Source: Rhodospirillaceae bacterium
GTDB lineage: Bacteria; Pseudomonadota; Alphaproteobacteria; Dongiales; Dongiaceae
Direction: 5' to 3'
Assembly (NCBI GenBank): GCA_008012315.1
Contig: SSEL01000001.1
Location: 186,001-250,000, forward strand
Length of the DNA stretch: 64,000 nt
The notes under the pieces were generated by a model that was not told the DNA's origin, made no database searches, and saw nothing but the letters and a program-made list of their open reading frames with translations. Below, piece by piece: positions 1 to 64,000 of this stretch (position 1 is its first letter; every line of letters begins with the position of its first letter). Both the position numbers and the translations under genes were made by a program.

Positions 1-6
1 CACTCG

Positions 7-225
7 ATGAATGCCGGAACGCGCCGGCCGATCTTTCGTGGTCGCGATCTCACCGCCGGGCCGGTGATCGGTTACGGCTCGCGGCCGATCAGCCGCCGCC
101 GTTCCCGTGCCCGCAAGAAACGCTATGTCACCGTTCTCGCCGTGCTGCTGGTGGGCGCCCTGTCGGTCAGCCTCGGCTATACCGTTCTATCCTCAAGACC
201 GGTGATCGAGGCCCAGCAGCAGTAA
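7..225 (+). CDS. Small single-pass membrane protein, unknown function
   Basis: A 72-residue protein with a basic N-terminal half (an RRRSRARKKR patch near residues 30-40) followed by one hydrophobic segment at about residues 42-62 and a short polar tail. This suggests an N-in, single-pass inner-membrane protein. The reading frame is open to the window edge, so the true start may lie upstream of base 1. I do not recognise a family. It ends about 20 bp before the dnaQ stop codon and converges with it. Confidence 0.5.
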   Translation: MNAGTRRPIFRGRDLTAGPVIGYGSRPISRRRSRARKKRYVTVLAVLLVGALSVSLGYTVLSSRPVIEAQQQ

Positions 226-245
226 AGACCGCGGTAAAGCCGCGA

Positions 246-974
246 CTATTGCAGCCAGACCGCATTCTTCAATTTGGCGACGAAAGCGGCGTGGAGCTCC
301 AGCTCCTCCGGCAGCGCCGCATGCGGCCGGGGCGGGCGGATCGCCTTGCCGCTGGCCGCCGGACTGCTTGCGACGATCAGATCGGCGCTGATCTCGACCT
401 CGGTTTCCAGCACCAGCCCGGCCTGGCGGCCACCCAGCAATTCCAGATAAACCTCGGCCAGAAGCTGGGCATCAAGCAAGGCGCCGTGCAGGGTGCGGGC
501 CGAGTTGTCGATATTGAAGCGTTTGCACAAGGCATCCAGGCTGGCCGGCGAGCCGGGGAATTTCTGCCGCGCCAGCTTCACCGTATCCACCGCGCGTTGC
601 ATCGGCATCGCCGGCTTGCCGATCCGCTCCAATTCGGCATTCAGGAATTTCATGTCGAATTCGGCATTGTGGATGACCAACGGCGCATCGCCGATGAACT
701 CGACGAACTTATCGGCCACCTCGGCGAATTTCGGCTTGTCGACCAGGAACTCATCTGACAGGCCATGCACCTTGAAAGCCGCTTCCGGCATCAACCGCTC
801 GGGATTGAGATAGACATGGAAGGTGCGGGCCGTCGGCACGTGATTGATCAGTTCCAGGCAGCCGATTTCCACCAGCCGGTCGCCGGTCAGCGGATCGAAA
901 CCGGTAGTTTTGGTATCCAGCACGATTTCGCGCGGGACGCTCTGCTGGGGCTGGTTTTGATGGGTCGCATTCAT
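246..974 (-). CDS. dnaQ: DNA polymerase III epsilon subunit (proofreading 3'-5' exonuclease), altered ExoI motif
   Basis: Epsilon is the proofreading exonuclease of the replicative polymerase core. The DEDDh-family fold is clear: ExoI region near residue 20, an ExoII-type [11 protein letters not shown] with its Asp, and an Exo[15 protein letters not shown] carrying the catalytic His and Asp. The C-terminal tail would bind the alpha subunit. The first motif reads D20-T-K22-T-T-G, where the family has D-T-E-T-T-G, so a metal-binding glutamate is replaced by lysine (codon AAA). The start was placed at the ATG at 974; a longer frame upstream runs into murI and its extension does not look conserved. 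It lies 22 bp after murI in a minus-strand housekeeping run. Confidence 0.9.
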
Positions 975-996
975 CGCGGCACCGCCTCTTGATCTC

Positions 997-1887
997 TCAA
1001 ACCGATGGCAAGGACTGGAATTCAAGATGCCCGCCGAAGAAGCGGCTGGCAAGCATGGAGACGCGGGCCGGGTCACCTGTCGTAAAACAGATCGGTAACG
1101 GCGGCTCAAGATCGAATTGCCGGTAGTCGGGATGGCGCCACAGATAGGCGGTCAGGCTTTCCGCCACCCGGCGCGGCTGTGACAGGATCTCCGTTTGCGC
1201 CGGCAAGGCCGCGCGGAAGAGATGCTGGATGAGCGGATAATGGGTGCAGCCCAGCACCGCTTTCTCCGGCACATGGCCGGCCGCCGCCAGCAAGCCTGCA
1301 ACATGGCCCTCGACGATGGGCGCGATCGTTGCATCGCCGGCATCCTGTTCGATCAAGCCGGCCAGCTCCGGGCAGGCACGCTGGACGACGCGTGTGCGCG
1401 GCGCGCGCTTCCGCACTTCGGTGACATATGAACCGGCGGTGACGGTTGCCGCCGTGGCGAAGACCGCCACTGTTTCGCTGGCTGAACGATCGTCCATCGG
1501 CGATCGGTCGGGTATGTCGCTGTACCAACTCGTCCGCGCGATGGCTTCCACCATCGGCACCAGCACGCCGAGCAGACGATGGTTCGGATAAGCGCGGGGC
1601 AGCCAATCCTGCTGCAGCTCGCGCAAAGCGACGGCGGCAGCCGTATTGCAGGCCAGGATCACCAGGCGGCAACCGAGATCGAACAAGCGCGTCGCATTCA
1701 TCCGCGCCAGATCGACGATCTCCTCTGCCGACCGCGAGCCATAGGGCGCATATGCATGATCGCCGAGATAGATGAAACGCTGGCGCGGCAGCCGGTCGAC
1801 CAGGCCGCGCAAAATCGTCAGGCCGCCATGACCGGAATCGAAAACCCCGATCGGCGATCCACGCTCGGGCTGCGACCAGAAGGGCAT
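997..1887 (-). CDS. murI: Glutamate racemase
   Basis: Interconverts L- and D-glutamate in the cytoplasm, supplying D-Glu for peptidoglycan. The 296-residue protein shows [13 protein letters not shown] (residues 14-26, with the Asp-Ser pair), the first catalytic cysteine in ACNTAAA (C80) and the second in GCTHYPL. The family usually reads ACNTAS and GDxARxPYG; here these are ACNTAA and GDHAYAPYG, modest variants. The ATG at 1887 overlaps the coaE stop codon by one base (TGATG), which argues for translational coupling and for this start over the longer frame. Confidence 0.88.
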
Positions 1888-2510
1888 CAGGGAACGCGGC
1901 GCTTCTGCTGGACGGGTTTTTGCCGTTTCGTCAAATCGCGCAAGGCGCGCCGCAAGGCAAGACAAGCGGCGCGGCGGCCCAGGCCGGTATCGATGACGAT
2001 ATCGGCACGGCGGCGTTTTTCCGCATCCGGCATTTGCAGCTTCTCGATCTGCGCCAGCCGTTCCGGCGTCATGTTGGGGCGGGCCAGCACACGGGCATGC
2101 TGCAGGAAACGCGGCGCGGTAACGACGATGACGCCGTCGCAGCGTTTTTCGCCGCCGGTCTCAAAAAGCAGCGGGATATCGAGCACCACCAGCTTGCGCC
2201 TTTGCGCCCGGGCGCGCTGCACGAAGCGCCGCGCCACTTCCTGCACCATCGGATGCAGAATCTTTTCCAGTCGCAGCAATTCCTGCGGGTGACCGAAAAC
2301 CTTGGCACCCAGCGCTTTCCGGTCCACCGCGCCGTCAAGCACCACGCCGGGAAAGGCCGCATCGATCGCCGGCACCGCCGCGCCGCCTTTCGCCAGCAAC
2401 CGATGCACCGCCGCATCGGCATCATGTACCGGAATACCGATCCGCCGCAGCATGGCGGCAGCCGTCGATTTCCCCATGCCGATCGAACCGGTGAGGCCGA
2501 GGATGATCAT
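1887..2510 (-). CDS. coaE: Dephospho-CoA kinase
   Basis: Catalyses the last step of coenzyme A synthesis, phosphorylating the 3'-hydroxyl of dephospho-CoA with ATP. The 207-residue length is normal. A P-loop GSIGMGKST lies at residues 8-16, followed by the family HDAD segment, and LDIPLLFE lies in the CoA-binding part. The C-terminus is very basic. The gene follows aroE after a short gap and overlaps murI by one base, so it is probably part of the same minus-strand transcript. Confidence 0.93.
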   Translation of the reverse strand: MIILGLTGSIGMGKSTAAAMLRRIGIPVHDADAAVHRLLAKGGAAVPAIDAAFPGVVLDGAVDRKALGAKVFGHPQELLRLEKILHPMVQEVARRFVQRARAQRRKLVVLDIPLLFETGGEKRCDGVIVVTAPRFLQHARVLARPNMTPERLAQIEKLQMPDAEKRRRADIVIDTGLGRRAACLALRRALRDLTKRQKPVQQKRRVP

Positions 2511-2531
2511 GCGCGGCTCATCTGGCGCCGG

Positions 2532-3428
2532 TCATTTGATACCGGGGATATCGGCCAGCACGAAATCTCGCAAGGCCGGCGTCACTTCCGGCTCCACCTT
2601 GAACCAGGCGGCAAATCCCGGCCGGGCCTGGTGCAGCAGCATGCCGAGCCCATCGACGATGCCATTGCCGCGCTTCCTGGCCGCCGCCAGCAACGGCGTT
2701 TCCAGCGGCACATAGACGATATCGTCGACCACAGCAGAGACAGGCAGTTTCGCGAGGTCGATTTCCAGCGGCGGCTGTCCGGCCAGGCCGAGCTGCGTCG
2801 TATTCACCAGCAAAGCTGCATCAGCGAGACTGTCAGACCGGTTGTCCCAATCCTGCACAGCGATGCGGCGGTCCGTCGCCGTGTTGAGCGCTTCGGCTAT
2901 TTCCGCTGCCCGCTCTCGGGTCCGGTTGAGCAGACGGATTTCCGGCGCGCCAGCATCGAGCAATGCCACCACGATTGCCCGCGATGCACCGCCGGCCCCC
3001 AATACCACCGCCGGCCCGTCACCGGCCCGCCAGTTTCCGGCGCTCGCCTGCAGATGTTCGAGAAAGCCGAAACCGTCGGTATTGTCGCCCAGCAAGCTGC
3101 CGTCTTCCTGCACCACGACGGTATTCACCGCGCCGATGCGGCGCGCCCGTTCCGTCGCCTGATCGACGCAAGCAAGGGCCTTCTCCTTATGCGGCAGCGT
3201 CACATTGGCACCGCGAAAACCCAAAGCCGGCAAGGCGCACAAGGCCGTCTCGAATTGCGATGGATGAGTTGAGAAGGGGATATAGGCGCCATCAATCCCA
3301 TAATGCCGAAGCCAATAGCCATGCAGGCGGGGCGAGCGCGAATGGGTGACCGGCCAGCCGAAGACGCCGGCAATCAGCGTCTTGCCGGTCAGGGTTTCAC
3401 GAGGTGGCATGGGCAGTGATTGCGACAT
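2532..3428 (-). CDS. aroE: Shikimate dehydrogenase (NADP+)
   Basis: Reduces 3-dehydroshikimate to shikimate in the aromatic amino acid pathway. The 298-residue protein shows the substrate-binding HSRSPRLHGYWL segment, NVTLPHKEKA with the catalytic lysine, NTDGFGF with the partner Asp, and the Rossmann glycine loop GAGGASRAI for NADPH. It starts 12 bp after the maf stop codon. The maf-aroE-coaE-dnaQ order is a well-known alphaproteobacterial arrangement. Confidence 0.94.
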   Translation of the reverse strand: MSQSLPMPPRETLTGKTLIAGVFGWPVTHSRSPRLHGYWLRHYGIDGAYIPFSTHPSQFETALCALPALGFRGANVTLPHKEKALACVDQATERARRIGAVNTVVVQEDGSLLGDNTDGFGFLEHLQASAGNWRAGDGPAVVLGAGGASRAIVVALLDAGAPEIRLLNRTRERAAEIAEALNTATDRRIAVQDWDNRSDSLADAALLVNTTQLGLAGQPPLEIDLAKLPVSAVVDDIVYVPLETPLLAAARKRGNGIVDGLGMLLHQARPGFAAWFKVEPEVTPALRDFVLADIPGIK

Positions 3429-3440
3429 AGACGCATCCCA

Positions 3441-4034
3441 TTAGCTTGCAAGAAGGCCGTGTTGCCGAAGTTGCGCCAGCACAGGCAGCAAGGGCAGGCC
3501 CAGAATAGTGAAAAAGTCGCCATCGATGCGATCGAACAGCTGTGCTCCTTGACCCTCGAGCTGATAGGCGCCGACGGATGTCAGGATCTGCGGGCTGTTC
3601 TCGCTGAGATAGGCATCGAGAAAGGCGTCACTGAAATCGCGCATCCGCAGATAGGCGTCGGCCGAATGATGCCAGATCCGCGTCGCATCCCTGATCAGCA
3701 CGACGCTGGAGATCAAGCGATGCGACCGGCCGCGCAGTTGCTGCAAATGCCGGCGCGCCTCGGTGATATCGCCTGGCTTGTCGAGCCAGCTTCCCTCGAT
3801 CTCCAGCATCTGGTCGGCACCCAGCACGAAGCGGCCGGGAAAGCGCGCGGCGACGCGCCTTGCCTTGGTTTCCGCCAGGGCCTCGGCAACCCGTTCGACG
3901 GCAACCCCTTCAGCCCGCAAGCTGTCCTTGATGGCGCTTTCATCGATCGCGGCGACACTGACCTCGATGGCGACACCGGCCTGTTCCAGCATCCTCGCGC
4001 GGATCGCGCTGCCTGACGCAAGCACCAGGGACAT
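3441..4034 (-). CDS. maf: Maf-like nucleoside triphosphate pyrophosphatase
   Basis: Maf proteins hydrolyse non-canonical or modified NTPs to monophosphates, limiting their incorporation into nucleic acids. The 197-residue protein begins with LVLASGSAIRARML, the Maf signature (usually ASxSxxRxxLL). GADQMLE carries the conserved Asp, and the later LFDRIDGDFFTILGLPL block is typical. It lies directly against the ppsR stop codon, with maf starting at 4034 and ppsR ending at 4035. Substrate specificity cannot be read from sequence. Confidence 0.9.
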   Translation of the reverse strand: MSLVLASGSAIRARMLEQAGVAIEVSVAAIDESAIKDSLRAEGVAVERVAEALAETKARRVAARFPGRFVLGADQMLEIEGSWLDKPGDITEARRHLQQLRGRSHRLISSVVLIRDATRIWHHSADAYLRMRDFSDAFLDAYLSENSPQILTSVGAYQLEGQGAQLFDRIDGDFFTILGLPLLPVLAQLRQHGLLAS

Positions 4035-4958
4035 TCAGCGCGCCTGTAATTTGGTGCTGCCATTGCTATAGGGCGCCAGATGCAGGCGATCGCGATGCTG
4101 CTGCAGCAAGGTCATGATCGTGGCGGCGGTCTCCTCGATCGAACGGCGCGTCACATCGATCACCGGCCAGCCGTTTTCGTTGCAAAGCCGCCTGGCCAAG
4201 GCCACTTCCTCACGCACGGAATCGATATCGACGTAACTGGTATCGTCATCCTGGGCCAGCATCTGCAAACGGTTGCGCCGGATCTGCACCAGTTGCGTCG
4301 CATCCTTGGTGAGGCCGACAACCAGCGGGCTGCGCGCACTGAAGAGTTCCGGCGGCATGGGACAGCTAGGCACGATCGGCACATTGGCGACCTTGATGCC
4401 ACGATTGGCGAGATAGATCGCAGTCGGTGTTTTCGACGACCGCGAGACACCGACCAGGATCACATCGGCCTCGACATAGGACCGGCTCGACTGGCCGTCG
4501 TCATGGGACAACGCAAAATCCATCGCCTCGATCCGGGCGAAATAGCCGGCATCCAGTTCGTGCTGGCGCCCCGACTGGCCGCGCGCCTGCTGGCCGAAAT
4601 GCACCGCCAGGGCGGCGATCACCGGATCCAGGATCGGCACATAGGGCACGTTGAGCTGGCGGCAGCCATCGGTCAGCAAGGTCCGCAGGCGATCATTGAC
4701 CACGGTGTAAAGCACCAGGCCCGGATTCTGGGCGATGCCGGCGAGCACCTTTTCCATCTGCCCCGGCGTGCGGATCAGGGTCCAGCTATGCTCGATCGGC
4801 TGGATATTCTCGAATTGCACCAGGCAAGCGCGGGTGACGCTATTGATGGTTTCGCCCGTGGCATCCGACACCAGATGCAGGTGAAAGGCGCCTCGCTCTG
4901 GTTCGACCCGACCGGATTTCTCGCCTGATGGCTCGCTGTACTGGCCCATTTGCCGCAC
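4035..4958 (-). CDS. ppsR: Pyruvate,water/phosphate dikinase regulatory protein (DUF299)
   Basis: Bifunctional kinase/pyrophosphorylase family that controls PEP synthase or pyruvate phosphate dikinase by reversible threonine phosphorylation. The 307-residue protein has the family opening FHLHLVSDATGETINS and the nucleotide-binding loop GVSRSSKTPT. The first in-frame start is a GTG at 4958; an ATG three codons later (4949) is equally possible. It is the first gene leftward of the putative origin. In alphaproteobacteria a DUF299 gene facing away from hemE is the standard neighbour of oriC. Confidence 0.9.
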   Translation of the reverse strand: MRQMGQYSEPSGEKSGRVEPERGAFHLHLVSDATGETINSVTRACLVQFENIQPIEHSWTLIRTPGQMEKVLAGIAQNPGLVLYTVVNDRLRTLLTDGCRQLNVPYVPILDPVIAALAVHFGQQARGQSGRQHELDAGYFARIEAMDFALSHDDGQSSRSYVEADVILVGVSRSSKTPTAIYLANRGIKVANVPIVPSCPMPPELFSARSPLVVGLTKDATQLVQIRRNRLQMLAQDDDTSYVDIDSVREEVALARRLCNENGWPVIDVTRRSIEETAATIMTLLQQHRDRLHLAPYSNGSTKLQAR

Positions 4959-5496
4959 CCTTTTTCTTCAACGCATCCCTTCCCGGAACATACCGGTCCG
5001 GCGCCAATCGATCCACAAGGAAACTGTGGAAAACTGTCGAAGAAGCCGGGGATAAAATGTGCGTGACCGGCTTTGACTGAAGTTACACCGATTCATTCGG
5101 CCGGCATTGGGATCTTTATTCCAACTGTGACCCATCGGCCCGAACAAGCTGAATCCGGGGGATAAGAGTCCAGCCGCTGCCATGCACCGGATTCCGGCAA
5201 TTCGACAGCCCGGTTTTTCGCCGTTATACAGATTTAATCCCCAGGAGCCTGTGGACAATCAGCTGCCCGGCACGCAAAAAGTTATCCACCGAGTTATCCG
5301 GGGATCGGTCGGAAAGCGGGGATTCACAGGATTCACGCGACAACAAAAACCACTATAAGATTCAGATTCTTATAGTAATGAAGTAGTGGTGAGGTGGTGC
5401 CCCGGGATAAACCTGGAAATCCCGCTTGGCTTGACTCCCCATTCATCCGAGCCGAGTTTCCTCATTCGATTTGCCCCTATCCGAGACCGATGAGAC
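4959..5496. other. oriC: Putative chromosomal replication origin (oriC)
   Basis: A 538-bp gene-free region between divergent ppsR and hemE, the place occupied by oriC in Caulobacter and many alphaproteobacteria. It holds several near-consensus DnaA boxes (consensus TTATCCACA). TTTTCCACA lies on the minus strand at 5025-5033, TTGTCCACA on the minus strand at 5250-5258, and TTATCCACC on the plus strand at 5282-5290. Weaker GGGGATAA-type matches lie at 5047-5055 and 5157-5165, and partial ones near 5009 and 5294. An AT-rich stretch follows at about 5341-5380. Genes point away on both sides, as leading-strand genes would. Origin activity is inferred from position and motifs. Confidence 0.82.
5352..5376. 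repeat. Palindrome in the AT-rich part of the origin region, upstream of hemE
   Basis: Perfect 9-bp inverted repeat ACTATAAGA / TCTTATAGT separated by 7 bases. Outside it CCACTA (5350) is mirrored by TAGTGG (5384). It lies in the AT-rich stretch about 120 bp before hemE. It could be an operator for hemE, part of the DNA unwinding region, or a terminator-like hairpin; nothing in the sequence decides. Confidence 0.55.
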
Positions 5497-6537
5497 ATGA
5501 CCACGACCGATAAACTGATCCTGCGCAGCCTGAAGGGCGAAACCCTGACCCGGCCGCCCTTCTGGCTGATGCGGCAGGCCGGCCGCTATCTGCCCGAATA
5601 TCGCGCGGCACGGGCCAAAGCCGGATCGTTTCTCGATCTCTGCTATCATCCGGACCTGGCGGTCGAGGTGACCTTGCAGCCGATCCGGCGTTTCGGCATG
5701 GATGCGGCGATCCTGTTTTCCGACATTCTCGTGGTCGCCGACGGCCTCGGCCACAAAGTGCGTTTCGAGGAAGGGCGCGGCCCGCTCCTGGATGCACTTA
5801 ACCCCGATGACGATCTGCGGGGATTGCAGGTCGATCGGGTGGTGCCGCATCTGGCACCCGTCTATCAGACGGTTGCCGATATCAAGGCAAAGCTGCCGGC
5901 GGAAACCGCATTGATCGGCTTTGCCGGCGCGCCCTGGACGGTTGCCAGCTATATGATCGAAGGCTGCGGCAGCCGTGATTATGCCAAGGCGAAAAGCTGG
6001 ATCTACCGGCATCCGGATTTATTCAAGCGCCTGATCGATCTGTTGATCGAGGCGACCACGCGGCATCTCGCGGCGCAGATCGAGGCCGGCGCCGAACTGG
6101 TGCAGCTTTTCGATTCCTGGGCAGGCGCCCTGGATCATGCAGCCATGATCAACTGGTCGCTGCAGCCTTGCCGGGAAATCGTCACCCGGTTGCGCGCCCA
6201 ATATCCGGCCGTGCCGGTCATCGTCTTTCCGCGCGGCGTCGGGGCGGGTTATCTCGATTTTGCCCAGGCCGGTTTCATGCAGGGCCTGGGCCTCGATACC
6301 GGGGTGCCGCCGGATTGGGCGCGCAATGCCATGCCCGGCCAATTCGCGTTGCAAGGCAATCTCGACCCGCAGATCCTGGTGGCCGGCGGTGAGGCGATGC
6401 GGCGCAGCGTGACGAGCCTGCTGGCGGGATTGAACAGCCGTCCCTATATTTTCAACCTGGGCCACGGCATCGTGCCGGAAACGCCGCCGGAACATGTTGC
6501 TGCCTTGGCGGAATTGATCCGCAACTGGAAGTCTTAG
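5497..6537 (+). CDS. hemE: Uroporphyrinogen decarboxylase
   Basis: Decarboxylates the four acetate side chains of uroporphyrinogen III to give coproporphyrinogen III in haem synthesis. The 346-residue length is normal. The N-terminal PPFWLMRQAGRYLPEYR signature with its substrate-binding arginines and the GFAGAPWTVASYMIEG segment are intact, as is the C-terminal NLGHGI. It is the first gene rightward of the putative origin and is followed 67 bp later by hemH. Confidence 0.96.
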   Translation: MTTTDKLILRSLKGETLTRPPFWLMRQAGRYLPEYRAARAKAGSFLDLCYHPDLAVEVTLQPIRRFGMDAAILFSDILVVADGLGHKVRFEEGRGPLLDALNPDDDLRGLQVDRVVPHLAPVYQTVADIKAKLPAETALIGFAGAPWTVASYMIEGCGSRDYAKAKSWIYRHPDLFKRLIDLLIEATTRHLAAQIEAGAELVQLFDSWAGALDHAAMINWSLQPCREIVTRLRAQYPAVPVIVFPRGVGAGYLDFAQAGFMQGLGLDTGVPPDWARNAMPGQFALQGNLDPQILVAGGEAMRRSVTSLLAGLNSRPYIFNLGHGIVPETPPEHVAALAELIRNWKS

Positions 6538-6604
6538 TGGATCTGGGTTGCGCGGATCCGGGTTGCAGCGGGCGATCGATGCCGCCCAAGTGCTTGGGGG
6601 AAGA

Positions 6605-7654
6605 ATGGCCGAACGCCGTATCGCCGTTGTCTTGTTTAATCTGGGTGGCCCGGATAGCCAGTCGGCCGTGCGGCCCTTTCTGTTCAATCTCTTCTTCGAT
6701 CCCAGCATCATCCGTTTGCCGACACCCTTGCGCTGGATCGCAGCGCAGATCATCTCCCGCCGCCGTGCGCCGGTTGCCCATGAGATCTATGAGAAGATGG
6801 GTGGCCGCTCGCCGATCCTGCCCAATACCCAGGAGCAGGCGGCGGCGCTGACCCGTGCCCTCGGCGATCTCGGCCATGTGAAAGCCTTCATCTGCATGCG
6901 TTATTGGCAGCCGATGACGCATGAGGTGGTGAAGGCAGTGCGGGATTATGCGCCCGATGAGGTGGTGCTTCTGCCGCTTTATCCGCAGTTTTCCACCACC
7001 ACGACAGCGTCATCCTACCGGATCTGGCAGGAAGCGGCGAAGAAGCATGGCCTGACCGTGCCGCAGAAGCTGATCTGCTGCTATCCGACGGAGCCGGGAT
7101 TCATCACGGCTTTGGCACGCGCCACCCAGGCGGGGCTGGAAGAGGCGGCGCGCATCGCCCCGCAGGCGCGGCCATTGGTGGTCTTTTCCGCCCATGGTTT
7201 GCCGAAGAAAGTAGTCGATGACGGCGATCCCTATGTGGCCCAGGTGACGGCCAGCGTGCGGGCCGTGGCAGCCTGGCTCGATCTTCGGGAAAGCGATTGG
7301 AAGACCGCCTTCCAGAGCCGTGTCGGTCCCCTCGAATGGGTCGGTCCCTCGACCGACGATGTGATCGTCCAGGCGGCGGAGAATGACCGCGCCATTGTCG
7401 TGGTGCCGGTCGCCTTCGTGTCCGAGCATTCGGAGACATTGGTCGAGCTCGATATCGAATATCGTCATCTTGCCGATGCGCGCCAGGCCCCGGCCTATAT
7501 CCGGGTGCCGACGGTTGGCGCCCAGCCGGATTTCATCGTCGGCCTGTCGCGGCTGGTGCGTCAGGCTCTGGGCAAGCCGGAAGCCGTACAAGACGGGATG
7601 GGGCAGCATTTCTGCGCCGACTGGTCGCGTTGCGTCTGCAAGGCGGTGGAATAA
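6605..7654 (+). CDS. hemH: Ferrochelatase
   Basis: Inserts Fe2+ into protoporphyrin IX, the last step of haem b synthesis, at the inner membrane. The 349-residue protein shows VVLFNLGGPDS at the N-terminus, FSAHGLPKK with the metal-site histidine, and SEHSETLVELDIEY with the catalytic glutamate. The start was set at the ATG at 6605, preceded by a GGGGGA ribosome-binding site; a longer frame from 6548 has no conserved extension. It lies between hemE and hemJ. Confidence 0.95.
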   Translation: MAERRIAVVLFNLGGPDSQSAVRPFLFNLFFDPSIIRLPTPLRWIAAQIISRRRAPVAHEIYEKMGGRSPILPNTQEQAAALTRALGDLGHVKAFICMRYWQPMTHEVVKAVRDYAPDEVVLLPLYPQFSTTTTASSYRIWQEAAKKHGLTVPQKLICCYPTEPGFITALARATQAGLEEAARIAPQARPLVVFSAHGLPKKVVDDGDPYVAQVTASVRAVAAWLDLRESDWKTAFQSRVGPLEWVGPSTDDVIVQAAENDRAIVVVPVAFVSEHSETLVELDIEYRHLADARQAPAYIRVPTVGAQPDFIVGLSRLVRQALGKPEAVQDGMGQHFCADWSRCVCKAVE

Positions 7655-7702
7655 GTTAGGCCACGGCGCAAAACCGTTTCGCAGATCAGGATTGGGAAAA
7701 CC

Positions 7703-8131
7703 ATGGATTTATATAGCTGGGTCAAGGCAGCACATATCATCTCGGTCATCGCCTGGATGGCCGGCATGCTCTATCTGCCACGGCTTTACGTTTATCATGC
7801 CGATGCCAAGCCCGGCTCTGACCTGTCCGAGACCTTCAAGGTGATGGAACGCCGGCTGCTGCGGGGGATCATCAATCCCGCCATGCTGGCGACCTGGATT
7901 TTCGGGTTGTTGCTGGTCTATCTCGGCGACCATTGGCGCGAAGGTTGGTTGCACGGCAAGCTGACCCTGGTGATCCTGATGCAGATCACCCATGCCGCCT
8001 ATGCCCGCTGGCGCAAGAAATTCGCCAATGACGAGAATACCAACAGCGCCAAGTTCTATCGGGTGATGAACGAGGTGCCGACCCTGCTGATGATCGGCAT
8101 CGTCGTTTTGGTGGTGCTAAAACCATTCTGA
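7703..8131 (+). CDS. hemJ: Protoporphyrinogen IX oxidase HemJ
   Basis: Oxidises protoporphyrinogen IX to protoporphyrin IX in bacteria lacking HemY or HemG. The 142-residue integral membrane protein has about four hydrophobic helices. It contains the KAAHIISVIAWMAGMLYLPR opening with the conserved His and the HGKLTLV segment with the conserved Lys. Its place right after hemE and hemH completes a late-haem cluster. Confidence 0.92.
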   Translation: MDLYSWVKAAHIISVIAWMAGMLYLPRLYVYHADAKPGSDLSETFKVMERRLLRGIINPAMLATWIFGLLLVYLGDHWREGWLHGKLTLVILMQITHAAYARWRKKFANDENTNSAKFYRVMNEVPTLLMIGIVVLVVLKPF

Positions 8132-8519
8132 ACCGTTCAGTTCAACTTTGTAGAAAGAGCGGGAAGGCCGTAAATAGCTCCTTGAAACGGCTTTTCCGGG
8201 GCATATCTATTACCTAACAGTTTCATTTTAGGCATTGCTGGGCGGAACAACGCGGATACCGCAGTTAAATGCGATTCTCCATTTGACAGGTCGCGCCTTT
8301 CACGGTACACGCGATTAAAGGCCCGGGGATGGGGCCACCTGCCAATTCAGCCTCCCGACGAAGAAAATCAAAATCATGGTGCCGGCAACGGCGCCGGCAA
8401 GAGGCAAAGAAGGGCCGGACTCGTCTAAATCGGTCTCCCTGAAAAGACCGGCGAAACAACCGCCATCCCGACCTGCTTCAGTCAAGCCCAGCCTGACTCA
8501 AACCCCCCAAGAAAAACCG
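8132..8519 (+). promoter_or_regulatory. Untranslated leader/promoter region of rho
   Basis: A 388-bp stretch without a convincing gene. It starts with a weak hairpin after hemJ (a GCCGT / ACGGC pair near 8168-8195) and then holds a C-rich stretch before rho. rho genes often have long leaders used for autoregulation, and the length and C-richness here fit that. A rho frame open from 8376 adds 48 low-complexity residues, which I treat as untranslated. No clear -35/-10 pair was found. Confidence 0.35.
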
Positions 8520-9776
8520 ATGAATCTTCAAGATCTAAAGCGTCAAACCCCAGCCGAACTCCTGGAATTCGCCGAAAGCCTGCAGATTGAGAATGCCAGT
8601 AATCTGCGCCGCCAGGACATGATGTTCGCCATCCTCAAGCAGCTGGCGGAAAACGATACCGCCATCTTCGGTGATGGCGTTTTGGAAATCCTCCAGGACG
8701 GCTTCGGCTTTTTGCGCAGTCCGGAAGCCAATTACCTGCCGGGTCCTGATGATATCTATGTCAGCCCCAGCCAGGTGCGGCGTTTTGGCCTGCGGACCGG
8801 CGATACGGTCGAGGGTCAGATCCGCGCGCCCAAGGATGGCGAGCGCTATTTCGCGCTGCTGAAGGTCAACAAGATCAATTTCGACGAGCCGGACAAGCTG
8901 CGTCACCGGATCAATTTCGACAATCTGACACCGCTCTATCCCGATGAGCGGCTGAAGATGGAAAACGAAGATCCGACCAAGAAGGACATCACCAGCCGGG
9001 TCATCGATCTCATTTCGCCGATCGGCAAGGGCCAGCGCGCCTTGATCGTGGCGCCGCCGCGCACCGGTAAGACGGTGATGCTGCAGAACATCGCCCATTC
9101 GATCTCGACCAATCATCCTGAATGCTATCTGATCGTGCTGCTGATCGATGAGCGGCCGGAAGAAGTTACCGACATGGCCCGCTCGGTCAAGGGCGAGGTT
9201 GTCAGCTCGACCTTCGACGAACCGGCGGCGCGTCACGTCCAGGTGGCGGAAATGGTGATCGAGAAGGCGAAGCGCCTGGTCGAGCATAAGCGCGATGTCG
9301 TCATCCTGCTGGATTCCATCACCCGTCTCGCCCGCGCCTATAACACCGTCGTGCCTTCATCGGGCAAGGTGCTGACCGGTGGTGTCGATGCCAATGCCTT
9401 GCAGCGGCCGAAACGTTTCTTCGGCGCCGCGCGTAACATCGAAGAAGGTGGGTCGCTGACCATCATCGCCACTGCGCTGATCGATACCGGCAGCCGCATG
9501 GACGAAGTCATCTTCGAAGAATTCAAGGGCACCGGTAACTCGGAAATCATCCTCGACCGCAAGCTCAGCGACAAGCGCACCTTCCCGGCGATCGACATCA
9601 CCAAGTCGGGCACCCGCAAGGAAGAGCTGCTGGTCGACAAGGGCAAGCTCAGCAAGATGTGGGTGCTGCGCCGCATCCTGATGCCGATGGGCGTCACTGA
9701 TGCGATGGAGTTCCTGCTCGATAAGCTGAAGCATTCCAAGACCAACAACGATTTCTTCCAGTCGATGAATCAGTAA
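8520..9776 (+). CDS. rho: Transcription termination factor Rho
   Basis: Hexameric RNA-dependent ATPase/helicase that ends transcription at rho-dependent sites. The 418-residue protein starts [15 protein letters not shown] and has an N-terminal three-helix domain, a cold-shock RNA-binding domain at about residues 50-120 ([15 protein letters not shown]), and Walker A APPRTGKT near residue 178. [22 protein letters not shown] contains the R-loop region. The start was chosen by family alignment from memory. A strong hairpin terminator follows 22 bp after the stop codon. Confidence 0.95.
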
Positions 9777-9797
9777 TCGGCTGTAGGTCGAAAAACG

Positions 9798-9830
9798 AAG
9801 AGGCGGCACCCGACGGTGCCGCCTCTTTCA
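9798..9830 (+). terminator. Intrinsic terminator after rho, possibly bidirectional
   Basis: A perfect 13-bp stem (9798-9810 with 9815-9827, GC-rich GAGGCGGCACC arm) closes a CGAC tetraloop and is followed by a short T-rich stretch. It lies between rho and the convergent cupin gene and could serve both. Confidence 0.85.
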
Positions 9831-9865
9831 TATCGAACGCGCCGGTCCTATCAGTGCCAATCCTG

Positions 9866-10339
9866 TCATGGCGTTGGCTTCGGTGTTGCCGGCTGCAATC
9901 CGTAACGCGCCATCACCTCCAGCAGCTTGGCATGGTCGGGCCCGCCGCTGCCGCTGATGGCAGCGGCGACATCGTGAAAATATTGCACACCGATATCCGG
10001 CGAGAGGGTGATCAGCGCACGTGCTGTGCGGTCATGTGGATTGCTGAAAGCATGAACGGCACCGCGCGGCGTGTACATATGATCGCCTGGCATAAGATCA
10101 CGGGTTTCATCGCCGACGACATAGCGCAGCCTGCCCTCCAGCACATAGACAAGCTCTTCATTATCCCGGTGGGCATGAGGTGGCGGTACAAGCGAGCCGG
10201 GCGGAACGATCAGCTCGAACATGCCAAAACCGGCGCCACTGAGCGTGCCGTCCATCAAGTAGCGGATTTCCAGAGGGCCGATCCTGACGACCGGCACCGG
10301 CTGTTCACTATGTTCCGATCCGTGATTTTGCGGCGGCAT
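9866..10339 (-). CDS. Cupin-domain protein
   Basis: A 157-residue protein with a single conserved cupin barrel. The first motif is PPGSLVPPPHAHRDNEELVYVLEG, with metal-binding His-x-His and Glu, and the second is PGDHMYTPRGAVHAFSN. The tail PDIGVQYFHDVA resembles the C-terminus of small cupin_2 proteins annotated as quercetin dioxygenase-like. A good ribosome-binding site (AGGAG) precedes the ATG at 10339. Substrate unknown. It converges on rho and is divergent from the LysE-type gene. Confidence 0.8.
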   Translation of the reverse strand: MPPQNHGSEHSEQPVPVVRIGPLEIRYLMDGTLSGAGFGMFELIVPPGSLVPPPHAHRDNEELVYVLEGRLRYVVGDETRDLMPGDHMYTPRGAVHAFSNPHDRTARALITLSPDIGVQYFHDVAAAISGSGGPDHAKLLEVMARYGLQPATPKPTP

Positions 10340-10543
10340 ATTCGTCTCCTTATCCGCTTCCGGTCTTGCCGTTTAGGCAATCGGAGATTGTCGAAACGAT
10401 GATGACAGAGGCGTTTTGCGATCGCAACGTGCCGCATGTACCGCCCCTTGCTCCAGAGGCTCATTGCGTTTCACGATTGGTGATGGCTTATTTCTGACGG
10501 CCGGCCGATAACCGGGCCGGGGACGACGGTTCGGAGGAACGGC

Positions 10544-11170
10544 ATGATCGATCCGGTGACCTTGACGACTTATGGCGCGATCGTGCTCGGCTTTGTTTTC
10601 ATTCCTGGGCCGGCGACGCTTCTCACCATTGCGCGGTCGACCGGTTCGGGCACCAGAGCGGGCCTTGCGACCGGATTCGGTATCGCGGCTGGCGATCTGG
10701 TTCATACGGCTTTGGCAATCATCGGTCTTTCTGCACTCATTGCCGCATCGGCCATGCTCTTCGGCATCATCAAATATATCGGCGCCGCTTATCTTCTTTA
10801 TCTTGGCCTGCGCAGCATGGTCGAGAAGACGCCGGCAAATTTCCCTGGCGGCGCCTTGCCGATCTCGCCGGGCAAGGCCTTTCGCCAAGCCATGCTGGCC
10901 GAGCTGTTGAACCCGAAGACAGCCTTGTTCTTCCTTGCCTTCCTGCCGCAATTCGTCCGGGCGGGGAACGGACCGGTCGCGCTGCAACTGACGATTCTCG
11001 GCATCGTGTTTGTCATGCTGGGCCTTGTCAGCACCGTGATCTTCGCGGTCTGCGCCGCCCGTCTCGGCCGGTTGCTGCGGCGCCATCCGGGGGTAGTGAA
11101 ATGGCAAGGCAAAATCGTCGGCGGAATCTATTGCGCGCTCGGTCTGCGTCTGGCTCTGCAGCATCGCTGA
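10544..11170 (+). CDS. LysE/RhtB-family amino acid exporter
   Basis: A 208-residue membrane protein with the family pattern of about six helices: an N-terminal helix containing FIPGPATLLTIARS, a GxxxGxxxGD-type stretch (GLATGFGIAAGDLVH), and NPKTALFFLAFLPQFV in the middle. Members export threonine, homoserine, lysine or other metabolites; the substrate cannot be told. An AGGA ribosome-binding site lies 6 bp before the ATG. It is divergent from the cupin gene. Confidence 0.88.
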   Translation: MIDPVTLTTYGAIVLGFVFIPGPATLLTIARSTGSGTRAGLATGFGIAAGDLVHTALAIIGLSALIAASAMLFGIIKYIGAAYLLYLGLRSMVEKTPANFPGGALPISPGKAFRQAMLAELLNPKTALFFLAFLPQFVRAGNGPVALQLTILGIVFVMLGLVSTVIFAVCAARLGRLLRRHPGVVKWQGKIVGGIYCALGLRLALQHR

Positions 11171-11401
11171 CTGCAGGGTCCCTCTTGCCGCACTGACATG
11201 TTTCGGTCATCTGGCCATAACGCAGCGGTCATGGGCGGCGACTAGGGTCTTACGGCCGGTTTCCTGAGATGATGGTAGCCTCGATCGGCGACGCTTTTCC
11301 GGGGTGTTCAACCTTCGGGCTTGCGCCGGTCTGCTTGTCGACACCTTCCTGTCAGTTTCCGGCAGTTGACTTACAGCTATCCACTGATCGGGATTTTCAG
11401 C

Positions 11402-13384
11402 ATGACGCAAGCCACCGAGACATCTGCAATCGTCACATCGCGCCGCCAGACGCTCAAATTGCTCGCCGGGGCGCCCCTGCTGCCGCTCGCCGGTTCCATT
11501 ACGGCTGGCGCTATGGGTGCCGGCGCGGCTTTCCTGCCGGAACTGGCGCAGGCCCGGTCGGCGGTGAAAGCCGCGACATTCGTCTCGATGGCGGCCCCCG
11601 GCCTCGACGATGCGGCGGCGATGGCGACGACGACGGTCGGCTCCAGCATGTCGGTGACTTATGCCGATGGCGCCAAGCAGGATTTCAAGCTGGGCTATAA
11701 GCCCTTTTTCGTCACCGGCGCCGAGGTGCCGGACGGCAAGGGCGGCAGCGTCATCGCCGGCGGCTATTACGACATCGCCGGCAAACCGATCCTCGACCCG
11801 TCCTCCAGCGAGGCGCAGAAGCCGCAGTTCTTCTCCGACTGCCCGGACGGCACCAGCCTCTTGAAGATCAAGGACGCCAAGGTGAATGGCGTGACCGGCA
11901 ATCCGGTCTTCGCGGTGGTGCAGTTCGAATACACGACCTCGGATTCCACCGGCGGCGATATGTATGGCAAGCTGCCCTCGCCGATTGCCGTGCTGACGCT
12001 CGATCAGGACAAGAAGACCGGTGCGCTGAAACTGGTGAAGTATTTCAATGTCGATACCGCGCCGGCCCATGGCCTGTGGATCACCTGCGGCGCCAGCCTC
12101 TCGCCCTGGAACACGCATCTTTCCAGCGAGGAATATGAGCCGGATGCGACCAAGATCGCCTCGGACGAGGAATTCCGCAGCTTCAGCCAGAACCTGTTCG
12201 GCGATCCGGAAAAAGCCAATCCCTATCTCTACGGCCATCTGCCGGAAGTGACGGTTCATGCCGATGGCACCGGCACCATCAAGAAGCATTTCTGTGTCGG
12301 GCGCATCTCCCATGAACTGGTGCAGGTGATGCCCGACGAGCGCACCGTGCTGATGGGTGACGATGCCACCAATGGCGGCCTTTTCATGTTCGTCGCCGAT
12401 AAAAAGCGCGATCTCAGGGCCGGCACGCTCTATGTCGCCAAGTGGCATCAGAAGACGGCGGAGAAGGGCGGCAGCGCCGCTTTGAGCTGGATCAAGCTCG
12501 GCCATGCCACCAGCGATGAGATCGAAGCCATGGCCAGCCAGGTGAAGTCATCCGCCGATATCATCGACGTGAAATGGGAAGATCCGCAGGACCCGAGCTA
12601 TACGAAGATCCCCTATAGCGGCAAGCCGAACTGGGTGAAGATCGTTCCCGGCCAGGAAAAGGCCGCCGCTTTCCTGGAGACGCACCGCTATGCGGTGCTG
12701 AAGGGCGGCAGCCTTGGCTTCACCAAGATGGAAGGCACCACGGTCAATGCGAAGGACAAGACCGCTTATTCGGCGATGAGCTATATCAAGAAGGAAATGA
12801 CCAACGGTTCCGGCGGTATCTCGGTAAAGGGCCCGGCGGCCGGCGCCGTCTATGCTCTCAAGATGAGCGGCCATCAGAAGGATGATGCGGGTGCCGCGAT
12901 CCACAGCGATTGGGTGCCTGTCACCATGACGGCGGAACTGATCGGCGAGGATCTGAAGGATGCCGATGCCGTCGGCAACCTCGCCAATCCGGACAAGATC
13001 GCCAACCCGGATAATCTGAAATTTTCCGAGAAGCTGCGCACGCTCTTCATCGGCGAGGATAGCGGCCTCCATGTCAATAATTACCTCTGGGCCTATAACG
13101 TCGACACCAAGCAATTATCGCGCTTGCTCTCGACCCCGGCGGGCGCGGAATCGACCGGCCTCCATGCCGTCGACGAGATCAACGGCTTCACGTATGTGAT
13201 GACCAATTTCCAGCATGCCGGCGATTGGGAGTTGGAGAAGGACGCCAATGGCAAGGTCACCGGCGGCCTGCATGCGAAGGTCTATGAACAGCTGACGCCG
13301 ATGATCAAGGCTAATTACGCCGACAGCCATGGCAAGCTGGGCGGCGCGGTCGGCCATCTCACCGGCATGCCGGCGACCGCCTGA
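11402..13384 (+). CDS. PhoX-family (DUF839) Tat-exported phosphatase-like protein
   Basis: A 660-residue protein, the usual PhoX length. The N-terminus holds a twin-arginine signal, SRRQTLKLLAGAPLLPLAGS at about residues 14-33, followed by an Ala-rich stretch with a likely cleavage site after AQA. PhoX enzymes are periplasmic Ca2+/Fe3+ phosphomonoesterases. Family-like blocks include TPAHGLWITCGASLSPWNTHLSSEE-type sequence near residue 225 and GDDATNGGLFMFV near 320. The ATG at 11402 was chosen over an upstream in-frame start because it places the Tat motif correctly. No convincing Pho box was found upstream. Confidence 0.82.
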   Translation: MTQATETSAIVTSRRQTLKLLAGAPLLPLAGSITAGAMGAGAAFLPELAQARSAVKAATFVSMAAPGLDDAAAMATTTVGSSMSVTYADGAKQDFKLGYKPFFVTGAEVPDGKGGSVIAGGYYDIAGKPILDPSSSEAQKPQFFSDCPDGTSLLKIKDAKVNGVTGNPVFAVVQFEYTTSDSTGGDMYGKLPSPIAVLTLDQDKKTGALKLVKYFNVDTAPAHGLWITCGASLSPWNTHLSSEEYEPDATKIASDEEFRSFSQNLFGDPEKANPYLYGHLPEVTVHADGTGTIKKHFCVGRISHELVQVMPDERTVLMGDDATNGGLFMFVADKKRDLRAGTLYVAKWHQKTAEKGGSAALSWIKLGHATSDEIEAMASQVKSSADIIDVKWEDPQDPSYTKIPYSGKPNWVKIVPGQEKAAAFLETHRYAVLKGGSLGFTKMEGTTVNAKDKTAYSAMSYIKKEMTNGSGGISVKGPAAGAVYALKMSGHQKDDAGAAIHSDWVPVTMTAELIGEDLKDADAVGNLANPDKIANPDNLKFSEKLRTLFIGEDSGLHVNNYLWAYNVDTKQLSRLLSTPAGAESTGLHAVDEINGFTYVMTNFQHAGDWELEKDANGKVTGGLHAKVYEQLTPMIKANYADSHGKLGGAVGHLTGMPATA

Positions 13385-13431
13385 ATTTGCCGCCGATCCG
13401 GGTAGGGAGGGATCCCCCCCGGCTCGCGCTG

Positions 13432-14154
13432 CTACATGCGCTCCTTGATGCCGTGCTTCAGCAGCCACCAATTGACCGGGTAACTGGTGAGAAAGCCGGC
13501 GATCATGGCAAGCTGCATCATGAACCAGAACTCGGGCGTGGGAACTTCGAGACGCGTGCCGAGCAGATGACGGAAAAGCACGAACTGCGCGATCGCCATG
13601 AATCCGTACATGCCGATCTGCCAGGCCGTCAGCGACAGCGTATCGGCTTTGACTGCTTGGACGAGACCATGCCAGACCCCCAGCTCGCGCATCGGCTTGA
13701 TGGTGAAATACTGGAAAGCAACGCCGATTGAGAAAGCGAAGATGAAATCGAGAATCCAAATGGCAAATATCTTCTCCCCAAAAAGGCTTCGCCAGCCGAA
13801 CCACACGGCGATGCCGGGCGCCAGGAAGGCCAACCATTCGGCGATAAGATCGCCCAGGGTGCAGCCGCTGCCGCAATGGCTGGCGCCTTTGGCGACCATG
13901 ACTGGGAAGGGCGTCTGCTTTTTTGCGGCATCCTTGCCGGCGCTTTGCGCGTGAGCGTGTGTGGCGAGGCGACCATAGCGGAGATAGCCCCATAAGGTGA
14001 AGCCGGTGCCGAAGAGCGCTGTCACCGGCCAGACCACGTTCATGATCCACATTTTCTGCGGATTACGCCATTCATCCCAAGCGATCCAGGCTGCAACGAC
14101 AAAGCCCGCAGCGAGGGCCAGGATGGCAAGGTAATGCAGCCATTCAGGAATCAT
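13432..14154 (-). CDS. DUF4396 integral membrane protein
   Basis: A 240-residue protein with roughly six hydrophobic segments. The central motif ASHCGSGCTLGDLIAEW contains a conserved Cys pair and His, matching the DUF4396 family as I recall it, and FAFSIGVAFQYFTIKPM is also typical. The paired cysteines suggest metal or redox chemistry, but no function is established. It converges with the PhoX-like gene and is preceded by a small basic protein gene. Confidence 0.72.
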   Translation of the reverse strand: MIPEWLHYLAILALAAGFVVAAWIAWDEWRNPQKMWIMNVVWPVTALFGTGFTLWGYLRYGRLATHAHAQSAGKDAAKKQTPFPVMVAKGASHCGSGCTLGDLIAEWLAFLAPGIAVWFGWRSLFGEKIFAIWILDFIFAFSIGVAFQYFTIKPMRELGVWHGLVQAVKADTLSLTAWQIGMYGFMAIAQFVLFRHLLGTRLEVPTPEFWFMMQLAMIAGFLTSYPVNWWLLKHGIKERM

Positions 14155-14245
14155 CGCTTATGCCGCTTTGAGTGAGGCGACGTGCCAGGACAGCCCGATC
14201 GGCGCCGGCTTGGCCGAGGCCAGCCAGCCGAGACCGACAACCGGG

Positions 14246-14467
14246 TCAGCGCTGGGGCTTGTCGCGACGCTCGGGAAGCTGTCGTTCGTCAGGTTTGTCC
14301 TGGATGGCACCGCCGAGATCGAAACCCGGGCGGTCCTTCGACCCGGGCGCAGGATCGCGACTCGCGACGCGCGAGTCCGGTCGCTCGGTTTTGACGGTGG
14401 GCTTAGCTGGGGCAAGTTCGGGGGGCTTAGCCCGGGCAAGTTCATTTCGCTTGTCGCTCGTCATCAT
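14246..14467 (-). CDS. Small charged protein, unknown function
   Basis: A 73-residue, strongly charged, probably disordered protein rich in Lys, Arg, Asp, Glu and Pro, ending KPDERQLPERRDKPQR. The block DRPGFDLGGAIQDK recalls short alphaproteobacterial proteins with a PGFDLGGS motif. The start (ATGATG at 14467 or 14464) has a clear ribosome-binding site, CCGGAGAA, just upstream, which separates it from overlapping frames. It lies 91 bp before the DUF4396 gene on the same strand. Confidence 0.55.
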   Translation of the reverse strand: MMTSDKRNELARAKPPELAPAKPTVKTERPDSRVASRDPAPGSKDRPGFDLGGAIQDKPDERQLPERRDKPQR

Positions 14468-14584
14468 TTCTCCGGTCCATGTCATTGGTGCCATCACGGA
14501 AACAACGGAACGCTGCAGCTGTTCCCGTCCGCGAAGGGGCGGCCGGGATTGAGCCGATAGCCATCCCGGACGCGCCACTGGAGA

Positions 14585-14806
14585 TCAGCCCAGCCGTCGA
14601 TAAGGATAAAACGGTTTGACATGCCAATTCACGAATTGACCTTTTGACGAAGCGCGCAATAATTCGTTGAAGACTTTTCTTGGGACATTTCTGTAGTCGT
14701 AGAGGTGCCCTCCGGCAAAGCGTAGCCGCAATGTCCGGCTACGCGCGTCATAGCCCCCGCTTTTGACGCTTTTCGAATCGAAATCCTGCATCCGTATCCG
14801 TTCCAT
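14585..14806 (-). CDS. KTSC-domain protein
   Basis: A 73-residue protein. SKSVKSGGYDARSRTLRLRF followed by GGHLYDYRNVPRKVFNELLRASSKGQFVNWHVK fits the KTSC domain, named after the C-terminal domain found with lysyl-tRNA synthetase-like proteins. Function is unknown; RNA or nucleotide binding has been suggested for the family. Starts are possible at 14806 or 14791 (ATG); the latter has the better purine-rich leader. It is divergent or isolated from its neighbours. Confidence 0.65.
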   Translation of the reverse strand: MERIRMQDFDSKSVKSGGYDARSRTLRLRFAGGHLYDYRNVPRKVFNELLRASSKGQFVNWHVKPFYPYRRLG

Positions 14807-14963
14807 GGGCAATAAATGGGCGATGTCGAAGGGGTGTCCAAGAGGCCTCTTCAAATGGATCCGACCGGCTGCGGCATCTCAGCGGGTCGGACATCGATCA
14901 TGGCAGATTGCTTCGCTTGGCCGCCATTTGCAAAGTCGGCCACAAATCGAGCGTCGAGAAAGG

Positions 14964-15599
14964 TCAGTTCTTGCGACCGGGTCGGCGGACGGCGCGGATC
15001 TTGCCGCTTTTGCCGCCGCCACAGAAGAAGCGGTCGGCACCAGCTTCCAGCCCGGATATGCCTGTGCCGGCCGGCATTTCCAGGCTCTCCAGCACCTCGC
15101 CGCTTTTCGGATCGATCCGCCGCAACTCGCTTTCGTCGTTTTCCCAGGTGGCATGCCACAACTCGCCATCGGTCCAGGTGACGCCGGTAACGAAGCGGTT
15201 GGTCTCGATGCTGCGCAAGACTTTGCCGGTTTCCGGATCGACCTGGTGGATCTTGCGTGCGCGATATTCACCGACCCATAGCGATCCCTCGGCCCAGGCC
15301 AGGCCGGAATCGCCGCCATTGCCGGGCGCAGGAATCGTGGACAATACCTCGCCGGTTTTCGGATCGATCTTCTGGATGCGGCTCTCGGCGATCTGGAAGA
15401 GATGCTGGCCGTCGAAGGCCGTGCCTGCATGTGCCGGGACTTTGATTTCGTGTTTCATCTGGCCGCTATCCGGATCGAGGGCGTTCAGCCTGTCGCCGGA
15501 GGCGAACCAGACCTGCTTGCCGTCATAGGTGAGGCCATGCACCGCCTCGACGCCGGGAAAGGGACCATATTCGCGAAGAACATTGGCTATGCGTTTCAT
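14964..15599 (-). CDS. Beta-propeller (Vgb/glutaminyl cyclase-like) protein
   Basis: A 211-residue protein made of about five repeats of the form (I/L)DPxSGxVLxSIxxP...GLAWxxGxLWVGE, i.e. propeller blades. No signal peptide is visible, so it is probably cytoplasmic. Similar proteins are annotated as streptogramin-lyase-like or glutamine cyclotransferase-like, but catalytic residues cannot be assigned here. The ATG at 15599 follows a GAGAG site. It lies just downstream of the winged-helix regulator on the same strand. Confidence 0.65.
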   Translation of the reverse strand: MKRIANVLREYGPFPGVEAVHGLTYDGKQVWFASGDRLNALDPDSGQMKHEIKVPAHAGTAFDGQHLFQIAESRIQKIDPKTGEVLSTIPAPGNGGDSGLAWAEGSLWVGEYRARKIHQVDPETGKVLRSIETNRFVTGVTWTDGELWHATWENDESELRRIDPKSGEVLESLEMPAGTGISGLEAGADRFFCGGGKSGKIRAVRRPGRKN

Positions 15600-15666
15600 C
15601 TCTCTCAATCCTTCTATCGTGTTGCGTATAGATCGATGGCATTGCGTCCATCGATCCTGAGCAAAC

Positions 15667-16890
15667 CTAGTCGCCGGGCAGAGAGGCCGTGAGTAACAAT
15701 GTCGTCGCGAAACCCGGCATCGGCGGGGTGATCCAGCGGCGGGCACGTCCCTGTCCGAAGGATTGGACCTTGCCCGCTCTTGCCAGATCCTCGAGCGCCC
15801 GCTGCACACTGCGCTGGCTGGTATCAAGTGCCAGCGCCAAGGCCGAGCTCGACCAGGATTCACCGTCGGCGAGAAAAGCGAGAACCGCGGCGTGCTTCTC
15901 GTCCAACGGCCGCGCCAGCACCACGATGTCCGTTTCTCCATCACGTGCCGCCACGGTAAAACCATCCTTGGTCGCGGTTACATCGATCAGGTCGCGCAGC
16001 ATCGCGCGCAGCCGGCCGATCTCCACCCGCAGCCTTGCGCGATGCGAGCCATCGGCATGTTTTGCACCGAAGGCACGCGCCACCAAGGCATCCCGTGACA
16101 CATCGCCAGGCCAGGCCTCGGCCAGCGCACGGAGGAGGGCGAAGAGCACCGGCCGCGTCGCCAGCGAGACAACCACAGTCCCGTGGCGCAGGACATAGCG
16201 GCAGGCATCGATGACAAGGGCCTGCGAGTCCCCCAGCGCCTCGACATCGGCCAGCAGCATGGGGCGTTCAGCGCCGTTTGCGACCAGGCGTGCTGCCGGC
16301 CTTGTCAGCAGATGCGAAGCAGCCTCGACCTCCGCCGTCAGGGCCGGAATGTCGGCAAGCTGCGCGGCGCGCGCGGCGCGCGATAAGGCTGCATGCGCCT
16401 CCTTGGTCCGCAATCGCCGCATTGCGATGCCAGCGATCATCAGATAATGGGCGGTGATCAAGGCAGGCGGCAGAGGCGTGATGTCAAGCGCAACGAGCCT
16501 CGTTTCAGCCGCGTCGAGACGGCCGATCAACAGCAGGCGCCGGATCTCGAGATAGCGCGCATGGGCGGCATTCACCCGGTCGCCGTGATTTTCCAATGTG
16601 ATCCGCGCCGCATCGAGCGCCTTCACCGGCCAATTCAGCTCACGTGCGGCAAGGGCGATCTCGGCTTCGGCGACGACGCATCGCGCACGGGCAACGGATT
16701 CCTTGGCGCCGAAGGTCCGCATTGCCCGCCGCACCAATAGCTTAGCCCGCTCGAAATCGCCGAGCTGCGCCATGGCGATGCCGCGCAATGCCAAAGCCGG
16801 CGGGTCCTCGCGCAGCGCGATCCGGTTCAAGGCGCCGAGCGGGTCACCCGCCGCCAATGCCTGGGCTGCGGCGGTAATCAGGGAATCCAT
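15667..16890 (-). CDS. Helical-repeat transcriptional regulator with C-terminal winged helix
   Basis: A 407-residue protein. The N-terminal half is Ala/Leu-rich helical hairpins resembling TPR repeats, of the sort LGDFERAKLLVRRAMRTFG. The C-terminal half has a helix-turn-helix region around SSSALALALDTSQRSVQRALEDLARAGKV and a preceding OmpR-like stretch (GSHRARLRVEIGRLRAML). It is divergent from the DUF899 gene with 145 bp between them, and the propeller gene follows, so it probably controls one or both. The effector is unknown. Confidence 0.68.
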   Translation of the reverse strand: MDSLITAAAQALAAGDPLGALNRIALREDPPALALRGIAMAQLGDFERAKLLVRRAMRTFGAKESVARARCVVAEAEIALAARELNWPVKALDAARITLENHGDRVNAAHARYLEIRRLLLIGRLDAAETRLVALDITPLPPALITAHYLMIAGIAMRRLRTKEAHAALSRAARAAQLADIPALTAEVEAASHLLTRPAARLVANGAERPMLLADVEALGDSQALVIDACRYVLRHGTVVVSLATRPVLFALLRALAEAWPGDVSRDALVARAFGAKHADGSHRARLRVEIGRLRAMLRDLIDVTATKDGFTVAARDGETDIVVLARPLDEKHAAVLAFLADGESWSSSALALALDTSQRSVQRALEDLARAGKVQSFGQGRARRWITPPMPGFATTLLLTASLPGD

Positions 16891-17035
16891 GGAAATCCCG
16901 CCAGATTTGTCACTCCCGCCGGTGGATCGCCGATCCTAATCTAAGTCCTCAGGATCGACCAACGCTCGATCACGAGCACGGTCATTATCCACGAAGGAAG
17001 AAAATCCCCGAGATATCTCGAAGGAGGAATGAGCG

Positions 17036-17809
17036 ATGACCAAGCATCTGACCGGCACGCGCGAGGACTGGATGAAGGCGCGGCTCGATTTGCTCAAGGC
17101 GGAGAAGGAGTTGACACAGCGCAATGACGATCTGGCGCGGCAACGCCAGGCGCTGCCCTGGGTGCAGATCGACAAGGACTACCGCTTCGACACCGATCGC
17201 GGCAGTGCGTCATTGAAGGAGCTTTTCAATGGCCGCTCGCAGCTTCTCGTCTACCATTTCATGTTCGGTCCTGATTACAAGGCGGGCTGCCCGTCCTGCT
17301 CGTCGATCGCGGATGGCTTCAACGGCATCTTCATCCATCTGGAACATCACGATGTCACGCTGATGGCCATATCGCGCGCGCCGCTCGTGAAGCTGCAAGC
17401 CTTCAAGCAGCGGATGGGCTGGACCTTCCCCTGGGCGTCGTCCGCCGGCAGCGATTTCAATGCCGATTTCAATGTCTGGTTCTCGGAAGAACAGCAGCGC
17501 GCTGGCGATATCTATTATAACTACCAGGAAGAGCCTGAGCCCGCATGGCGCGCCGGCAAGGAAGGCGGCGGACAGAGTGCCGAGGACAAGTTCGCCGCGA
17601 TGAGCGGCACCGATAGCGCCACCTATCAGCGCGACCGCCCGGGCCTCAGCGCCTTCGCGCTGCAGGACGGCGTCGTCTATCATACCTATTCAGCTTATGC
17701 CCGCGGCCTCGATGCCCTCTGGGGCATGTATCCCTGGCTCGACCGCGCGCCGAAAGGCCGCAACGAAGCCGGTGGCGTCTGGTGGAAGCGGCATGACGAG
17801 TATGATTGA
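17036..17809 (+). CDS. DUF899 thioredoxin-like protein
   Basis: A 257-residue member of the DUF899 family, which has a thioredoxin-like fold. Conserved blocks seen are WMKARLDLLKAEKELTQ, LPWVQIDKDYRFD, LLVYHFMFGPDYKAGCPSCSS (with a CPSC pair) and GMYPWLDRAPKGR. An excellent ribosome-binding site (AAGGAGG) precedes the ATG. Activity is unproven; the CxxC suggests redox chemistry. It is divergent from the winged-helix regulator and converges with cyoD. Confidence 0.85.
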   Translation: MTKHLTGTREDWMKARLDLLKAEKELTQRNDDLARQRQALPWVQIDKDYRFDTDRGSASLKELFNGRSQLLVYHFMFGPDYKAGCPSCSSIADGFNGIFIHLEHHDVTLMAISRAPLVKLQAFKQRMGWTFPWASSAGSDFNADFNVWFSEEQQRAGDIYYNYQEEPEPAWRAGKEGGGQSAEDKFAAMSGTDSATYQRDRPGLSAFALQDGVVYHTYSAYARGLDALWGMYPWLDRAPKGRNEAGGVWWKRHDEYD

Positions 17810-17813
17810 GCAG

Positions 17814-18245
17814 CTATTGCTGCATCTGCATCATCTGGTCCATCGGCATCATGTTGTGACTGAGGTGATCCATGATCCAGATCGATCCGGCGACGATCAG
17901 GAAGACCACAAGGACGCCAAAGGCCAGCGCCAGCACATTGTTGGTGTTGTCCGGGCCCGTGGTGACATGGAGGAAGAACACCAGATGCACGCCCATCTGG
18001 GCGATGGCAAGCACGATCAACGCGACCGGAATGGCCGGTGCGTAGATGAGATGCGAACCGGCCAGGTAGAAGGCGGCGACGGTGAGGATGATCGAAAAGC
18101 CGAGGCCGAGATTGGCATTGCGCACCCAATGGCCGCTATCCTCTGCCGGCTCGTCGCCCGGAGCATGATCACCGCGGTGATTCAAGTCTTCGGTTGGGTT
18201 CAGGGCGCCGCGATGGGCGCGCGGATCATAATCGGTGTTGCTCAT
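17814..18245 (-). CDS. cyoD: Cytochrome o ubiquinol oxidase subunit IV
   Basis: Last gene of the bo3 oxidase operon. The 143-residue protein has three membrane helices, with IPVALIVLAIAQMGVHLVFFLH as the conserved central helix and a Met-rich C-terminus (MMPMDQMMQMQQ). Subunit IV supports assembly and CuB binding in E. coli. Its start overlaps the cyoC stop codon by four bases. Confidence 0.92.
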   Translation of the reverse strand: MSNTDYDPRAHRGALNPTEDLNHRGDHAPGDEPAEDSGHWVRNANLGLGFSIILTVAAFYLAGSHLIYAPAIPVALIVLAIAQMGVHLVFFLHVTTGPDNTNNVLALAFGVLVVFLIVAGSIWIMDHLSHNMMPMDQMMQMQQ

Positions 18246-18937
18246 GCGCCGCTCCCCATCAGATAGACAATCGTGAAGATGCCGATCCAGACGATATCCA
18301 AGGCGTGCCAGAAGAGATTGAAGCAGATCAACCGGTGAACGACTTCACGGCGGAAGCCTTTGATCAGCACCTGCGCCATCATGGTGGCGAGCCACATGCC
18401 GCCCAGCGTGACATGCAGGCCGTGCAGCCCTACCAGCCCGAAGAAGGAGGTGAGCATCCCGCTGCGCTGGGGCGTGATTCCGCGCATGGCGAGCTCGATG
18501 AATTCCTGCAACTCGAGCAGAACGAAGACCAAGCCGAGGAGGCCGGTGATGAACAGGAATATCTCGGTCCACAGGCGGTTCCGCGCGTTCACCGCGGCAA
18601 AGGACAGCATGCAGGTATAGCTGGAGAGCAGCAGCGCCGCCGTCTCGAAAGCCACCCGGGGGATATCGACGATCTCGCCGATCGTCGGGCCGCCCGCCGT
18701 TGCATCCCGCTGCACGGCGAAGGCCGCGAAGAAGCAGGAGAACATCACGATGTCGCTGAGCAGGAAGATCCAGAAACCGTAGCCAACGAGGATCCGCTTG
18801 CTGGCCGGGCCGGTCGCCCCGTGGCCCGCACCTTCGACCGGTTCATCCGCACCATGGGCGCGATGGCCGAGGCGGTGGGGATCCTCGCGAACACGGCGGA
18901 TGGCTTCCTGGCTGGCGGGCAGTTCGATATTGGTCAT
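18242..18937 (-). CDS. cyoC: Cytochrome o ubiquinol oxidase subunit III
   Basis: A 231-residue member of the haem-copper oxidase subunit III family with five helices. Family blocks include GYGFWIFLLSDIVMFSCFFAAFAV, SSYTCMLSF and GLHGLHVTLGGMWLATMM. It overlaps the end of the second part of cyoB (stop codon at 18934) by four bases, which shows that the intact cyoB ended there. Confidence 0.94.
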   Translation of the reverse strand: MTNIELPASQEAIRRVREDPHRLGHRAHGADEPVEGAGHGATGPASKRILVGYGFWIFLLSDIVMFSCFFAAFAVQRDATAGGPTIGEIVDIPRVAFETAALLLSSYTCMLSFAAVNARNRLWTEIFLFITGLLGLVFVLLELQEFIELAMRGITPQRSGMLTSFFGLVGLHGLHVTLGGMWLATMMAQVLIKGFRREVVHRLICFNLFWHALDIVWIGIFTIVYLMGSGA

Positions 18938-19154
18938 TGCGCCCCCTGCTTCTGGGCAAGCCGCTCCAGCAAGGCGGCGCGCGCCGCACGGCGGGCGCGG
19001 TCCACCCGCGCGACTTCCTCGGCCGGCACCTCGAATTCGTGGACGTCACGCCAGGCAAAGACCACGAAGCCGATGAAGGCCGCCACCAGAGCGACGATCG
19101 CCAGCCACCAGATGTACCAGATCATCGAGAAACCGAAGACCGTGGTGAAAAGGC
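18934..19154 (-). pseudogene. cyoB: Detached C-terminal part of cyoB in a different frame
   Basis: This short stretch encodes [20 protein letters not shown] followed by a charged tail, clearly the last membrane helix and cytoplasmic tail of CyoB. In E. coli the same place reads [21 protein letters not shown]. The upstream frame leaves at GIYTAF and stops at 19122. Adding one base to the GG at 19154-19155 would restore [13 protein letters not shown], which has the same length as the E. coli segment. A one-base loss is therefore indicated, either a real mutation or a base-calling error. Confidence 0.85.
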
Positions 19155-20951
19155 CGTATAGATGCCGACCGGGCTGTTCAACGGCATCTCGATCGGCTCG
19201 TATGCCGGCTCGGGGGAAAGCTGTTGCGTCTCTACGGCGCGCAGCTTGATGCCCCAATAGGCTTCCTCGCCTTCGACATTCGGCATCACGGCGAAATTGA
19301 AGAAGGGCGGGGGCGAGGGTGTGGCCCATTCGAGCGAGCGGCCGTCCCAGGGATCGCCGGTCACGTCGCGCAGCTTTTCGCGGTTGCGGATGCTGACCAC
19401 GAGCTGCGTGACCTGCGCGATCACGCCCAGGACGAGGATGCCGACGCCCGCCACGGAGACATAGAGCCAGGGCGCCCAGACATCGAAATTGATGTGCTGC
19501 AGCCGCCGTGTCATGCCCTGCAGGCCCAGGATGTAGAGCGGTGCGAAAGTCACCCAGAAGCCGATGAAGGCAAGCCAGAAGGCGGTTTTGCCCCAGCCCT
19601 CATGCAGGCGGAAGCCGAAGACCTTGGGAAACCAGAATTCCAGGCCGGCGAAGATTGCAAACACCACCCCGCCGACGATGACGTTATGGAAATGCGCCAC
19701 CAGGAACATCGAATTGTGGGTCAGGAAATCCGCCGGCGGCACCGCGAGCAGCACGCCGGTCAGGCCGCCGATGATGAAGGTGAAGATGAAGCCCATGGAC
19801 CATAGCATCGGCGTTTCGAAACGTACCCTTCCGCCATACATGGTGAAGATCCAGTTATAGATCTTCACCCCGGTGCCGACCGCGATGATGCTGGAGGAAA
19901 TGCCGAAGAAGGTGTTGACCGCCGCACCGGCACCCATGGTGAAGAAATGATGCAGCCACACCATCAGCGAGACGACACAGATGAACAACGTGGCCGCGAC
20001 CATGGAGCGGTAGCCGAAAAGCGGCTTGCCGGAGAAGGTCGGGAAGATCTCGGAGAAGATGCCGAAGGCCGGCAGGACCAGGATATAGACCTCCGGATGG
20101 CCCCAGGCCCAGACCAGGTTCACGAACATCATCGGATTGCCGCCCGCCGTATTCGTGAAATAGTGGAAGCCGAGATAGCGGTCGAGGGTCAGCATGGCGA
20201 GCGTCGCGGTCAGTACCGGAAACACGGCGACGATCAGCAGCGACGAAGCCAAAGCCGTCCAGCAGAAGACCGGCATGCGCAGATAGCCCATGCCGCGACA
20301 TCGCATCTTCAGCACCGTGGTGACGATATTGATCCCGGTAATGAGCGTGCCGACCCCGGATATCTGCACCGCCCAGAGATAGTAGTCGACGCCGACACCG
20401 GGCGTGTAAGCGGTTTCGCTGAGCGGCGGATAAGGCAGCCAGCCGGTGCGGGCGAACTCGCCGATGAAGAGCGATACATTGACCAGCAGGGCGCCGCTGG
20501 CCGTCAGCCAGAAGCCGACCGAATTGAAAGTCGGGAAAGCCACGTCGCGCACGCCGAGCTGCAGCGGCACCAGGAAGTTCATGAATCCCAGCACCAGCGG
20601 CATGGCGCCGAACAGGATCATGATGGTGCCATGGGCGGTGAAGATCTGGTTGTAGTGTTCCGGCGGCAGATAGCCCGGCGCATTGATCGCCACCGCCTGC
20701 TGGGTGCGCATCATGATCGCATCGGCGAAGCCGCGGATCAGCATCAGGACGCCGAGCAGGCAATACATGACACCGATCCGCTTATGGTCGACGCTGGTAA
20801 TCCAGTCGCGCCAGAGATAGGGCCACCATCCCTTCACGGTGATCAGGACCAGCACGCCAAGGGCAAGGAGGATCACCACGGCGGAGGTGATCAGCGGGAT
20901 CGGCTGCGAGAGCGGGATTGCCGAGAGGTCGAGCTTTCCGAACATCGTCAA
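19122..20951 (-). CDS. cyoB: Cytochrome o ubiquinol oxidase subunit I, frameshifted near its end
   Basis: Catalytic subunit of the bo3 ubiquinol oxidase, with haem b, haem o3 and CuB, pumping protons across the inner membrane. This frame gives 609 residues against about 660 expected. Visible sites are the quinol-site [25 protein letters not shown] (CuB His-Tyr), [12 protein letters not shown] (CuB His pair) and [11 protein letters not shown] (haem ligands). All catalytic residues are retained. The last membrane helix and tail lie in another frame (18934-19154). The start overlaps the cyoA stop codon by four bases. Confidence 0.92.
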
Positions 20952-21901
20952 TCCTTTCCGCCCGTGGATCCATCTGGCGAAACCTCGCGCCCGGCATGTT
21001 CCGGACCGCCGGGCTGCGGGCCCGGCCCCGGCGGAATCTTCTGGGTCGCAACATCCTGGAACAGCCCGGAATCGACCGCCCGATAGGTCGAGGGCGGTAC
21101 CCGCTGGGTCTGATGCAGCAGCGCCTCATAGGCGGCCTTGTCGAGCACCGGGCCGCTGTCCCGGGCGTTCTTTGCCCAGCCGGTGAAATCCGCCGCCGGC
21201 ACGCTCTTCACCTCGAACTGCATGTCGGAGAAGCCGTCGCCGGAGAATTGCGCCGAGATGCCCCAAAGCTGCCCCGGCTCATCGGCCTGGAGATGCAGCT
21301 GCGAGACCATGCCCGGCATGGCATAGATCATCGAGCCCAGGCGCGGCACGAAGAAGGCGTTGAAGACGCTGGCCGAAGTGATCGAAAAGCGCACCGGCGT
21401 CCCGGCCGGCATCACCAGCTGGTTAACACTCGCGATTCCCTGGTCCGGATAGATGAACAGCCATTTCCAGTCGAGCGAGACGACTTGCACCTCGAGCGGC
21501 GGGACCTTGTCGGAGAGGGGTTTGAAGGGATCGAGTTTATAGGAGCCGATCCAGATCACGCCGCCGATGAACATGATGGTGAGGATCGGGATTGACCAGA
21601 CGACGGCTTCGATCCGGCCCGAATAGGACCAATAGGGCAGGTATTCTGCCTTGGTATTCGAGGCACGGTAGCGCCAGGCCATCCAGAAGGCCAGCAGGAT
21701 CGTCGGGATGACGATGGCCAGCATGATGGCGGTCGCGTCGATCAGGATGGTGGCATCGCCCTCGCCGACGGGCCCGGCCGGGTCCAGCACGCCGCCCGAG
21801 CAAGAGGTCAGGGCCAGGCAAAGCAAGCCCGGGGCCGCACCGCGGCAAACGCGGCGGCCGGCGCGGGCCAAGGCGCCTTCAGAGACTTGCAAGCCACCCA
21901 T
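20948..21901 (-). CDS. cyoA: Cytochrome o ubiquinol oxidase subunit II
   Basis: A 317-residue lipoprotein subunit and first gene of the cyoABCD operon. The signal peptide ends in the lipobox LTSC with the modified Cys near residue 34. Two membrane helices follow, then a cupredoxin domain ([38 protein letters not shown]). As in quinol oxidases, it shows no CuA cysteine pair. The C-terminus is Pro/Gly-rich. The roughly 230 bp upstream probably hold the operon promoter; no clear motif was found. Confidence 0.93.
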
Positions 21902-22128
21902 GTGGAGAGTCCCTCTTTGTCGCGAAGAAAACGCCTAAAGGGCGAGGTAGTTCCATCGAAGCGGTCGTAGACCCCGCCGCCGTCGATATTTTACCGGTGT
22001 AGCTTTCGGTTTGCTGGCAGGTAACGGAGCCAAGGTGCGGCTGAACGCCGCTCGGTTCGAGGCCATCATTGGCCCCGATATCGGCGGCGTCCGGTGGAGA
22101 CGATATGCTTTCAGGGCAGGCAAGGGAT

Positions 22129-22746
22129 TCAGATCAGGCGCCGGAACAATCCCTGGTAATCAAGCACGATGCCGTCTTCATCGACCGGCAGCTCGGCGCG
22201 GAAGTCGCTGTCGATGCCTTCATAGAGATAAAGCCGGGCATCGAGGCGGGTATAGGCCTGGCTGGCCGGCTGCACGGTCAGGGCCGGGGCGAGGATATAG
22301 GCCATGGTGAAGATGCGCCGTTCGCCGATCGCCAGGCCGGCGCGGCGGATCGGAAAGGTATTGGTGAAGGGGGTCGGCCAGATGTCGATGTCGAAGCAGC
22401 CGTCGAGCTTGGGCAGGGCTTGGCTGTCGCCATTGCCGTCACCATTTTCACTGCCGCCGTGCCAATGGCCTTTGCCGTCGCTGCGCAATGTCAGTTGCCG
22501 CGTGCCGGCGTCATCGGTAACGGTGAGCTCGGCATCGCGCAGGCACCAATCGGCATCCCAGCGCAGCTTGTAGCCGAGCCGGAACGGCCGCCCATCCTCG
22601 TCATAGGCAAGCAGCATGCTGTCGGCGGCGCCGTCGCGCAGCAGCAGATGCTCCATGCCCTGCGTCTCCATGTCTCGTGTAGGGAGGCCTTGCATCTGCC
22701 GATCTTCGTGCCAGATCGGCGTCCAGCAGATGGTGCGCGCCGTCAC
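22129..22746 (-). CDS. Putative glycolipid-binding protein
   Basis: A 205-residue protein that matches, from memory, the putative glycolipid-binding family: W(T)PIWHED at the start, GYKLRWDADWCLRDAELTV, LDGCFDIDIWPTPFTNTFPIRR and a C-terminal FRAELPVDEDGIVLDYQGLFRR. I chose the GTG start at 22746 because it follows AAGGGG and lies 11 bp after the quinone reductase stop codon, which suggests one operon. Binding activity is inferred from the family name only. Confidence 0.75.
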   Translation of the reverse strand: MTARTICWTPIWHEDRQMQGLPTRDMETQGMEHLLLRDGAADSMLLAYDEDGRPFRLGYKLRWDADWCLRDAELTVTDDAGTRQLTLRSDGKGHWHGGSENGDGNGDSQALPKLDGCFDIDIWPTPFTNTFPIRRAGLAIGERRIFTMAYILAPALTVQPASQAYTRLDARLYLYEGIDSDFRAELPVDEDGIVLDYQGLFRRLI

Positions 22747-22757
22747 CGCTGCGCCCC

Positions 22758-23735
22758 TTACGGAATGAGGACCAGCGAGCCGGTGGTCTTGCGGCCTTCG
22801 AGATCGCGATGCGCCTGGGCCGCGTCCGTCAGCGGATAGGTGTGGTTGACATTGATCTTGACCACGCCGCGGCTGACCACGTCGATCACCGCATTGGCCG
22901 AAAGTTCGAGATCGGCGCGGCTCGATGTATAGGCCATCAACGTCGGGCGGGTGAGGAAGAGCGAGCCCTTCTGCGACAGGATCAAGGGTTCGATCGGCGC
23001 AACCGGGCCGGAGGCATTGCCATAGGTCACCATATAGCCGCGCGGCCGCAGGCAATCGAGCGAGGGCATGAAGGTATCCTTGCCGACGCCGTCATAGACC
23101 ACATGCACGCCCTGGCCGCCGCTCGCCGCCTTGACCTGGGCGACCCAGTCGGAATCGCGATAATTGATCACATGCTGGCAGCCAAGGTCGCTGGCGATCT
23201 TCAGCTTCTCCGGCGAGCCGGCGGTGCCGATGATGGTGGCGCCGAGATGATGCAGCCATTGCGTCGCGATCTGGCCGACGCCGCCGGCCGCCGCATGCAG
23301 CAGCACGATATCGCCGCGCTGTACCGGATAGGTGCGGCGGATGAGATATTCCGCCGTCATGCCCTGCAGCATCATGGCGGCGGCGGTCTTGTCGTCGATC
23401 GCCGCGGGGATCTTGATCAGCTTGGCGGCCGGATAGTTGCGTATATCGGCATAGGCGCCGATCGGGGCCGAGCAATAGGCGACACGGTCGCCGATCTCGA
23501 GGTCGGTGACGCCGGGCCCGACCGCCTCGACCACTGCGCTGGCTTCCAGGCCGAGGCCGCTTGGCAGGGTCACCGGATAGAGGCCGGTGCGGTGATAGGT
23601 ATCGATGAAATTGACGCCGCAAGCCTTGTTGCGCAGGGTCACTTCGCCCTCGCTTGGCGCCCCGAGCTCGACCTCTTCCAGATGCATCTGGTCGGGGCCG
23701 CCATTCTGGTGGATGCGGATGGCCTTGACGCGCAT
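22758..23735 (-). CDS. NADPH:quinone oxidoreductase, zinc-free MDR family
   Basis: A 325-residue medium-chain dehydrogenase/reductase of the QOR type. It has GVNFIDTYHRTGLYPVTLPSGLGLEASAVVEAVG, the NADPH-binding HAAAGGVGQIATQWLHHLGA and the C-terminal EGRKTTGSLVLIP, all typical of QorA. It probably reduces quinones by one electron with NADPH. A good AGGAAG site precedes the ATG at 23735. It is followed closely by the glycolipid-binding-like gene. Confidence 0.9.
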   Translation of the reverse strand: MRVKAIRIHQNGGPDQMHLEEVELGAPSEGEVTLRNKACGVNFIDTYHRTGLYPVTLPSGLGLEASAVVEAVGPGVTDLEIGDRVAYCSAPIGAYADIRNYPAAKLIKIPAAIDDKTAAAMMLQGMTAEYLIRRTYPVQRGDIVLLHAAAGGVGQIATQWLHHLGATIIGTAGSPEKLKIASDLGCQHVINYRDSDWVAQVKAASGGQGVHVVYDGVGKDTFMPSLDCLRPRGYMVTYGNASGPVAPIEPLILSQKGSLFLTRPTLMAYTSSRADLELSANAVIDVVSRGVVKINVNHTYPLTDAAQAHRDLEGRKTTGSLVLIP

Positions 23736-23900
23736 GATCGACTTCCTTCGCTGATGATCGGCTTTCGCTGCTGTGATCAGCGATCAAAGCAAGTCGCGGC
23801 GATCCTGTCCAGGCAACTTGACTGATACCCGGACAGGATCGCGATGTTGTGTGTGTGTGTGTCGCTATGTTCTGACGCGACTCTTACGCGATCGCGGTTC

Positions 23901-24557
23901 TTATGCGACGTCGCGGAGGTCGGTGCGGCGGCGATACTCGATCAGCTCGGCGATCGTGAGGCAGGGGAAGCCGTTGCGCCGGCCGTAATCGCGTGCCGCC
24001 TTGCCGCGCATCATGCTGCCGTCGCGCCGCATCAGCTCGCACAGCACACCGGCCGGCTTCAGGCCGGCGAGGCGGGCGAGATCGACCGTGCCTTCGGTAT
24101 GGCCGGGGCGGGTGAGGACGCCGCCGGGCTGGGCGCGCAGCGGGAAGATATGGCCGGGCCGGGCGAGATCCGCCGGTCCCGCCTTGTCGGCGATGGCGGC
24201 GCGCACGGTGGTCAGGCGGTCGGCGGCGGAGACGCCGGTGGTGACGCCGCGCACGGCTTCGATCGAGACCGTGAAGGCGGTGCCATAGCGGCTGCTGTTG
24301 CGCTCCACCATGGGCGGCAAAGCCAGGCGCTGGATATAGCCGTCATCCAGGCACAGGCAGACGATGCCGCTGCAATCGCGGATCATCCGGGCCATGACCT
24401 CATGGTCGAGGGTTTCCGCGGCGGCGACCAGATCGGCCTCGTTCTCGCGGTCGTGGTCGTCGAACAACACGGCGGGAATGCCGCTGCGCATGGCGTCCAG
24501 CGCGGCCTCGACCCGCTGGCTCAAACGGCTGACAATGATGGGAGATTGGGTATTCAT
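23901..24557 (-). CDS. ribB: 3,4-dihydroxy-2-butanone 4-phosphate synthase
   Basis: Converts ribulose 5-phosphate to the four-carbon precursor of riboflavin. The 218-residue monofunctional protein has [13 protein letters not shown] with the acidic metal ligands, RPGHIFPL, and [23 protein letters not shown] with the catalytic His/Glu. The ATG at 24557 follows a GAGGAG site; a longer open frame upstream runs through the riboswitch and is not coding. Expression is almost certainly FMN-controlled through the upstream riboswitch. The partner ribA lies 35 kb away. Confidence 0.94.
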
Positions 24558-24663
24558 CGAAACGCTCCTCGCAGACTGGTTGCGACAAACGTTCCAGGGC
24601 AACTGCCAAAAATAGCCCCGGCGCCCCCAAGATAAAAATGGATAGCCGGTTAATCCTGGCCAG

Positions 24664-24872
24664 CGTCTTCTTCCATCCGGACTATAACCGTCGGCCCAGG
24701 ACTTAAGGCACAATCCTTGCGATTGACCTTGCACCTGATCTGCTGACCCGGCTTCCAAAAGGACTTCCCGATTGGAGGCCGGCGCTCGCGGGCTCGACAG
24801 CATAACTGGACCGTTCCCGGTCGCGCATACCGTCCTACCGCCGGTAGGGAGTTTCACCCTGCCCTGAAGACG
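24664..24872 (-). promoter_or_regulatory. FMN riboswitch (RFN element) upstream of ribB
   Basis: On the minus strand the conserved RFN blocks occur in order: AGGGCAGGGTGAAA, then CTACCGGCGGTA, GAGCCCGCGAGCG, GTCAGCAGATC, GGCCGACGGT and finally AGTCCGGATGGAAGAAGA. The outer GTCTTC/GAAGAC ends pair as stem P1. About 107 bases separate it from the ribB start, room for an expression platform. It binds FMN and lowers ribB expression. Confidence 0.95.
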
Positions 24873-25245
24873 TATTGACGACGTAACCCTGACAGATTGC
24901 GGGTGGCTGCGTCAATCGGTGGATCGGCATAGCCGCTCCGCGCAAAGCTCGGATCGGTTTGCAGTCCTGGCACTTCGTTTCCCCAAGCCATTGAGAGGAC
25001 AAAATTCTTTCCCGCAAAAGAAATTTTTTCGAAACACACATCTTGGTATACATGCCGTCACCATTCGACAGCATAGGCGTCATCGGAAATACTCGCATTC
25101 TATTCATTTTTGCCACTTAAGCTGGTATCTCTCATATCTGCGCAACGGGGTGGCGCGACATGGCCAGTGGCGCAGAAATCGACGCTTTGGACTCGACGAC
25201 CCGGCGGGGCGGCTGGGCGAGACTCTATAAAGGAAGTTCGCAGCT
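24873..25245. promoter_or_regulatory. Divergent promoter region between the FMN riboswitch and the hybrid kinase
   Basis: A 373-bp gene-free stretch that must hold the ribB promoter (leftward) and the kinase promoter (rightward). It is noticeably more AT-rich at 25010-25130. An AAGGAAG ribosome-binding site lies at 25230-25236 before the kinase's TTG start. No confident promoter hexamers were assigned. Confidence 0.4.
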
Positions 25246-28200
25246 TTGACGGCGGAACGCGCTGGCAATTCCCAGACCGACCTTTCGCAACTGATCGACC
25301 CGCAGGCTTTGCTGCGGGCTGTCGCCAATGCCCAGGCAGGGTTTCTCGCCGGAACCGAGCCGGCGCGGATCTTCGCCGGGCTGCTCGATGCCATGTTGCG
25401 CCTCACCGGCAGCCATCAGGGCATGATTGTCCAGCGCCGATCCGATGGCGCGGCTTTCCATCCGGTCGCCGCGCAGCCGCCCGTCGTCGCCGGAGATGAC
25501 TGCGGCGGCATCTGGCGCCGCCGTGTCGATACTGTGCTTGCGACCGGCGCCCCGGCACGCGGCGATGCGGCCGACAGTTTTCTTGCATTGCCGATCGTCA
25601 GCGGCCCGGCGGACCGGCCAGCGGTGATCGGCGTCGTGGGTCTTGCCGACCGGCCCGGCGGCTATGACGGCGATCTCGCCGATCTTCTGCAGCCGCTGCT
25701 GCTCACCGCCGCGACCTTGTTGAGTGCCGGGCTCAGGCAATCCGACACCGCGATTTCGAGCGACAGCGATATCCGGCGGATCAGCGATATCGTCGGCAAT
25801 CTCGGCGAGATCGTCTGGTCGGCGCGGCTGCCCGGTTTCCAGCCGCTTTATGTCTCGCCGGCGATCGAGACGCTGACCGGCTATGCGGCCGATCGCGTGA
25901 TCGCCGATGCCGATTTCTTCGATGCGATCACGCCGCCGGAAGATCTTGCGGTGCGCAATGCGGCGCTGGAACAGGCCATGCGCAGCGGCCGCTGCGATGT
26001 GGTCTACCGGTTGCGCCGCGCCGATGACGGCCTGCGCTGGGTGCGTTGCAAAGGAGCCGTGTTCTATGACGCCAAGGGCCGGCCGCAGCGGATCGATGGC
26101 ACGCTGAGCGATGTGACCGCCGAGCGCGAGGCCCTGGAGCAGGCGCGCAAGACCGAGGCGCTCTACCGCGCGGTGGTGGAGGACCAGCAGGAAGCGATCA
26201 TCCGCTTCCGGCCGGATTTCACCGTCACCTTCGTCAACCGCCAATATGCCGGTTACTACAATCTGGCACCGGAAGACCTGCTCGGCATCCGCATGAGCGA
26301 TCTGTTGACGGCGGTCGAATTCGGCTTGCTGGAAGGCGAGGTCGCGGCCCTTTCGCCGGCCAAGCCGACCCTCATCCAGGAATACGAAAAGATCCTGCCG
26401 GATGGCAGCACGCGCTGGCTGCGTTGGGTCAACCGCGCCTTGTTCGATACCGCCGGCACGCTCGGCGAGGTGCAATGCGTCGGCCATGACATCACCGACC
26501 TGAAGCGCTTGGAAAGCGAATTGGCGGCGGGGCGCGAGCTGTTCGGTCTGGTGGTGGCGAGCAGCGGCGACGGTATTTTCGACTGGAATGTCGATACCGG
26601 CGAGGTTTGGTATTCGCCGCGCTGGAAGGAGATCTTCGGCTATCGCGACGACGAGCTGGAGAACACCTACGAGACCTGGGAACGGTTGATCCATCCCGAG
26701 GACCGCCAGATGGTGCTGGATCGTGGTGCCGCTTATTTCCGCGAGCCGGTCGGCGTGCTGCGCAGCCTGGCCCGCTACCGGCATCGCAACGGCAGCATCG
26801 TCTATATCGAAAGCCGTGTGATCCGCCGGCAGAACGCGGCCGATGGCTGCCTGCGCGTGGTCGGTGCCTATTCCGACGTCACCGAGAAGGTGCTGGCCGA
26901 GCAGCGTATGCGCGATGCGATCGAAAGCCTGCCCGATGCCTTCGTCTGGTTCGATGCCGATGACCACGTCATCATGCATAATGAACGCTATCTCGAATTC
27001 TTTCCCTTCATGCGCGCCATGGGGGATCTGCGCGGCAAGTCCTTCGCCGAGATGGTACGCTCCTCTTTCGGCCAACTCGGCCGGGCGGTGGATGTGGAGA
27101 CCTATGTCACTGAACGCATGGACCGCCACCGCCAGGGTGGCAGTTTCGAAATGCGGCTGGAGGACGATACCTGGGTCCGGGTCAGCGAAAGGCGCACGGC
27201 CGATAACGGCACGGTCAGCGTGTGGTCCAATATCAGCGATCTGAAACAGGCGCAGCAGCGTTTGCTGGATGCGGTTGAATCGATGCAGGAAGGCTTCCTG
27301 CTGATCGGCCCGGACCGCCGCGTCATTCTCAGCAACCGTCATTGCCGCGAGATGTATCCGATCGCCGGCCATCTTCTGGCGCCTGGCTGCTCCTATGAGG
27401 CGTTCGTGCGTTTCGGGGCGATGAACGGCCAGTTCCTGGAGGCCTTGGATCGCAACGAGGATTATGTCGCCGAAGCCCTGGCGCTGCTGGAGAACCGCTC
27501 GGAAATGCGGGTCGAGCGCGAACTGGCCGGCGGCCGCTGGGTGCTGGTCAGCCAGCGTTGCATGGATGACGGCAGCGTGGTCAGCATCCGCACCGATCTG
27601 ACGCCGCAAAAGATGCGCGAGGCAGAACTGGAAGCGGCGCGAAATCAATTGGCCAAGCAGGCGGCGGTGCTGGTCGATCTTGCCGAGAAGCTCGAGGAAG
27701 CCCGGCTCTCGGCGGTGGAGGCCAGCAAAGCCAAGACCCGGTTCCTGGCGCATATGAGCCACGAATTGCGGACACCGCTGAATGCCATTCTCGGTTTTGC
27801 AAAGCTCATCGGCGATGAGATGTTCGGCCCGATCGGCGTGGCAAAATATGCCGAGTATGCCGGCCTTATTCATGAGAGCGGCAGTCATCTCCTGTCGCTC
27901 ATCAATGACGTACTCGACCTCTCCAAGATCGAAGCCGGCCGCATGGTACTCGACTGCCAGGCGGTGTCGGTCGATGCGCTGGCGGCGGGATCGACGCGGC
28001 TGATGGAAGGCCTCGCCAAGGATCGCAACGTCCATCTTTGCGTCGAGGTCATGCCGGATTGCCGCCAGGTTTTTGGCGATGAGCGGGCGATCAAGCAGAT
28101 GATCATCAACCTGCTCTCCAATGCGCTGAAATTCACTCCGGCCAGCGGCACGGTCACGCTGCAATTCGCTGTTGACGGTGCCGGCGCGGCCATCACGGTG

Positions 28201-28932
28201 ACCGATACCGGCATCGGCATGACCGAGAACGATATCGAGAAGGCGCTGGATCCTTTCGGCCAGGTGGATGGCGAAATCGCCCGCCAGCACCAGGGCACCG
28301 GGCTTGGCCTGCCTCTGGTCAAGGTCATGGCCGAGGTGCATGGCGGCAGCTTGGAAATCGAGAGCGAGCCAGGACGCGGTACGACCATGCGGATCCGCCT
28401 GCCGGGCGACATGTCTGCCGGGCCGCAGAACAACAGCGGCGCCGGTGACCGTTACAACAGCGGTTCGGAGGATGGCTCGGCATCGCGGCGCGATCTCGCC
28501 GATGGCGGCGCTACCGACGATTTTGCAGCATCGTCAAATACCGTGCGATCGAACCGGCGTATCCTCCTGGCGGAAGACAATCCGATGAACCAGCGGTTGT
28601 TCATCGATGTGCTGCGCACGCTGGGTGCGGAAATCGACTGCGTGGAAGACGGCGAAGCGGCGGTCGAGCGGGCGATCGACGGTGGCTATGATCTGATCCT
28701 GATGGATATCCAGATGCCGAAAATGGGCGGTGTCGACGCCACCCGGCGCATCCGGGCCGAGAGCGCCTTGTCGGAGGTGCCGATCATCGCTTTGACGGCC
28801 CATGCCATGGAGGGCGATCGCGACCGCTACCTGGCTGCCGGCATGACCGATTATCTCACCAAGCCGGTTGATCTCACGGCTTTGCTGACCGTGGTCTCCG
28901 GCTATCTCGGCCTCTCGCCGGTTGCGGCCTGA
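25246..28932 (+). CDS. Hybrid sensor histidine kinase with GAF-like, five PAS, HisKA, HATPase and receiver domains
   Basis: A 1228-residue protein without obvious membrane helices, so probably a cytoplasmic sensor. Order: a GAF-like region (about 15-165), PAS modules starting near residues 180, 300, 425, 560 and 675, a coiled coil near 785-825, HisKA with HMSHELRTPLN (phospho-His about H839), and HATPase boxes NLLSNALKF, DTGIGM and GTGLGLPLV. A Ser/Asp-rich linker leads to a receiver domain with phospho-Asp about D1154 in LILMDIQMPKMGG. The TTG start is supported by an AAGGAAG site. No response regulator is adjacent, and the signal is unknown. Confidence 0.9.
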   Translation: MTAERAGNSQTDLSQLIDPQALLRAVANAQAGFLAGTEPARIFAGLLDAMLRLTGSHQGMIVQRRSDGAAFHPVAAQPPVVAGDDCGGIWRRRVDTVLATGAPARGDAADSFLALPIVSGPADRPAVIGVVGLADRPGGYDGDLADLLQPLLLTAATLLSAGLRQSDTAISSDSDIRRISDIVGNLGEIVWSARLPGFQPLYVSPAIETLTGYAADRVIADADFFDAITPPEDLAVRNAALEQAMRSGRCDVVYRLRRADDGLRWVRCKGAVFYDAKGRPQRIDGTLSDVTAEREALEQARKTEALYRAVVEDQQEAIIRFRPDFTVTFVNRQYAGYYNLAPEDLLGIRMSDLLTAVEFGLLEGEVAALSPAKPTLIQEYEKILPDGSTRWLRWVNRALFDTAGTLGEVQCVGHDITDLKRLESELAAGRELFGLVVASSGDGIFDWNVDTGEVWYSPRWKEIFGYRDDELENTYETWERLIHPEDRQMVLDRGAAYFREPVGVLRSLARYRHRNGSIVYIESRVIRRQNAADGCLRVVGAYSDVTEKVLAEQRMRDAIESLPDAFVWFDADDHVIMHNERYLEFFPFMRAMGDLRGKSFAEMVRSSFGQLGRAVDVETYVTERMDRHRQGGSFEMRLEDDTWVRVSERRTADNGTVSVWSNISDLKQAQQRLLDAVESMQEGFLLIGPDRRVILSNRHCREMYPIAGHLLAPGCSYEAFVRFGAMNGQFLEALDRNEDYVAEALALLENRSEMRVERELAGGRWVLVSQRCMDDGSVVSIRTDLTPQKMREAELEAARNQLAKQAAVLVDLAEKLEEARLSAVEASKAKTRFLAHMSHELRTPLNAILGFAKLIGDEMFGPIGVAKYAEYAGLIHESGSHLLSLINDVLDLSKIEAGRMVLDCQAVSVDALAAGSTRLMEGLAKDRNVHLCVEVMPDCRQVFGDERAIKQMIINLLSNALKFTPASGTVTLQFAVDGAGAAITVTDTGIGMTENDIEKALDPFGQVDGEIARQHQGTGLGLPLVKVMAEVHGGSLEIESEPGRGTTMRIRLPGDMSAGPQNNSGAGDRYNSGSEDGSASRRDLADGGATDDFAASSNTVRSNRRILLAEDNPMNQRLFIDVLRTLGAEIDCVEDGEAAVERAIDGGYDLILMDIQMPKMGGVDATRRIRAESALSEVPIIALTAHAMEGDRDRYLAAGMTDYLTKPVDLTALLTVVSGYLGLSPVAA

Positions 28933-28944
28933 GGATATCTTGTC

Positions 28945-29469
28945 TCAGAACAGCCGCCCCTGCCCGCGTTCGAGATCGAGCAGGAAGGTCTTGGCGCGAA
29001 GCCCGAGCGCGCTGCTATAGCCACCGATCGAATTGGCGCCAAGGATGCGGTGACAGGGGATGATGACGGCGATCGGATTTTGCCCGCAGGCCTGGCCGAC
29101 CACCTGTGCCGGGGCGCCCAGCGTCGTGGCGACATCGCCATAGGTGCGGCTGCGGCCATAGGGGATCGCCAGCATCTGCTGCCACACGGATTTGGCGAAG
29201 TCGCTGCCGGCTGCCTCAAGCGGCAGGTCGAAGTCATGCAGCTTGCCGTCGATATAGGCCCGCAATTGCCGGCAAGCTTCATCAAGCAGCGGCGAAGCGT
29301 CCCGCTGTTTCGGTTGCCGGTGATGCCAGTGCAATTGCACGATGGCGCTGTCGGTGGCGGCGACATCGATCCAGCCGATCGGCGTTTCGATCGAGGCATG
29401 GCCGATCGCTTCGGCCGGTCGTTCATCGACCAACATCTCGGAACCGGTTTCTTTCATGGACGGTTTCAT
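28945..29469 (-). CDS. ogt: Methylated-DNA--protein-cysteine methyltransferase
   Basis: A 174-residue suicide enzyme that moves methyl groups from O6-methylguanine to its own cysteine. The active-site IIPCHRI is intact and is followed by GGYSSALGLRAKTFLLDLE. The upstream helix-turn-helix block IPYGRSRTYGDVATTLGAPAQVVGQACGQNP is also normal. It converges with the hybrid kinase and follows the DUF255 gene, with only 17 bp between them. Confidence 0.93.
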   Translation of the reverse strand: MKPSMKETGSEMLVDERPAEAIGHASIETPIGWIDVAATDSAIVQLHWHHRQPKQRDASPLLDEACRQLRAYIDGKLHDFDLPLEAAGSDFAKSVWQQMLAIPYGRSRTYGDVATTLGAPAQVVGQACGQNPIAVIIPCHRILGANSIGGYSSALGLRAKTFLLDLERGQGRLF

Positions 29470-29486
29470 GGGTCGGATATCTCCCG

Positions 29487-31616
<2,130 letters not shown>

Positions 31617-31854
31617 CGTTTCGAACCTATCCTGCCGTGCCGGTTTATTGAAGGCCTTATGGCCGTTCTGGGCAATGCGCTCTTGTAATCAACAAATGGG
31701 AACGCGGATCGCTGCATGCGCGGTCGGGCAAATCGCCATCAACCCTGCCGTGATTGGCCGGTATCGGCTATCCGGTCCTTGCCGCGGCCGGAACCCCGCC
31801 TGTAAGGTGGTCAATCATAGCTGGAAGTCCATCGGTATGGACGTGAGGTGAGGG

Positions 31855-32100
31855 ATGAAGGTCAAAATCGATATCGACTGCTCGCCGGAAGAGGCGAGGG
31901 CCTTTTTCGGCCTGCCGGATGTCGGCCCGATGCAGCGTGCCGTGATGCAGGAAATGCAGGACCGGATGCTCGCGGCGATGCGCGGCACCGATGCGGAAAC
32001 CTTGCTGAAAACCTGGATGCCCGCGGGCGTGGCCGGATTGGAGCAGATGCAGAAGATGTTCTGGCAGCAATTCGGCGGCATGCAGGGCGATAAGAAGTGA
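31855..32100 (+). CDS. DUF6489-family small protein
   Basis: An 81-residue, mostly helical protein opening MKVKIDIDCSPEEARAFFGLPDVGPMQ, which fits the short alphaproteobacterial family DUF6489. MKTWMP-like and QMQKMFWQQF segments follow. No function is known. A GAGGTGAGGG leader precedes the ATG. It is the first gene of a short plus-strand run with the ferredoxin-like protein and mnmE. Confidence 0.72.
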   Translation: MKVKIDIDCSPEEARAFFGLPDVGPMQRAVMQEMQDRMLAAMRGTDAETLLKTWMPAGVAGLEQMQKMFWQQFGGMQGDKK

Positions 32101-32157
32101 CTGGATTTGCCGGGACCGAAGCGGGCCTGTCGGCAGGAAATGGCTGGATGAAACAGA

Positions 32158-32592
32158 ATGCGTGACCAGAACCCCAATCGCCCCCGCAATCTCCCGGGCG
32201 ATCCGGCACCCTATTACGAAGCCCATGTCTTCTGCTGCGTCAATGAGCGGCCGGCGGGACATAAGCGCGGCTGCTGCAAGAGCGAGGGTGCCGAAAAACT
32301 GCGGAATTATATGAAGGCCCGCGCCAAGGAGCTTGGCCTGGAAGGTATTCGGATCAACCAGTCGGGCTGCCTGGATCGCTGCGAGCTGGGGCCCACCATG
32401 GTGATCTACCCGGAAGGCGTCTGGTACAGCGTGGCGACGGTCGAGGATGTCGAAGCCGTCCTGCAGCGTCATCTGGTCGCCGGTGAACGGGTCGAGCATC
32501 TGATGCTGCAACCCGGCGACAACCTGCCCGAGGATCGCCAACTGCCGCAGGAGATGGCGACACAGCGGGCGGCGGCCGCCACGGCCGAATGA
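32158..32592 (+). CDS. Thioredoxin-like 2Fe-2S ferredoxin
   Basis: A 144-residue protein with the thioredoxin-like ferredoxin cysteine pattern: HVFCCVNERPAGHKRGCCK near residues 24-42 and GCLDRCELGPTMVIYPEG near residues 71-88. These supply the four ligands of a [2Fe-2S] cluster. The C-terminal tail is Ala/Gln-rich. Such genes commonly stand next to mnmE in alphaproteobacteria, and mnmE starts 34 bp later here. The electron-transfer partner is unknown. Confidence 0.85.
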   Translation: MRDQNPNRPRNLPGDPAPYYEAHVFCCVNERPAGHKRGCCKSEGAEKLRNYMKARAKELGLEGIRINQSGCLDRCELGPTMVIYPEGVWYSVATVEDVEAVLQRHLVAGERVEHLMLQPGDNLPEDRQLPQEMATQRAAAATAE

Positions 32593-32626
32593 TCTCGCCC
32601 GGCGAGGCTCACCCGGTGAGGCGGTG

Positions 32627-33991
32627 ATGACGGTTTCCACAATTTTTGCCCAAGCGACGGCGCCGGGCCGGGCCGGTATCGCCGTCTTTCGTATTTCCGG
32701 GCCGCAATCTGCGCGTGTATTGGAAGGATTGACGCGGACGGCCTTGCCGGCGCCGCGCCGGGCCGCGCGGCGAACCTTATGGAGCGCCGACGGGCTTGGA
32801 CCCGAACCGATCGATGATGCCCTTGCCATCTGGTTTCCTGGCCCTGCGAGCTTCACGGGCGAGGACCTCGTCGAGCTGCATGTCCATGGCAGCATGGCGG
32901 TTGTCGCTGCCCTCGCGCAGGAGTTGAAAGTCCATCATAACCTCGTCTTGGCCGAACCCGGTGAATTCACCCGCCGTGCCTTCGATAACGGCAAACTGGA
33001 CCTGACCGAAGTGGAGGGCCTGGCCGATCTGATCGCCGCCGAGACCGAGGCGCAGCGGCGCCAGGCGATGCGGCAGGCGGGTGGGGCCTTGTCGCGCCTT
33101 TATGAGGGCTGGCGGGAAAAGCTGGTCAATGCCCTGGCGCGGCTGGAGGCGGCCATCGATTTTCCCGATGAGGATCTGCCGCCCGATCTCATTCCCGCCG
33201 TCGACCAGGCCATGGCCGCGGCGGAAGAGGCGATCGGCCTGCATCTCGATGACGGACGGCGCGGCGAGCGCCTGCGCGACGGGCTGTCGATCGCCATTCT
33301 CGGTGCCCCGAATGCCGGCAAATCCAGTTTGCTCAACCGCCTTGCCCGCCGCGAGGCCGCGATCGTTTCCACCCAGGCGGGGACGACCCGCGATGTCATC
33401 GAACTGCATCTCGATCTCGGCGGCTATCCGGTCACCCTGGCCGATACCGCCGGTTTGCGCGAAACCGTCGATGCCATCGAAGCGGAAGGGGTGAAGCGGG
33501 CCTTCGACCGGGCGGCGGCGGCGGATCTCAAATTGCTGGTGCTGGACGGTACCGCCTTGGGAACCGAGCGGCCGCTGATCGACGCCGAGACCGCCAAGCT
33601 GATTGATGATGATGCGCTTCTGGTGTTGAACAAGGCCGATTTGGCAGGCGGTGCGTCCGGTGCCGACATGCCGCGCGAAATCGCCGGCCATGCGGTGCTC
33701 CCCGTATCCGCTTTGACCGGCGCCGGCATCGAGCAACTGGTCGAAGCCTTGAGCACGACGGCAGGTGCCCGCCTGGCATTGGGCACGGCGCCGGCTTTGA
33801 CCCGGGAACGGCATCGTGCCGCTTTGGAGCGCTGCCAGGCGGCATTGCTGCGCGGTATCGATGCGGAATTGCCGGAATTGAAGGGTGAGGATTTACGGCT
33901 GGCGGTCCAGGCCCTGGGCGAGATCACCGGCCGCGTCGATGTGGAAGAGATCCTGGATCGGATCTTCAGGGAATTCTGTATCGGAAAATAA
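32627..33991 (+). CDS. mnmE: tRNA uridine-5-carboxymethylaminomethyl synthesis GTPase
   Basis: With MnmG it modifies the wobble uridine of several tRNAs. The 454-residue protein has the N-terminal tetrahydrofolate-binding domain (TIFAQATAPGRAGIAVFRISGP), then a helical domain interrupted by a G domain with GAPNAGKSS, DTAG and NKAD. The C-terminus is CIGK, the conserved catalytic-cysteine ending. The ATG at 32627 follows an in-frame GTG. A transposon is inserted on its stop codon: the TAA at 33989-33991 lies within the 8-bp target duplication, so the protein is unaltered. Confidence 0.96.
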   Translation: MTVSTIFAQATAPGRAGIAVFRISGPQSARVLEGLTRTALPAPRRAARRTLWSADGLGPEPIDDALAIWFPGPASFTGEDLVELHVHGSMAVVAALAQELKVHHNLVLAEPGEFTRRAFDNGKLDLTEVEGLADLIAAETEAQRRQAMRQAGGALSRLYEGWREKLVNALARLEAAIDFPDEDLPPDLIPAVDQAMAAAEEAIGLHLDDGRRGERLRDGLSIAILGAPNAGKSSLLNRLARREAAIVSTQAGTTRDVIELHLDLGGYPVTLADTAGLRETVDAIEAEGVKRAFDRAAAADLKLLVLDGTALGTERPLIDAETAKLIDDDALLVLNKADLAGGASGADMPREIAGHAVLPVSALTGAGIEQLVEALSTTAGARLALGTAPALTRERHRAALERCQAALLRGIDAELPELKGEDLRLAVQALGEITGRVDVEEILDRIFREFCIGK

Positions 33992-33992
33992 T
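33985..33992 (+). repeat. Target-site duplication, left copy (AAAATAAT)
   Basis: The 8-bp AAAATAAT just outside the left inverted repeat is repeated exactly at 38573-38580 just outside the right one. It contains the mnmE TAA. Eight-bp AT-rich duplications are typical of the IS1595 family. Confidence 0.92.
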
Positions 33993-34016
33993 CGGTCTTA
34001 TGTAGCAAACACACCT
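33993..34016 (+). repeat. Left terminal inverted repeat of the transposon
   Basis: The first 16 bases, CGGTCTTATGTAGCAA, match the right end exactly in inverse orientation. The next eight (ACACACCT against GTGCACCT) match at five positions. Confidence 0.92.
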
Positions 34017-34080
34017 CAAGCCCTCCTGCTTCAAGGTACTGGCTCGGCTACGGTCAATGCTTCCGATAATGGGGCGTGAA

Positions 34081-34515
34081 ATGGCTGAGACGCATGTTGT
34101 GTTTGCACTGAAAGAGAAGCGCGCAAGACTGGCCGGCGAGCTACAGGCGGCACAGGTCCGCGTGACGCTCCTCAAATGCGATATTGCGGCGGTGGATTCG
34201 TGCCTCCGCATGTTCGGGGCCGAGGTGGACCCGGAGACGATCGCGCCTAAGCGGACTCTCGGAAAGAACATCGGCGTGCCCAAGGGTGCCGGCGGTCGGA
34301 TGGCCGTTGATATCCTCCGGGAGACAGGCGGCGCTTTCGATTGCCGAGAATTGGCTGTGCAAGTGCTAGTCAGACTGCGAAAGCCGGCTGAGCCGGAAGC
34401 CGTCACAATGCTCGCTAAGACGATTCACAGCACATTCTCACGGCACAGAACGAAGCAGGTCGAATATGACCGCAGCACCTATCCCGGAAAATGGCGGATC
34501 ATTCAGCAATCGTGA
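34081..34515 (+). CDS. Transposon-borne coiled-coil/winged-helix-like protein, unknown function
   Basis: A 144-residue protein. The N-terminus (AETHVVFALKEKRARLAGELQAAQ) is a coiled coil, followed by a VDSCLRMFGAEVDPETI linker. A C-terminal domain that may be winged-helix ends in a basic KWRIIQ tail. Similar short proteins with an 'LRxFxPDxDPxxI' block are common in rhizobial genomes as I recall, often near mobile elements. The ATG at 34081 follows GGGGCG. It is the first gene inside the left end of the transposon and may be DNA binding. Confidence 0.6.
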   Translation: MAETHVVFALKEKRARLAGELQAAQVRVTLLKCDIAAVDSCLRMFGAEVDPETIAPKRTLGKNIGVPKGAGGRMAVDILRETGGAFDCRELAVQVLVRLRKPAEPEAVTMLAKTIHSTFSRHRTKQVEYDRSTYPGKWRIIQQS

Positions 34516-34578
34516 TCAAATCGTGATCAGGGGCCGGGACAGTATCCGATATGGGAGATGGTAAAGCGATAACGTCCC

Positions 34579-34839
34579 TCAGTTGTTGCGCGACGCGTTT
34601 TGCCGCCCCGAGGCCAACGCATAGATGTCCACTAGCCTTACGGCAGCTTCATATGAGGCTGCTTTGGCTAGGATTTCAATTCCAGTAGTAGGTCTCAATG
34701 TGTCATATTCATAAATAAAGTACCCGGAATCGTCGCCCAACTCGTAGGCATCATTCGCCTCGAACGTGTCCCGGGAAATTGGAGCGATAGAAACCTGCCG
34801 CCCATCAGATAGCGTGGTTGAGAATAGGATCTGCCTCAT
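34579..34839 (-). CDS. Transposon-borne small protein, unknown function
   Basis: An 86-residue acidic-to-neutral protein (DGRQVSIAPISRDTFEAND, then DDSGYFIYEYD and a helical end EAAVRLVDIYALASG). I recognise no family. Its ATG (complement of 34837-34839) overlaps the ATG of the opposite-strand gene at 34838 in a CATG palindrome, so at least one of the two starts may be elsewhere. GC is low like the rest of the cargo. Confidence 0.5.
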   Translation of the reverse strand: MRQILFSTTLSDGRQVSIAPISRDTFEANDAYELGDDSGYFIYEYDTLRPTTGIEILAKAASYEAAVRLVDIYALASGRQNASRNN

Positions 34840-35620
34840 GGATGCCCCCAAGAAAGTCTGGCGAGTCAACAGGACACCTAGGTTCACTGCTCTTACCATG
34901 GGTGAGTTCATGGCTGCCGATGACCGCCGCCGCGAAACCATGCTCAGAAACATGAAGTTTGAGCGGCTAGCACCATCGCTGTTATATCGTAGCCTTAACA
35001 ATGCTGTCACTAAATTTCTCACAAGTCCTACAAGGGACAAGAGCATTCTTGCCAAATGCCGCGCCTATTTGCAGGCAGAAATTGAGGCGTCTATCAACCC
35101 TCAGCAGAGAGAAAATCTAACCTATGAGACGAGGGCACTCGACGCTTTCGAAAATAGCTTGAACGCCCTTCCGATGGCTGGTGCCAACTTTGAGCACGCT
35201 CCGCAGGCCACCGCACCAATAACCTACTCACAGGTACACATTAGTGTTTGGCCGATGGCCAGAGTTCGTGTGATTAGGCCGCGTGGAGCAACCCTCATCG
35301 GTGCCCTTATAGTTGATTTGGCTAAAGGGATCACACCCCGAACGGAAGCCGCCAAAGAGCGGCTAACGGACGAAATGACCTTTTCCGCAGTACTGCTGCA
35401 TGAATTTGCGGCCACCAATCTGGTCAACGACGGCGAGAAATCTTCACCCGAACATTGCTGGATTTTTCACAGCCATAGGCAACAGCTCCTCGCCGCGCCA
35501 AATGCGTATAAGAAAATTCTCGCGAACATTGAGGCGGCTTGCCAGCATATATCCCGAGGCTGGGATGACATTAAGCCCCCGGAAACATTCGACGCAAAGT
35601 TTGCTAGCTACCGCAGCTAA
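34838..35620 (+). CDS. Transposon-borne protein, unknown function
   Basis: A 260-residue soluble protein without recognisable motifs. The first part is basic (KKVWRVNRTPRFTAL, then RRRETMLRNMKFERLAPSLLYRSL), the middle is helical, and SQVHISVWPMARVRVIRPRGATLIGALIVDLAKG suggests a beta sheet. Late on, LLHEFAATNLV contains an H-E-F pair that could be metal-binding, but no HExxH is present. Starts are possible at 34766 or at 34838. It converges with the transposase gene (end at 35658). Confidence 0.55.
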   Translation: MDAPKKVWRVNRTPRFTALTMGEFMAADDRRRETMLRNMKFERLAPSLLYRSLNNAVTKFLTSPTRDKSILAKCRAYLQAEIEASINPQQRENLTYETRALDAFENSLNALPMAGANFEHAPQATAPITYSQVHISVWPMARVRVIRPRGATLIGALIVDLAKGITPRTEAAKERLTDEMTFSAVLLHEFAATNLVNDGEKSSPEHCWIFHSHRQQLLAAPNAYKKILANIEAACQHISRGWDDIKPPETFDAKFASYRS

Positions 35621-35657
35621 GGCCACTTGCCACACTCCTGTTGCCAGTCGGTAGGGC

Positions 35658-36572
35658 TTAACGCTGCCAATAACCCTTCCACTGGCGACTGACCGGATGG
35701 GCCAAAGCCGCAGCAACGACCACGCCGAACTGTTCGCCGTTGCTGACGCGGCGGTTATCTTCCCGCCACGCCATCTCGTTCGCATAGGCAGCCAGATACT
35801 TGCCGCTGATGTGGTGATGCGTGCCGATCTCAGCGCGACGGAGACGGCTAAAGAAGCTTTCCGCCATGTTGGTGCAGGCTGAGCCATCCGAATAAGCCTG
35901 CGAGTGATTGATGCGCTTGGTCTCGAAGCGGCCATGGAACGCATCCCAATGCGAAGCTTCGTCAGCATGGATCACGGTGTCACGCTCGACACGGTTCATG
36001 ATCGTTTCAACCGACGCATCTTCCGACTTGAACACGAAAGGAAGCGTTGTGCCGTTGCGTTCGCGCATGATCACAACCACGCGGCGCTTACCGTTCTGGT
36101 TCTTTGCCAAGCGACGGTCGCGACGGTTTTCCTTGTAATTGGCGGGCTTCACGTAGCCGCCAAAATAGGCGCCATCAACCTCGACTTCGCCGCTGATCTC
36201 TTCGTCCTGCACTTCCGACGCCATCGCTTCGCGGAGCTTGTGAGCGAGAACGAACGCCGTCTTGTACTGGACATTGAGATCCCGGCTGAGCTGCAAGGCG
36301 CTGTGGCCCTTGGCACCATTCATGAAGATGGCGATAGCGAGCAGGTAGTCGCGGATCGGCAGCTTATGGCTGGCAAAGATCGTTCCCGAAGTGACCGAGA
36401 ACTGATGATTGCAGCCCTTGCACTTCCAGATCGGACGCGAGGCATAGGCATAGACCGCCAGGCAGCCACAGCGCGGGCAGAAAGCCTCGCCGTCATTGCT
36501 AGACCACCGAATGCGCTGGAAGGTCTGACGGGCTTCCTCGTCGCTCATACGGGCGACTTGAGCTAGGCTCAA
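35658..36572 (-). CDS. IS1595-family transposase
   Basis: A 304-residue protein with an N-terminal zinc ribbon (CPRCG and CKGCNHQFSVTSGTIFASHKLP), then a DDE domain. EVEVDGAYFGGYV holds the first Asp, VIHADEASHWDAFHGRF the second, and NMAESFFSRLRRAEIGTHHHIS lies in the region of the last acidic residue (Glu or Asn-type variants occur). It looks complete. The frame opens with a TTG at 36572; an ATG eight codons later (36548) is the alternative. It moves the surrounding element. Confidence 0.93.
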   Translation of the reverse strand: MSLAQVARMSDEEARQTFQRIRWSSNDGEAFCPRCGCLAVYAYASRPIWKCKGCNHQFSVTSGTIFASHKLPIRDYLLAIAIFMNGAKGHSALQLSRDLNVQYKTAFVLAHKLREAMASEVQDEEISGEVEVDGAYFGGYVKPANYKENRRDRRLAKNQNGKRRVVVIMRERNGTTLPFVFKSEDASVETIMNRVERDTVIHADEASHWDAFHGRFETKRINHSQAYSDGSACTNMAESFFSRLRRAEIGTHHHISGKYLAAYANEMAWREDNRRVSNGEQFGVVVAAALAHPVSRQWKGYWQR

Positions 36573-36721
36573 GGTCCGTGCGGCTTTGGAGAGGAGGAAG
36601 TGCTGTGCTATTTGCCATCAAATCCGTTACGTATGTAACGAATATGGTGGCATTCTGTACCGTTGTCAATGACGAACGTATCGAATATGATGGCATAAGT
36701 ACCGATTTTGGAGCTAATGCC

Positions 36722-36949
36722 ATGCCGGAAGTCGATTGGAGTGCAAAGGTTAAGGGTCTGCTCAAAGCCGAATTGAAGCGCCGCAGCGTCACGTACGCCC
36801 AGCTAGTCGATAAGCTGGCGGAGATCGGCGTGAAGGAAACGGAAGTCAATATTCGCAATAAGATAGCGAGGGGCGGCTTTACAGCGGTGTTTCTGATCCA
36901 GTGTCTTGAAGCAATCGGATCAAAAACCCTCAGAATGACGGACGATTGA
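36722..36949 (+). CDS. DUF6471 protein, probable small DNA-binding regulator
   Basis: A 75-residue protein opening MPEVDWSAKVKGLLKAELKRRSVTYAQLVDKLAEIG and then NIRNKIARGGFTAVFLIQCLEAIG, matching DUF6471. The layout resembles a lambda-repressor-like helix-turn-helix. It is divergent from the IS1595 transposase, with 149 bp between starts, so it may repress transposase expression. The ATG at 36722 was chosen over an upstream in-frame start that lacks conservation. Confidence 0.7.
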   Translation: MPEVDWSAKVKGLLKAELKRRSVTYAQLVDKLAEIGVKETEVNIRNKIARGGFTAVFLIQCLEAIGSKTLRMTDD

Positions 36950-36958
36950 AAAGAGCAT

Positions 36959-37558
36959 TTAGCTGCGATCGCCGAATGCGGTGACCACGTTAGATTTCGG
37001 AGCGTCTTTCTGCGCCGTGATGTTCTCGAAGTACGCTGCCTGCCAAATTAGGTCGTTCATCGCAGAAACGGCATCTACCGCCTGCTTAATCGCATAGATA
37101 GTAATGCTAATGACAAATGCGAACGCAACTCTCTGCCCCGTCACGTGTACGTCGTCAAAAAGCGCCAATAGCAGACCGCCGCCAGATACCAAGACTGCCG
37201 CAATCTGAACAAAATGCATAAAATTGATGTGTACGAGATAGGGATTGAGTTGATCGTGCTTGGTAAGAAAAGCCACGAATTCCTTCTTGAACAGAATGTC
37301 ATAGATCCTGCCGAAGGCCGTCCACCCAAGCGCGAGAATCAATCCATTGAGAGTCAAGATTCCCGTATATACCGCGACTGAAACGCCCCAATTCGTTTGC
37401 CCCCAGAAAACAGCGGGGATGAGCCATGCCGCTCCGAACCCGATGAGCAGCGTGACGCCAAAGCCATACGGAATTATTGAGCGCCATCCACTTGTCTGCG
37501 CCTCCCGATGAAGAAGCGCCAGATATGATGGCAGAAACTTCGGCCGCCTATCTTCCAT
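36959..37558 (-). CDS. Four-helix membrane protein, transposon cargo (module gene 2)
   Basis: A 199-residue protein with four predicted membrane helices at about residues 27-50, 56-80, 112-135 and 141-163, and soluble ends. I know no family for it. It starts one base after the stop codon of the upstream 300-residue gene, so the two form a tight operon. The pairing of a soluble protein with a small multi-helix membrane protein on a mobile element is the layout of several defence or effector modules, but that is inference. Confidence 0.62.
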   Translation of the reverse strand: MEDRRPKFLPSYLALLHREAQTSGWRSIIPYGFGVTLLIGFGAAWLIPAVFWGQTNWGVSVAVYTGILTLNGLILALGWTAFGRIYDILFKKEFVAFLTKHDQLNPYLVHINFMHFVQIAAVLVSGGGLLLALFDDVHVTGQRVAFAFVISITIYAIKQAVDAVSAMNDLIWQAAYFENITAQKDAPKSNVVTAFGDRS

Positions 37559-37559
37559 G

Positions 37560-38462
37560 CTAATTCACCATATAGATCTTCATCAGCGCCCGCGCAGCAG
37601 TCTTGAATATCTCGTCTTCAGGCATTTCATCATCAATAGATATTCTTAGTTCTCGCGGCTTTTCCTGAATTTTCTCATTCTTTTCGCGGTCGAGGTCAAA
37701 CCGGGGCTTTTTGATTTCAGCTTCCAGTCCATCTTCAGTTAGGCCAGCGACAGAAATCTGCCCATATCCCGCTTCGGTGAGATCGTTGGCGGCTGTTATA
37801 AACCCATTGCCCTTCATTTGCATATGGCCGCCCGGCATAGGCTTCGCTGATCCCGTGAGCTGCGCGATTCCTTCTTTTTTTAATAATTCGCTCATTTCCT
37901 CGGCGAGCCGAGAGACGGGGCGAGGATTGTTAGGTCTTATCGTGAACTTGAATTTCGTCAGCGACCAGTTTTCCAGAGCATTGCGGACTTCTTGAGGTGA
38001 AGCGTAAAAGACAGCGTCTATTTTTGCGTCGTCGACCAGATCAATGACCGACTGCAGGCGATTGATGGCTTGCCGGCCGCCTAAATGAAGTTCGCTGCTG
38101 CGGTCATCTACCGCCAATACCCCAAATTTCGGCAATGCGATGAAATCGCTATACCGCACGCTACCGTCTGCGACTTCCTCAAATTTCAATTTGTCGGCGT
38201 TTTGGTCGTAAATAGCCCTGATTTTCGGGCCAATTATTTGTCCGACAGACCAAGAAAAAACGTCATGCCCATCTACCTTAAATTCCCGAGGCCGCATGAT
38301 GAGTGTATCCCGCTCGCCTGCAATGGCGGCGCGCTTACCATGCGGCACAGGCTGTCCCTGCAAATCCTGTAAAATCCCAAATTGGCCCCTGCTATCCAAT
38401 TCTTCGTCCAAAATTCGCATTGAATATCGGCAGAATAGAAATGGCCTGCCCAGTCTGGACAT
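37560..38462 (-). CDS. Soluble protein of unknown function, transposon cargo (module gene 1)
   Basis: A 300-residue soluble protein. The N-terminus (MSRLGRPFLFCRYSMRILDE) begins at an ATG preceded by GGGGGA; a TTG twenty codons upstream is less likely. Visible blocks are FIALPKFGVLAVDDR, FKFTIRPNNPRPVSRLAEEMSELLKKEG, and a late ISVAGLTEDGLEAEIKKPRF followed by a charged EKPRELRIS stretch. The FTIRPNNPRP and GYGQISVAG features faintly recall the DUF4747 type, but I cannot confirm this. GC is low, as expected of acquired cargo. It is the first gene of a two-gene operon. Confidence 0.6.
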   Translation of the reverse strand: MSRLGRPFLFCRYSMRILDEELDSRGQFGILQDLQGQPVPHGKRAAIAGERDTLIMRPREFKVDGHDVFSWSVGQIIGPKIRAIYDQNADKLKFEEVADGSVRYSDFIALPKFGVLAVDDRSSELHLGGRQAINRLQSVIDLVDDAKIDAVFYASPQEVRNALENWSLTKFKFTIRPNNPRPVSRLAEEMSELLKKEGIAQLTGSAKPMPGGHMQMKGNGFITAANDLTEAGYGQISVAGLTEDGLEAEIKKPRFDLDREKNEKIQEKPRELRISIDDEMPEDEIFKTAARALMKIYMVN

Positions 38463-38548
38463 CTTGTGTTCCCCCAATTTCTTAATTGTCGGGAGAATGG
38501 TCCTATACTGCCGGCCGGTCAATACCGTATGCGGCGCGTTCTCGGGAT

Positions 38549-38572
38549 AGGTGCACTTGCTACATAAGACCG
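38549..38572 (-). repeat. Right terminal inverted repeat of the transposon
   Basis: TTGCTACATAAGACCG (38557-38572) is the exact inverse of the left end. The imperfect extension runs inward to 38549. AAAATAAT follows at once (38573-38580). Confidence 0.92.
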
Positions 38573-38580
38573 AAAATAAT
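38573..38580 (+). repeat. Target-site duplication, right copy (AAAATAAT)
   Basis: Identical to 33985-33992 at the other end of the transposon. Confidence 0.92.
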
Positions 38581-38600
38581 GGGTGTCTCGGTGTTCGCCT

Positions 38601-38942
38601 TTAAGCGCTGAGCAATCTGCGCGCCAGCAGTGACTGCATGTCGCGCCGGCGATCTGCGATGAGGTAGACGATGACCCGCTCTTCCGCAATGCGATAGATC
38701 ATGCGGTATGGCCCAAACGAGATTTCGCGATACTCCTTGATGCCAAGGGCGATGAGTTCTTTCGGGTAGTGCCCGCGATCGGGAAATTGCGACAGGGTCT
38801 CCACGGCCCCCATCAAGTGATCCAACATATGGTGGGCATTGGCGACGCAGTCGAATGCGGCGATATAGTCGTGGATCGATTCCAGATCCTGTTCTGCGCC
38901 GGACGTGAGCAGGACCGCAAAAATGTCGCGTCCGGCGGCCAT
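38601..38942 (-). CDS. ParE/RelE-superfamily toxin
   Basis: A 113-residue protein with the ParE/RelE fold signature: LTSGAEQDLESIHDYIA at the N-terminus, VETLSQFPDRGHYPKEL in the middle, and the C-terminal YREISFGPYRMIYRIAEERVIVYLIADRRRDMQSLLARRLL. It probably inhibits gyrase or translation; which one cannot be told. Its ATG overlaps the antitoxin stop codon by one base. The pair lies outside the transposon ends, between the transposon and mnmG. Confidence 0.87.
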   Translation of the reverse strand: MAAGRDIFAVLLTSGAEQDLESIHDYIAAFDCVANAHHMLDHLMGAVETLSQFPDRGHYPKELIALGIKEYREISFGPYRMIYRIAEERVIVYLIADRRRDMQSLLARRLLSA

Positions 38943-39217
38943 CAGATCGTTGTATGTTTGGCGCGCAGACGGGCGATGACGTCGGCGACGGGGCTGAGCT
39001 TGTCCGCCGCCACGTCCTGATTGCCGAGCGCCAGGAGCTTGAGCAATGCCAGCGTTTCCTGGGTTTGCTCGAACGAGGCGACGTCCTGCAAAACCGCTTT
39101 GGCTTCGCCGTTCTGGGTGATGATCAAGGGCTCCTGCTGCGCCGAAAGATCCGTCAGGACTTCGGCGGCGTGAGCTTTGAGGTAACTGATTGGCTTGATC
39201 CGGGATGAATAGCGCAT
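38942..39217 (-). CDS. Phd/YefM-type antitoxin
   Basis: A 91-residue protein beginning MRYSSRIKPISYLKAHAAEVL, then EPLIITQNGEAKAVLQDVASFEQTQETLALLKLLALG, which is the Phd/YefM pattern (DNA-binding N-terminus, toxin-binding tail). The ATG at 39217 follows AGGAT; a longer frame upstream is not conserved. It is the first gene of the toxin-antitoxin operon and would autorepress it with the toxin. Confidence 0.87.
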   Translation of the reverse strand: MRYSSRIKPISYLKAHAAEVLTDLSAQQEPLIITQNGEAKAVLQDVASFEQTQETLALLKLLALGNQDVAADKLSPVADVIARLRAKHTTI

Positions 39218-39398
39218 GGGTTCATCCTGACTTCGATGATGACTAGAGAGGACCATATTTAGTCTTTTTATGGACCGATCGCAAGTAGGCAATCGTTGCC
39301 ATGATCAGTTCATAAGAGGGAGTGGTGGTGGCCGCTCTTCATTGATAGAAAAGGCCAAATGCTGCATCCGATGATGATAAGCGGGGTAGCGATTGAAA

Positions 39399-39414
39399 TG
39401 TTTCACGTGAAACA
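39399..39414. other. parS: parS site 1
   Basis: TGTTTCACGTGAAACA, an exact match to the universal ParB-binding palindrome. It ends one base before the first in-frame GTG of mnmG, occupying the ribosome-binding position of that start. Confidence 0.97.
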
Positions 39415-39420
39415 GTGACG

Positions 39421-41370
39421 ATGACGATGGAAATGAACGACCGGTTCGATGTGGTGGTGGTCGGTGGCGGCCATGCGGGCGCTGAGGCGGCCGCAGCTGC
39501 GGCGCGCTGTGGCGCGCGGACCCTTTTGATCACCCATGATCCGGCCAAGATCGGTGAGATGTCCTGCAACCCCGCGATCGGCGGTTTGGCCAAGGGCCAT
39601 CTGGTGCGCGAGATCGATGCGCTGGACGGGATCATGGCGCGGGCGATCGATCGCGGCGGCATCCAGTTCCGGATGCTCAATCAGTCGAAGGGACCGGCCG
39701 TGCGCGGTCCCCGTGCCCAGGCGGACCGGAAGCTCTACCGCGAGGCCATCCAGGAGCTGCTGGCGGAACAGCCGAACCTGACCATCAAAGGTGCGGCGGT
39801 CGATGACATATTGCTGGACCAGGTGGGGCATATCGCCGGCATCGTCACCGATAGTGGCGAGCGGATCGGCTGTGCCGCCGTGGTCCTGACCACCGGCACG
39901 TTTCTGCGCGGGCTCATCCATTGCGGCGAAGAACGGACGCCCGCCGGCCGGGTGGGTGAGGCACCCTCGGTCCATCTGTCGGCAACCCTGGCGCGGCTGG
40001 GTTTTCCGCTGGGTCGGCTGAAGACGGGCACGCCGCCGCGTCTCGATGGCCGGACCATCGATTGGGATGGGCTGGACATGCAGCCGGGGGACAATCCGCC
40101 GCTGCCGATGTCCTATTTGACCGAGACCATCACCACGCCCCAGATTGCCTGCGGCATCACCTATACCGGCACGGCGGCCCACGAGCTGATCCGCGCGAAT
40201 CTACACCGCGCGCCGATGTATTCCGGGCAGATCGAAAGCACCGGGCCGCGGTATTGCCCGTCGATCGAAGACAAGGTGGTGCGGTTTGCCGACAAGGACC
40301 GGCACCAGATCTTCCTGGAGCCGGAAGGCCTCGATGATCCCACGGTCTATCCCAACGGTATTTCCACCTCGCTGCCGGCGGATGTCCAGGCGGGTATCCT
40401 GAAAACGATCCCGGGCCTGGAAAAAGCCGTCATGCTGCGGCCGGGCTATGCCATTGAATATGACTTCGTGGATCCGCGCGAATTGACGCCGGCCTTGGAA
40501 ACCCGCCGGGTCCCGGGCCTGTTTTTCGCCGGACAGATCAATGGCACGACCGGATATGAGGAAGCCGCCGCCCAGGGGCTGATGGCGGGGATCAATGCCG
40601 CCCGGCGGGTTGGCAGCCTGGGGGCGGCGGGTGTTGCCCTGGACTCCGCCGGTCTTCTGGAAGCGCCGTTCATCCTGGACCGGGCTGACGCCTATATCGG
40701 CGTGATGATTGACGATCTTGTTTCACGTGGAACATCCGAGCCCTACCGCATGTTCACCAGCCGCGCCGAATACCGGTTGCGGCTGCGCCAGGACAATGCC
40801 GATCAACGACTGACCGAAAAGGGCATCGCGCTCGGCTGTGTCGGCGGCAGGCGCGCCGGGATTTTCCGCGAGAAGATGGAAAAGATCGCCGCGGCACGGG
40901 CCCTGATGCAGGGTCTGACCGCGACACCGACGGAATTGGCGCGGCAGGGGCTCAATATCAACCAGGATGGCGTACGGCGCTCCGCCTTGGACCTGCTGGT
41001 CTATCCGGATATCGATTTGCCGCGCCTCACCGGGATCTGGCCGGAATTGCAAGGGCTCAGCCCGGCCATCGCCGAACAGATGGAAATCGACGGCCGCTAT
41101 GCCGGCTATCTGAAGCGCCAGGAGGCCGATATCCATGCTTTCCGCCGGGACGAGGCGCTGCTATTGCCGACTGACCTCGATTACGATGCCGTCCCGTCGC
41201 TCTCGACGGAAGTTCGCGAGAAGTTGAAAGCCGCCCGTCCGGCGACTTTGGGCGCTGCGGGCCGCATTTCCGGCGTCACGCCAGCGGCCCTGACGATCCT
41301 CTTGCGCTATGTTCGCCGCCGGCCCCAGGCAGAAGGCCATAAGATGGAAGGCGACAAGATTAGCGCATGA
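39421..41370 (+). CDS. mnmG: tRNA uridine-5-carboxymethylaminomethyl modification enzyme
   Basis: FAD-containing partner of MnmE. The roughly 649-residue protein starts with a dinucleotide-binding [16 protein letters not shown] block and has [23 protein letters not shown], the catalytic loop TGTFLRG, and [17 protein letters not shown] for FAD binding. Several starts are possible (GTG at 39415, ATG at 39421, 39427 and 39433). One parS site lies just upstream and another inside the gene at 40719. It is followed by rsmG with a four-base overlap. Confidence 0.95.
40719..40734. other. parS: parS site 2, one mismatch, inside mnmG
   Basis: TGTTTCACGTGGAACA differs from the palindrome at one position (G for A at base 12). 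It lies in the coding sequence, which has accommodated it as DLVSRGTSE. Confidence 0.85.
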
Positions 41371-42056
41371 CGACCACCAACGCCGTCGGACCCAACTTCG
41401 GGCCAGACCAATTTATCTCGAGACTCCAGACGCTCCTGCCGCATGTTTCACGTGAAACATGCGCGCTCTGGCGCGCGCGCCTGGAAACCTATGCTGCCTT
41501 GCTGGTGAAATGGCAGAAGGCGATCAATCTGGTCGGCCCGGCCACCCTGCCGGATCTGTGGCGCCGCCATATGCTGGATTCGGCTCAACTCCTGCCGCTT
41601 TTGCCCGATGGGGAAGGCGTCCTAACCGACCTCGGCAGCGGCGCCGGTTTTCCCGGGCTGGTGCTCGCCGCCATGACCGGCCGGCAGGTTCACCTCATCG
41701 ATTCCGATGTCCGCAAATGTGCCTTCCTGCGGGAGACCGCCCAGGCCATGGGAGTGGGTGACCGAGTCGTGGTCCATGCCCAACGGTTCGATGCCCTGGC
41801 CGCTTGGCCCTCGGCCGTCATCACCGCCCGGGCCTGTGCCGGTTTGGACGATCTTTTGTCTCATTCTGCGCCTTTCGCCACGGCGGAGACCGTTTTTCTG
41901 CTGCTGAAGGGGGCCAAGGTCGATGAAGAATTGACCGCTGCGGCCAAGCACTGGACAATGGCGGTGGAACGGCATCCGAGCATTGCCAATGCCGGAAACG
42001 AGCCACCCGGGACCATCCTAAAACTCTGCAATCTCAATCGACGGACAGTATCGTGA
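41367..42056 (+). CDS. rsmG: 16S rRNA (guanine527-N7)-methyltransferase
   Basis: Methylates G527 of 16S rRNA with SAM. The 229-residue protein has the N-terminal [33 protein letters not shown] and the SAM-binding loop [16 protein letters not shown], then [15 protein letters not shown]. Its start overlaps the mnmG stop codon (ATGA) and its end overlaps the parA start (GTGA). parS site 3 lies in its first 90 bases. Position between mnmG and parA is the standard bacterial order. Confidence 0.93.
41444..41459. other. parS: parS site 3, inside rsmG
   Basis: Exact TGTTTCACGTGAAACA embedded in a longer 22-bp palindrome (41441-41462, flanking GCA/TGC). It lies in the 5' part of rsmG. Confidence 0.97.
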
Positions 42057-42898
42057 CCGAGCCCGCGCGCGAGACATCGACTTCACGGCAACCGCGAATC
42101 ATGGCGGTGGCCAATCAGAAAGGCGGGGTGGGAAAGACCACCACGGCGGTCAATCTCGCCACGGCCTTGGCGGCCTGCGGCAAGCAGGTGCTGATCATCG
42201 ACATGGACCCTCAGGGCAATGCCTCGACCGGTCTCGGCGTCGAACGTGCCGACCGGGCGACGGGCTCCTATGAGGTGCTGATCGAGGGCGCCAGCATTGC
42301 CGAGGCGACCAGGAAGACCCTGGTCCCGAATATGTCCATCGTACCGACCTCGCCGGACCTGGCCGGGGCGGAGATCGAGCTGATCGACCTCGACCGGCGG
42401 GAATTCCGCCTGCGCGATGCGCTGGCCCAGGCGGATCTGGTTTATGACTTTATTCTTATCGATTGCCCGCCCTCGCTGACGCTCCTGACACTGAATGCCA
42501 TGGTGGCGGCGGATTGCGTGCTGGTGCCGCTGCAATGCGAGTTCTACGCGCTGGAAGGATTGAGCCAGCTCATCAAGACCGTCGAGCGGGTGAAGAAGGT
42601 GCTCAACCCGGTGCTGGAAATCCAGGGCGTCGTCCTCACCATGTATGACCGCCGCTCCGGCCTCAACGAGCAGGTGGCGGCGGATGTGCGCGCCTTCTTC
42701 GGCCTGAAGGTGTATGAGACCGCCATTCCCCGCAACATCCGCATCGCCGAAGCGCCGAGCCATGGCAAGCCGGCTTTGCTCTACGACATCCGCTGCGCCG
42801 GCAGCCAGGCCTATATCCATCTCGCCAGCGAAGTGCTCAAGCGCGAGCAAGGGCTGGTCGGCCGATCACTCGCAGGCGTAGCTGACCCGGTCGCTTGA
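42053..42898 (+). CDS. parA: Chromosome partitioning ATPase ParA
   Basis: Soj/ParA-type ATPase that moves ParB-parS complexes to opposite poles. The 281-residue protein has a deviant Walker A NQKGGVGKTTTAVNLA, DMDPQGNASTGLG and the Walker B-type FILIDCPPSLTLLT. The GTG start overlaps the rsmG stop codon by four bases. It is co-transcribed with parB, which starts 55 bp later. Confidence 0.95.
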   Translation: MTEPARETSTSRQPRIMAVANQKGGVGKTTTAVNLATALAACGKQVLIIDMDPQGNASTGLGVERADRATGSYEVLIEGASIAEATRKTLVPNMSIVPTSPDLAGAEIELIDLDRREFRLRDALAQADLVYDFILIDCPPSLTLLTLNAMVAADCVLVPLQCEFYALEGLSQLIKTVERVKKVLNPVLEIQGVVLTMYDRRSGLNEQVAADVRAFFGLKVYETAIPRNIRIAEAPSHGKPALLYDIRCAGSQAYIHLASEVLKREQGLVGRSLAGVADPVA

Positions 42899-42953
42899 TA
42901 TCGCCGGATTACATCATTGCCGGATTGCATCATTGAAGGAGTAGGGCGGGATC

Positions 42954-43925
42954 ATGGCCGCGAAAAAGCATATCGGTTTGGGTCGGGGTTTATCGGCGCT
43001 GTTGGGTGGCGACGAGGTGCCGGTGAAGGCCGGCAGCAATGCGCCGGCCGCCGCCGAGGCATCCTCATCCGGTAGCGCCGCCGCGACAGCCCCCTCATCA
43101 GGCGGCAGCAATGCGCAGCGTCATGCGCCGATCGAGTTTCTGCATCCCGGCAAGTTCCAGCCGCGCCAGGTCTTCGACGAAGAGATGCTGGAAAATCTCG
43201 CCCAGTCGATCCGCGAAAACGGTGTCCTGCAGCCCATTCTCGTGCGCGACCATCCGCAGCATGGGGGCCAGTTCGAGATCGTCGCCGGCGAACGCCGCTG
43301 GCGCGCGGCACAGCTCGCGCAGCTGCATCAGGTGCCGATCGTCTTTCGGGCGCTCGGCGACCGTGAAGTCTTGGAAATCGCCATCATCGAGAACGTCCAG
43401 CGCCAGGACCTCTCGCCGCTGGAAGAAGCCCAGGGCTATGACCGCTTGATGGCGGAATTCAAGTACACCCAGGAGCAGCTCGCCGAACGCATCGGCAAGA
43501 GCCGGCCGCATATCGCCAATATGCTGCGCCTCTTGGATCTGCCGGAGCCGGTGCGCAAGTTGCTGGCCGACGGCAAGCTGACCGTCGGCCATGCCCGCGC
43601 CTTGATCAAGGCCGATGAGCCCGCCGCACTCGCGGAACAGGTGGTGGCCGAGGGCTTGAACGTCCGCCAGACTGAGGCGCTGGCCCAGGCGCATAAGTCG
43701 AGCGCAACCGCCAAGCCGAATGGCAAAAATGCGCCGCGCAGTGCCCAGCTCGCCAAGCCGGCAGCTGAAAAGGATGCCGATACCAAGGCGCTGGAACGTG
43801 ATTTATCGCACCGTCTCGGCCTCAAGGTGGAGATCGGTTTCGACGGCGCGGCCGGTGGCCAGGTCGTGGTGCATTACCGCAGCCTGGAACAGCTTGACGA
43901 CATCATCGCCAAATTGAACAGTTAG
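42954..43925 (+). CDS. parB: Chromosome partitioning protein ParB
   Basis: CTPase clamp that binds parS and spreads on DNA. The 323-residue protein has the ParA-activating N-terminus KKHIGLGRGLSALLG, and a low-complexity Ala/Ser stretch. The catalytic box GERRWRAAQLA follows, then the helix-turn-helix TQEQLAERIGKSRPHIANMLRLLDLP that reads parS. The C-terminal DLSHRLGLKVEIGF is the dimerisation domain. Three parS sites lie within 3.6 kb upstream. Confidence 0.95.
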   Translation: MAAKKHIGLGRGLSALLGGDEVPVKAGSNAPAAAEASSSGSAAATAPSSGGSNAQRHAPIEFLHPGKFQPRQVFDEEMLENLAQSIRENGVLQPILVRDHPQHGGQFEIVAGERRWRAAQLAQLHQVPIVFRALGDREVLEIAIIENVQRQDLSPLEEAQGYDRLMAEFKYTQEQLAERIGKSRPHIANMLRLLDLPEPVRKLLADGKLTVGHARALIKADEPAALAEQVVAEGLNVRQTEALAQAHKSSATAKPNGKNAPRSAQLAKPAAEKDADTKALERDLSHRLGLKVEIGFDGAAGGQVVVHYRSLEQLDDIIAKLNS

Positions 43926-44061
43926 ACGCGTCGATCATCGCTGAAGTGTATTTTTGAAACTCGGTGTGAATTCTTTCCGCATAAATTCCTCAAGACTGCA
44001 ATCAAACAGCCTTAATTGGACTTTAAGTTTTTAAAACTACAGTGCCGCCCTGGATAATTTT

Positions 44062-44093
44062 CCCAGATGGTTTCTCACCCAGATGGTTTCTCA
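44062..44093 (+). repeat. Perfect tandem duplication of 16 bp before the chemoreceptor
   Basis: CCCAGATGGTTTCTCA occurs twice in direct succession (44062-44077 and 44078-44093). Each copy carries an ATG; only the second is in frame with the chemoreceptor. Confidence 0.9.
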
Positions 44094-44106
44094 CGAGGGG
44101 CGCGGC

Positions 44107-45795
44107 ATGTCCTGGCTCACCAATCTCAAGATCGGCACCAAGGTTCTCTTGGTCACCTGCATTCTGATCGCCACGGCGGGGGTGATCGGGCTGGTTTCTC
44201 TCGAGACCTTGTTCCGCTCTCAGAACCTGGTCGAGGAGATGGAGGCGACCGCCAATCGGTCGATCTATGGCGAGCGGGTGAACGGCCTCATTTATGCCGT
44301 CGTGATGGAATCGCGCGGCATCTACATGTCCAAGGACATCGCGACGGCGAAAAAATTTGCCCCCAATCTGCTCGAGGATCTGGCCGAGCTCGGAAAGACC
44401 ATGGCGGCCTGGCGCGCGCTCGTGCCGGATGACAACATGACGGTCTTCGACAAGGCGCAGGCCGATGCCGATCAGTTCATCAAGTTCCGCACCGAGCTGG
44501 CACGCCTCGGCGTCGAGGAAGATCCGGCCAAGGCGCGGGTGTTCGGCGACAATGACGCCAACCGCGCCAACCGCAAGGCCTTCGGTGTCGAGATCGAGGA
44601 GCTGGCGAAAATCAACCAGGCCCAGATCAGCGGCATTCGTGCGGAGCTGGAAGCCTTCTATTCCTCGCGCATCGTGCTGATGATTTCGGTGATTGCCGCC
44701 GGCATCATCTTCGGCCTGGTGATGGCGCTCGCCGTCTCCCGGCGTTTCATCGCCGGCCCGATCCGCGCGTTGACCAGCACCATGACCAAGCTCGCCAAGG
44801 GCGATTTCAGCCAGCTCATCAGCGACGACAAGCGCCGTGATGAGATCGGCGAGATGGCGCGTGCCGTCGTCATCTTCAAGGAGAACGGCATCGCCAATGA
44901 ACGTTTGCAGGCCGAACGCGCCGAAGCCCAGGCCGAGCGCGAGGCGCGCCAAGTCCGTGTCGAAGAGCTGATCCGCGATTTCGACAGCAAGGTCTCGGCG
45001 GTGCTCGAACAGCTCGCCGGCGCCGCGACCGAGATGCAGGCGACCGCGCAATCGATGTCCGCCATCGCCGAAAAGACCGCGCATCAGGCCAATGCCGTCT
45101 CCGCCGCCACCGAGGAAGCCTCCGCCAATGTGCAGACCGTCGCCGCCGCCGGCGACGAATTGTCCACCTCGATCCATGAGATCAGCCGCCAGGTCGCGCA
45201 ATCGAACCAGATCACCGGTAATGCCGTCACCACCGCCGCGCACACCGATACCCAGGTGCAAGGTCTCGTCAAAGCCGTCGAGCGTATCGGGGATGTGGTG
45301 CGCCTGATCAACGACATCGCCGGCCAGACCAATCTGCTGGCGCTGAATGCGACGATCGAGGCCGCCCGTGCCGGCGAAGCAGGAAAAGGTTTCGCCGTGG
45401 TGGCGTCGGAAGTGAAGAACCTCGCCACGCAAACCGCCCGCGCTACCGAAGAGATCACCAGCCAGATTCACGAGATCCAAACCGCGACACGGGATTCGGT
45501 CGGCTCGATCCGGCAGATCACCACCATCATTCATCAGATCAGCGAGATCGCCACCGCCGTCGCCGCCGCGGTGGAAGAGCAGGGGGCGGCGACGCAAGAG
45601 ATTGCCCGCAACGTGCAGCAGGCTGCCGATGGCACACAGGAAGTGGCCAATAATGTCGGCGGCGTCACCGAAGCGGCGGGAGAAACCGGTGCCGCGGCTG
45701 CTGAAGTGCTGCATGCCGCCGGCGCTCTCTCGCGCCAGGCGAATGCGCTGCGCCACGACGTGAACGACTTCCTGCAACAGATCCGAACAGCCTGA
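44107..45795 (+). CDS. Methyl-accepting chemotaxis protein
   Basis: A chemoreceptor of about 562 residues. A first membrane helix lies near residues 10-30, a helical periplasmic sensor follows, and a second helix lies at about 185-210. After it come HAMP ([23 protein letters not shown]), a coiled coil, and the signalling domain with the hairpin tip [48 protein letters not shown]. The C-terminus lacks a CheR/CheB-binding pentapeptide. The ligand is unknown. The start was set at the ATG at 44107, which follows GAGGGG; the ATG at 44083 is the alternative. Confidence 0.9.
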
Positions 45796-45801
45796 GCCGA
45801 G

Positions 45802-46296
45802 TTGACGATTCCACCCAGCAAAACAATTGCCGATATCCGCGCTGCGCCCATCCAACAGATGCATCTCTATTGGCTCGGCAAATGCGGCGAACGGGAAATG
45901 CCGCCGCGCGCGGAGATCAAGCCGGAAGAAATCACCAGGCTGCTGCCTTATGTCGTCCTGGTGGATCTGGAATCTTCGCCGTTCCGCGTCTATTACCGCC
46001 TGGTCGGCACGGCGGTTCAGCAGCGCCATAACCGTAATGCAACAGGCCGCTATCTCGATGAGCTCGGCTATCCGACCGAAATGGAGATCGCTGCCACGTA
46101 TCTGTGGGTCCACGATCAGCGCCGGCCTTATTTGGGTCGCGCCAATCTCGCCCGCAGGGTAGGAAGTCCCATTACCTTCGAATACGGTATCTGGCCGCTA
46201 TCCGACGATGGCCGGCAGGTGAACAAATGCGTGGCAATGGAAGTCTATCACGGCCTCAGCTCCCGCGCCGTGCTGCGCGACGTCCTTAAATCCTGA
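45802..46296 (+). CDS. PAS-like domain protein (PAS_5 type)
   Basis: A 164-residue single-domain protein with HLYWLGKCGEREMPPRAEIKPEEITRLLPYVVLVDLE, VYYRLVGTAVQQRHNRNATGRYLDEL and a later ANLARR block, matching the alphaproteobacterial PAS_5 type. No output domain, so it may act as a partner of another signalling protein. The first start is a TTG just after the chemoreceptor stop codon; MHLYW at 45859 is an alternative. Possibly co-transcribed with the chemoreceptor. Confidence 0.75.
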   Translation: MTIPPSKTIADIRAAPIQQMHLYWLGKCGEREMPPRAEIKPEEITRLLPYVVLVDLESSPFRVYYRLVGTAVQQRHNRNATGRYLDELGYPTEMEIAATYLWVHDQRRPYLGRANLARRVGSPITFEYGIWPLSDDGRQVNKCVAMEVYHGLSSRAVLRDVLKS

Positions 46297-46302
46297 GCTG
46301 TT

Positions 46303-47346
46303 TCAGCGCGCCCGCTCGCGCAGCCGTCGGGCCGTGGCGGCGATCTCGATCAAGCCGCGACGGGTGATTGCCGCGCCCAACGCATGCTGACGCATCGTCA
46401 AGGCTTCGGTTTCCATCAATTGCTGCAAAGCAAGACCGATCGCTTGCGGCGACCAGATTCGGCAATGACGCTCGACACGCTGCCGCACCGGCCAGGGTAG
46501 AGGCGGGCGCTGGCTGGCATAAACCTGCTCGGCCTTTTCACCGGCACGCAAGCGCTCGAGGATCGGATGCAAGCGCAGGAAGTGGCGCGCCAGCGCGCGC
46601 AGCATGACGATCGGCGGCGTCTCGACGATGTTGCGATCGAATTGCCGGTCGAGCGCCTTGAGATCGCCGAGACAAACCGCATCGATCAGATTATCGAGCG
46701 CGAAAGCCGAACGGTCACCAATACAGGCGATGGCATCGGCCAGCGTGACCTCGCTCTTATCCTCGCCCTTATAGAGAATGAGCTTTTCGATCTCGGACCG
46801 CGTCACGCCGCGATCGCCGCCGAGACTCTGGCTGAGATAATCCAGCGCGTCCCGGGCGATGGCGAAGCCGGCTTCCTGCAACTGGCTGCGTACCAATCCC
46901 GCAAGGCTTTCCGCCTCATCGTGATAGCAGGCGATCGCCGCCGCATGCGCGCTCGTCTCGAACAGCTTGCGCAGGCTTGACTTGCTGGCGAGCTCCTGGC
47001 CTTCGACGACAACCAGCGTATGTTCCGAGTTGCGATGCTGCTCCAGCAGGCTCGCGACCGCCTCGCTGATGGCATCGCCGGCGCCGCTGATGCGCACCAC
47101 GCGGCGTCCGCCGAGCATGCCGATCGCCTGGGCTTCGTCGATCAATCGGACGGGATCGGATTTCACCTGGTCGTTGGTCATCTCGACGACGCGGAACGGA
47201 TCATCGAGGCTTTCGGCAACAATGCGGGTGAGCAGGCTGCCGCGCTCGCGCACCATGCCGCTATCCGGGCCGTAGATCAGCACTGCCGCGACACGCTGAT
47301 CCGGCTGTTTCAGGAAACGATCGATCTGGCCCCGGTCAAGCTTCAT
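46303..47346 (-). CDS. holA: DNA polymerase III delta subunit
   Basis: Clamp-loader delta subunit, which opens the beta ring. The roughly 348-residue protein has VAAVLIYGPDSGMVRERGSLL (degenerate P-loop-like region), a mid block LGGRRVVRISGAGD, and a late VMLRALARHFLRL. No Walker motifs, as expected of delta. It lies after lptE and converges with the PAS-like protein gene. The start is the MKLDRGQ ATG at 47346; MAM at 47352 is six bases upstream. Confidence 0.9.
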   Translation of the reverse strand: MKLDRGQIDRFLKQPDQRVAAVLIYGPDSGMVRERGSLLTRIVAESLDDPFRVVEMTNDQVKSDPVRLIDEAQAIGMLGGRRVVRISGAGDAISEAVASLLEQHRNSEHTLVVVEGQELASKSSLRKLFETSAHAAAIACYHDEAESLAGLVRSQLQEAGFAIARDALDYLSQSLGGDRGVTRSEIEKLILYKGEDKSEVTLADAIACIGDRSAFALDNLIDAVCLGDLKALDRQFDRNIVETPPIVMLRALARHFLRLHPILERLRAGEKAEQVYASQRPPLPWPVRQRVERHCRIWSPQAIGLALQQLMETEALTMRQHALGAAITRRGLIEIAATARRLRERAR

Positions 47347-47406
47347 CGCCAATCACAGATCTTCAGCCGGGCGGGCCATCATCGGGCAAACCAACGGCCG
47401 GCCGGC

Positions 47407-47973
47407 TCAAACTTCGGGATGGTTGGTGAAATAGACGGCAACGCGGGTCGTGATCATGTCCGCCAGTTGCTCGACGGCGCGGCGCTCAGCATCTTCTTTA
47501 GTGGCGATGTCGTTATAAGGATCATCCAGCGTATCGAAGCTGACGGAGATCCGCGAGCTCGCATTATTGAGCAGGCGCTGCTTGTCGTCCTTGGTTGGGA
47601 TGAGCGAGTAAACCGCCACGACCTTCAGGATCTTGTGCCGGACGTTTTCATCGGTATCGCCGGCGATCTCCCGCTCGTCCTGGCTGAGGCTGACGCTGAG
47701 ATAATAAGCCGCGACATCCGGCTGACCGGCGGGGTTCATGCGGTCGCGCAGCCGGTTGTGCAGTTCCTGCCCGATGCGATCCGCGATCGGGTCGATCCTG
47801 ATCTGCGCCAGCTTGGTCTTGGTGACGCCGCCCGGCGTATCTGCGCCGGTTTCGCCATACATCGGCCGAAAGCCGCATCCGGCCAAGGTGACGCCACCGA
47901 AAACCAAGGCTGCCGCGGCCGTCAGGCAACGACGTCGCATTGCATTTACTGGCTGCTCAATTTTCGACTTCAT
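47407..47973 (-). CDS. lptE: LPS-assembly lipoprotein LptE
   Basis: Plug subunit of the LptD/LptE translocon in the outer membrane. The 188-residue lipoprotein has a signal ending in the lipobox GVTLAGCGFRPMYG (Cys near residue 34). It then has the family pattern with TKTKLAQIRIDPIADRIGQELHNRLRDRM and a C-terminal ITTRVAVYF stretch. The leuS-lptE-holA order is conserved in alphaproteobacteria. It lies 24 bp after leuS. Confidence 0.88.
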   Translation of the reverse strand: MKSKIEQPVNAMRRRCLTAAAALVFGGVTLAGCGFRPMYGETGADTPGGVTKTKLAQIRIDPIADRIGQELHNRLRDRMNPAGQPDVAAYYLSVSLSQDEREIAGDTDENVRHKILKVVAVYSLIPTKDDKQRLLNNASSRISVSFDTLDDPYNDIATKEDAERRAVEQLADMITTRVAVYFTNHPEV

Positions 47974-47997
47974 CAGGCTCTCACCCGGTGCTGGTTG

Positions 47998-50577
47998 TTA
48001 AATGACGACGTTGATGACGCGGTTGGGAACGACGACCACCTTCTTCGGGGCTTTGCCGTCCAGGGCACGCCGAACATTGGCATCGCCCAAGGCGCGGCGT
48101 TCCGCTTCCGCCTTGTCCAGGTCGCGCGGCAGCTCCAGCGTGGCGCGCAGCTTGCCGTTGACCTGAACCGCCACCGTGACGCTCTCATCCTTGACCAGCG
48201 CGGGATCGATTTCCGGCCAGGCGGTTTCCGCGACCAATCCGCTTTGGCCCAGCCGCGCCCATAGCTCTTCGGCGAGATGCGGCATGGCGGGGCTGATGAG
48301 CAGCACCAGGACGCGCAAGGCTTCCGCGCGCACGGCCAGGCCGCGGGCATCGGTCAGGGCCGCATCCTTGACATCGCTCAAAGCGTTGGCAAGTTCGTAG
48401 ATCCGGGCGACCGCGCGATTGAACCGGAACTTCTCGATATCGTCGGTGACGCCGGCCACGGTCTTATGCACGGTCCGGCGCAATGCCAGCGCATCGGCCG
48501 GCACGTTGCCGCCAGGCAGGCTGCTGAGGCCGGCAAGACCCGGATGGGCGGTCATCCAGCCATCGACCAGGCGCCAGATGCGCTGGGTAAACCGCCAGGC
48601 ACCTTCCACGCCGGCCTCGGTCCATTCCATATCCCGCTCCGGCGGGCTGTCGGAGATGATGAACCAGCGCGCCGTATCGGCGCCGTAGGTTTCGATGATG
48701 TAGCTCGGGTCGACGACGTTCTTCTTCGACTTCGACATCTTTTCCGAGCGGCCAACCGTGACGGCGCCGCCGTCCTTGACCGAGACCAGCTTGCTGCCGT
48801 CCTTCTTCAGGTCCTGCGGCAGCAGCCAATTGCCGGCGGCATCCTTATAGGTCTCATGACAGACCATGCCTTGGGTAAACAGGCCGGCGAAGGGCTCGTC
48901 GATGCCGACATAGCCCACGGCCTTCATGGCGCGGTTGAAAAAGCGCGAATAGAGCAGATGCAGCACCGCATGCTCGATGCCGCCGATATACTGGTCGACC
49001 GGAAGCCAGTAATCGACTTCGCTGCGATCCACCGGCGCATCGCTGCGCGGGCTGCAGAAGCGGCCGAAATACCAGCTGCTTTCAATGAAGGTATCGAAGG
49101 TATCGGTTTCCCGCCGGGCCGGCTTGCCGCAGGCCGGGCAATCGACATGCTTCCAGGTCGGGTGATGCTCCAGCGGATTGCCCGGTTTGTCGAAGGTGAC
49201 ATCCTCCGGCAGCTTGACCGGCAGGTCCGATTTCGGCACCGGGACGATGCCGCAGGCAGCGCAATGGATGACCGGGATCGGGCAGCCCCAATAACGCTGG
49301 CGGCTGACGCCCCAGTCGCGCAGGCGATAGACCGTGGTGCCCTGGCCGGCGCCAAGTTCCTCCAGGCGCTTGACGGCGGCGGCCTTGGCGCCGGGCACAT
49401 CGAGCCCGTTCAGGAAATCGGAATTGACGATGACGCCGTCATCGGTGAAGGCGGTATCGGTGATCTTGAACGTCGCCGCATCCTGGTCGCGCGGGCAGAC
49501 GACGGGCTTCACCGGCAGCTTGTATTTGTTGGCGAAGTCAAGGTCGCGCTGGTCATGGGCCGGGCAGCCGAAGATGGCGCCGGTGCCGTAATCCATCAGC
49601 ACGAAATTGGCGACATAGAGTGGCAGTTCCCAGCCGTCGACGAAGGGATGCATCGCCTTCAGGCCGGTGTCGTAGCCCTTCTTTTCGGCAGCTTCCAAGG
49701 TGGCTTCGCTGGTGCCCATCCGGTTGCATTCGGCGATGAATTCCGCCAGTGCGGGATCCTTGGCGGCGAGTTCGGCCGCCAGCGGATGGTTCGGCGAAAT
49801 GCCGCAGAAGGCCGCGCCGAACAACGTATCCGGGCGGGTGGTGAAAACCTCCAGCTTGTCGCTGCGGCCGGCCAGGCTGAAGAAGACGCGGGCGCCCTGC
49901 GATTTGCCGATCCAGTTTTCCTGCATGATCCGCACCTTGGCCGGCCAGCGGTCCAGGCTGTCCAAGGCGGTCAGCAGCTCATCGGAATAATCGGTGATCT
50001 TGAAGAACCACTGGGCCAGCTTGCGCTTCTCGACCAGGGCGCCGGAACGCCAGCCGCGTCCGTCGATCACCTGCTCGTTGGCAAGCACGGTCTGATCCAC
50101 CGGGTCCCAGTTGACCCAGCTTTCCTTGCGATAGACCAGGCCGCGTTCGAGGAATTCCAGGAACATCCGCTGTTCATGGCGGTAGTATTCGGGGTGGCAG
50201 GTGGCGATTTCCCGTGACCAATCCAGCGACAGGCCCATGCCCTTGAGCTGGTCGCGCATGGTGGCGATATTCTCGAAGGTCCACTTGGCCGGATGCACGC
50301 CCTGGCTGATCGCGGCATTTTCCGCCGGCAAGCCGAAGGCATCCCAGCCCATGGGATGCAGGACATTGAAGCCCCGGGCCCGCTTATAGCGCGCAACGAC
50401 ATCGCCCATCGTGTAGTTGCGCACATGGCCCATATGGATGCGGCCCGACGGATAGGGAAACATCTCCAGCACATAATATTTGGGCTTGGATTTGTCGGTG
50501 CCGGCGGCAAAGCAATCTTTCGCCGTCCAAGCGGCCTGCCACTTCTTCTCGGTTTCCTGAAAATTGTAACGGGACAT
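47998..50577 (-). CDS. leuS: Leucyl-tRNA synthetase
   Basis: Class I synthetase that charges tRNA-Leu. The 859-residue protein has the HIGH-like [15 protein letters not shown] near residue 45, a CP1 editing domain ([16 protein letters not shown]) and the KMSKSKK motif near residue 618. Two CxxC pairs occur, HCAACG and DCPACG. The gene is followed by lptE and holA in one minus-strand run. Confidence 0.96.
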
Positions 50578-50652
50578 CGTCGCTCAATCGCGCTTCAAAT
50601 CTATAACGGGTCGCGGCTGCCATGGCGCCGCGGCCTGTCTTGTTCCAGAAGG

Positions 50653-50676
50653 GCCGGTCGGGTCGAGCCGACCGGC
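50653..50676. repeat. Hairpin between leuS and the DUF3576 gene
   Basis: A perfect 9-bp stem GCCGGTCGG / CCGACCGGC with a 6-base loop. It lies 41 bases past the DUF3576 stop codon on the minus strand. No T-run follows on either strand, so it is not a classical terminator; it may slow RNA decay or set a processing site. Confidence 0.6.
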
Positions 50677-50716
50677 ATTGGACGAGACCGGACCATGTGA
50701 TCCGATCTCCGGCTGA

Positions 50717-51274
50717 TTACTGCCTGCTGGCCTGGCGCAGCTCACGCGCTTTGGTCAGGATGGCGTTCTCAAGATCGGTCGAGGTGTTGAGCGCTACCAG
50801 CGCATCGACCCACTGGCCGCCTTGGTTCTGCTGGCGAAAGACCGAGGCGCGGATGCCATCGGCGCGCAGCGCACGGCCGAGAATATAGACATTGACCTTG
50901 AATCGCTCTTCCGGCGTCTGCGGCGGCGTATACCAGTCGGTGATGATGACGCCACCGAACGGGTCGGCCGAGACCAGCGGCATGAAAGATACGGTATCCA
51001 GGGAGGCGCGCCAGAGCAGATTATTGACCCCAATGCCGCCGGTTGCACCGTCTTCCTTGCCCTGGCCGGTGCCACCAAAGACACCGCCTTCGCCGAAAAC
51101 GCTGCCGCGTTCGGCATCGCTGTAAACCGGGCCCTGGTCGCCGGGTTGGCGCGGCACCGGATATTTTTCCTCGCCGCCCAGATCGACATTGCAGCCGGCG
51201 ACGGCCAAGCCAAAAACGGCCAGTATCGCCAGCGGTCGCAGGCGCTTGGCGCTGAATCCGGAGTGAAAATTCAT
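50717..51274 (-). CDS. DUF3576 lipoprotein
   Basis: A 185-residue lipoprotein with signal peptide and lipobox FGLAVAGC (Cys near residue 26). It then has the DUF3576 pattern: EGGVFGG, GIGVNNLLWRASLDTVSFMPLVSADPFGGVIITDWYTPP, and FKVNVYILGRALRADGIRASVFRQ. Probably attached to the outer membrane on the periplasmic side. In many Rhodospirillales it sits immediately upstream of leuS, as here. Longer starts exist (51301). Confidence 0.82.
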   Translation of the reverse strand: MNFHSGFSAKRLRPLAILAVFGLAVAGCNVDLGGEEKYPVPRQPGDQGPVYSDAERGSVFGEGGVFGGTGQGKEDGATGGIGVNNLLWRASLDTVSFMPLVSADPFGGVIITDWYTPPQTPEERFKVNVYILGRALRADGIRASVFRQQNQGGQWVDALVALNTSTDLENAILTKARELRQASRQ

Positions 51275-51579
51275 ATTGACGGCTTTCCCAAGCTTACCCA
51301 TAAGACGCCGAACAGGCACGGTTTTCCCCCCGGTTCTTTGCCGCGCGACGCGCCTTGGCAAAATATGGCCAAAGAGGTACGCGAAATCACGCGCTTAGGT
51401 CAAGCGCGCGGTTGGCGTGGGGGCGGCTATGTCTATCATCTTACGGCTGCGCCAAACCGGCGATATCAAGGGCAATTGTCCAGGTCGGGCCGGTCACGTT
51501 TGGGACTATGTTGGGACCATGGGCGTCGGCGGAGTGGGTGGCGTGATGGGCCGCGATATTGAAACGGGATCGGACCGAT

Positions 51580-52413
51580 ATGGGCAAAATCATCTGGCTC
51601 GCCAGTTATCCGAAATCCGGCAACACTTGGATGCGTGCCTTCCTGCACAATCTGCTGCGCGATCCGCCGGAAGGTTACGATATCAACAAGATCACCGATT
51701 TCTCGTTCAGCGATTCAACCATTCATATCTTTAAGCCGTTCCTCACCAAACCTTGGACGGAATGGACCGTCGGCGACGTTGCCAATGCGCGCTGGCACGC
51801 GCAGCGTTACATCTGTACCCGACGGCTGGATGACACCTTCGTCAAAACCCATAACGCGCTGATCGAATATATGGGCAAGCCGATGATCTATCCGGAGTTT
51901 ACCGCCGGATCGATCTACATCATCCGCAATCCCCTGGATGTGGTGATTTCGCTGGCGCATCACTATGCGGTCGATATGGATGAAGCGGTGGAAATCATCA
52001 ATCGACCGGATAACGGCACCCGCAACACCGACCAGATGGTCTACGAGATCCATCGAAGCTGGGAACTGCATGTCGCAAGCTGGACCACGCATGTGGTCCC
52101 CGGCATGCTGACGGTGCGCTATGAGGATATGCTGGAGAAGCCGCGGCAAACCTTCAGCAAGGTCACCAAATTCCTCGGCCTGAAGCCCACCCCCGACCGC
52201 TTGATGCGCGCCATCAAGAATTCTTCCTTCGAAAAGCTCCGGGGACAGGAAGACAAATCGGGTTTCCAGGAGCGCCCCCCGAAAGCCGAAAAATTCTTCC
52301 GGTCGGGCAAATCCGGGCAGTGGAAGAACGTCCTCACTCAGGATCAGGTGGACCGCATCGTCGCCACCAATAAAGAGCAGATGAAGCGCTTCGGTTACTG
52401 GCCATTGAAATAG
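51580..52413 (+). CDS. Sulfotransferase domain protein
   Basis: A 277-residue protein of the sulfotransferase fold. The PAPS 5'-phosphosulfate loop YPKSGNTWMR lies near residue 10, and the 3'-phosphate segment SIYIIRNPLDVVISLAHHY near residue 118. A FVKTHNA block in between matches the family catalytic region. The acceptor is unknown; polysaccharide or metabolite sulfation is possible. A TTG seven codons upstream (51559) is the alternative start. Confidence 0.88.
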   Translation: MGKIIWLASYPKSGNTWMRAFLHNLLRDPPEGYDINKITDFSFSDSTIHIFKPFLTKPWTEWTVGDVANARWHAQRYICTRRLDDTFVKTHNALIEYMGKPMIYPEFTAGSIYIIRNPLDVVISLAHHYAVDMDEAVEIINRPDNGTRNTDQMVYEIHRSWELHVASWTTHVVPGMLTVRYEDMLEKPRQTFSKVTKFLGLKPTPDRLMRAIKNSSFEKLRGQEDKSGFQERPPKAEKFFRSGKSGQWKNVLTQDQVDRIVATNKEQMKRFGYWPLK

Positions 52414-52830
52414 CCGGGAAAACGATCTTCCCCTCAGCCCTTCGGGCGTCATCTCCATATATCGGCCCGCTTTGCTTGGTTGCGCCCTGAGCGGGAGTGG
52501 CGCTGCCTGCGCCGATTCCTGGTGGTATCTCCATTTTTCACAGGTCGCCAAGATTTGCCGCGATTTGCAAACTATCGATATCACGACATAAATATGTAAT
52601 GTGCATTGTTACATATTTACGCAATATCGTTTGTTTCCAATATATTACAAAAAGTTGCTAAAAAGCCACAGGCATCGTCCTTTGTCGGATTTAAGCAATC
52701 GACTGCTTTGACACCCACCCCGATTTTGGACAAGGTCTGACCAACCGAAACGGGCGCTGCCAGGCAATAACAGGGGACAGCCGTCGGAATCCGTGGCTCG
52801 GTTGCGACCGACAAACTGGGGAATCTCACG
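52414..52830 (+). promoter_or_regulatory. AT-rich regulatory region of the first porin
   Basis: A 417-bp gene-free region, markedly AT-rich at 52560-52680 against the GC-rich surroundings. It contains an 11-bp inverted repeat at 52589-52619 and a TTGACA hexamer at 52708-52713 without a clear -10. The second porin also has an upstream TTGACA (54247-54252), so shared control is possible. The leader near the start codon, CTGGGGAATCTCACG, is similar in both genes. Confidence 0.5.
52589..52619. promoter_or_regulatory. Palindromic operator candidate upstream of the first porin
   Basis: Perfect 11-bp arms TAAATATGTAA / TTACATATTTA with a 9-base spacer. Such AT-rich palindromes often bind dimeric regulators. 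It lies about 210 bp before the porin start. A factor cannot be named. Confidence 0.6.
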
Positions 52831-53967
52831 ATGAAGAAAGTCCTTTTGGGCAGCACCACGCTGCTCGCGGCGGGTTTGCTGGCAAGCCCGGCCTTTGCTG
52901 CCGACGGCATCAAGCTCAATCTCGGCGGCTTTTTCCGCACCGCCGTGCTGGTGAATATCGATGACCACGGCAACGGCGATCTCGGCGACAACCGTTATAA
53001 CGACGGTGTGTTCTCCGACGGCGAAATCTATTTCATGGGTAAGACGAAGCTCGATAACGGCATCACCGTCGGCGCCCGCGTCGAACTCGAAGCCGAGCAG
53101 GCGAACGACCAGATCGACGCCGCCTATGCCTTCTTCCAGGGCGGTTTCGGTGAATTCCGCATCGGCACGCTGTCGGGCGCTCTGGGCGGCTTCTGCGTGA
53201 CACCGGTCGGCGGCACCACCAATTTCGGCGCGTTCACGCAGAACCAGGTCATCAACAACGCCAATCAGGGCCTGCCGAACAATCGCGCCGCCATCTGCCG
53301 CAGCGTCGATGGCATGATCGGCTCGGACAAAAGCGAAAAGCTCGTCTACATGACGCCGAATTTCGGTGGCTTTCAGCTGGCCGTGTCCTGGGCGCCGAAT
53401 GGCGGGCATGAATCCGCGGAAGTGACCGACTTCCACAGCGGCATGCCGGCCGCCGTGGACGGCGAACAGCGTAATATCCTTGATGCCTATGCCATGTTTA
53501 CCCGCGATTTCGACGGTTGGGGCATCCAGTGGGGCGGCGGCGGCTCCTGGGCCACCTCAATGGGCGGCAATCCGGGTGACAACCAGAAGAAGGGCGCTTT
53601 CTACCAGAGCGGCCTCAACCTGACCTTCGGCAACTTCTCGATCGGTGGCGGTTTCGAATATATGCAAAACGTCATCCAGAAGGCCGACTATCATGACGAC
53701 TTCTGGGTCGCCGGCGGCGGCATGGCCTATAAGATCGACGCCTATACGGTCGGTCTGCAGTACAGCCATAACCAGGGCGATTACACCGACGACGGCGTGG
53801 AGCGTAAAACCAACACGATGGCGTTGACCGGCAAATATGCCATGGGCCCGGGCATCAGCCTGGACGGCACCCTCCAGTACACCTGGGCGGATGGCGACAA
53901 CGGCGACGCCGCGCATGGCGGCTATGATTCCGTCGGCATCGGCCTCGGTACGGCGTTCAACTTCTAA
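52831..53967 (+). CDS. Outer-membrane porin, paralogue 1
   Basis: A 378-residue porin with a signal peptide (KKVLLGSTTLLAAGLLASPAFAADG, cleaved after AFA) and a beta-barrel rich in alternating aromatic and Gly/Asp residues, ending in a C-terminal Phe (GLGTAFNF), the outer-membrane insertion signal. Clearly a paralogue of the next gene: the N-terminal LGGFFRTAVLVNIDD, VCVTPVGGTTNFGAF-type and GMPxxVDGEQRNI regions are nearly identical. Probably a trimeric general porin. GGGGAA precedes the ATG. Confidence 0.9.
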   Translation: MKKVLLGSTTLLAAGLLASPAFAADGIKLNLGGFFRTAVLVNIDDHGNGDLGDNRYNDGVFSDGEIYFMGKTKLDNGITVGARVELEAEQANDQIDAAYAFFQGGFGEFRIGTLSGALGGFCVTPVGGTTNFGAFTQNQVINNANQGLPNNRAAICRSVDGMIGSDKSEKLVYMTPNFGGFQLAVSWAPNGGHESAEVTDFHSGMPAAVDGEQRNILDAYAMFTRDFDGWGIQWGGGGSWATSMGGNPGDNQKKGAFYQSGLNLTFGNFSIGGGFEYMQNVIQKADYHDDFWVAGGGMAYKIDAYTVGLQYSHNQGDYTDDGVERKTNTMALTGKYAMGPGISLDGTLQYTWADGDNGDAAHGGYDSVGIGLGTAFNF

Positions 53968-54429
53968 GAGCCGGGTCGACCGGGCGGAATAGCCGCCCGG
54001 CCACTTCCCTGAATGCCGCTTTCTTAAGTACCTGCGAATCGAGTCGGGAGGTTGGGTGTTTCCGCGCCGAATCTCCCGCCCCTGACAAGGAGGAGAAACT
54101 CCCGCGAAATCCAGCAAAAGCAGCCCTATTCAGCCCAGATATCACTTGAGCATTTCCAGCCAAGTTTATGATTCAATGTGGAGTCTTTCCCTGTGGCGTA
54201 ACTGCCACAGTCGGGGAAAAATGCCACAGCATTTGCTTTAATTGGTTTGACACTCTTCGGGCTTTCCGCAAAGTTATCGCAGTTCGCTGGCCTAAAGGCC
54301 GTTTGGTCGATTTCACCGTCACCGGTGCTTGTTGCTCGGTGAAACCCGCTGAACAGACCGGCTTGCGAACGAGGGGCATCCGGTGTCGAAAAGGCGCCGG
54401 TGGCAATCGCAAACTTAGGGAATCTCGAG
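53968..54429 (+). promoter_or_regulatory. Inter-porin region with hairpins
   Basis: A 462-bp stretch. An 8-bp stem CCGGGCGG/CCGCCCGG lies just after porin 1 (53980-54000) without a T-run. A longer hairpin at about 54187-54218 pairs TTTCCC-TGTGGC with GCCACA-GTC-GGGGAAA around GTAACT. A TTGACA lies at 54247-54252. A leader RNA or an attenuator is possible for porin 2. Confidence 0.45.
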
Positions 54430-55602
54430 ATGAAGAAAGTTCTCCTGGGAACATCGGCTCTGCTCGGCGCCGGCCTTGTGGCCAGCCCGGCTTTCGCCGC
54501 CGATGGGATCAAGTTGTCGCTGGGCGGTTTCTTCCGCACTGCTGTTCTCGTGAACATCGATGACGAAGGCAATGGCGATCTGGGTGACAACCGTTATGAC
54601 GACGGTGTGTTCTCCAACGGCGAAATCTATTTCCTCGGCAAGACCACGCTGGACAACGGCATCACCGTCGGCGCCCGCGTTGAATTGGAAGCCGAACAAT
54701 CTGGCGACCAGATCGACGCCGCCTATGCGTATTTCTCCGGCGGTTTCGGTGAACTCCGTATCGGTTCGCAGAACGGCGCCCTGATGTCGCTGTGCGTTAC
54801 CCCGGTGGGCGGCACCACCAATTTCGGTGCCTTCTCGCAGGACCAGGTGATCAACAACGCCTTCTCCGGCTACTCGGCTGGTATCTGCAACAGCGTCGAC
54901 GGTTTCGGCGACAATCTGAGCGGTGCCGACGCGACCCGTTCGCAGAAGATCGTTTACATCACCCCGAATTTCGGTGGCTTCCAGCTCGGCGTTTCCTGGT
55001 CGCCGAACGGCGGTCATGAAAGCACGCAGGTTAGCGGCTTCCACAGCGGTATGCCGGAATCGGTCGATGGCGAACAGCGCAACATCGTTGACGCCTATGC
55101 CAACTACACCCGCGACTTCGACGGCTGGGGCATCAATGCCGGCTTGGGCGGCAGCTGGACCCTGTCGACTGGCGGCAAGGGCAGTGGCGTCGACAAGAAC
55201 GACTACTATCAGGGTGGTTTGAACCTGACCTTCGGTAGCTTCTCGATCGGCGCGGCTGGCGAATACTACCATGACTATGCCAGCTTCGGTGATGACTCGT
55301 CGGGCGACGGCTGGGTTGTCGGCGGCGGTATGGCCTACAACATCGACGCCTGGACCGTCGGCTTGCAGTACAGCTACGCGGATTGGGAATTCACCCGTCG
55401 TGTTGATGACATTCCGCAGAACGACAACGACGACGACCGCAGGATCAACACCGTCGCGCTGAGTGGCAACTACGACATGGGCCCCGGCATCTCTCTCGAT
55501 GCCACTGTGCAGTATGTCTGGGCGAATGCCGATGGCGGTCACACCAACGGCGACAACTACAACTCGCTGGGTATCGGCCTCGGTACGGCGTTCAACTTCT
55601 AA
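54430..55602 (+). CDS. Outer-membrane porin, paralogue 2
   Basis: A 390-residue porin with signal peptide KKVLLGTSALLGAGLVASPAFA and the C-terminal GLGTAFNF. It is slightly longer than its neighbour because of a larger loop (residues about 150-175 and near 325). The start at 54430 aligns with the paralogue; an upstream in-frame ATG (54400) would break the signal peptide. A strong terminator follows. The tandem arrangement suggests duplication and divergence of surface loops. Confidence 0.9.
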   Translation: MKKVLLGTSALLGAGLVASPAFAADGIKLSLGGFFRTAVLVNIDDEGNGDLGDNRYDDGVFSNGEIYFLGKTTLDNGITVGARVELEAEQSGDQIDAAYAYFSGGFGELRIGSQNGALMSLCVTPVGGTTNFGAFSQDQVINNAFSGYSAGICNSVDGFGDNLSGADATRSQKIVYITPNFGGFQLGVSWSPNGGHESTQVSGFHSGMPESVDGEQRNIVDAYANYTRDFDGWGINAGLGGSWTLSTGGKGSGVDKNDYYQGGLNLTFGSFSIGAAGEYYHDYASFGDDSSGDGWVVGGGMAYNIDAWTVGLQYSYADWEFTRRVDDIPQNDNDDDRRINTVALSGNYDMGPGISLDATVQYVWANADGGHTNGDNYNSLGIGLGTAFNF

Positions 55603-55642
55603 GCTGTGTCGTCAGACATCAGTCTTTGAAGACGAAGTCTGG

Positions 55643-55671
55643 AAGGGAGCGGCTTGCCGCTCCCTTTCTCT
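55643..55671 (+). terminator. Intrinsic terminator after porin 2
   Basis: A GC-rich stem AAGGGAGCGG / CCGCTCCCTT around CTTG, followed by TCTCTTT. It ends the porin transcript before yggS. Confidence 0.85.
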
Positions 55672-55827
55672 TTGCGGCATCGCTGCCTATCTGTCTGAAC
55701 GCCAGCCCTTTTTCATCAGGCCCGGTCGTGATATGCGGTTAAGCTGACCGCTCGCCGGGACATGCGCTCTTGTCTCAAATGCCGTGCCCCCGGGATATGG
55801 TGCTCGCTTGTCTCAGATAGGTCCATC

Positions 55828-56532
55828 GTGAGCATTGCCGATAATCTTGCGGAAATCCGCGATCAGATTCGCCGAACGGCTCTGGAATGGCAGCGCGATC
55901 CCGCGGATATCCGGCTGATCGCGGTGTCGAAAACCAATCCGGCCGAGGCCGTCGCCGAAGCGATCGCCGCCGGCCAGGCCGTGTTCGGTGAAAACCGCGT
56001 GCAGGAAGCCGCGGGCAAATTCCCCGCCTTGCGGGCATCGCTGCCGTCGGATCGCAGCCTGCAGCTTCATCTGATCGGTCCGTTGCAGACCAACAAGGTG
56101 AAGGACGCGATCGCGCTGTTCGATGTCATTCAAAGTCTGGACCGGGAAAAACTCGCCGTGGCCCTGGCCGGTGAAATGGCCCGCCAGAGCAAGCGGCCGG
56201 ATCTCTTCATCCAGGTGAATACCGGCGAAGAGGCGCAAAAGGCGGGCATCGGGCCGCGCGATGCCGATGCTTTCATCCGCCATTGCCGGGACGACCTGAA
56301 CCTGCCAATCCGCGGCTTGATGTGCATTCCGCCGGCCGATCAACATCCGGCGCCGCATTTTGCTTTGCTGCGTGAAATTGCCCGCCGTCATCAATTGACG
56401 GAGCTCAGCATGGGGATGAGCAGCGACTACACGCTCGCTATCCAATTTGGAGCGACTTATCTCCGCGTCGGCACGGCAATTTTTGGCGCCCGGCCACCGC
56501 TGAAAGAGCAAGCGTCCGGCAAACCGGACTGA
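55828..56532 (+). CDS. PLP homeostasis protein YggS family
   Basis: A 234-residue PLP-binding barrel protein. The PLP lysine lies in LIAVSKTNP. FGENRVQEA and a late GMSSDYTLAIQFGATYLRVGTAIFG complete the family signature. It keeps the pyridoxal phosphate pool balanced; no enzymatic reaction is known. The GTG start at 55828 follows AGGT; a longer ATG-started frame from 55762 lacks homology in its first 22 residues. Confidence 0.92.
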   Translation: MSIADNLAEIRDQIRRTALEWQRDPADIRLIAVSKTNPAEAVAEAIAAGQAVFGENRVQEAAGKFPALRASLPSDRSLQLHLIGPLQTNKVKDAIALFDVIQSLDREKLAVALAGEMARQSKRPDLFIQVNTGEEAQKAGIGPRDADAFIRHCRDDLNLPIRGLMCIPPADQHPAPHFALLREIARRHQLTELSMGMSSDYTLAIQFGATYLRVGTAIFGARPPLKEQASGKPD

Positions 56533-56542
56533 TTTCGCGCCC

Positions 56543-57091
56543 TCAGATCAAGTCGATCCGGACATGATCGCCTGGTGCCAGCTTGGCGAGGATCGCTTCG
56601 AGATCGGCGCGGGCGAAAGCGATGCAGCCTTCGGTCGGCCGGTAATCCGGCTGCGCGAGATGAATGAAGACGGCGCTGCCGCGATCGGGCAGCACCGGAT
56701 CGTCGTTGTGGCCGATCACCACAACCAGATCATAGAGATGATCGTCGCGCCACATGACCTCATGCCGGCCGCCATAGGGCAGCGTGACCGGCTGGTTATA
56801 GGCGGGATCCGTCGGATCGTCGCACCAGCCGTCCTGCTTCTGCAATTCCTGCTGCGGCAACGCGGTGGCGACCAGCAGATCACCGTTCAGCGCGGCGTCC
56901 AGGCCGGTGGGCAACCGATCGGCACGGAGCAGCAACCGCCGCAGCGCAAAGCGGCCGACCGGGGTTCCGCCATCGCCTTCGCGCTTATCGCCGATGATGC
57001 CGCTGCGGCCCAGCGCGCAGCGATAACGCTGACCGTCAAGCTCGGCCCAGCCACGTGTTTCACCGGCTCTCGCGGTTACAATCATATCCAT
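56543..57091 (-). CDS. L,D-transpeptidase-like (YkuD) protein
   Basis: A 182-residue protein with a YkuD catalytic domain. GRSGIIGDKREGDGGTPVGRFALRR lies near the N-terminus, and the active-site block FIHLAQPDYRPTEGCIAF holds the His and nucleophilic Cys, with Thr in place of the usual Ser before Glu-Gly-Cys. No signal peptide is visible, so it may act in the cytoplasm or be exported by other means. It could form 3-3 crosslinks or act on small substrates. It converges with yggS. Confidence 0.85.
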   Translation of the reverse strand: MDMIVTARAGETRGWAELDGQRYRCALGRSGIIGDKREGDGGTPVGRFALRRLLLRADRLPTGLDAALNGDLLVATALPQQELQKQDGWCDDPTDPAYNQPVTLPYGGRHEVMWRDDHLYDLVVVIGHNDDPVLPDRGSAVFIHLAQPDYRPTEGCIAFARADLEAILAKLAPGDHVRIDLI

Positions 57092-57228
57092 GAAAACAGC
57101 TTAGCGGTTCGTTGTGCGACGGAAAAGCAGCTTGAACCGGCGCGGTGGAGCGCGCGTGACAAGACCAGAGCCTTTCCGCGTTGCGTTGGACCGCGGGAAG
57201 GCTCTATCTCTTTATGAGGTCGCATTTT

Positions 57229-57265
57229 TTCACGCGAATCGATGCCCATTTCGCTCGAAAACGCT
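57229..57265. repeat. Dispersed intergenic repeat, copy 1
   Basis: A 37-bp element (TTCACGCGAATCGATGCC... GAAAACGCT) that matches 63328-63364 at 32 of 37 positions, in the same orientation. In both cases it lies 1-7 bases beyond the stop codon of a minus-strand gene. The same motif is, from memory, common in rhizobial intergenic regions. Confidence 0.8.
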
Positions 57266-57272
57266 CCAAGCT

Positions 57273-58655
57273 TCATGCATCCGCTTCGTTGCCGCGTCCG
57301 CGACCGTTGTGCCAAATCATCCGGCTGGCAGCGGTCTGTTCCATCGCCGGATGGTCGCTTGCCGCCACCATATCGGCGGGCTTGGTCCCGCCGCGTGCCG
57401 CGAGATCGGCGGCGGAAGTCTTGTCATCCTCGCCCATGATCATCGCCAGCACATTGCCGCCGATATCTCTCCCGGTGATCGATTTCACGGCAATATTGAC
57501 AACGGCGCCGAGCGTGCTGAACGGCCCGAAGGGAATGGCGCCGAGCAGTTCCGCCGCGCCGTGAATCTCATCGCCGGTCAATTCGCGATAGATCGCATTG
57601 ACGCCGGGAATATGCTGCAACGGATTGATCAGGTCGACAAGATCGTCCCAGCCGAATTTGCCGTCTTCGCCAAAGAACAATTTGTCGGCTTCCGGATCGT
57701 CCACCAGCTTCCACTTGATGCCTTTGGCGGCATATTCCTGCCGGGTTTCCCGATCGGGGATACGGGTCAATTTGAGGACGCCATCGTCCTTGTCGTCGTT
57801 GGTCGGCTTTGCCGGGCCATCCGGCGGAATGGACGCGTCGCTCATCGTCAGCGCATTCGCCGGGATGCCATCGGTTGCCGCGTCTTCCGCCGGTATGACG
57901 ACGGGCGGTATGGCGACGGCCGGATTTGCGGCAGCGCCAACGGCCGCTTTATCGGCTGGATTATTGACCGGGCCGGTGGCCATCGGTGCCGCCGCCATGG
58001 GCGCGCCGGTGAGGGCGGCAAATTGTGCCGCGGTCAGGGTCGGAATCCCATCGGGCGCAGCACCTGACGCCCCGGTGACCGGACCGGCTGAGGGGGTCAT
58101 ATCTGCCTGCTGCTGGGCGGCAAGGATGCCGGCCGGAGCCAGCGGGGACCGGCCGGTGATCGCGGGCATGGGCGTTACCGGCTGGCGCCCGCCCGCCATC
58201 GGGCTGGCAAATCCGGCCGTGCCCGGGGCCGGTCCGATTGCCGGACCGGCATCCGGCGAGGAATTCATCCCAAGCGAGGCGCTGGCGAGCATCGCCTTGA
58301 ACTGGTTCTGGTCGATCGAGCCCGGCGGCAGCGCTCCGCTGGGAAATGCTCCACCGGGAAATGCCGCACCAGGGATGGTGTTTGGCCGTAGCAGATTCGT
58401 CGACTTGTTGAGAGCGGCGTCATTTACCGCGCCCAGGCCGATGGCCCGCGGAACGGTGCCGGTCGGCGGAACGGGCGCAGCGGTTGAGCTGGCTTGTGCG
58501 GACGGCGCGGTGGCAACGGGCTGCGCCGCCCCGGCCCGCTCGCGAAAGGATTTCCAATCATAGACCCGCCGCGACTGCGTGCCTTCGAAGCTCATGCCCT
58601 GATTGGGCAGGAACGCTCCTGAGGCGACGTTATAGTTGAAGGCGGAACCGCTCAC
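57273..58655 (-). CDS. Pro/Ala-rich protein with conserved C-terminal hydrophobic region, unknown
   Basis: A 460-residue protein. Residues 1-45 are probably ordered; a long Pro/Ala/Gly low-complexity stretch follows to about 270, then a charged linker. A conserved-looking C-terminal block (DLVDLINPLQHIPGVNAIYRELTGDEI and GAIPFGPFSTLGAVVNIAVKSITGRDIGGN) recalls alphaproteobacterial proteins of unknown function. No catalytic motif and no signal peptide. It may be an anchoring or scaffold protein. Confidence 0.6.
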   Translation of the reverse strand: MSGSAFNYNVASGAFLPNQGMSFEGTQSRRVYDWKSFRERAGAAQPVATAPSAQASSTAAPVPPTGTVPRAIGLGAVNDAALNKSTNLLRPNTIPGAAFPGGAFPSGALPPGSIDQNQFKAMLASASLGMNSSPDAGPAIGPAPGTAGFASPMAGGRQPVTPMPAITGRSPLAPAGILAAQQQADMTPSAGPVTGASGAAPDGIPTLTAAQFAALTGAPMAAAPMATGPVNNPADKAAVGAAANPAVAIPPVVIPAEDAATDGIPANALTMSDASIPPDGPAKPTNDDKDDGVLKLTRIPDRETRQEYAAKGIKWKLVDDPEADKLFFGEDGKFGWDDLVDLINPLQHIPGVNAIYRELTGDEIHGAAELLGAIPFGPFSTLGAVVNIAVKSITGRDIGGNVLAMIMGEDDKTSAADLAARGGTKPADMVAASDHPAMEQTAASRMIWHNGRGRGNEADA

Positions 58656-58761
58656 GCTGGCTTCTCCATTGGATCTGCCTAGTACTACGCAAGCGCCGTG
58701 CCAGCGTTGAGGCCAGCGTTAAAATTCGCCCGGCGGGGAAACCCGGAACTTGAAACGGGGC

Positions 58762-60006
58762 TCAGAACATATGGCCGAAGCGGGTCGCCTTGGTGGAAAG
58801 ATAGCGGGCATTGTGGTCGTTCGAGGGGAAGGCATGGGCGACGCGCTCGGTCACCCGGATGCCGCAATGTTCCAGGCCTTTGACCTTGTCCGGGTTGTTG
58901 GTGAGCAGCCGGACCGCGACGACGCCCAACTGCCGCAGCATTTCCGCCGCCGGCTGATAGACCCGTTCATCGGCGCCGAAACCGAGCTGCAGATTGGCGT
59001 CCAGCGTGTCGGCGCCGGCATCCTGCAGGCGATAGGCGCGAAGCTTGTTGATCAGCCCGATGCCGCGTCCTTCCTGGGCCAGATAGAGCAGGATCCCGCT
59101 GCCGCTCTTGGCGATCTGCTCGATGGCGCCGCGCAACTGGTCGCCGCAATCGCACCGCAGGGAACCCAGCAAATCACCGGTGAAGCATTCGGAATGCAGC
59201 CTGATCAGGACGGGCTGGTCGGGATCGGGCCGGCCGATCACGATGGCCAGGTGCTCCTTGCCGCCATCCGAGGGCCGGAAGGCGATGATTTCGGTCTGCT
59301 CGGCGCCGTCGAGCGGCACGCGGGCCGAACCGACGCGCCGCAATTGGCTGGCAAGCATGCGCCGGTGGGTGGCGAGATCGGCATGATCCATCGTGAACGG
59401 CGAGGCGACCCAATAGGCAACGGCGGCGGCCGGCACCCGGGCCACCACCATGGCCGGCAGCAATCTCGCGGTTTTCGCCAGATCGATTGCCCCGTGCCGC
59501 AGATTGGGCGACAGGCTGCGATCGGGATCCTCGTCCAAGGCGAGATCGAGGGTGCCGATATCGAGCGCGCCGGCCGGCTGCGAGCTGCCGGTCGGATCGG
59601 CGACATGGCGGATCAGGGCGGTCTTGACCGCCTCGGCCGGCAGATCGGCAGTGAGATGGCAGATGCAGACGGCCTCGCCCCCATCAGCCTTACCCCCGCC
59701 AGCTTTACCCCCGCCAGCTTTACCCCCGGCGGGGGTGCCGGCGCCATCCACCTTCAGGCCCAGGCGACTGGCGCGCTCGGCGGTCAGCAGCAGGCGGACG
59801 CCGCCGGTGCCGGCGGCCGAACTCAGCCAGGTAAAAACGGATTCTTCCAGGTTTTCCGCCGCCACGGCCAGGATTGCGTCATCGCCATCCATCAGCGCAA
59901 TCGCCCCGCCGCGCCGCAATTCGGCCAGGCAGCGTTCAACCGTAGCTTGTGATGTCGCGGTTCGGGCGGTGAGATCGGCAGTCGTCATCGGCAATCGTAA
60001 ACCCAT
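58762..60006 (-). CDS. ribA: GTP cyclohydrolase II
   Basis: First committed enzyme of riboflavin synthesis. The 414-residue protein has an N-terminal region of about 200 residues that is not a working DHBP synthase. The catalytic GTPCH2 domain follows, with zinc ligands in HSECFTGDLLGSLRCDCGDQL and the EGRGIGL loop. A Gly/Lys stretch (GGKAGGGKAGGGK) is encoded by a 15-bp tandem repeat. It stands alone, separated from ribB by 35 kb, and no FMN riboswitch was seen before it. Confidence 0.92.
   Translation of the reverse strand: MGLRLPMTTADLTARTATSQATVERCLAELRRGGAIALMDGDDAILAVAAENLEESVFTWLSSAAGTGGVRLLLTAERASRLGLKVDGAGTPAGGKAGGGKAGGGKADGGEAVCICHLTADLPAEAVKTALIRHVADPTGSSQPAGALDIGTLDLALDEDPDRSLSPNLRHGAIDLAKTARLLPAMVVARVPAAAVAYWVASPFTMDHADLATHRRMLASQLRRVGSARVPLDGAEQTEIIAFRPSDGGKEHLAIVIGRPDPDQPVLIRLHSECFTGDLLGSLRCDCGDQLRGAIEQIAKSGSGILLYLAQEGRGIGLINKLRAYRLQDAGADTLDANLQLGFGADERVYQPAAEMLRQLGVVAVRLLTNNPDKVKGLEHCGIRVTERVAHAFPSNDHNARYLSTKATRFGHMF
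59686..59730. repeat. 15-bp tandem repeat inside ribA
   Basis: Three successive copies of AGCTTTACCCCCGCC (first and third with one change). It keeps the frame and encodes a Gly/Lys/Ala linker, so slippage would lengthen or shorten it in frame. Confidence 0.85.
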
Positions 60007-60244
60007 TTATCCGCTTTCGGCGGAACTTCCGGGGCATCCCAAGCGCTGTATATCCTAGCGGTGTATGTCCAGTCCCGGTTGACGCATCTGAAGCTTCAGG
60101 TGCGTCATTTGGCAGGCCGGCAGGCGCAGGTCAAGCCCGGATGGCGCCGCCTTGGACCTGCGAGGGGCGATCATTCCGGCTCACGGGGTGATCTTGCCAG
60201 CAACCGGCCCGAATGTTATCTGACGAAGAAAGCTGGAGAACAAC

Positions 60245-60994
60245 ATGTCCCTGCCATCCTCTGGGCCAAATTCCACCGGGTCCACCCCCGCGGCGCCGAA
60301 GCCGACGGGTACCGGCCTCAAGCGTGTGCTGCTGGTCGATGATGACGATGTTTTGCGGCGCACCCTGGCGGAACAGCTGACCCTGGAAGGGGATTTCGCC
60401 ACCGTGGAAGCGGGCGACGGCGCCGCCGGCCTGGAACTGGCCAGGAACGAAAAGCTCGATGCGATCCTGCTCGATGTCGGCTTGCCCGATATCGACGGCC
60501 GGCAGCTCTGCGCCGATATGCGCCAGGCCGGTGTCACCGTGCCGATCATCATGCTGACTGCGGTCGATGGCGAGGCGGATACGATCCAAGGGTTGGAATC
60601 CGGCGCCAATGACTATGTGACCAAGCCGTTCCGGCTGGGCGTCCTGCTGGCCCGGCTGCGCGCCCATCTGCGCCAGCATGAGCACAGCGAGGATGCGGTG
60701 CTCAATATCGGGCCCTATATCTTCCGGCCGAACGTCAAAATGCTGATCGACGAGGCCGCGAATAAGAAAATCCGCCTAACCGAAAAGGAAACGGCGATTT
60801 TGAAGTACCTCTACCGAGCCGGTGAGGCGGTCGGCCGCGAGACCCTGCTGGGCGAGGTCTGGGGATATAATGCGGGTGTCACCACCCACACCCTGGAGAC
60901 CCATGTCTACCGTCTGCGCCAGAAGATCGAGCGCGACCCGTCCAAGGCGGAAATCCTCATCACCGACCAGGGCGGCTATCGCCTGGTGGTTTAG
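60245..60994 (+). CDS. OmpR/PhoB-family response regulator
   Basis: A 249-residue regulator. A short Ser/Pro-rich N-terminus (residues 1-24) leads to a receiver domain with VLLVDDDD, phospho-Asp in ILLDVGLPD, and YVTKPF. The C-terminal winged helix (RLTEKETAILKYLYRAG, then TLETHVYRLRQKIE) binds DNA. No kinase is adjacent; the partial kinase at 63.4 kb is separated by two genes. Its target genes are unknown. It converges with the MFS gene. Confidence 0.92.
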   Translation: MSLPSSGPNSTGSTPAAPKPTGTGLKRVLLVDDDDVLRRTLAEQLTLEGDFATVEAGDGAAGLELARNEKLDAILLDVGLPDIDGRQLCADMRQAGVTVPIIMLTAVDGEADTIQGLESGANDYVTKPFRLGVLLARLRAHLRQHEHSEDAVLNIGPYIFRPNVKMLIDEAANKKIRLTEKETAILKYLYRAGEAVGRETLLGEVWGYNAGVTTHTLETHVYRLRQKIERDPSKAEILITDQGGYRLVV

Positions 60995-61007
60995 CTGCAA
61001 GCTGTAG

Positions 61008-62306
61008 CTAGCCTTCCTGGGGCCGGCGCAAATGCCGGCCCAGCAGCAGCACGATGAAGCCGGCCAGCAATGTCGCCACGGCGATAACATTCGCGGCGAG
61101 ATCCCAGTTGCCGGAATAGGCCAGTATTTCCGGCAGCACCAAGGGACCGAGAAAGACGCCGATGTTGCGGCCGGCCATCAGCGTGCCGAACGCTTCGGGA
61201 CCGGCGCGGGTCCCGGTGCCCTGGTTGGCCGCGATCAGATGCGGCAGATGGAACAGGCAGGTCGGGGTCACGCCGGCGCAGATGCCGTAGACGACCAGGG
61301 CGACCAGGCCCGCCAGGCCGTCCAGCAGCGAGATCGATGCCCAGATGCCGGCCTGCAGCAGCAGGCAGACCAGCAGCGCCGGGCCGACCCGCAGGCCACG
61401 GCCCAGCGCCCAGCCGGTGATGACGTTGAAACCGAGCAGGACGACCACGGGGATGAGGTAGACCAGGACCGCCCGGTGCGGATCGAGATGGTGCCGTTCG
61501 ATCAGGAATTGGGTCAGCCAGGTCATGAAGGCGAAATACTGGCCGGACCAGAGCAGAAAGATTGCCGCTGAGAACAAATTGGCTGCCTTCGCCCCCGGTT
61601 GCGGCTTTGCCGCACTGCCGGCCGCCCGGCCGGCGGGGCGATGGTTGCGATACCGCCAGCTTGGGATCGCCAGTGCCGCCGTGAGCGCCAGCGCCAGCAG
61701 CCAGATCGCCCGCCAATCCGGCAAGGCGAGCGCCAGCAAACCCGCCCCGATCTGGCCGATCGGGATCCAGCCCGCCAGCAGGCCGGTGACCAGAGGCAGA
61801 TCGCGCGTCCTCGCCGCTTCGGTCGCGACGACCGGGCCGGCAATGGCAAAAATCGCATAGGTAAGCCCTTCCAGGCCGCGCGCCAGCAGCATCGCGCCGG
61901 TGAACCGGGCGAGGCCGAGGGCGATCAGCAGGCCAAGCGCCGCCGCGACCAGCCCGATCAGCAGGCCGGGGCGGTAGCCATGCCGGCGCAACCATCGGCC
62001 CATCGGCACCGAGGCGATCAAGCCGACCAGCGCATAAACCGACATGAAACTACCGGCCATGGTCGGGCTATAGCGGAATTCCGTCAGCAGATCGGGCAAA
62101 AGGGGCGGCAATTTGAATTGCTGGAAGGCGACGAAGCAACTGAGCGACAAGCCGAAAACGACCTGACCCCAGTCTGTCTGCCTGCGATCCCCGTCTGGCT
62201 GCTGCGCAGGAACCGGGCTGGCTGTTGCCGTCGGGCCCGACGTAGAATATCTAGAATATGTAGGCACGAAATTATCTTGGCGGAATATGGTGATAATGAT
62301 TTGCAA
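61008..62306 (-). CDS. MFS transporter
   Basis: A 432-residue major facilitator with about twelve helices. The loop PMGRWLRRHGYRPGLLIG after the second helix is the usual MFS motif A-like region. It resembles CynX/YbfB-type permeases in its layout. The first in-frame start is a TTG at 62306; a GTG at 62267 is the alternative, since there is no ATG before the first helix. The substrate is unknown. Confidence 0.82.
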   Translation of the reverse strand: MQIIITIFRQDNFVPTYSRYSTSGPTATASPVPAQQPDGDRRQTDWGQVVFGLSLSCFVAFQQFKLPPLLPDLLTEFRYSPTMAGSFMSVYALVGLIASVPMGRWLRRHGYRPGLLIGLVAAALGLLIALGLARFTGAMLLARGLEGLTYAIFAIAGPVVATEAARTRDLPLVTGLLAGWIPIGQIGAGLLALALPDWRAIWLLALALTAALAIPSWRYRNHRPAGRAAGSAAKPQPGAKAANLFSAAIFLLWSGQYFAFMTWLTQFLIERHHLDPHRAVLVYLIPVVVLLGFNVITGWALGRGLRVGPALLVCLLLQAGIWASISLLDGLAGLVALVVYGICAGVTPTCLFHLPHLIAANQGTGTRAGPEAFGTLMAGRNIGVFLGPLVLPEILAYSGNWDLAANVIAVATLLAGFIVLLLGRHLRRPQEG

Positions 62307-62470
62307 GGGCGTTAAACAATGCCATCATCCAGCTGAACCGCCTAGCGGAAACGGTGTTCAGGGATGAGGGCCAAGGGGGAAATTGGCCGGCCGGAACGCA
62401 GGCGGTCTGGGATATGGCTGTGGGTGACGGCCGTCAATCAACCGGGGACGCTGTGCGGGGGTAGAGTGCA

Positions 62471-63316
62471 GTGACGACAGCACATAGTTTCTCGCTACGC
62501 TTTTGGGGCGTGCGCGGTTCGCTGTCCTGTCCGGGGCCGGATTACACGCGATATGGCGGGAACACCTCCTGCCTGGAAGTGCGTTGCGGTCCCCATTTGC
62601 TGATTTTCGACGGCGGCAGCGGCTTGCGACCACTGGGGCAGCATCTGATGGCGCAGTGCTCCCAACAGGGACCGGTGACCGCCGATCTGTTTTTCACCCA
62701 CACGCATCTCGATCACATGGTCGGCGTGCCGTTCTTCGCACCGCTCTTTCAGAAGGACAGCGACATTCGCCTGTGGGCCGGCCATCTGGCGCCGCCGCTC
62801 AATCTGCATGACGCTTTGTGTGGCATGATGGTGGAGCCGCTCTTCCCGGTGCCGCCCGATGTTTTCGTTTCCAACCCCAGCTATCGCGATTTCCGTGCCG
62901 GCGAGACCTTGCAGCTTCATCCCGGCCTGCAGATTCGCACCACGCCGCTCAACCATCCCAACGGCGCCACCGGCTACCGTATCGAATGGCAGGGCAAGTC
63001 GATCTGCTATGTGACCGATTGCGAGCATCGCATCGGCCAGCATGATCAAAGCATCATCGATCTGATCCGCGGCACCGAGATCTTCATCTATGACAGCACC
63101 TATACGGATGACGAATTCCCGGCCCATACCGGCTGGGGTCATTCCACCTGGCAGGAAGGTGCGCGTCTGGCGGAGCTGGCGGGTGTCAGAACCTTCGTGC
63201 TGTTCCACCACGATCCCAGCCATGATGACGCGATGATGGACAACATCGCGCGCGAGGCCGAGGCCCATCGGCCGGGCACGCTGGTGGCCCAGGAAGGCAT
63301 GATCCTGACCCCCTGA
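62471..63316 (+). CDS. Metallo-beta-lactamase-fold hydrolase
   Basis: A 281-residue protein with the metal-binding motif FFTHTHLDHMVGVPFF near residue 76, LNHPNGATGYRIEW and YVTDCEHRIGQH, and the final LFHHDPSHDD. It belongs to the phosphodiesterase-like branch of the fold, as do PAS- or HD-linked hydrolases found with kinases. Start is a GTG at 62471. Possible substrates include cyclic nucleotides, but nothing here proves it. Confidence 0.85.
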   Translation: MTTAHSFSLRFWGVRGSLSCPGPDYTRYGGNTSCLEVRCGPHLLIFDGGSGLRPLGQHLMAQCSQQGPVTADLFFTHTHLDHMVGVPFFAPLFQKDSDIRLWAGHLAPPLNLHDALCGMMVEPLFPVPPDVFVSNPSYRDFRAGETLQLHPGLQIRTTPLNHPNGATGYRIEWQGKSICYVTDCEHRIGQHDQSIIDLIRGTEIFIYDSTYTDDEFPAHTGWGHSTWQEGARLAELAGVRTFVLFHHDPSHDDAMMDNIAREAEAHRPGTLVAQEGMILTP

Positions 63317-63327
63317 ACGGGCCCGGC

Positions 63328-63364
63328 TTCACGCGAACCGGTGCCCACTTCGCGCGAAAATGCT
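63328..63364. repeat. Dispersed intergenic repeat, copy 2
   Basis: Same 37-bp element as at 57229-57265 with five differences. It fills almost the whole gap between the hydrolase and the histidine kinase, ending one base before the kinase stop codon. Confidence 0.8.
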
Positions 63365-64000
63365 TTAGATGAGCGTTTCCTGCACGGCTTCCTTGACGGG
63401 TTGCGGCATCGCCGCCGCCGGCAAGGTGACGCGAACGGTGGTGCCCTTGCCGGGTTCGCTGTCGATGGTCAGCGTCCCGCCGTGATGCTCCGTCAGCGCC
63501 TTCACGATGGGCAGGCCAAGGCCGGTTCCGTCATGCTTGCGGGTCAGCGAATTATCGACCTGACCGAAAGCCGCCAGGACTTTCGGTAAATCCGCCTTGG
63601 CGATGCCGATGCCGGTATCGCGCACAGTGATGGCAACGAAGGGCGTCTCGGTACTATCCTTGCCGATCTTGGCGCCGCTCTTGATGCCGTCGGCCGGCTC
63701 CACTTTCAGATGGACGCTGCCCTTGGCCGGCGTGAACTTCACGGCATTGGACAGCAGGTTGGTGATGATCTGCAAGGCGGCGCGACGATCGACGAGAAGA
63801 TCGGGCGTGCCGGGCGCCACCTCGGATGACAGCTTCAGGCCACCGATCGTTGCGCGGTCCCGCACCAGGCGCAGGCAGGTATCCAGCAGATTTCCGGCCG
63901 GGCAACGCTCCGGCGCCAGCGTATATCGCCCGGCCTCGATCTTCGAGAGATCGAGCAGGTCGTTGATCAGCGACAGCAGATGCTGGCCGCTGTCGTGAAT
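63365..64000 (-). CDS. Sensor histidine kinase, C-terminal part (runs off the window)
   Basis: The visible 211 codons give the end of a HisKA domain (IHDSGQHLLSLINDLLDLSKIEAG) and a complete HATPase domain with NLLSNAVKFTP, DTGIGIAKADLP and GTGLGLPIV. The N-terminal sensor and probable phospho-His lie beyond base 64000. The ATG-started frame at 63865 is internal. It may pair with the OmpR-type regulator at 60245, but two genes separate them. Confidence 0.9.
   Translation of the reverse strand: MHDSGQHLLSLINDLLDLSKIEAGRYTLAPERCPAGNLLDTCLRLVRDRATIGGLKLSSEVAPGTPDLLVDRRAALQIITNLLSNAVKFTPAKGSVHLKVEPADGIKSGAKIGKDSTETPFVAITVRDTGIGIAKADLPKVLAAFGQVDNSLTRKHDGTGLGLPIVKALTEHHGGTLTIDSEPGKGTTVRVTLPAAAMPQPVKEAVQETLI

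Follow-up and report, generated by a model that had tools for sequence, protein, structure and literature searches.

The stretch of DNA analysed, referred to here as the window, comprises 64 kb (bases 186001-250000 of the 256,443-bp contig C29, in an assembly of 5.72 Mb and 93 contigs) and includes a 538-bp intergenic region between the divergent genes ppsR and hemE, the identities of which are backed by curated NCBIfam profiles. To the left of ppsR lie the minus-strand genes maf, aroE, coaE, a glutamate racemase gene and dnaQ, and to the right of hemE the plus-strand genes hemH, hemJ and rho. The preliminary description had stated that all neighbours diverge, which holds over some 5 kb in either direction, as the left-hand genes are all on the minus strand as far as dnaQ and the right-hand genes all on the plus strand as far as rho. 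The AT content of the gap was 47.6%, compared to 37.4% contig-wide. An Rfam search of the gap region gave no match, and none of the plasmid records compared with it was similar. The features of the locus, in window positions, are as follows.

4035-4958, minus strand: ppsR (formerly DUF299/COG1806), left boundary (NF003742, 334 bits)
4959-5496, no strand: ppsR-hemE intergenic region, oriC candidate, 538 bp
5025-5033, minus strand: DnaA box TTTTCCACA, one mismatch to TTATCCACA
5047-5055, minus strand: W-type box TTATCCCCG, a motif enriched in relatives
5090-5437, no strand: nine GANTC (CcrM) sites, starting at 5090, 5151, 5166, 5190, 5321, 5330, 5359, 5365 and 5433
5157-5165, minus strand: W-type box TTATCCCCC, a column kept by the nearest relatives as GGGGATA or GTGGATA
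5235-5243, plus strand: weak W-type box TAATCCCCA
5250-5258, minus strand: DnaA box TTGTCCACA, one mismatch to TTATCCACA
5282-5290, plus strand: DnaA box TTATCCACC, one mismatch to TTATCCACA
5320-5337, plus strand: two degenerate box-like repeats, GGATTCACA and GGATTCACG, with one GANTC in each, beside the AT-rich element
5338-5387, no strand: AT-rich probable unwinding element, 70% AT over 50 bp
5497-6537, plus strand: hemE, right boundary (TIGR01464, 397 bits)
39399-41459, no strand: parS cluster (39399 exact, 40719 with one mismatch, 41444 exact)
42053-42898, plus strand: parA (NF041546, E 1e-32, below the cut-off of that profile, and position beside parB)
42954-43925, plus strand: parB (TIGR00180, 202 bits)

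No exact nine-of-nine DnaA box was found in the gap, and exactly three sites were found with at most one mismatch to TTATCCACA, at 5025, 5250 and 5282, in agreement with an earlier count of at least three eight-of-nine boxes; the further weaker boxes also mentioned there were recovered, with a total of eight sites at up to two mismatches. The whole 64-kb window holds eight one-mismatch sites, and shuffles give 5.5, but the three in 538 bp compare with about 0.046 expected (P ~2e-5, Poisson arithmetic). No other 538-bp stretch of the 256-kb contig reaches three sites at up to one mismatch or eight at up to two, the contig means being 0.045 and 0.68 per 538 bp, respectively. Likewise, three of the five perfect TTATCCMC matches in the contig fall in the gap, and when one mismatch was allowed the gap held seven, against a best of four elsewhere in the contig. 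These scans covered 256 kb of the 5.7 Mb, plus 20 kb around dnaA, which is located on a separate contig (C75) and in whose scanned surroundings no DnaA-box cluster was detected. As TTATCCCC contains the core of TCCCCA, the weak W-box of Caulobacter (PMC4285127), a scheme of strong plus weak DnaA boxes would be the natural reading of the sites in the gap.

The same gap was compared at 111 loci from the same family and from other Alphaproteobacteria (a few being one contig met twice), and the divergent ppsR-hemE pair was present in 108 of them, the window's own included. Across these loci the density of TTATCCAC and TTATCCCC boxes in the gap exceeded that of the flanks about 100-fold, and TTATCCMC boxes reached 4.1 per kb in gaps compared to 0.04 per kb in flanks, with a density above that of the flanks in 98 of 108 loci and no perfect box in 10. 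One of the gaps without a perfect box is that of G004, a complete genome of the same family, where only two sites with one mismatch were found. The most enriched gap 8-mers belong to TTATCCACAG and TTATCCCC and include TATCCACA, CCTGTGGA (TCCACAGG) and GGGGATAA (TTATCCCC). A position matrix obtained by expectation-maximisation was rejected because it had settled on a low-complexity pattern. In a congener of G004, G008 (locus L193, G008:C1:5638001-5656000), the gap measures 1824 bp, compared to 499 bp in G004, and appears to contain a gene for a transporter-like protein, located between ppsR and the origin module.

Measured from the AT-rich peak, some 70 bp upstream of hemE, the boxes of the relatives have preferred positions and strands, with a minus-strand box near -330, plus-strand boxes near -190 and -115, a minus-strand box near -65 and a plus-strand box near -40. 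The polarity statistic was 203, against a maximum of 87 in 2000 random strand assignments, and is to be read as a description and not as a p-value, because related sequences are not independent. The window fits this layout partly. Its minus-strand box TTTTCCACA (5025-5033), at about -335 relative to the AT-rich centre, has a minus-strand counterpart at that distance in the relatives, and its degenerate plus-strand repeats GGATTCACA/GGATTCACG lie beside the AT-rich element and align with TTATCCACC or TGATTCACC of the nearest relatives.

The AT-rich element at 5338-5387 ranks in the top 0.08% of 50-bp windows of the contig, and in most ppsR-hemE loci an AT-rich peak is found 40-100 bp upstream of hemE. 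A near-perfect inverted repeat is present inside the element (5352-5376). The window sequence folds better than its shuffled versions (z about -2.4), but the folding of the relatives was overall no better than that of shuffles (median z -0.3), and therefore no conserved hairpin or other structure is claimed for it. Runs of at least four ACN units occur in 23 of 108 gaps, compared to 0.3 expected, the longest in the window gap being of two. In these 23 loci the runs, for example ACTACTAC, are near the hemE-side AT-rich element and resemble DnaA-trio motifs; the nearest genus carries CATCATCATC in their place.

The density of GANTC in the gap was the maximum of the contig, with nine sites in 538 bp (16.7 per kb) compared to a contig-wide 1.5 per kb and to 2.7 per kb in the remaining intergenic sequence of C29 (Poisson p 2e-5 at the latter rate); dinucleotide shuffles gave 3.1 expected sites (p 0.004). 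In 107 gaps, the window's own included, GANTC reached 9.2 per kb compared to 1.6 in the flanks, and at 66 loci with longer flanks it was 10.1 in gaps versus 2.1 in other intergenic regions, the latter delimited by a crude criterion based on open reading frames. Among all 16 XYNY'X' palindromes, GANTC was the most enriched over shuffles (1.9-fold), and its excess persisted without the approximately one fifth of sites that overlap box-like sequences. The second highest intergenic count of the contig, five GANTC in 432 bp, is found in the gap starting at 53968 between two similar genes in tandem, apparently coding for porins (52831-53967 and about 54430-55602).

A clear CcrM homologue, matching the CcrM of entry 6pbd at E 9e-161, is encoded in the genome; PF18284, tried as a CcrM profile, corresponds to the wrong family. 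Among genomes without detected CcrM (nine rows, of which that of G035 is a wrongly extracted 7.7-kb stretch, which makes their pooled ratio unusable), two still have 5 and 8 GANTC sites, although one of these two assemblies is only 86% complete. The ppsR-hemE pair is missing from most of the genomes without CcrM. Several GANTC sites are known in the origins of Caulobacter and its close relatives (PMC3973325). The available part of a survey of orphan methyltransferases names four enzymes whose motifs form conserved clusters at origins, namely Dam and the enzymes for TTAA, CTCGAG and a haloarchaeal motif, and CcrM is not among the enzymes named there (PMC4752239). The cluster raises the question of whether CcrM methylation times initiation in alphaproteobacteria besides Caulobacter. 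That the origin of this lineage carries a selected cluster of CcrM sites, whose hemimethylation after initiation would delay or tune re-initiation, appears to us a rather unlikely proposal, and the normal DNA content profile of Caulobacter without CcrM (PMC3973325) counts against a timing role. If it were true, a control like that of Dam and SeqA would have been arrived at independently, without the CtrA sites of Caulobacter.

A skew minimum elsewhere had been named beforehand as evidence against an origin in the gap. On the contig, the cumulative GC-skew minimum was found at window position 5651, with a mean skew of about -9.6 bases per kb before the site and +6.6 after it and a significant change point (block permutation p 0.002), although the minimum is shallow and its position good only to about 17 kb; a single change point fits best at window -12 kb, and the statistic hardly varies between -17 and +17 kb. 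As the skew of the source organism is contig-level in a 93-contig assembly, chromosome-wide skew was sampled in the complete relative G004, in which the maximum, from positive to negative, lies between 2.55 and 2.70 Mb. With hemE at 5.593 Mb of 5.865 Mb, its antipode is, by arithmetic, at 2.66 Mb; the point opposite dnaA is at 2.93 Mb, outside that range. The second skew turn of G004 is coarsely placed, at about 5.55 to 0.30 Mb. The finely sampled skew is noisy near hemE.

The linked parS and parAB of the preliminary description are indeed present 34-38 kb away. The three parS sites (39399, 40719 and 41444) lie 34-36 kb to the right of the gap and adjoin parAB, and those at 39399 and 41444 are the only exact parS 16-mers in the whole assembly. 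In the relatives the nearest parS is also on the hemE side, about 10-27 kb from hemE (distances by arithmetic).

The box density, skew minimum, exact parS sites, gene order, box architecture of the relatives and absence of a cluster in the scanned surroundings of dnaA are independent lines that agree, and support the origin proposed in the preliminary description. From these sequence data, we consider it very likely that 4959-5496 is the chromosomal oriC, homologous in position and kind to the origin of Caulobacter. The sequence elements, their non-random density, their conserved arrangement, the skew minimum and the parABS link are directly established. DnaA binding, unwinding, initiation and segregation at this locus may be proposed from them, in such a way that DnaA-ATP would bind the stronger boxes at 5025, 5250 and 5282 and, through cooperativity, also those of the weaker TTATCCCC type at 5047, 5157 and 5235. 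A DnaA filament would then spread across the degenerate boxes (5320-5337) into the AT-rich element (5338-5387), which would melt and let in the DnaB helicase, and ParB bound to parS 34-36 kb rightward would separate the sister origins.

A divergent intergenic region could also be a mere promoter of ppsR and hemE, its boxes serving DnaA-regulated transcription, with the origin elsewhere, for example at dnaA. DnaA doubles as a transcription factor and the distance between the AT-rich element and hemE is like that of a promoter, but a sigma-70-like promoter was not found in the gap (for an alphaproteobacterium, a test of little power), eight box-like sites exceed the needs of a promoter, and the surroundings of dnaA are without a box cluster. 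As the skew minimum, parS and gene order also favour the gap as the origin, this explanation seems very improbable. The broad skew change point (-17 to +17 kb) would likewise accommodate an origin in a different intergenic region within about 20 kb. However, no other 538-bp stretch in 256 kb matches the box count, and the conserved box arrangement of the relatives sits in the ppsR-hemE gap itself, which leaves a nearby origin with a probability lower still. An oriC in the gap thus remains the preferred reading, and it fixes a probable replication start for a little-studied lineage. The comparison also reveals a conserved, oriented layout of DnaA boxes in about 100 hemE-type origins, nearly all of them without CtrA sites.

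Among known systems, the closest likeness is with Caulobacter crescentus, whose origin (Cori) was experimentally mapped between hemE and COG1806, where that of Rickettsia was also predicted (PMC1914354). Like the region described here, Cori is flanked by hemE and the COG1806/DUF299 gene (404 bp compared to 538 bp here), has raised AT (43.6% vs. 32.8% for its genome; 47.6% vs. 37.4% for the contig here), and presents stronger and weaker DnaA boxes, the weak class with TCCCC, an AT-rich element and parABS linkage (PMC1914354, PMC4285127, PMC4468827). In contrast, the main boxes here are near TTATCCACA and not the TGATCCACA G-box. Neither strict nor loose CtrA sites (TTAA-N7-TTAA), a feature of Cori-type control, nor the IHF site WATCAANNNNTTR with up to one mismatch were found in the window gap, which agrees with a published remark that most other origins of this group show no CtrA sites (PMC4468827); strict CtrA sites occur in only 2 of 108 ppsR-hemE gaps. 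The origin of Rickettsia prowazekii shares the boundary genes hemE and COG1806 (PMC1914354), but belongs to an AT-rich genome, and the CtrA and IHF sites reported there were not found here. The oriC of Escherichia coli has a different gene context and GATC/Dam where GANTC/CcrM is found here, although it is similar in outline, in that its DnaA boxes adjoin an AT-rich element and target sites of an orphan adenine methyltransferase are clustered there. Since the origins of Caulobacter and Rickettsia share its gene pair, the putative origin of the window would be of an already known kind, ordinary in its make-up, with the dense GANTC cluster as its one less ordinary detail.
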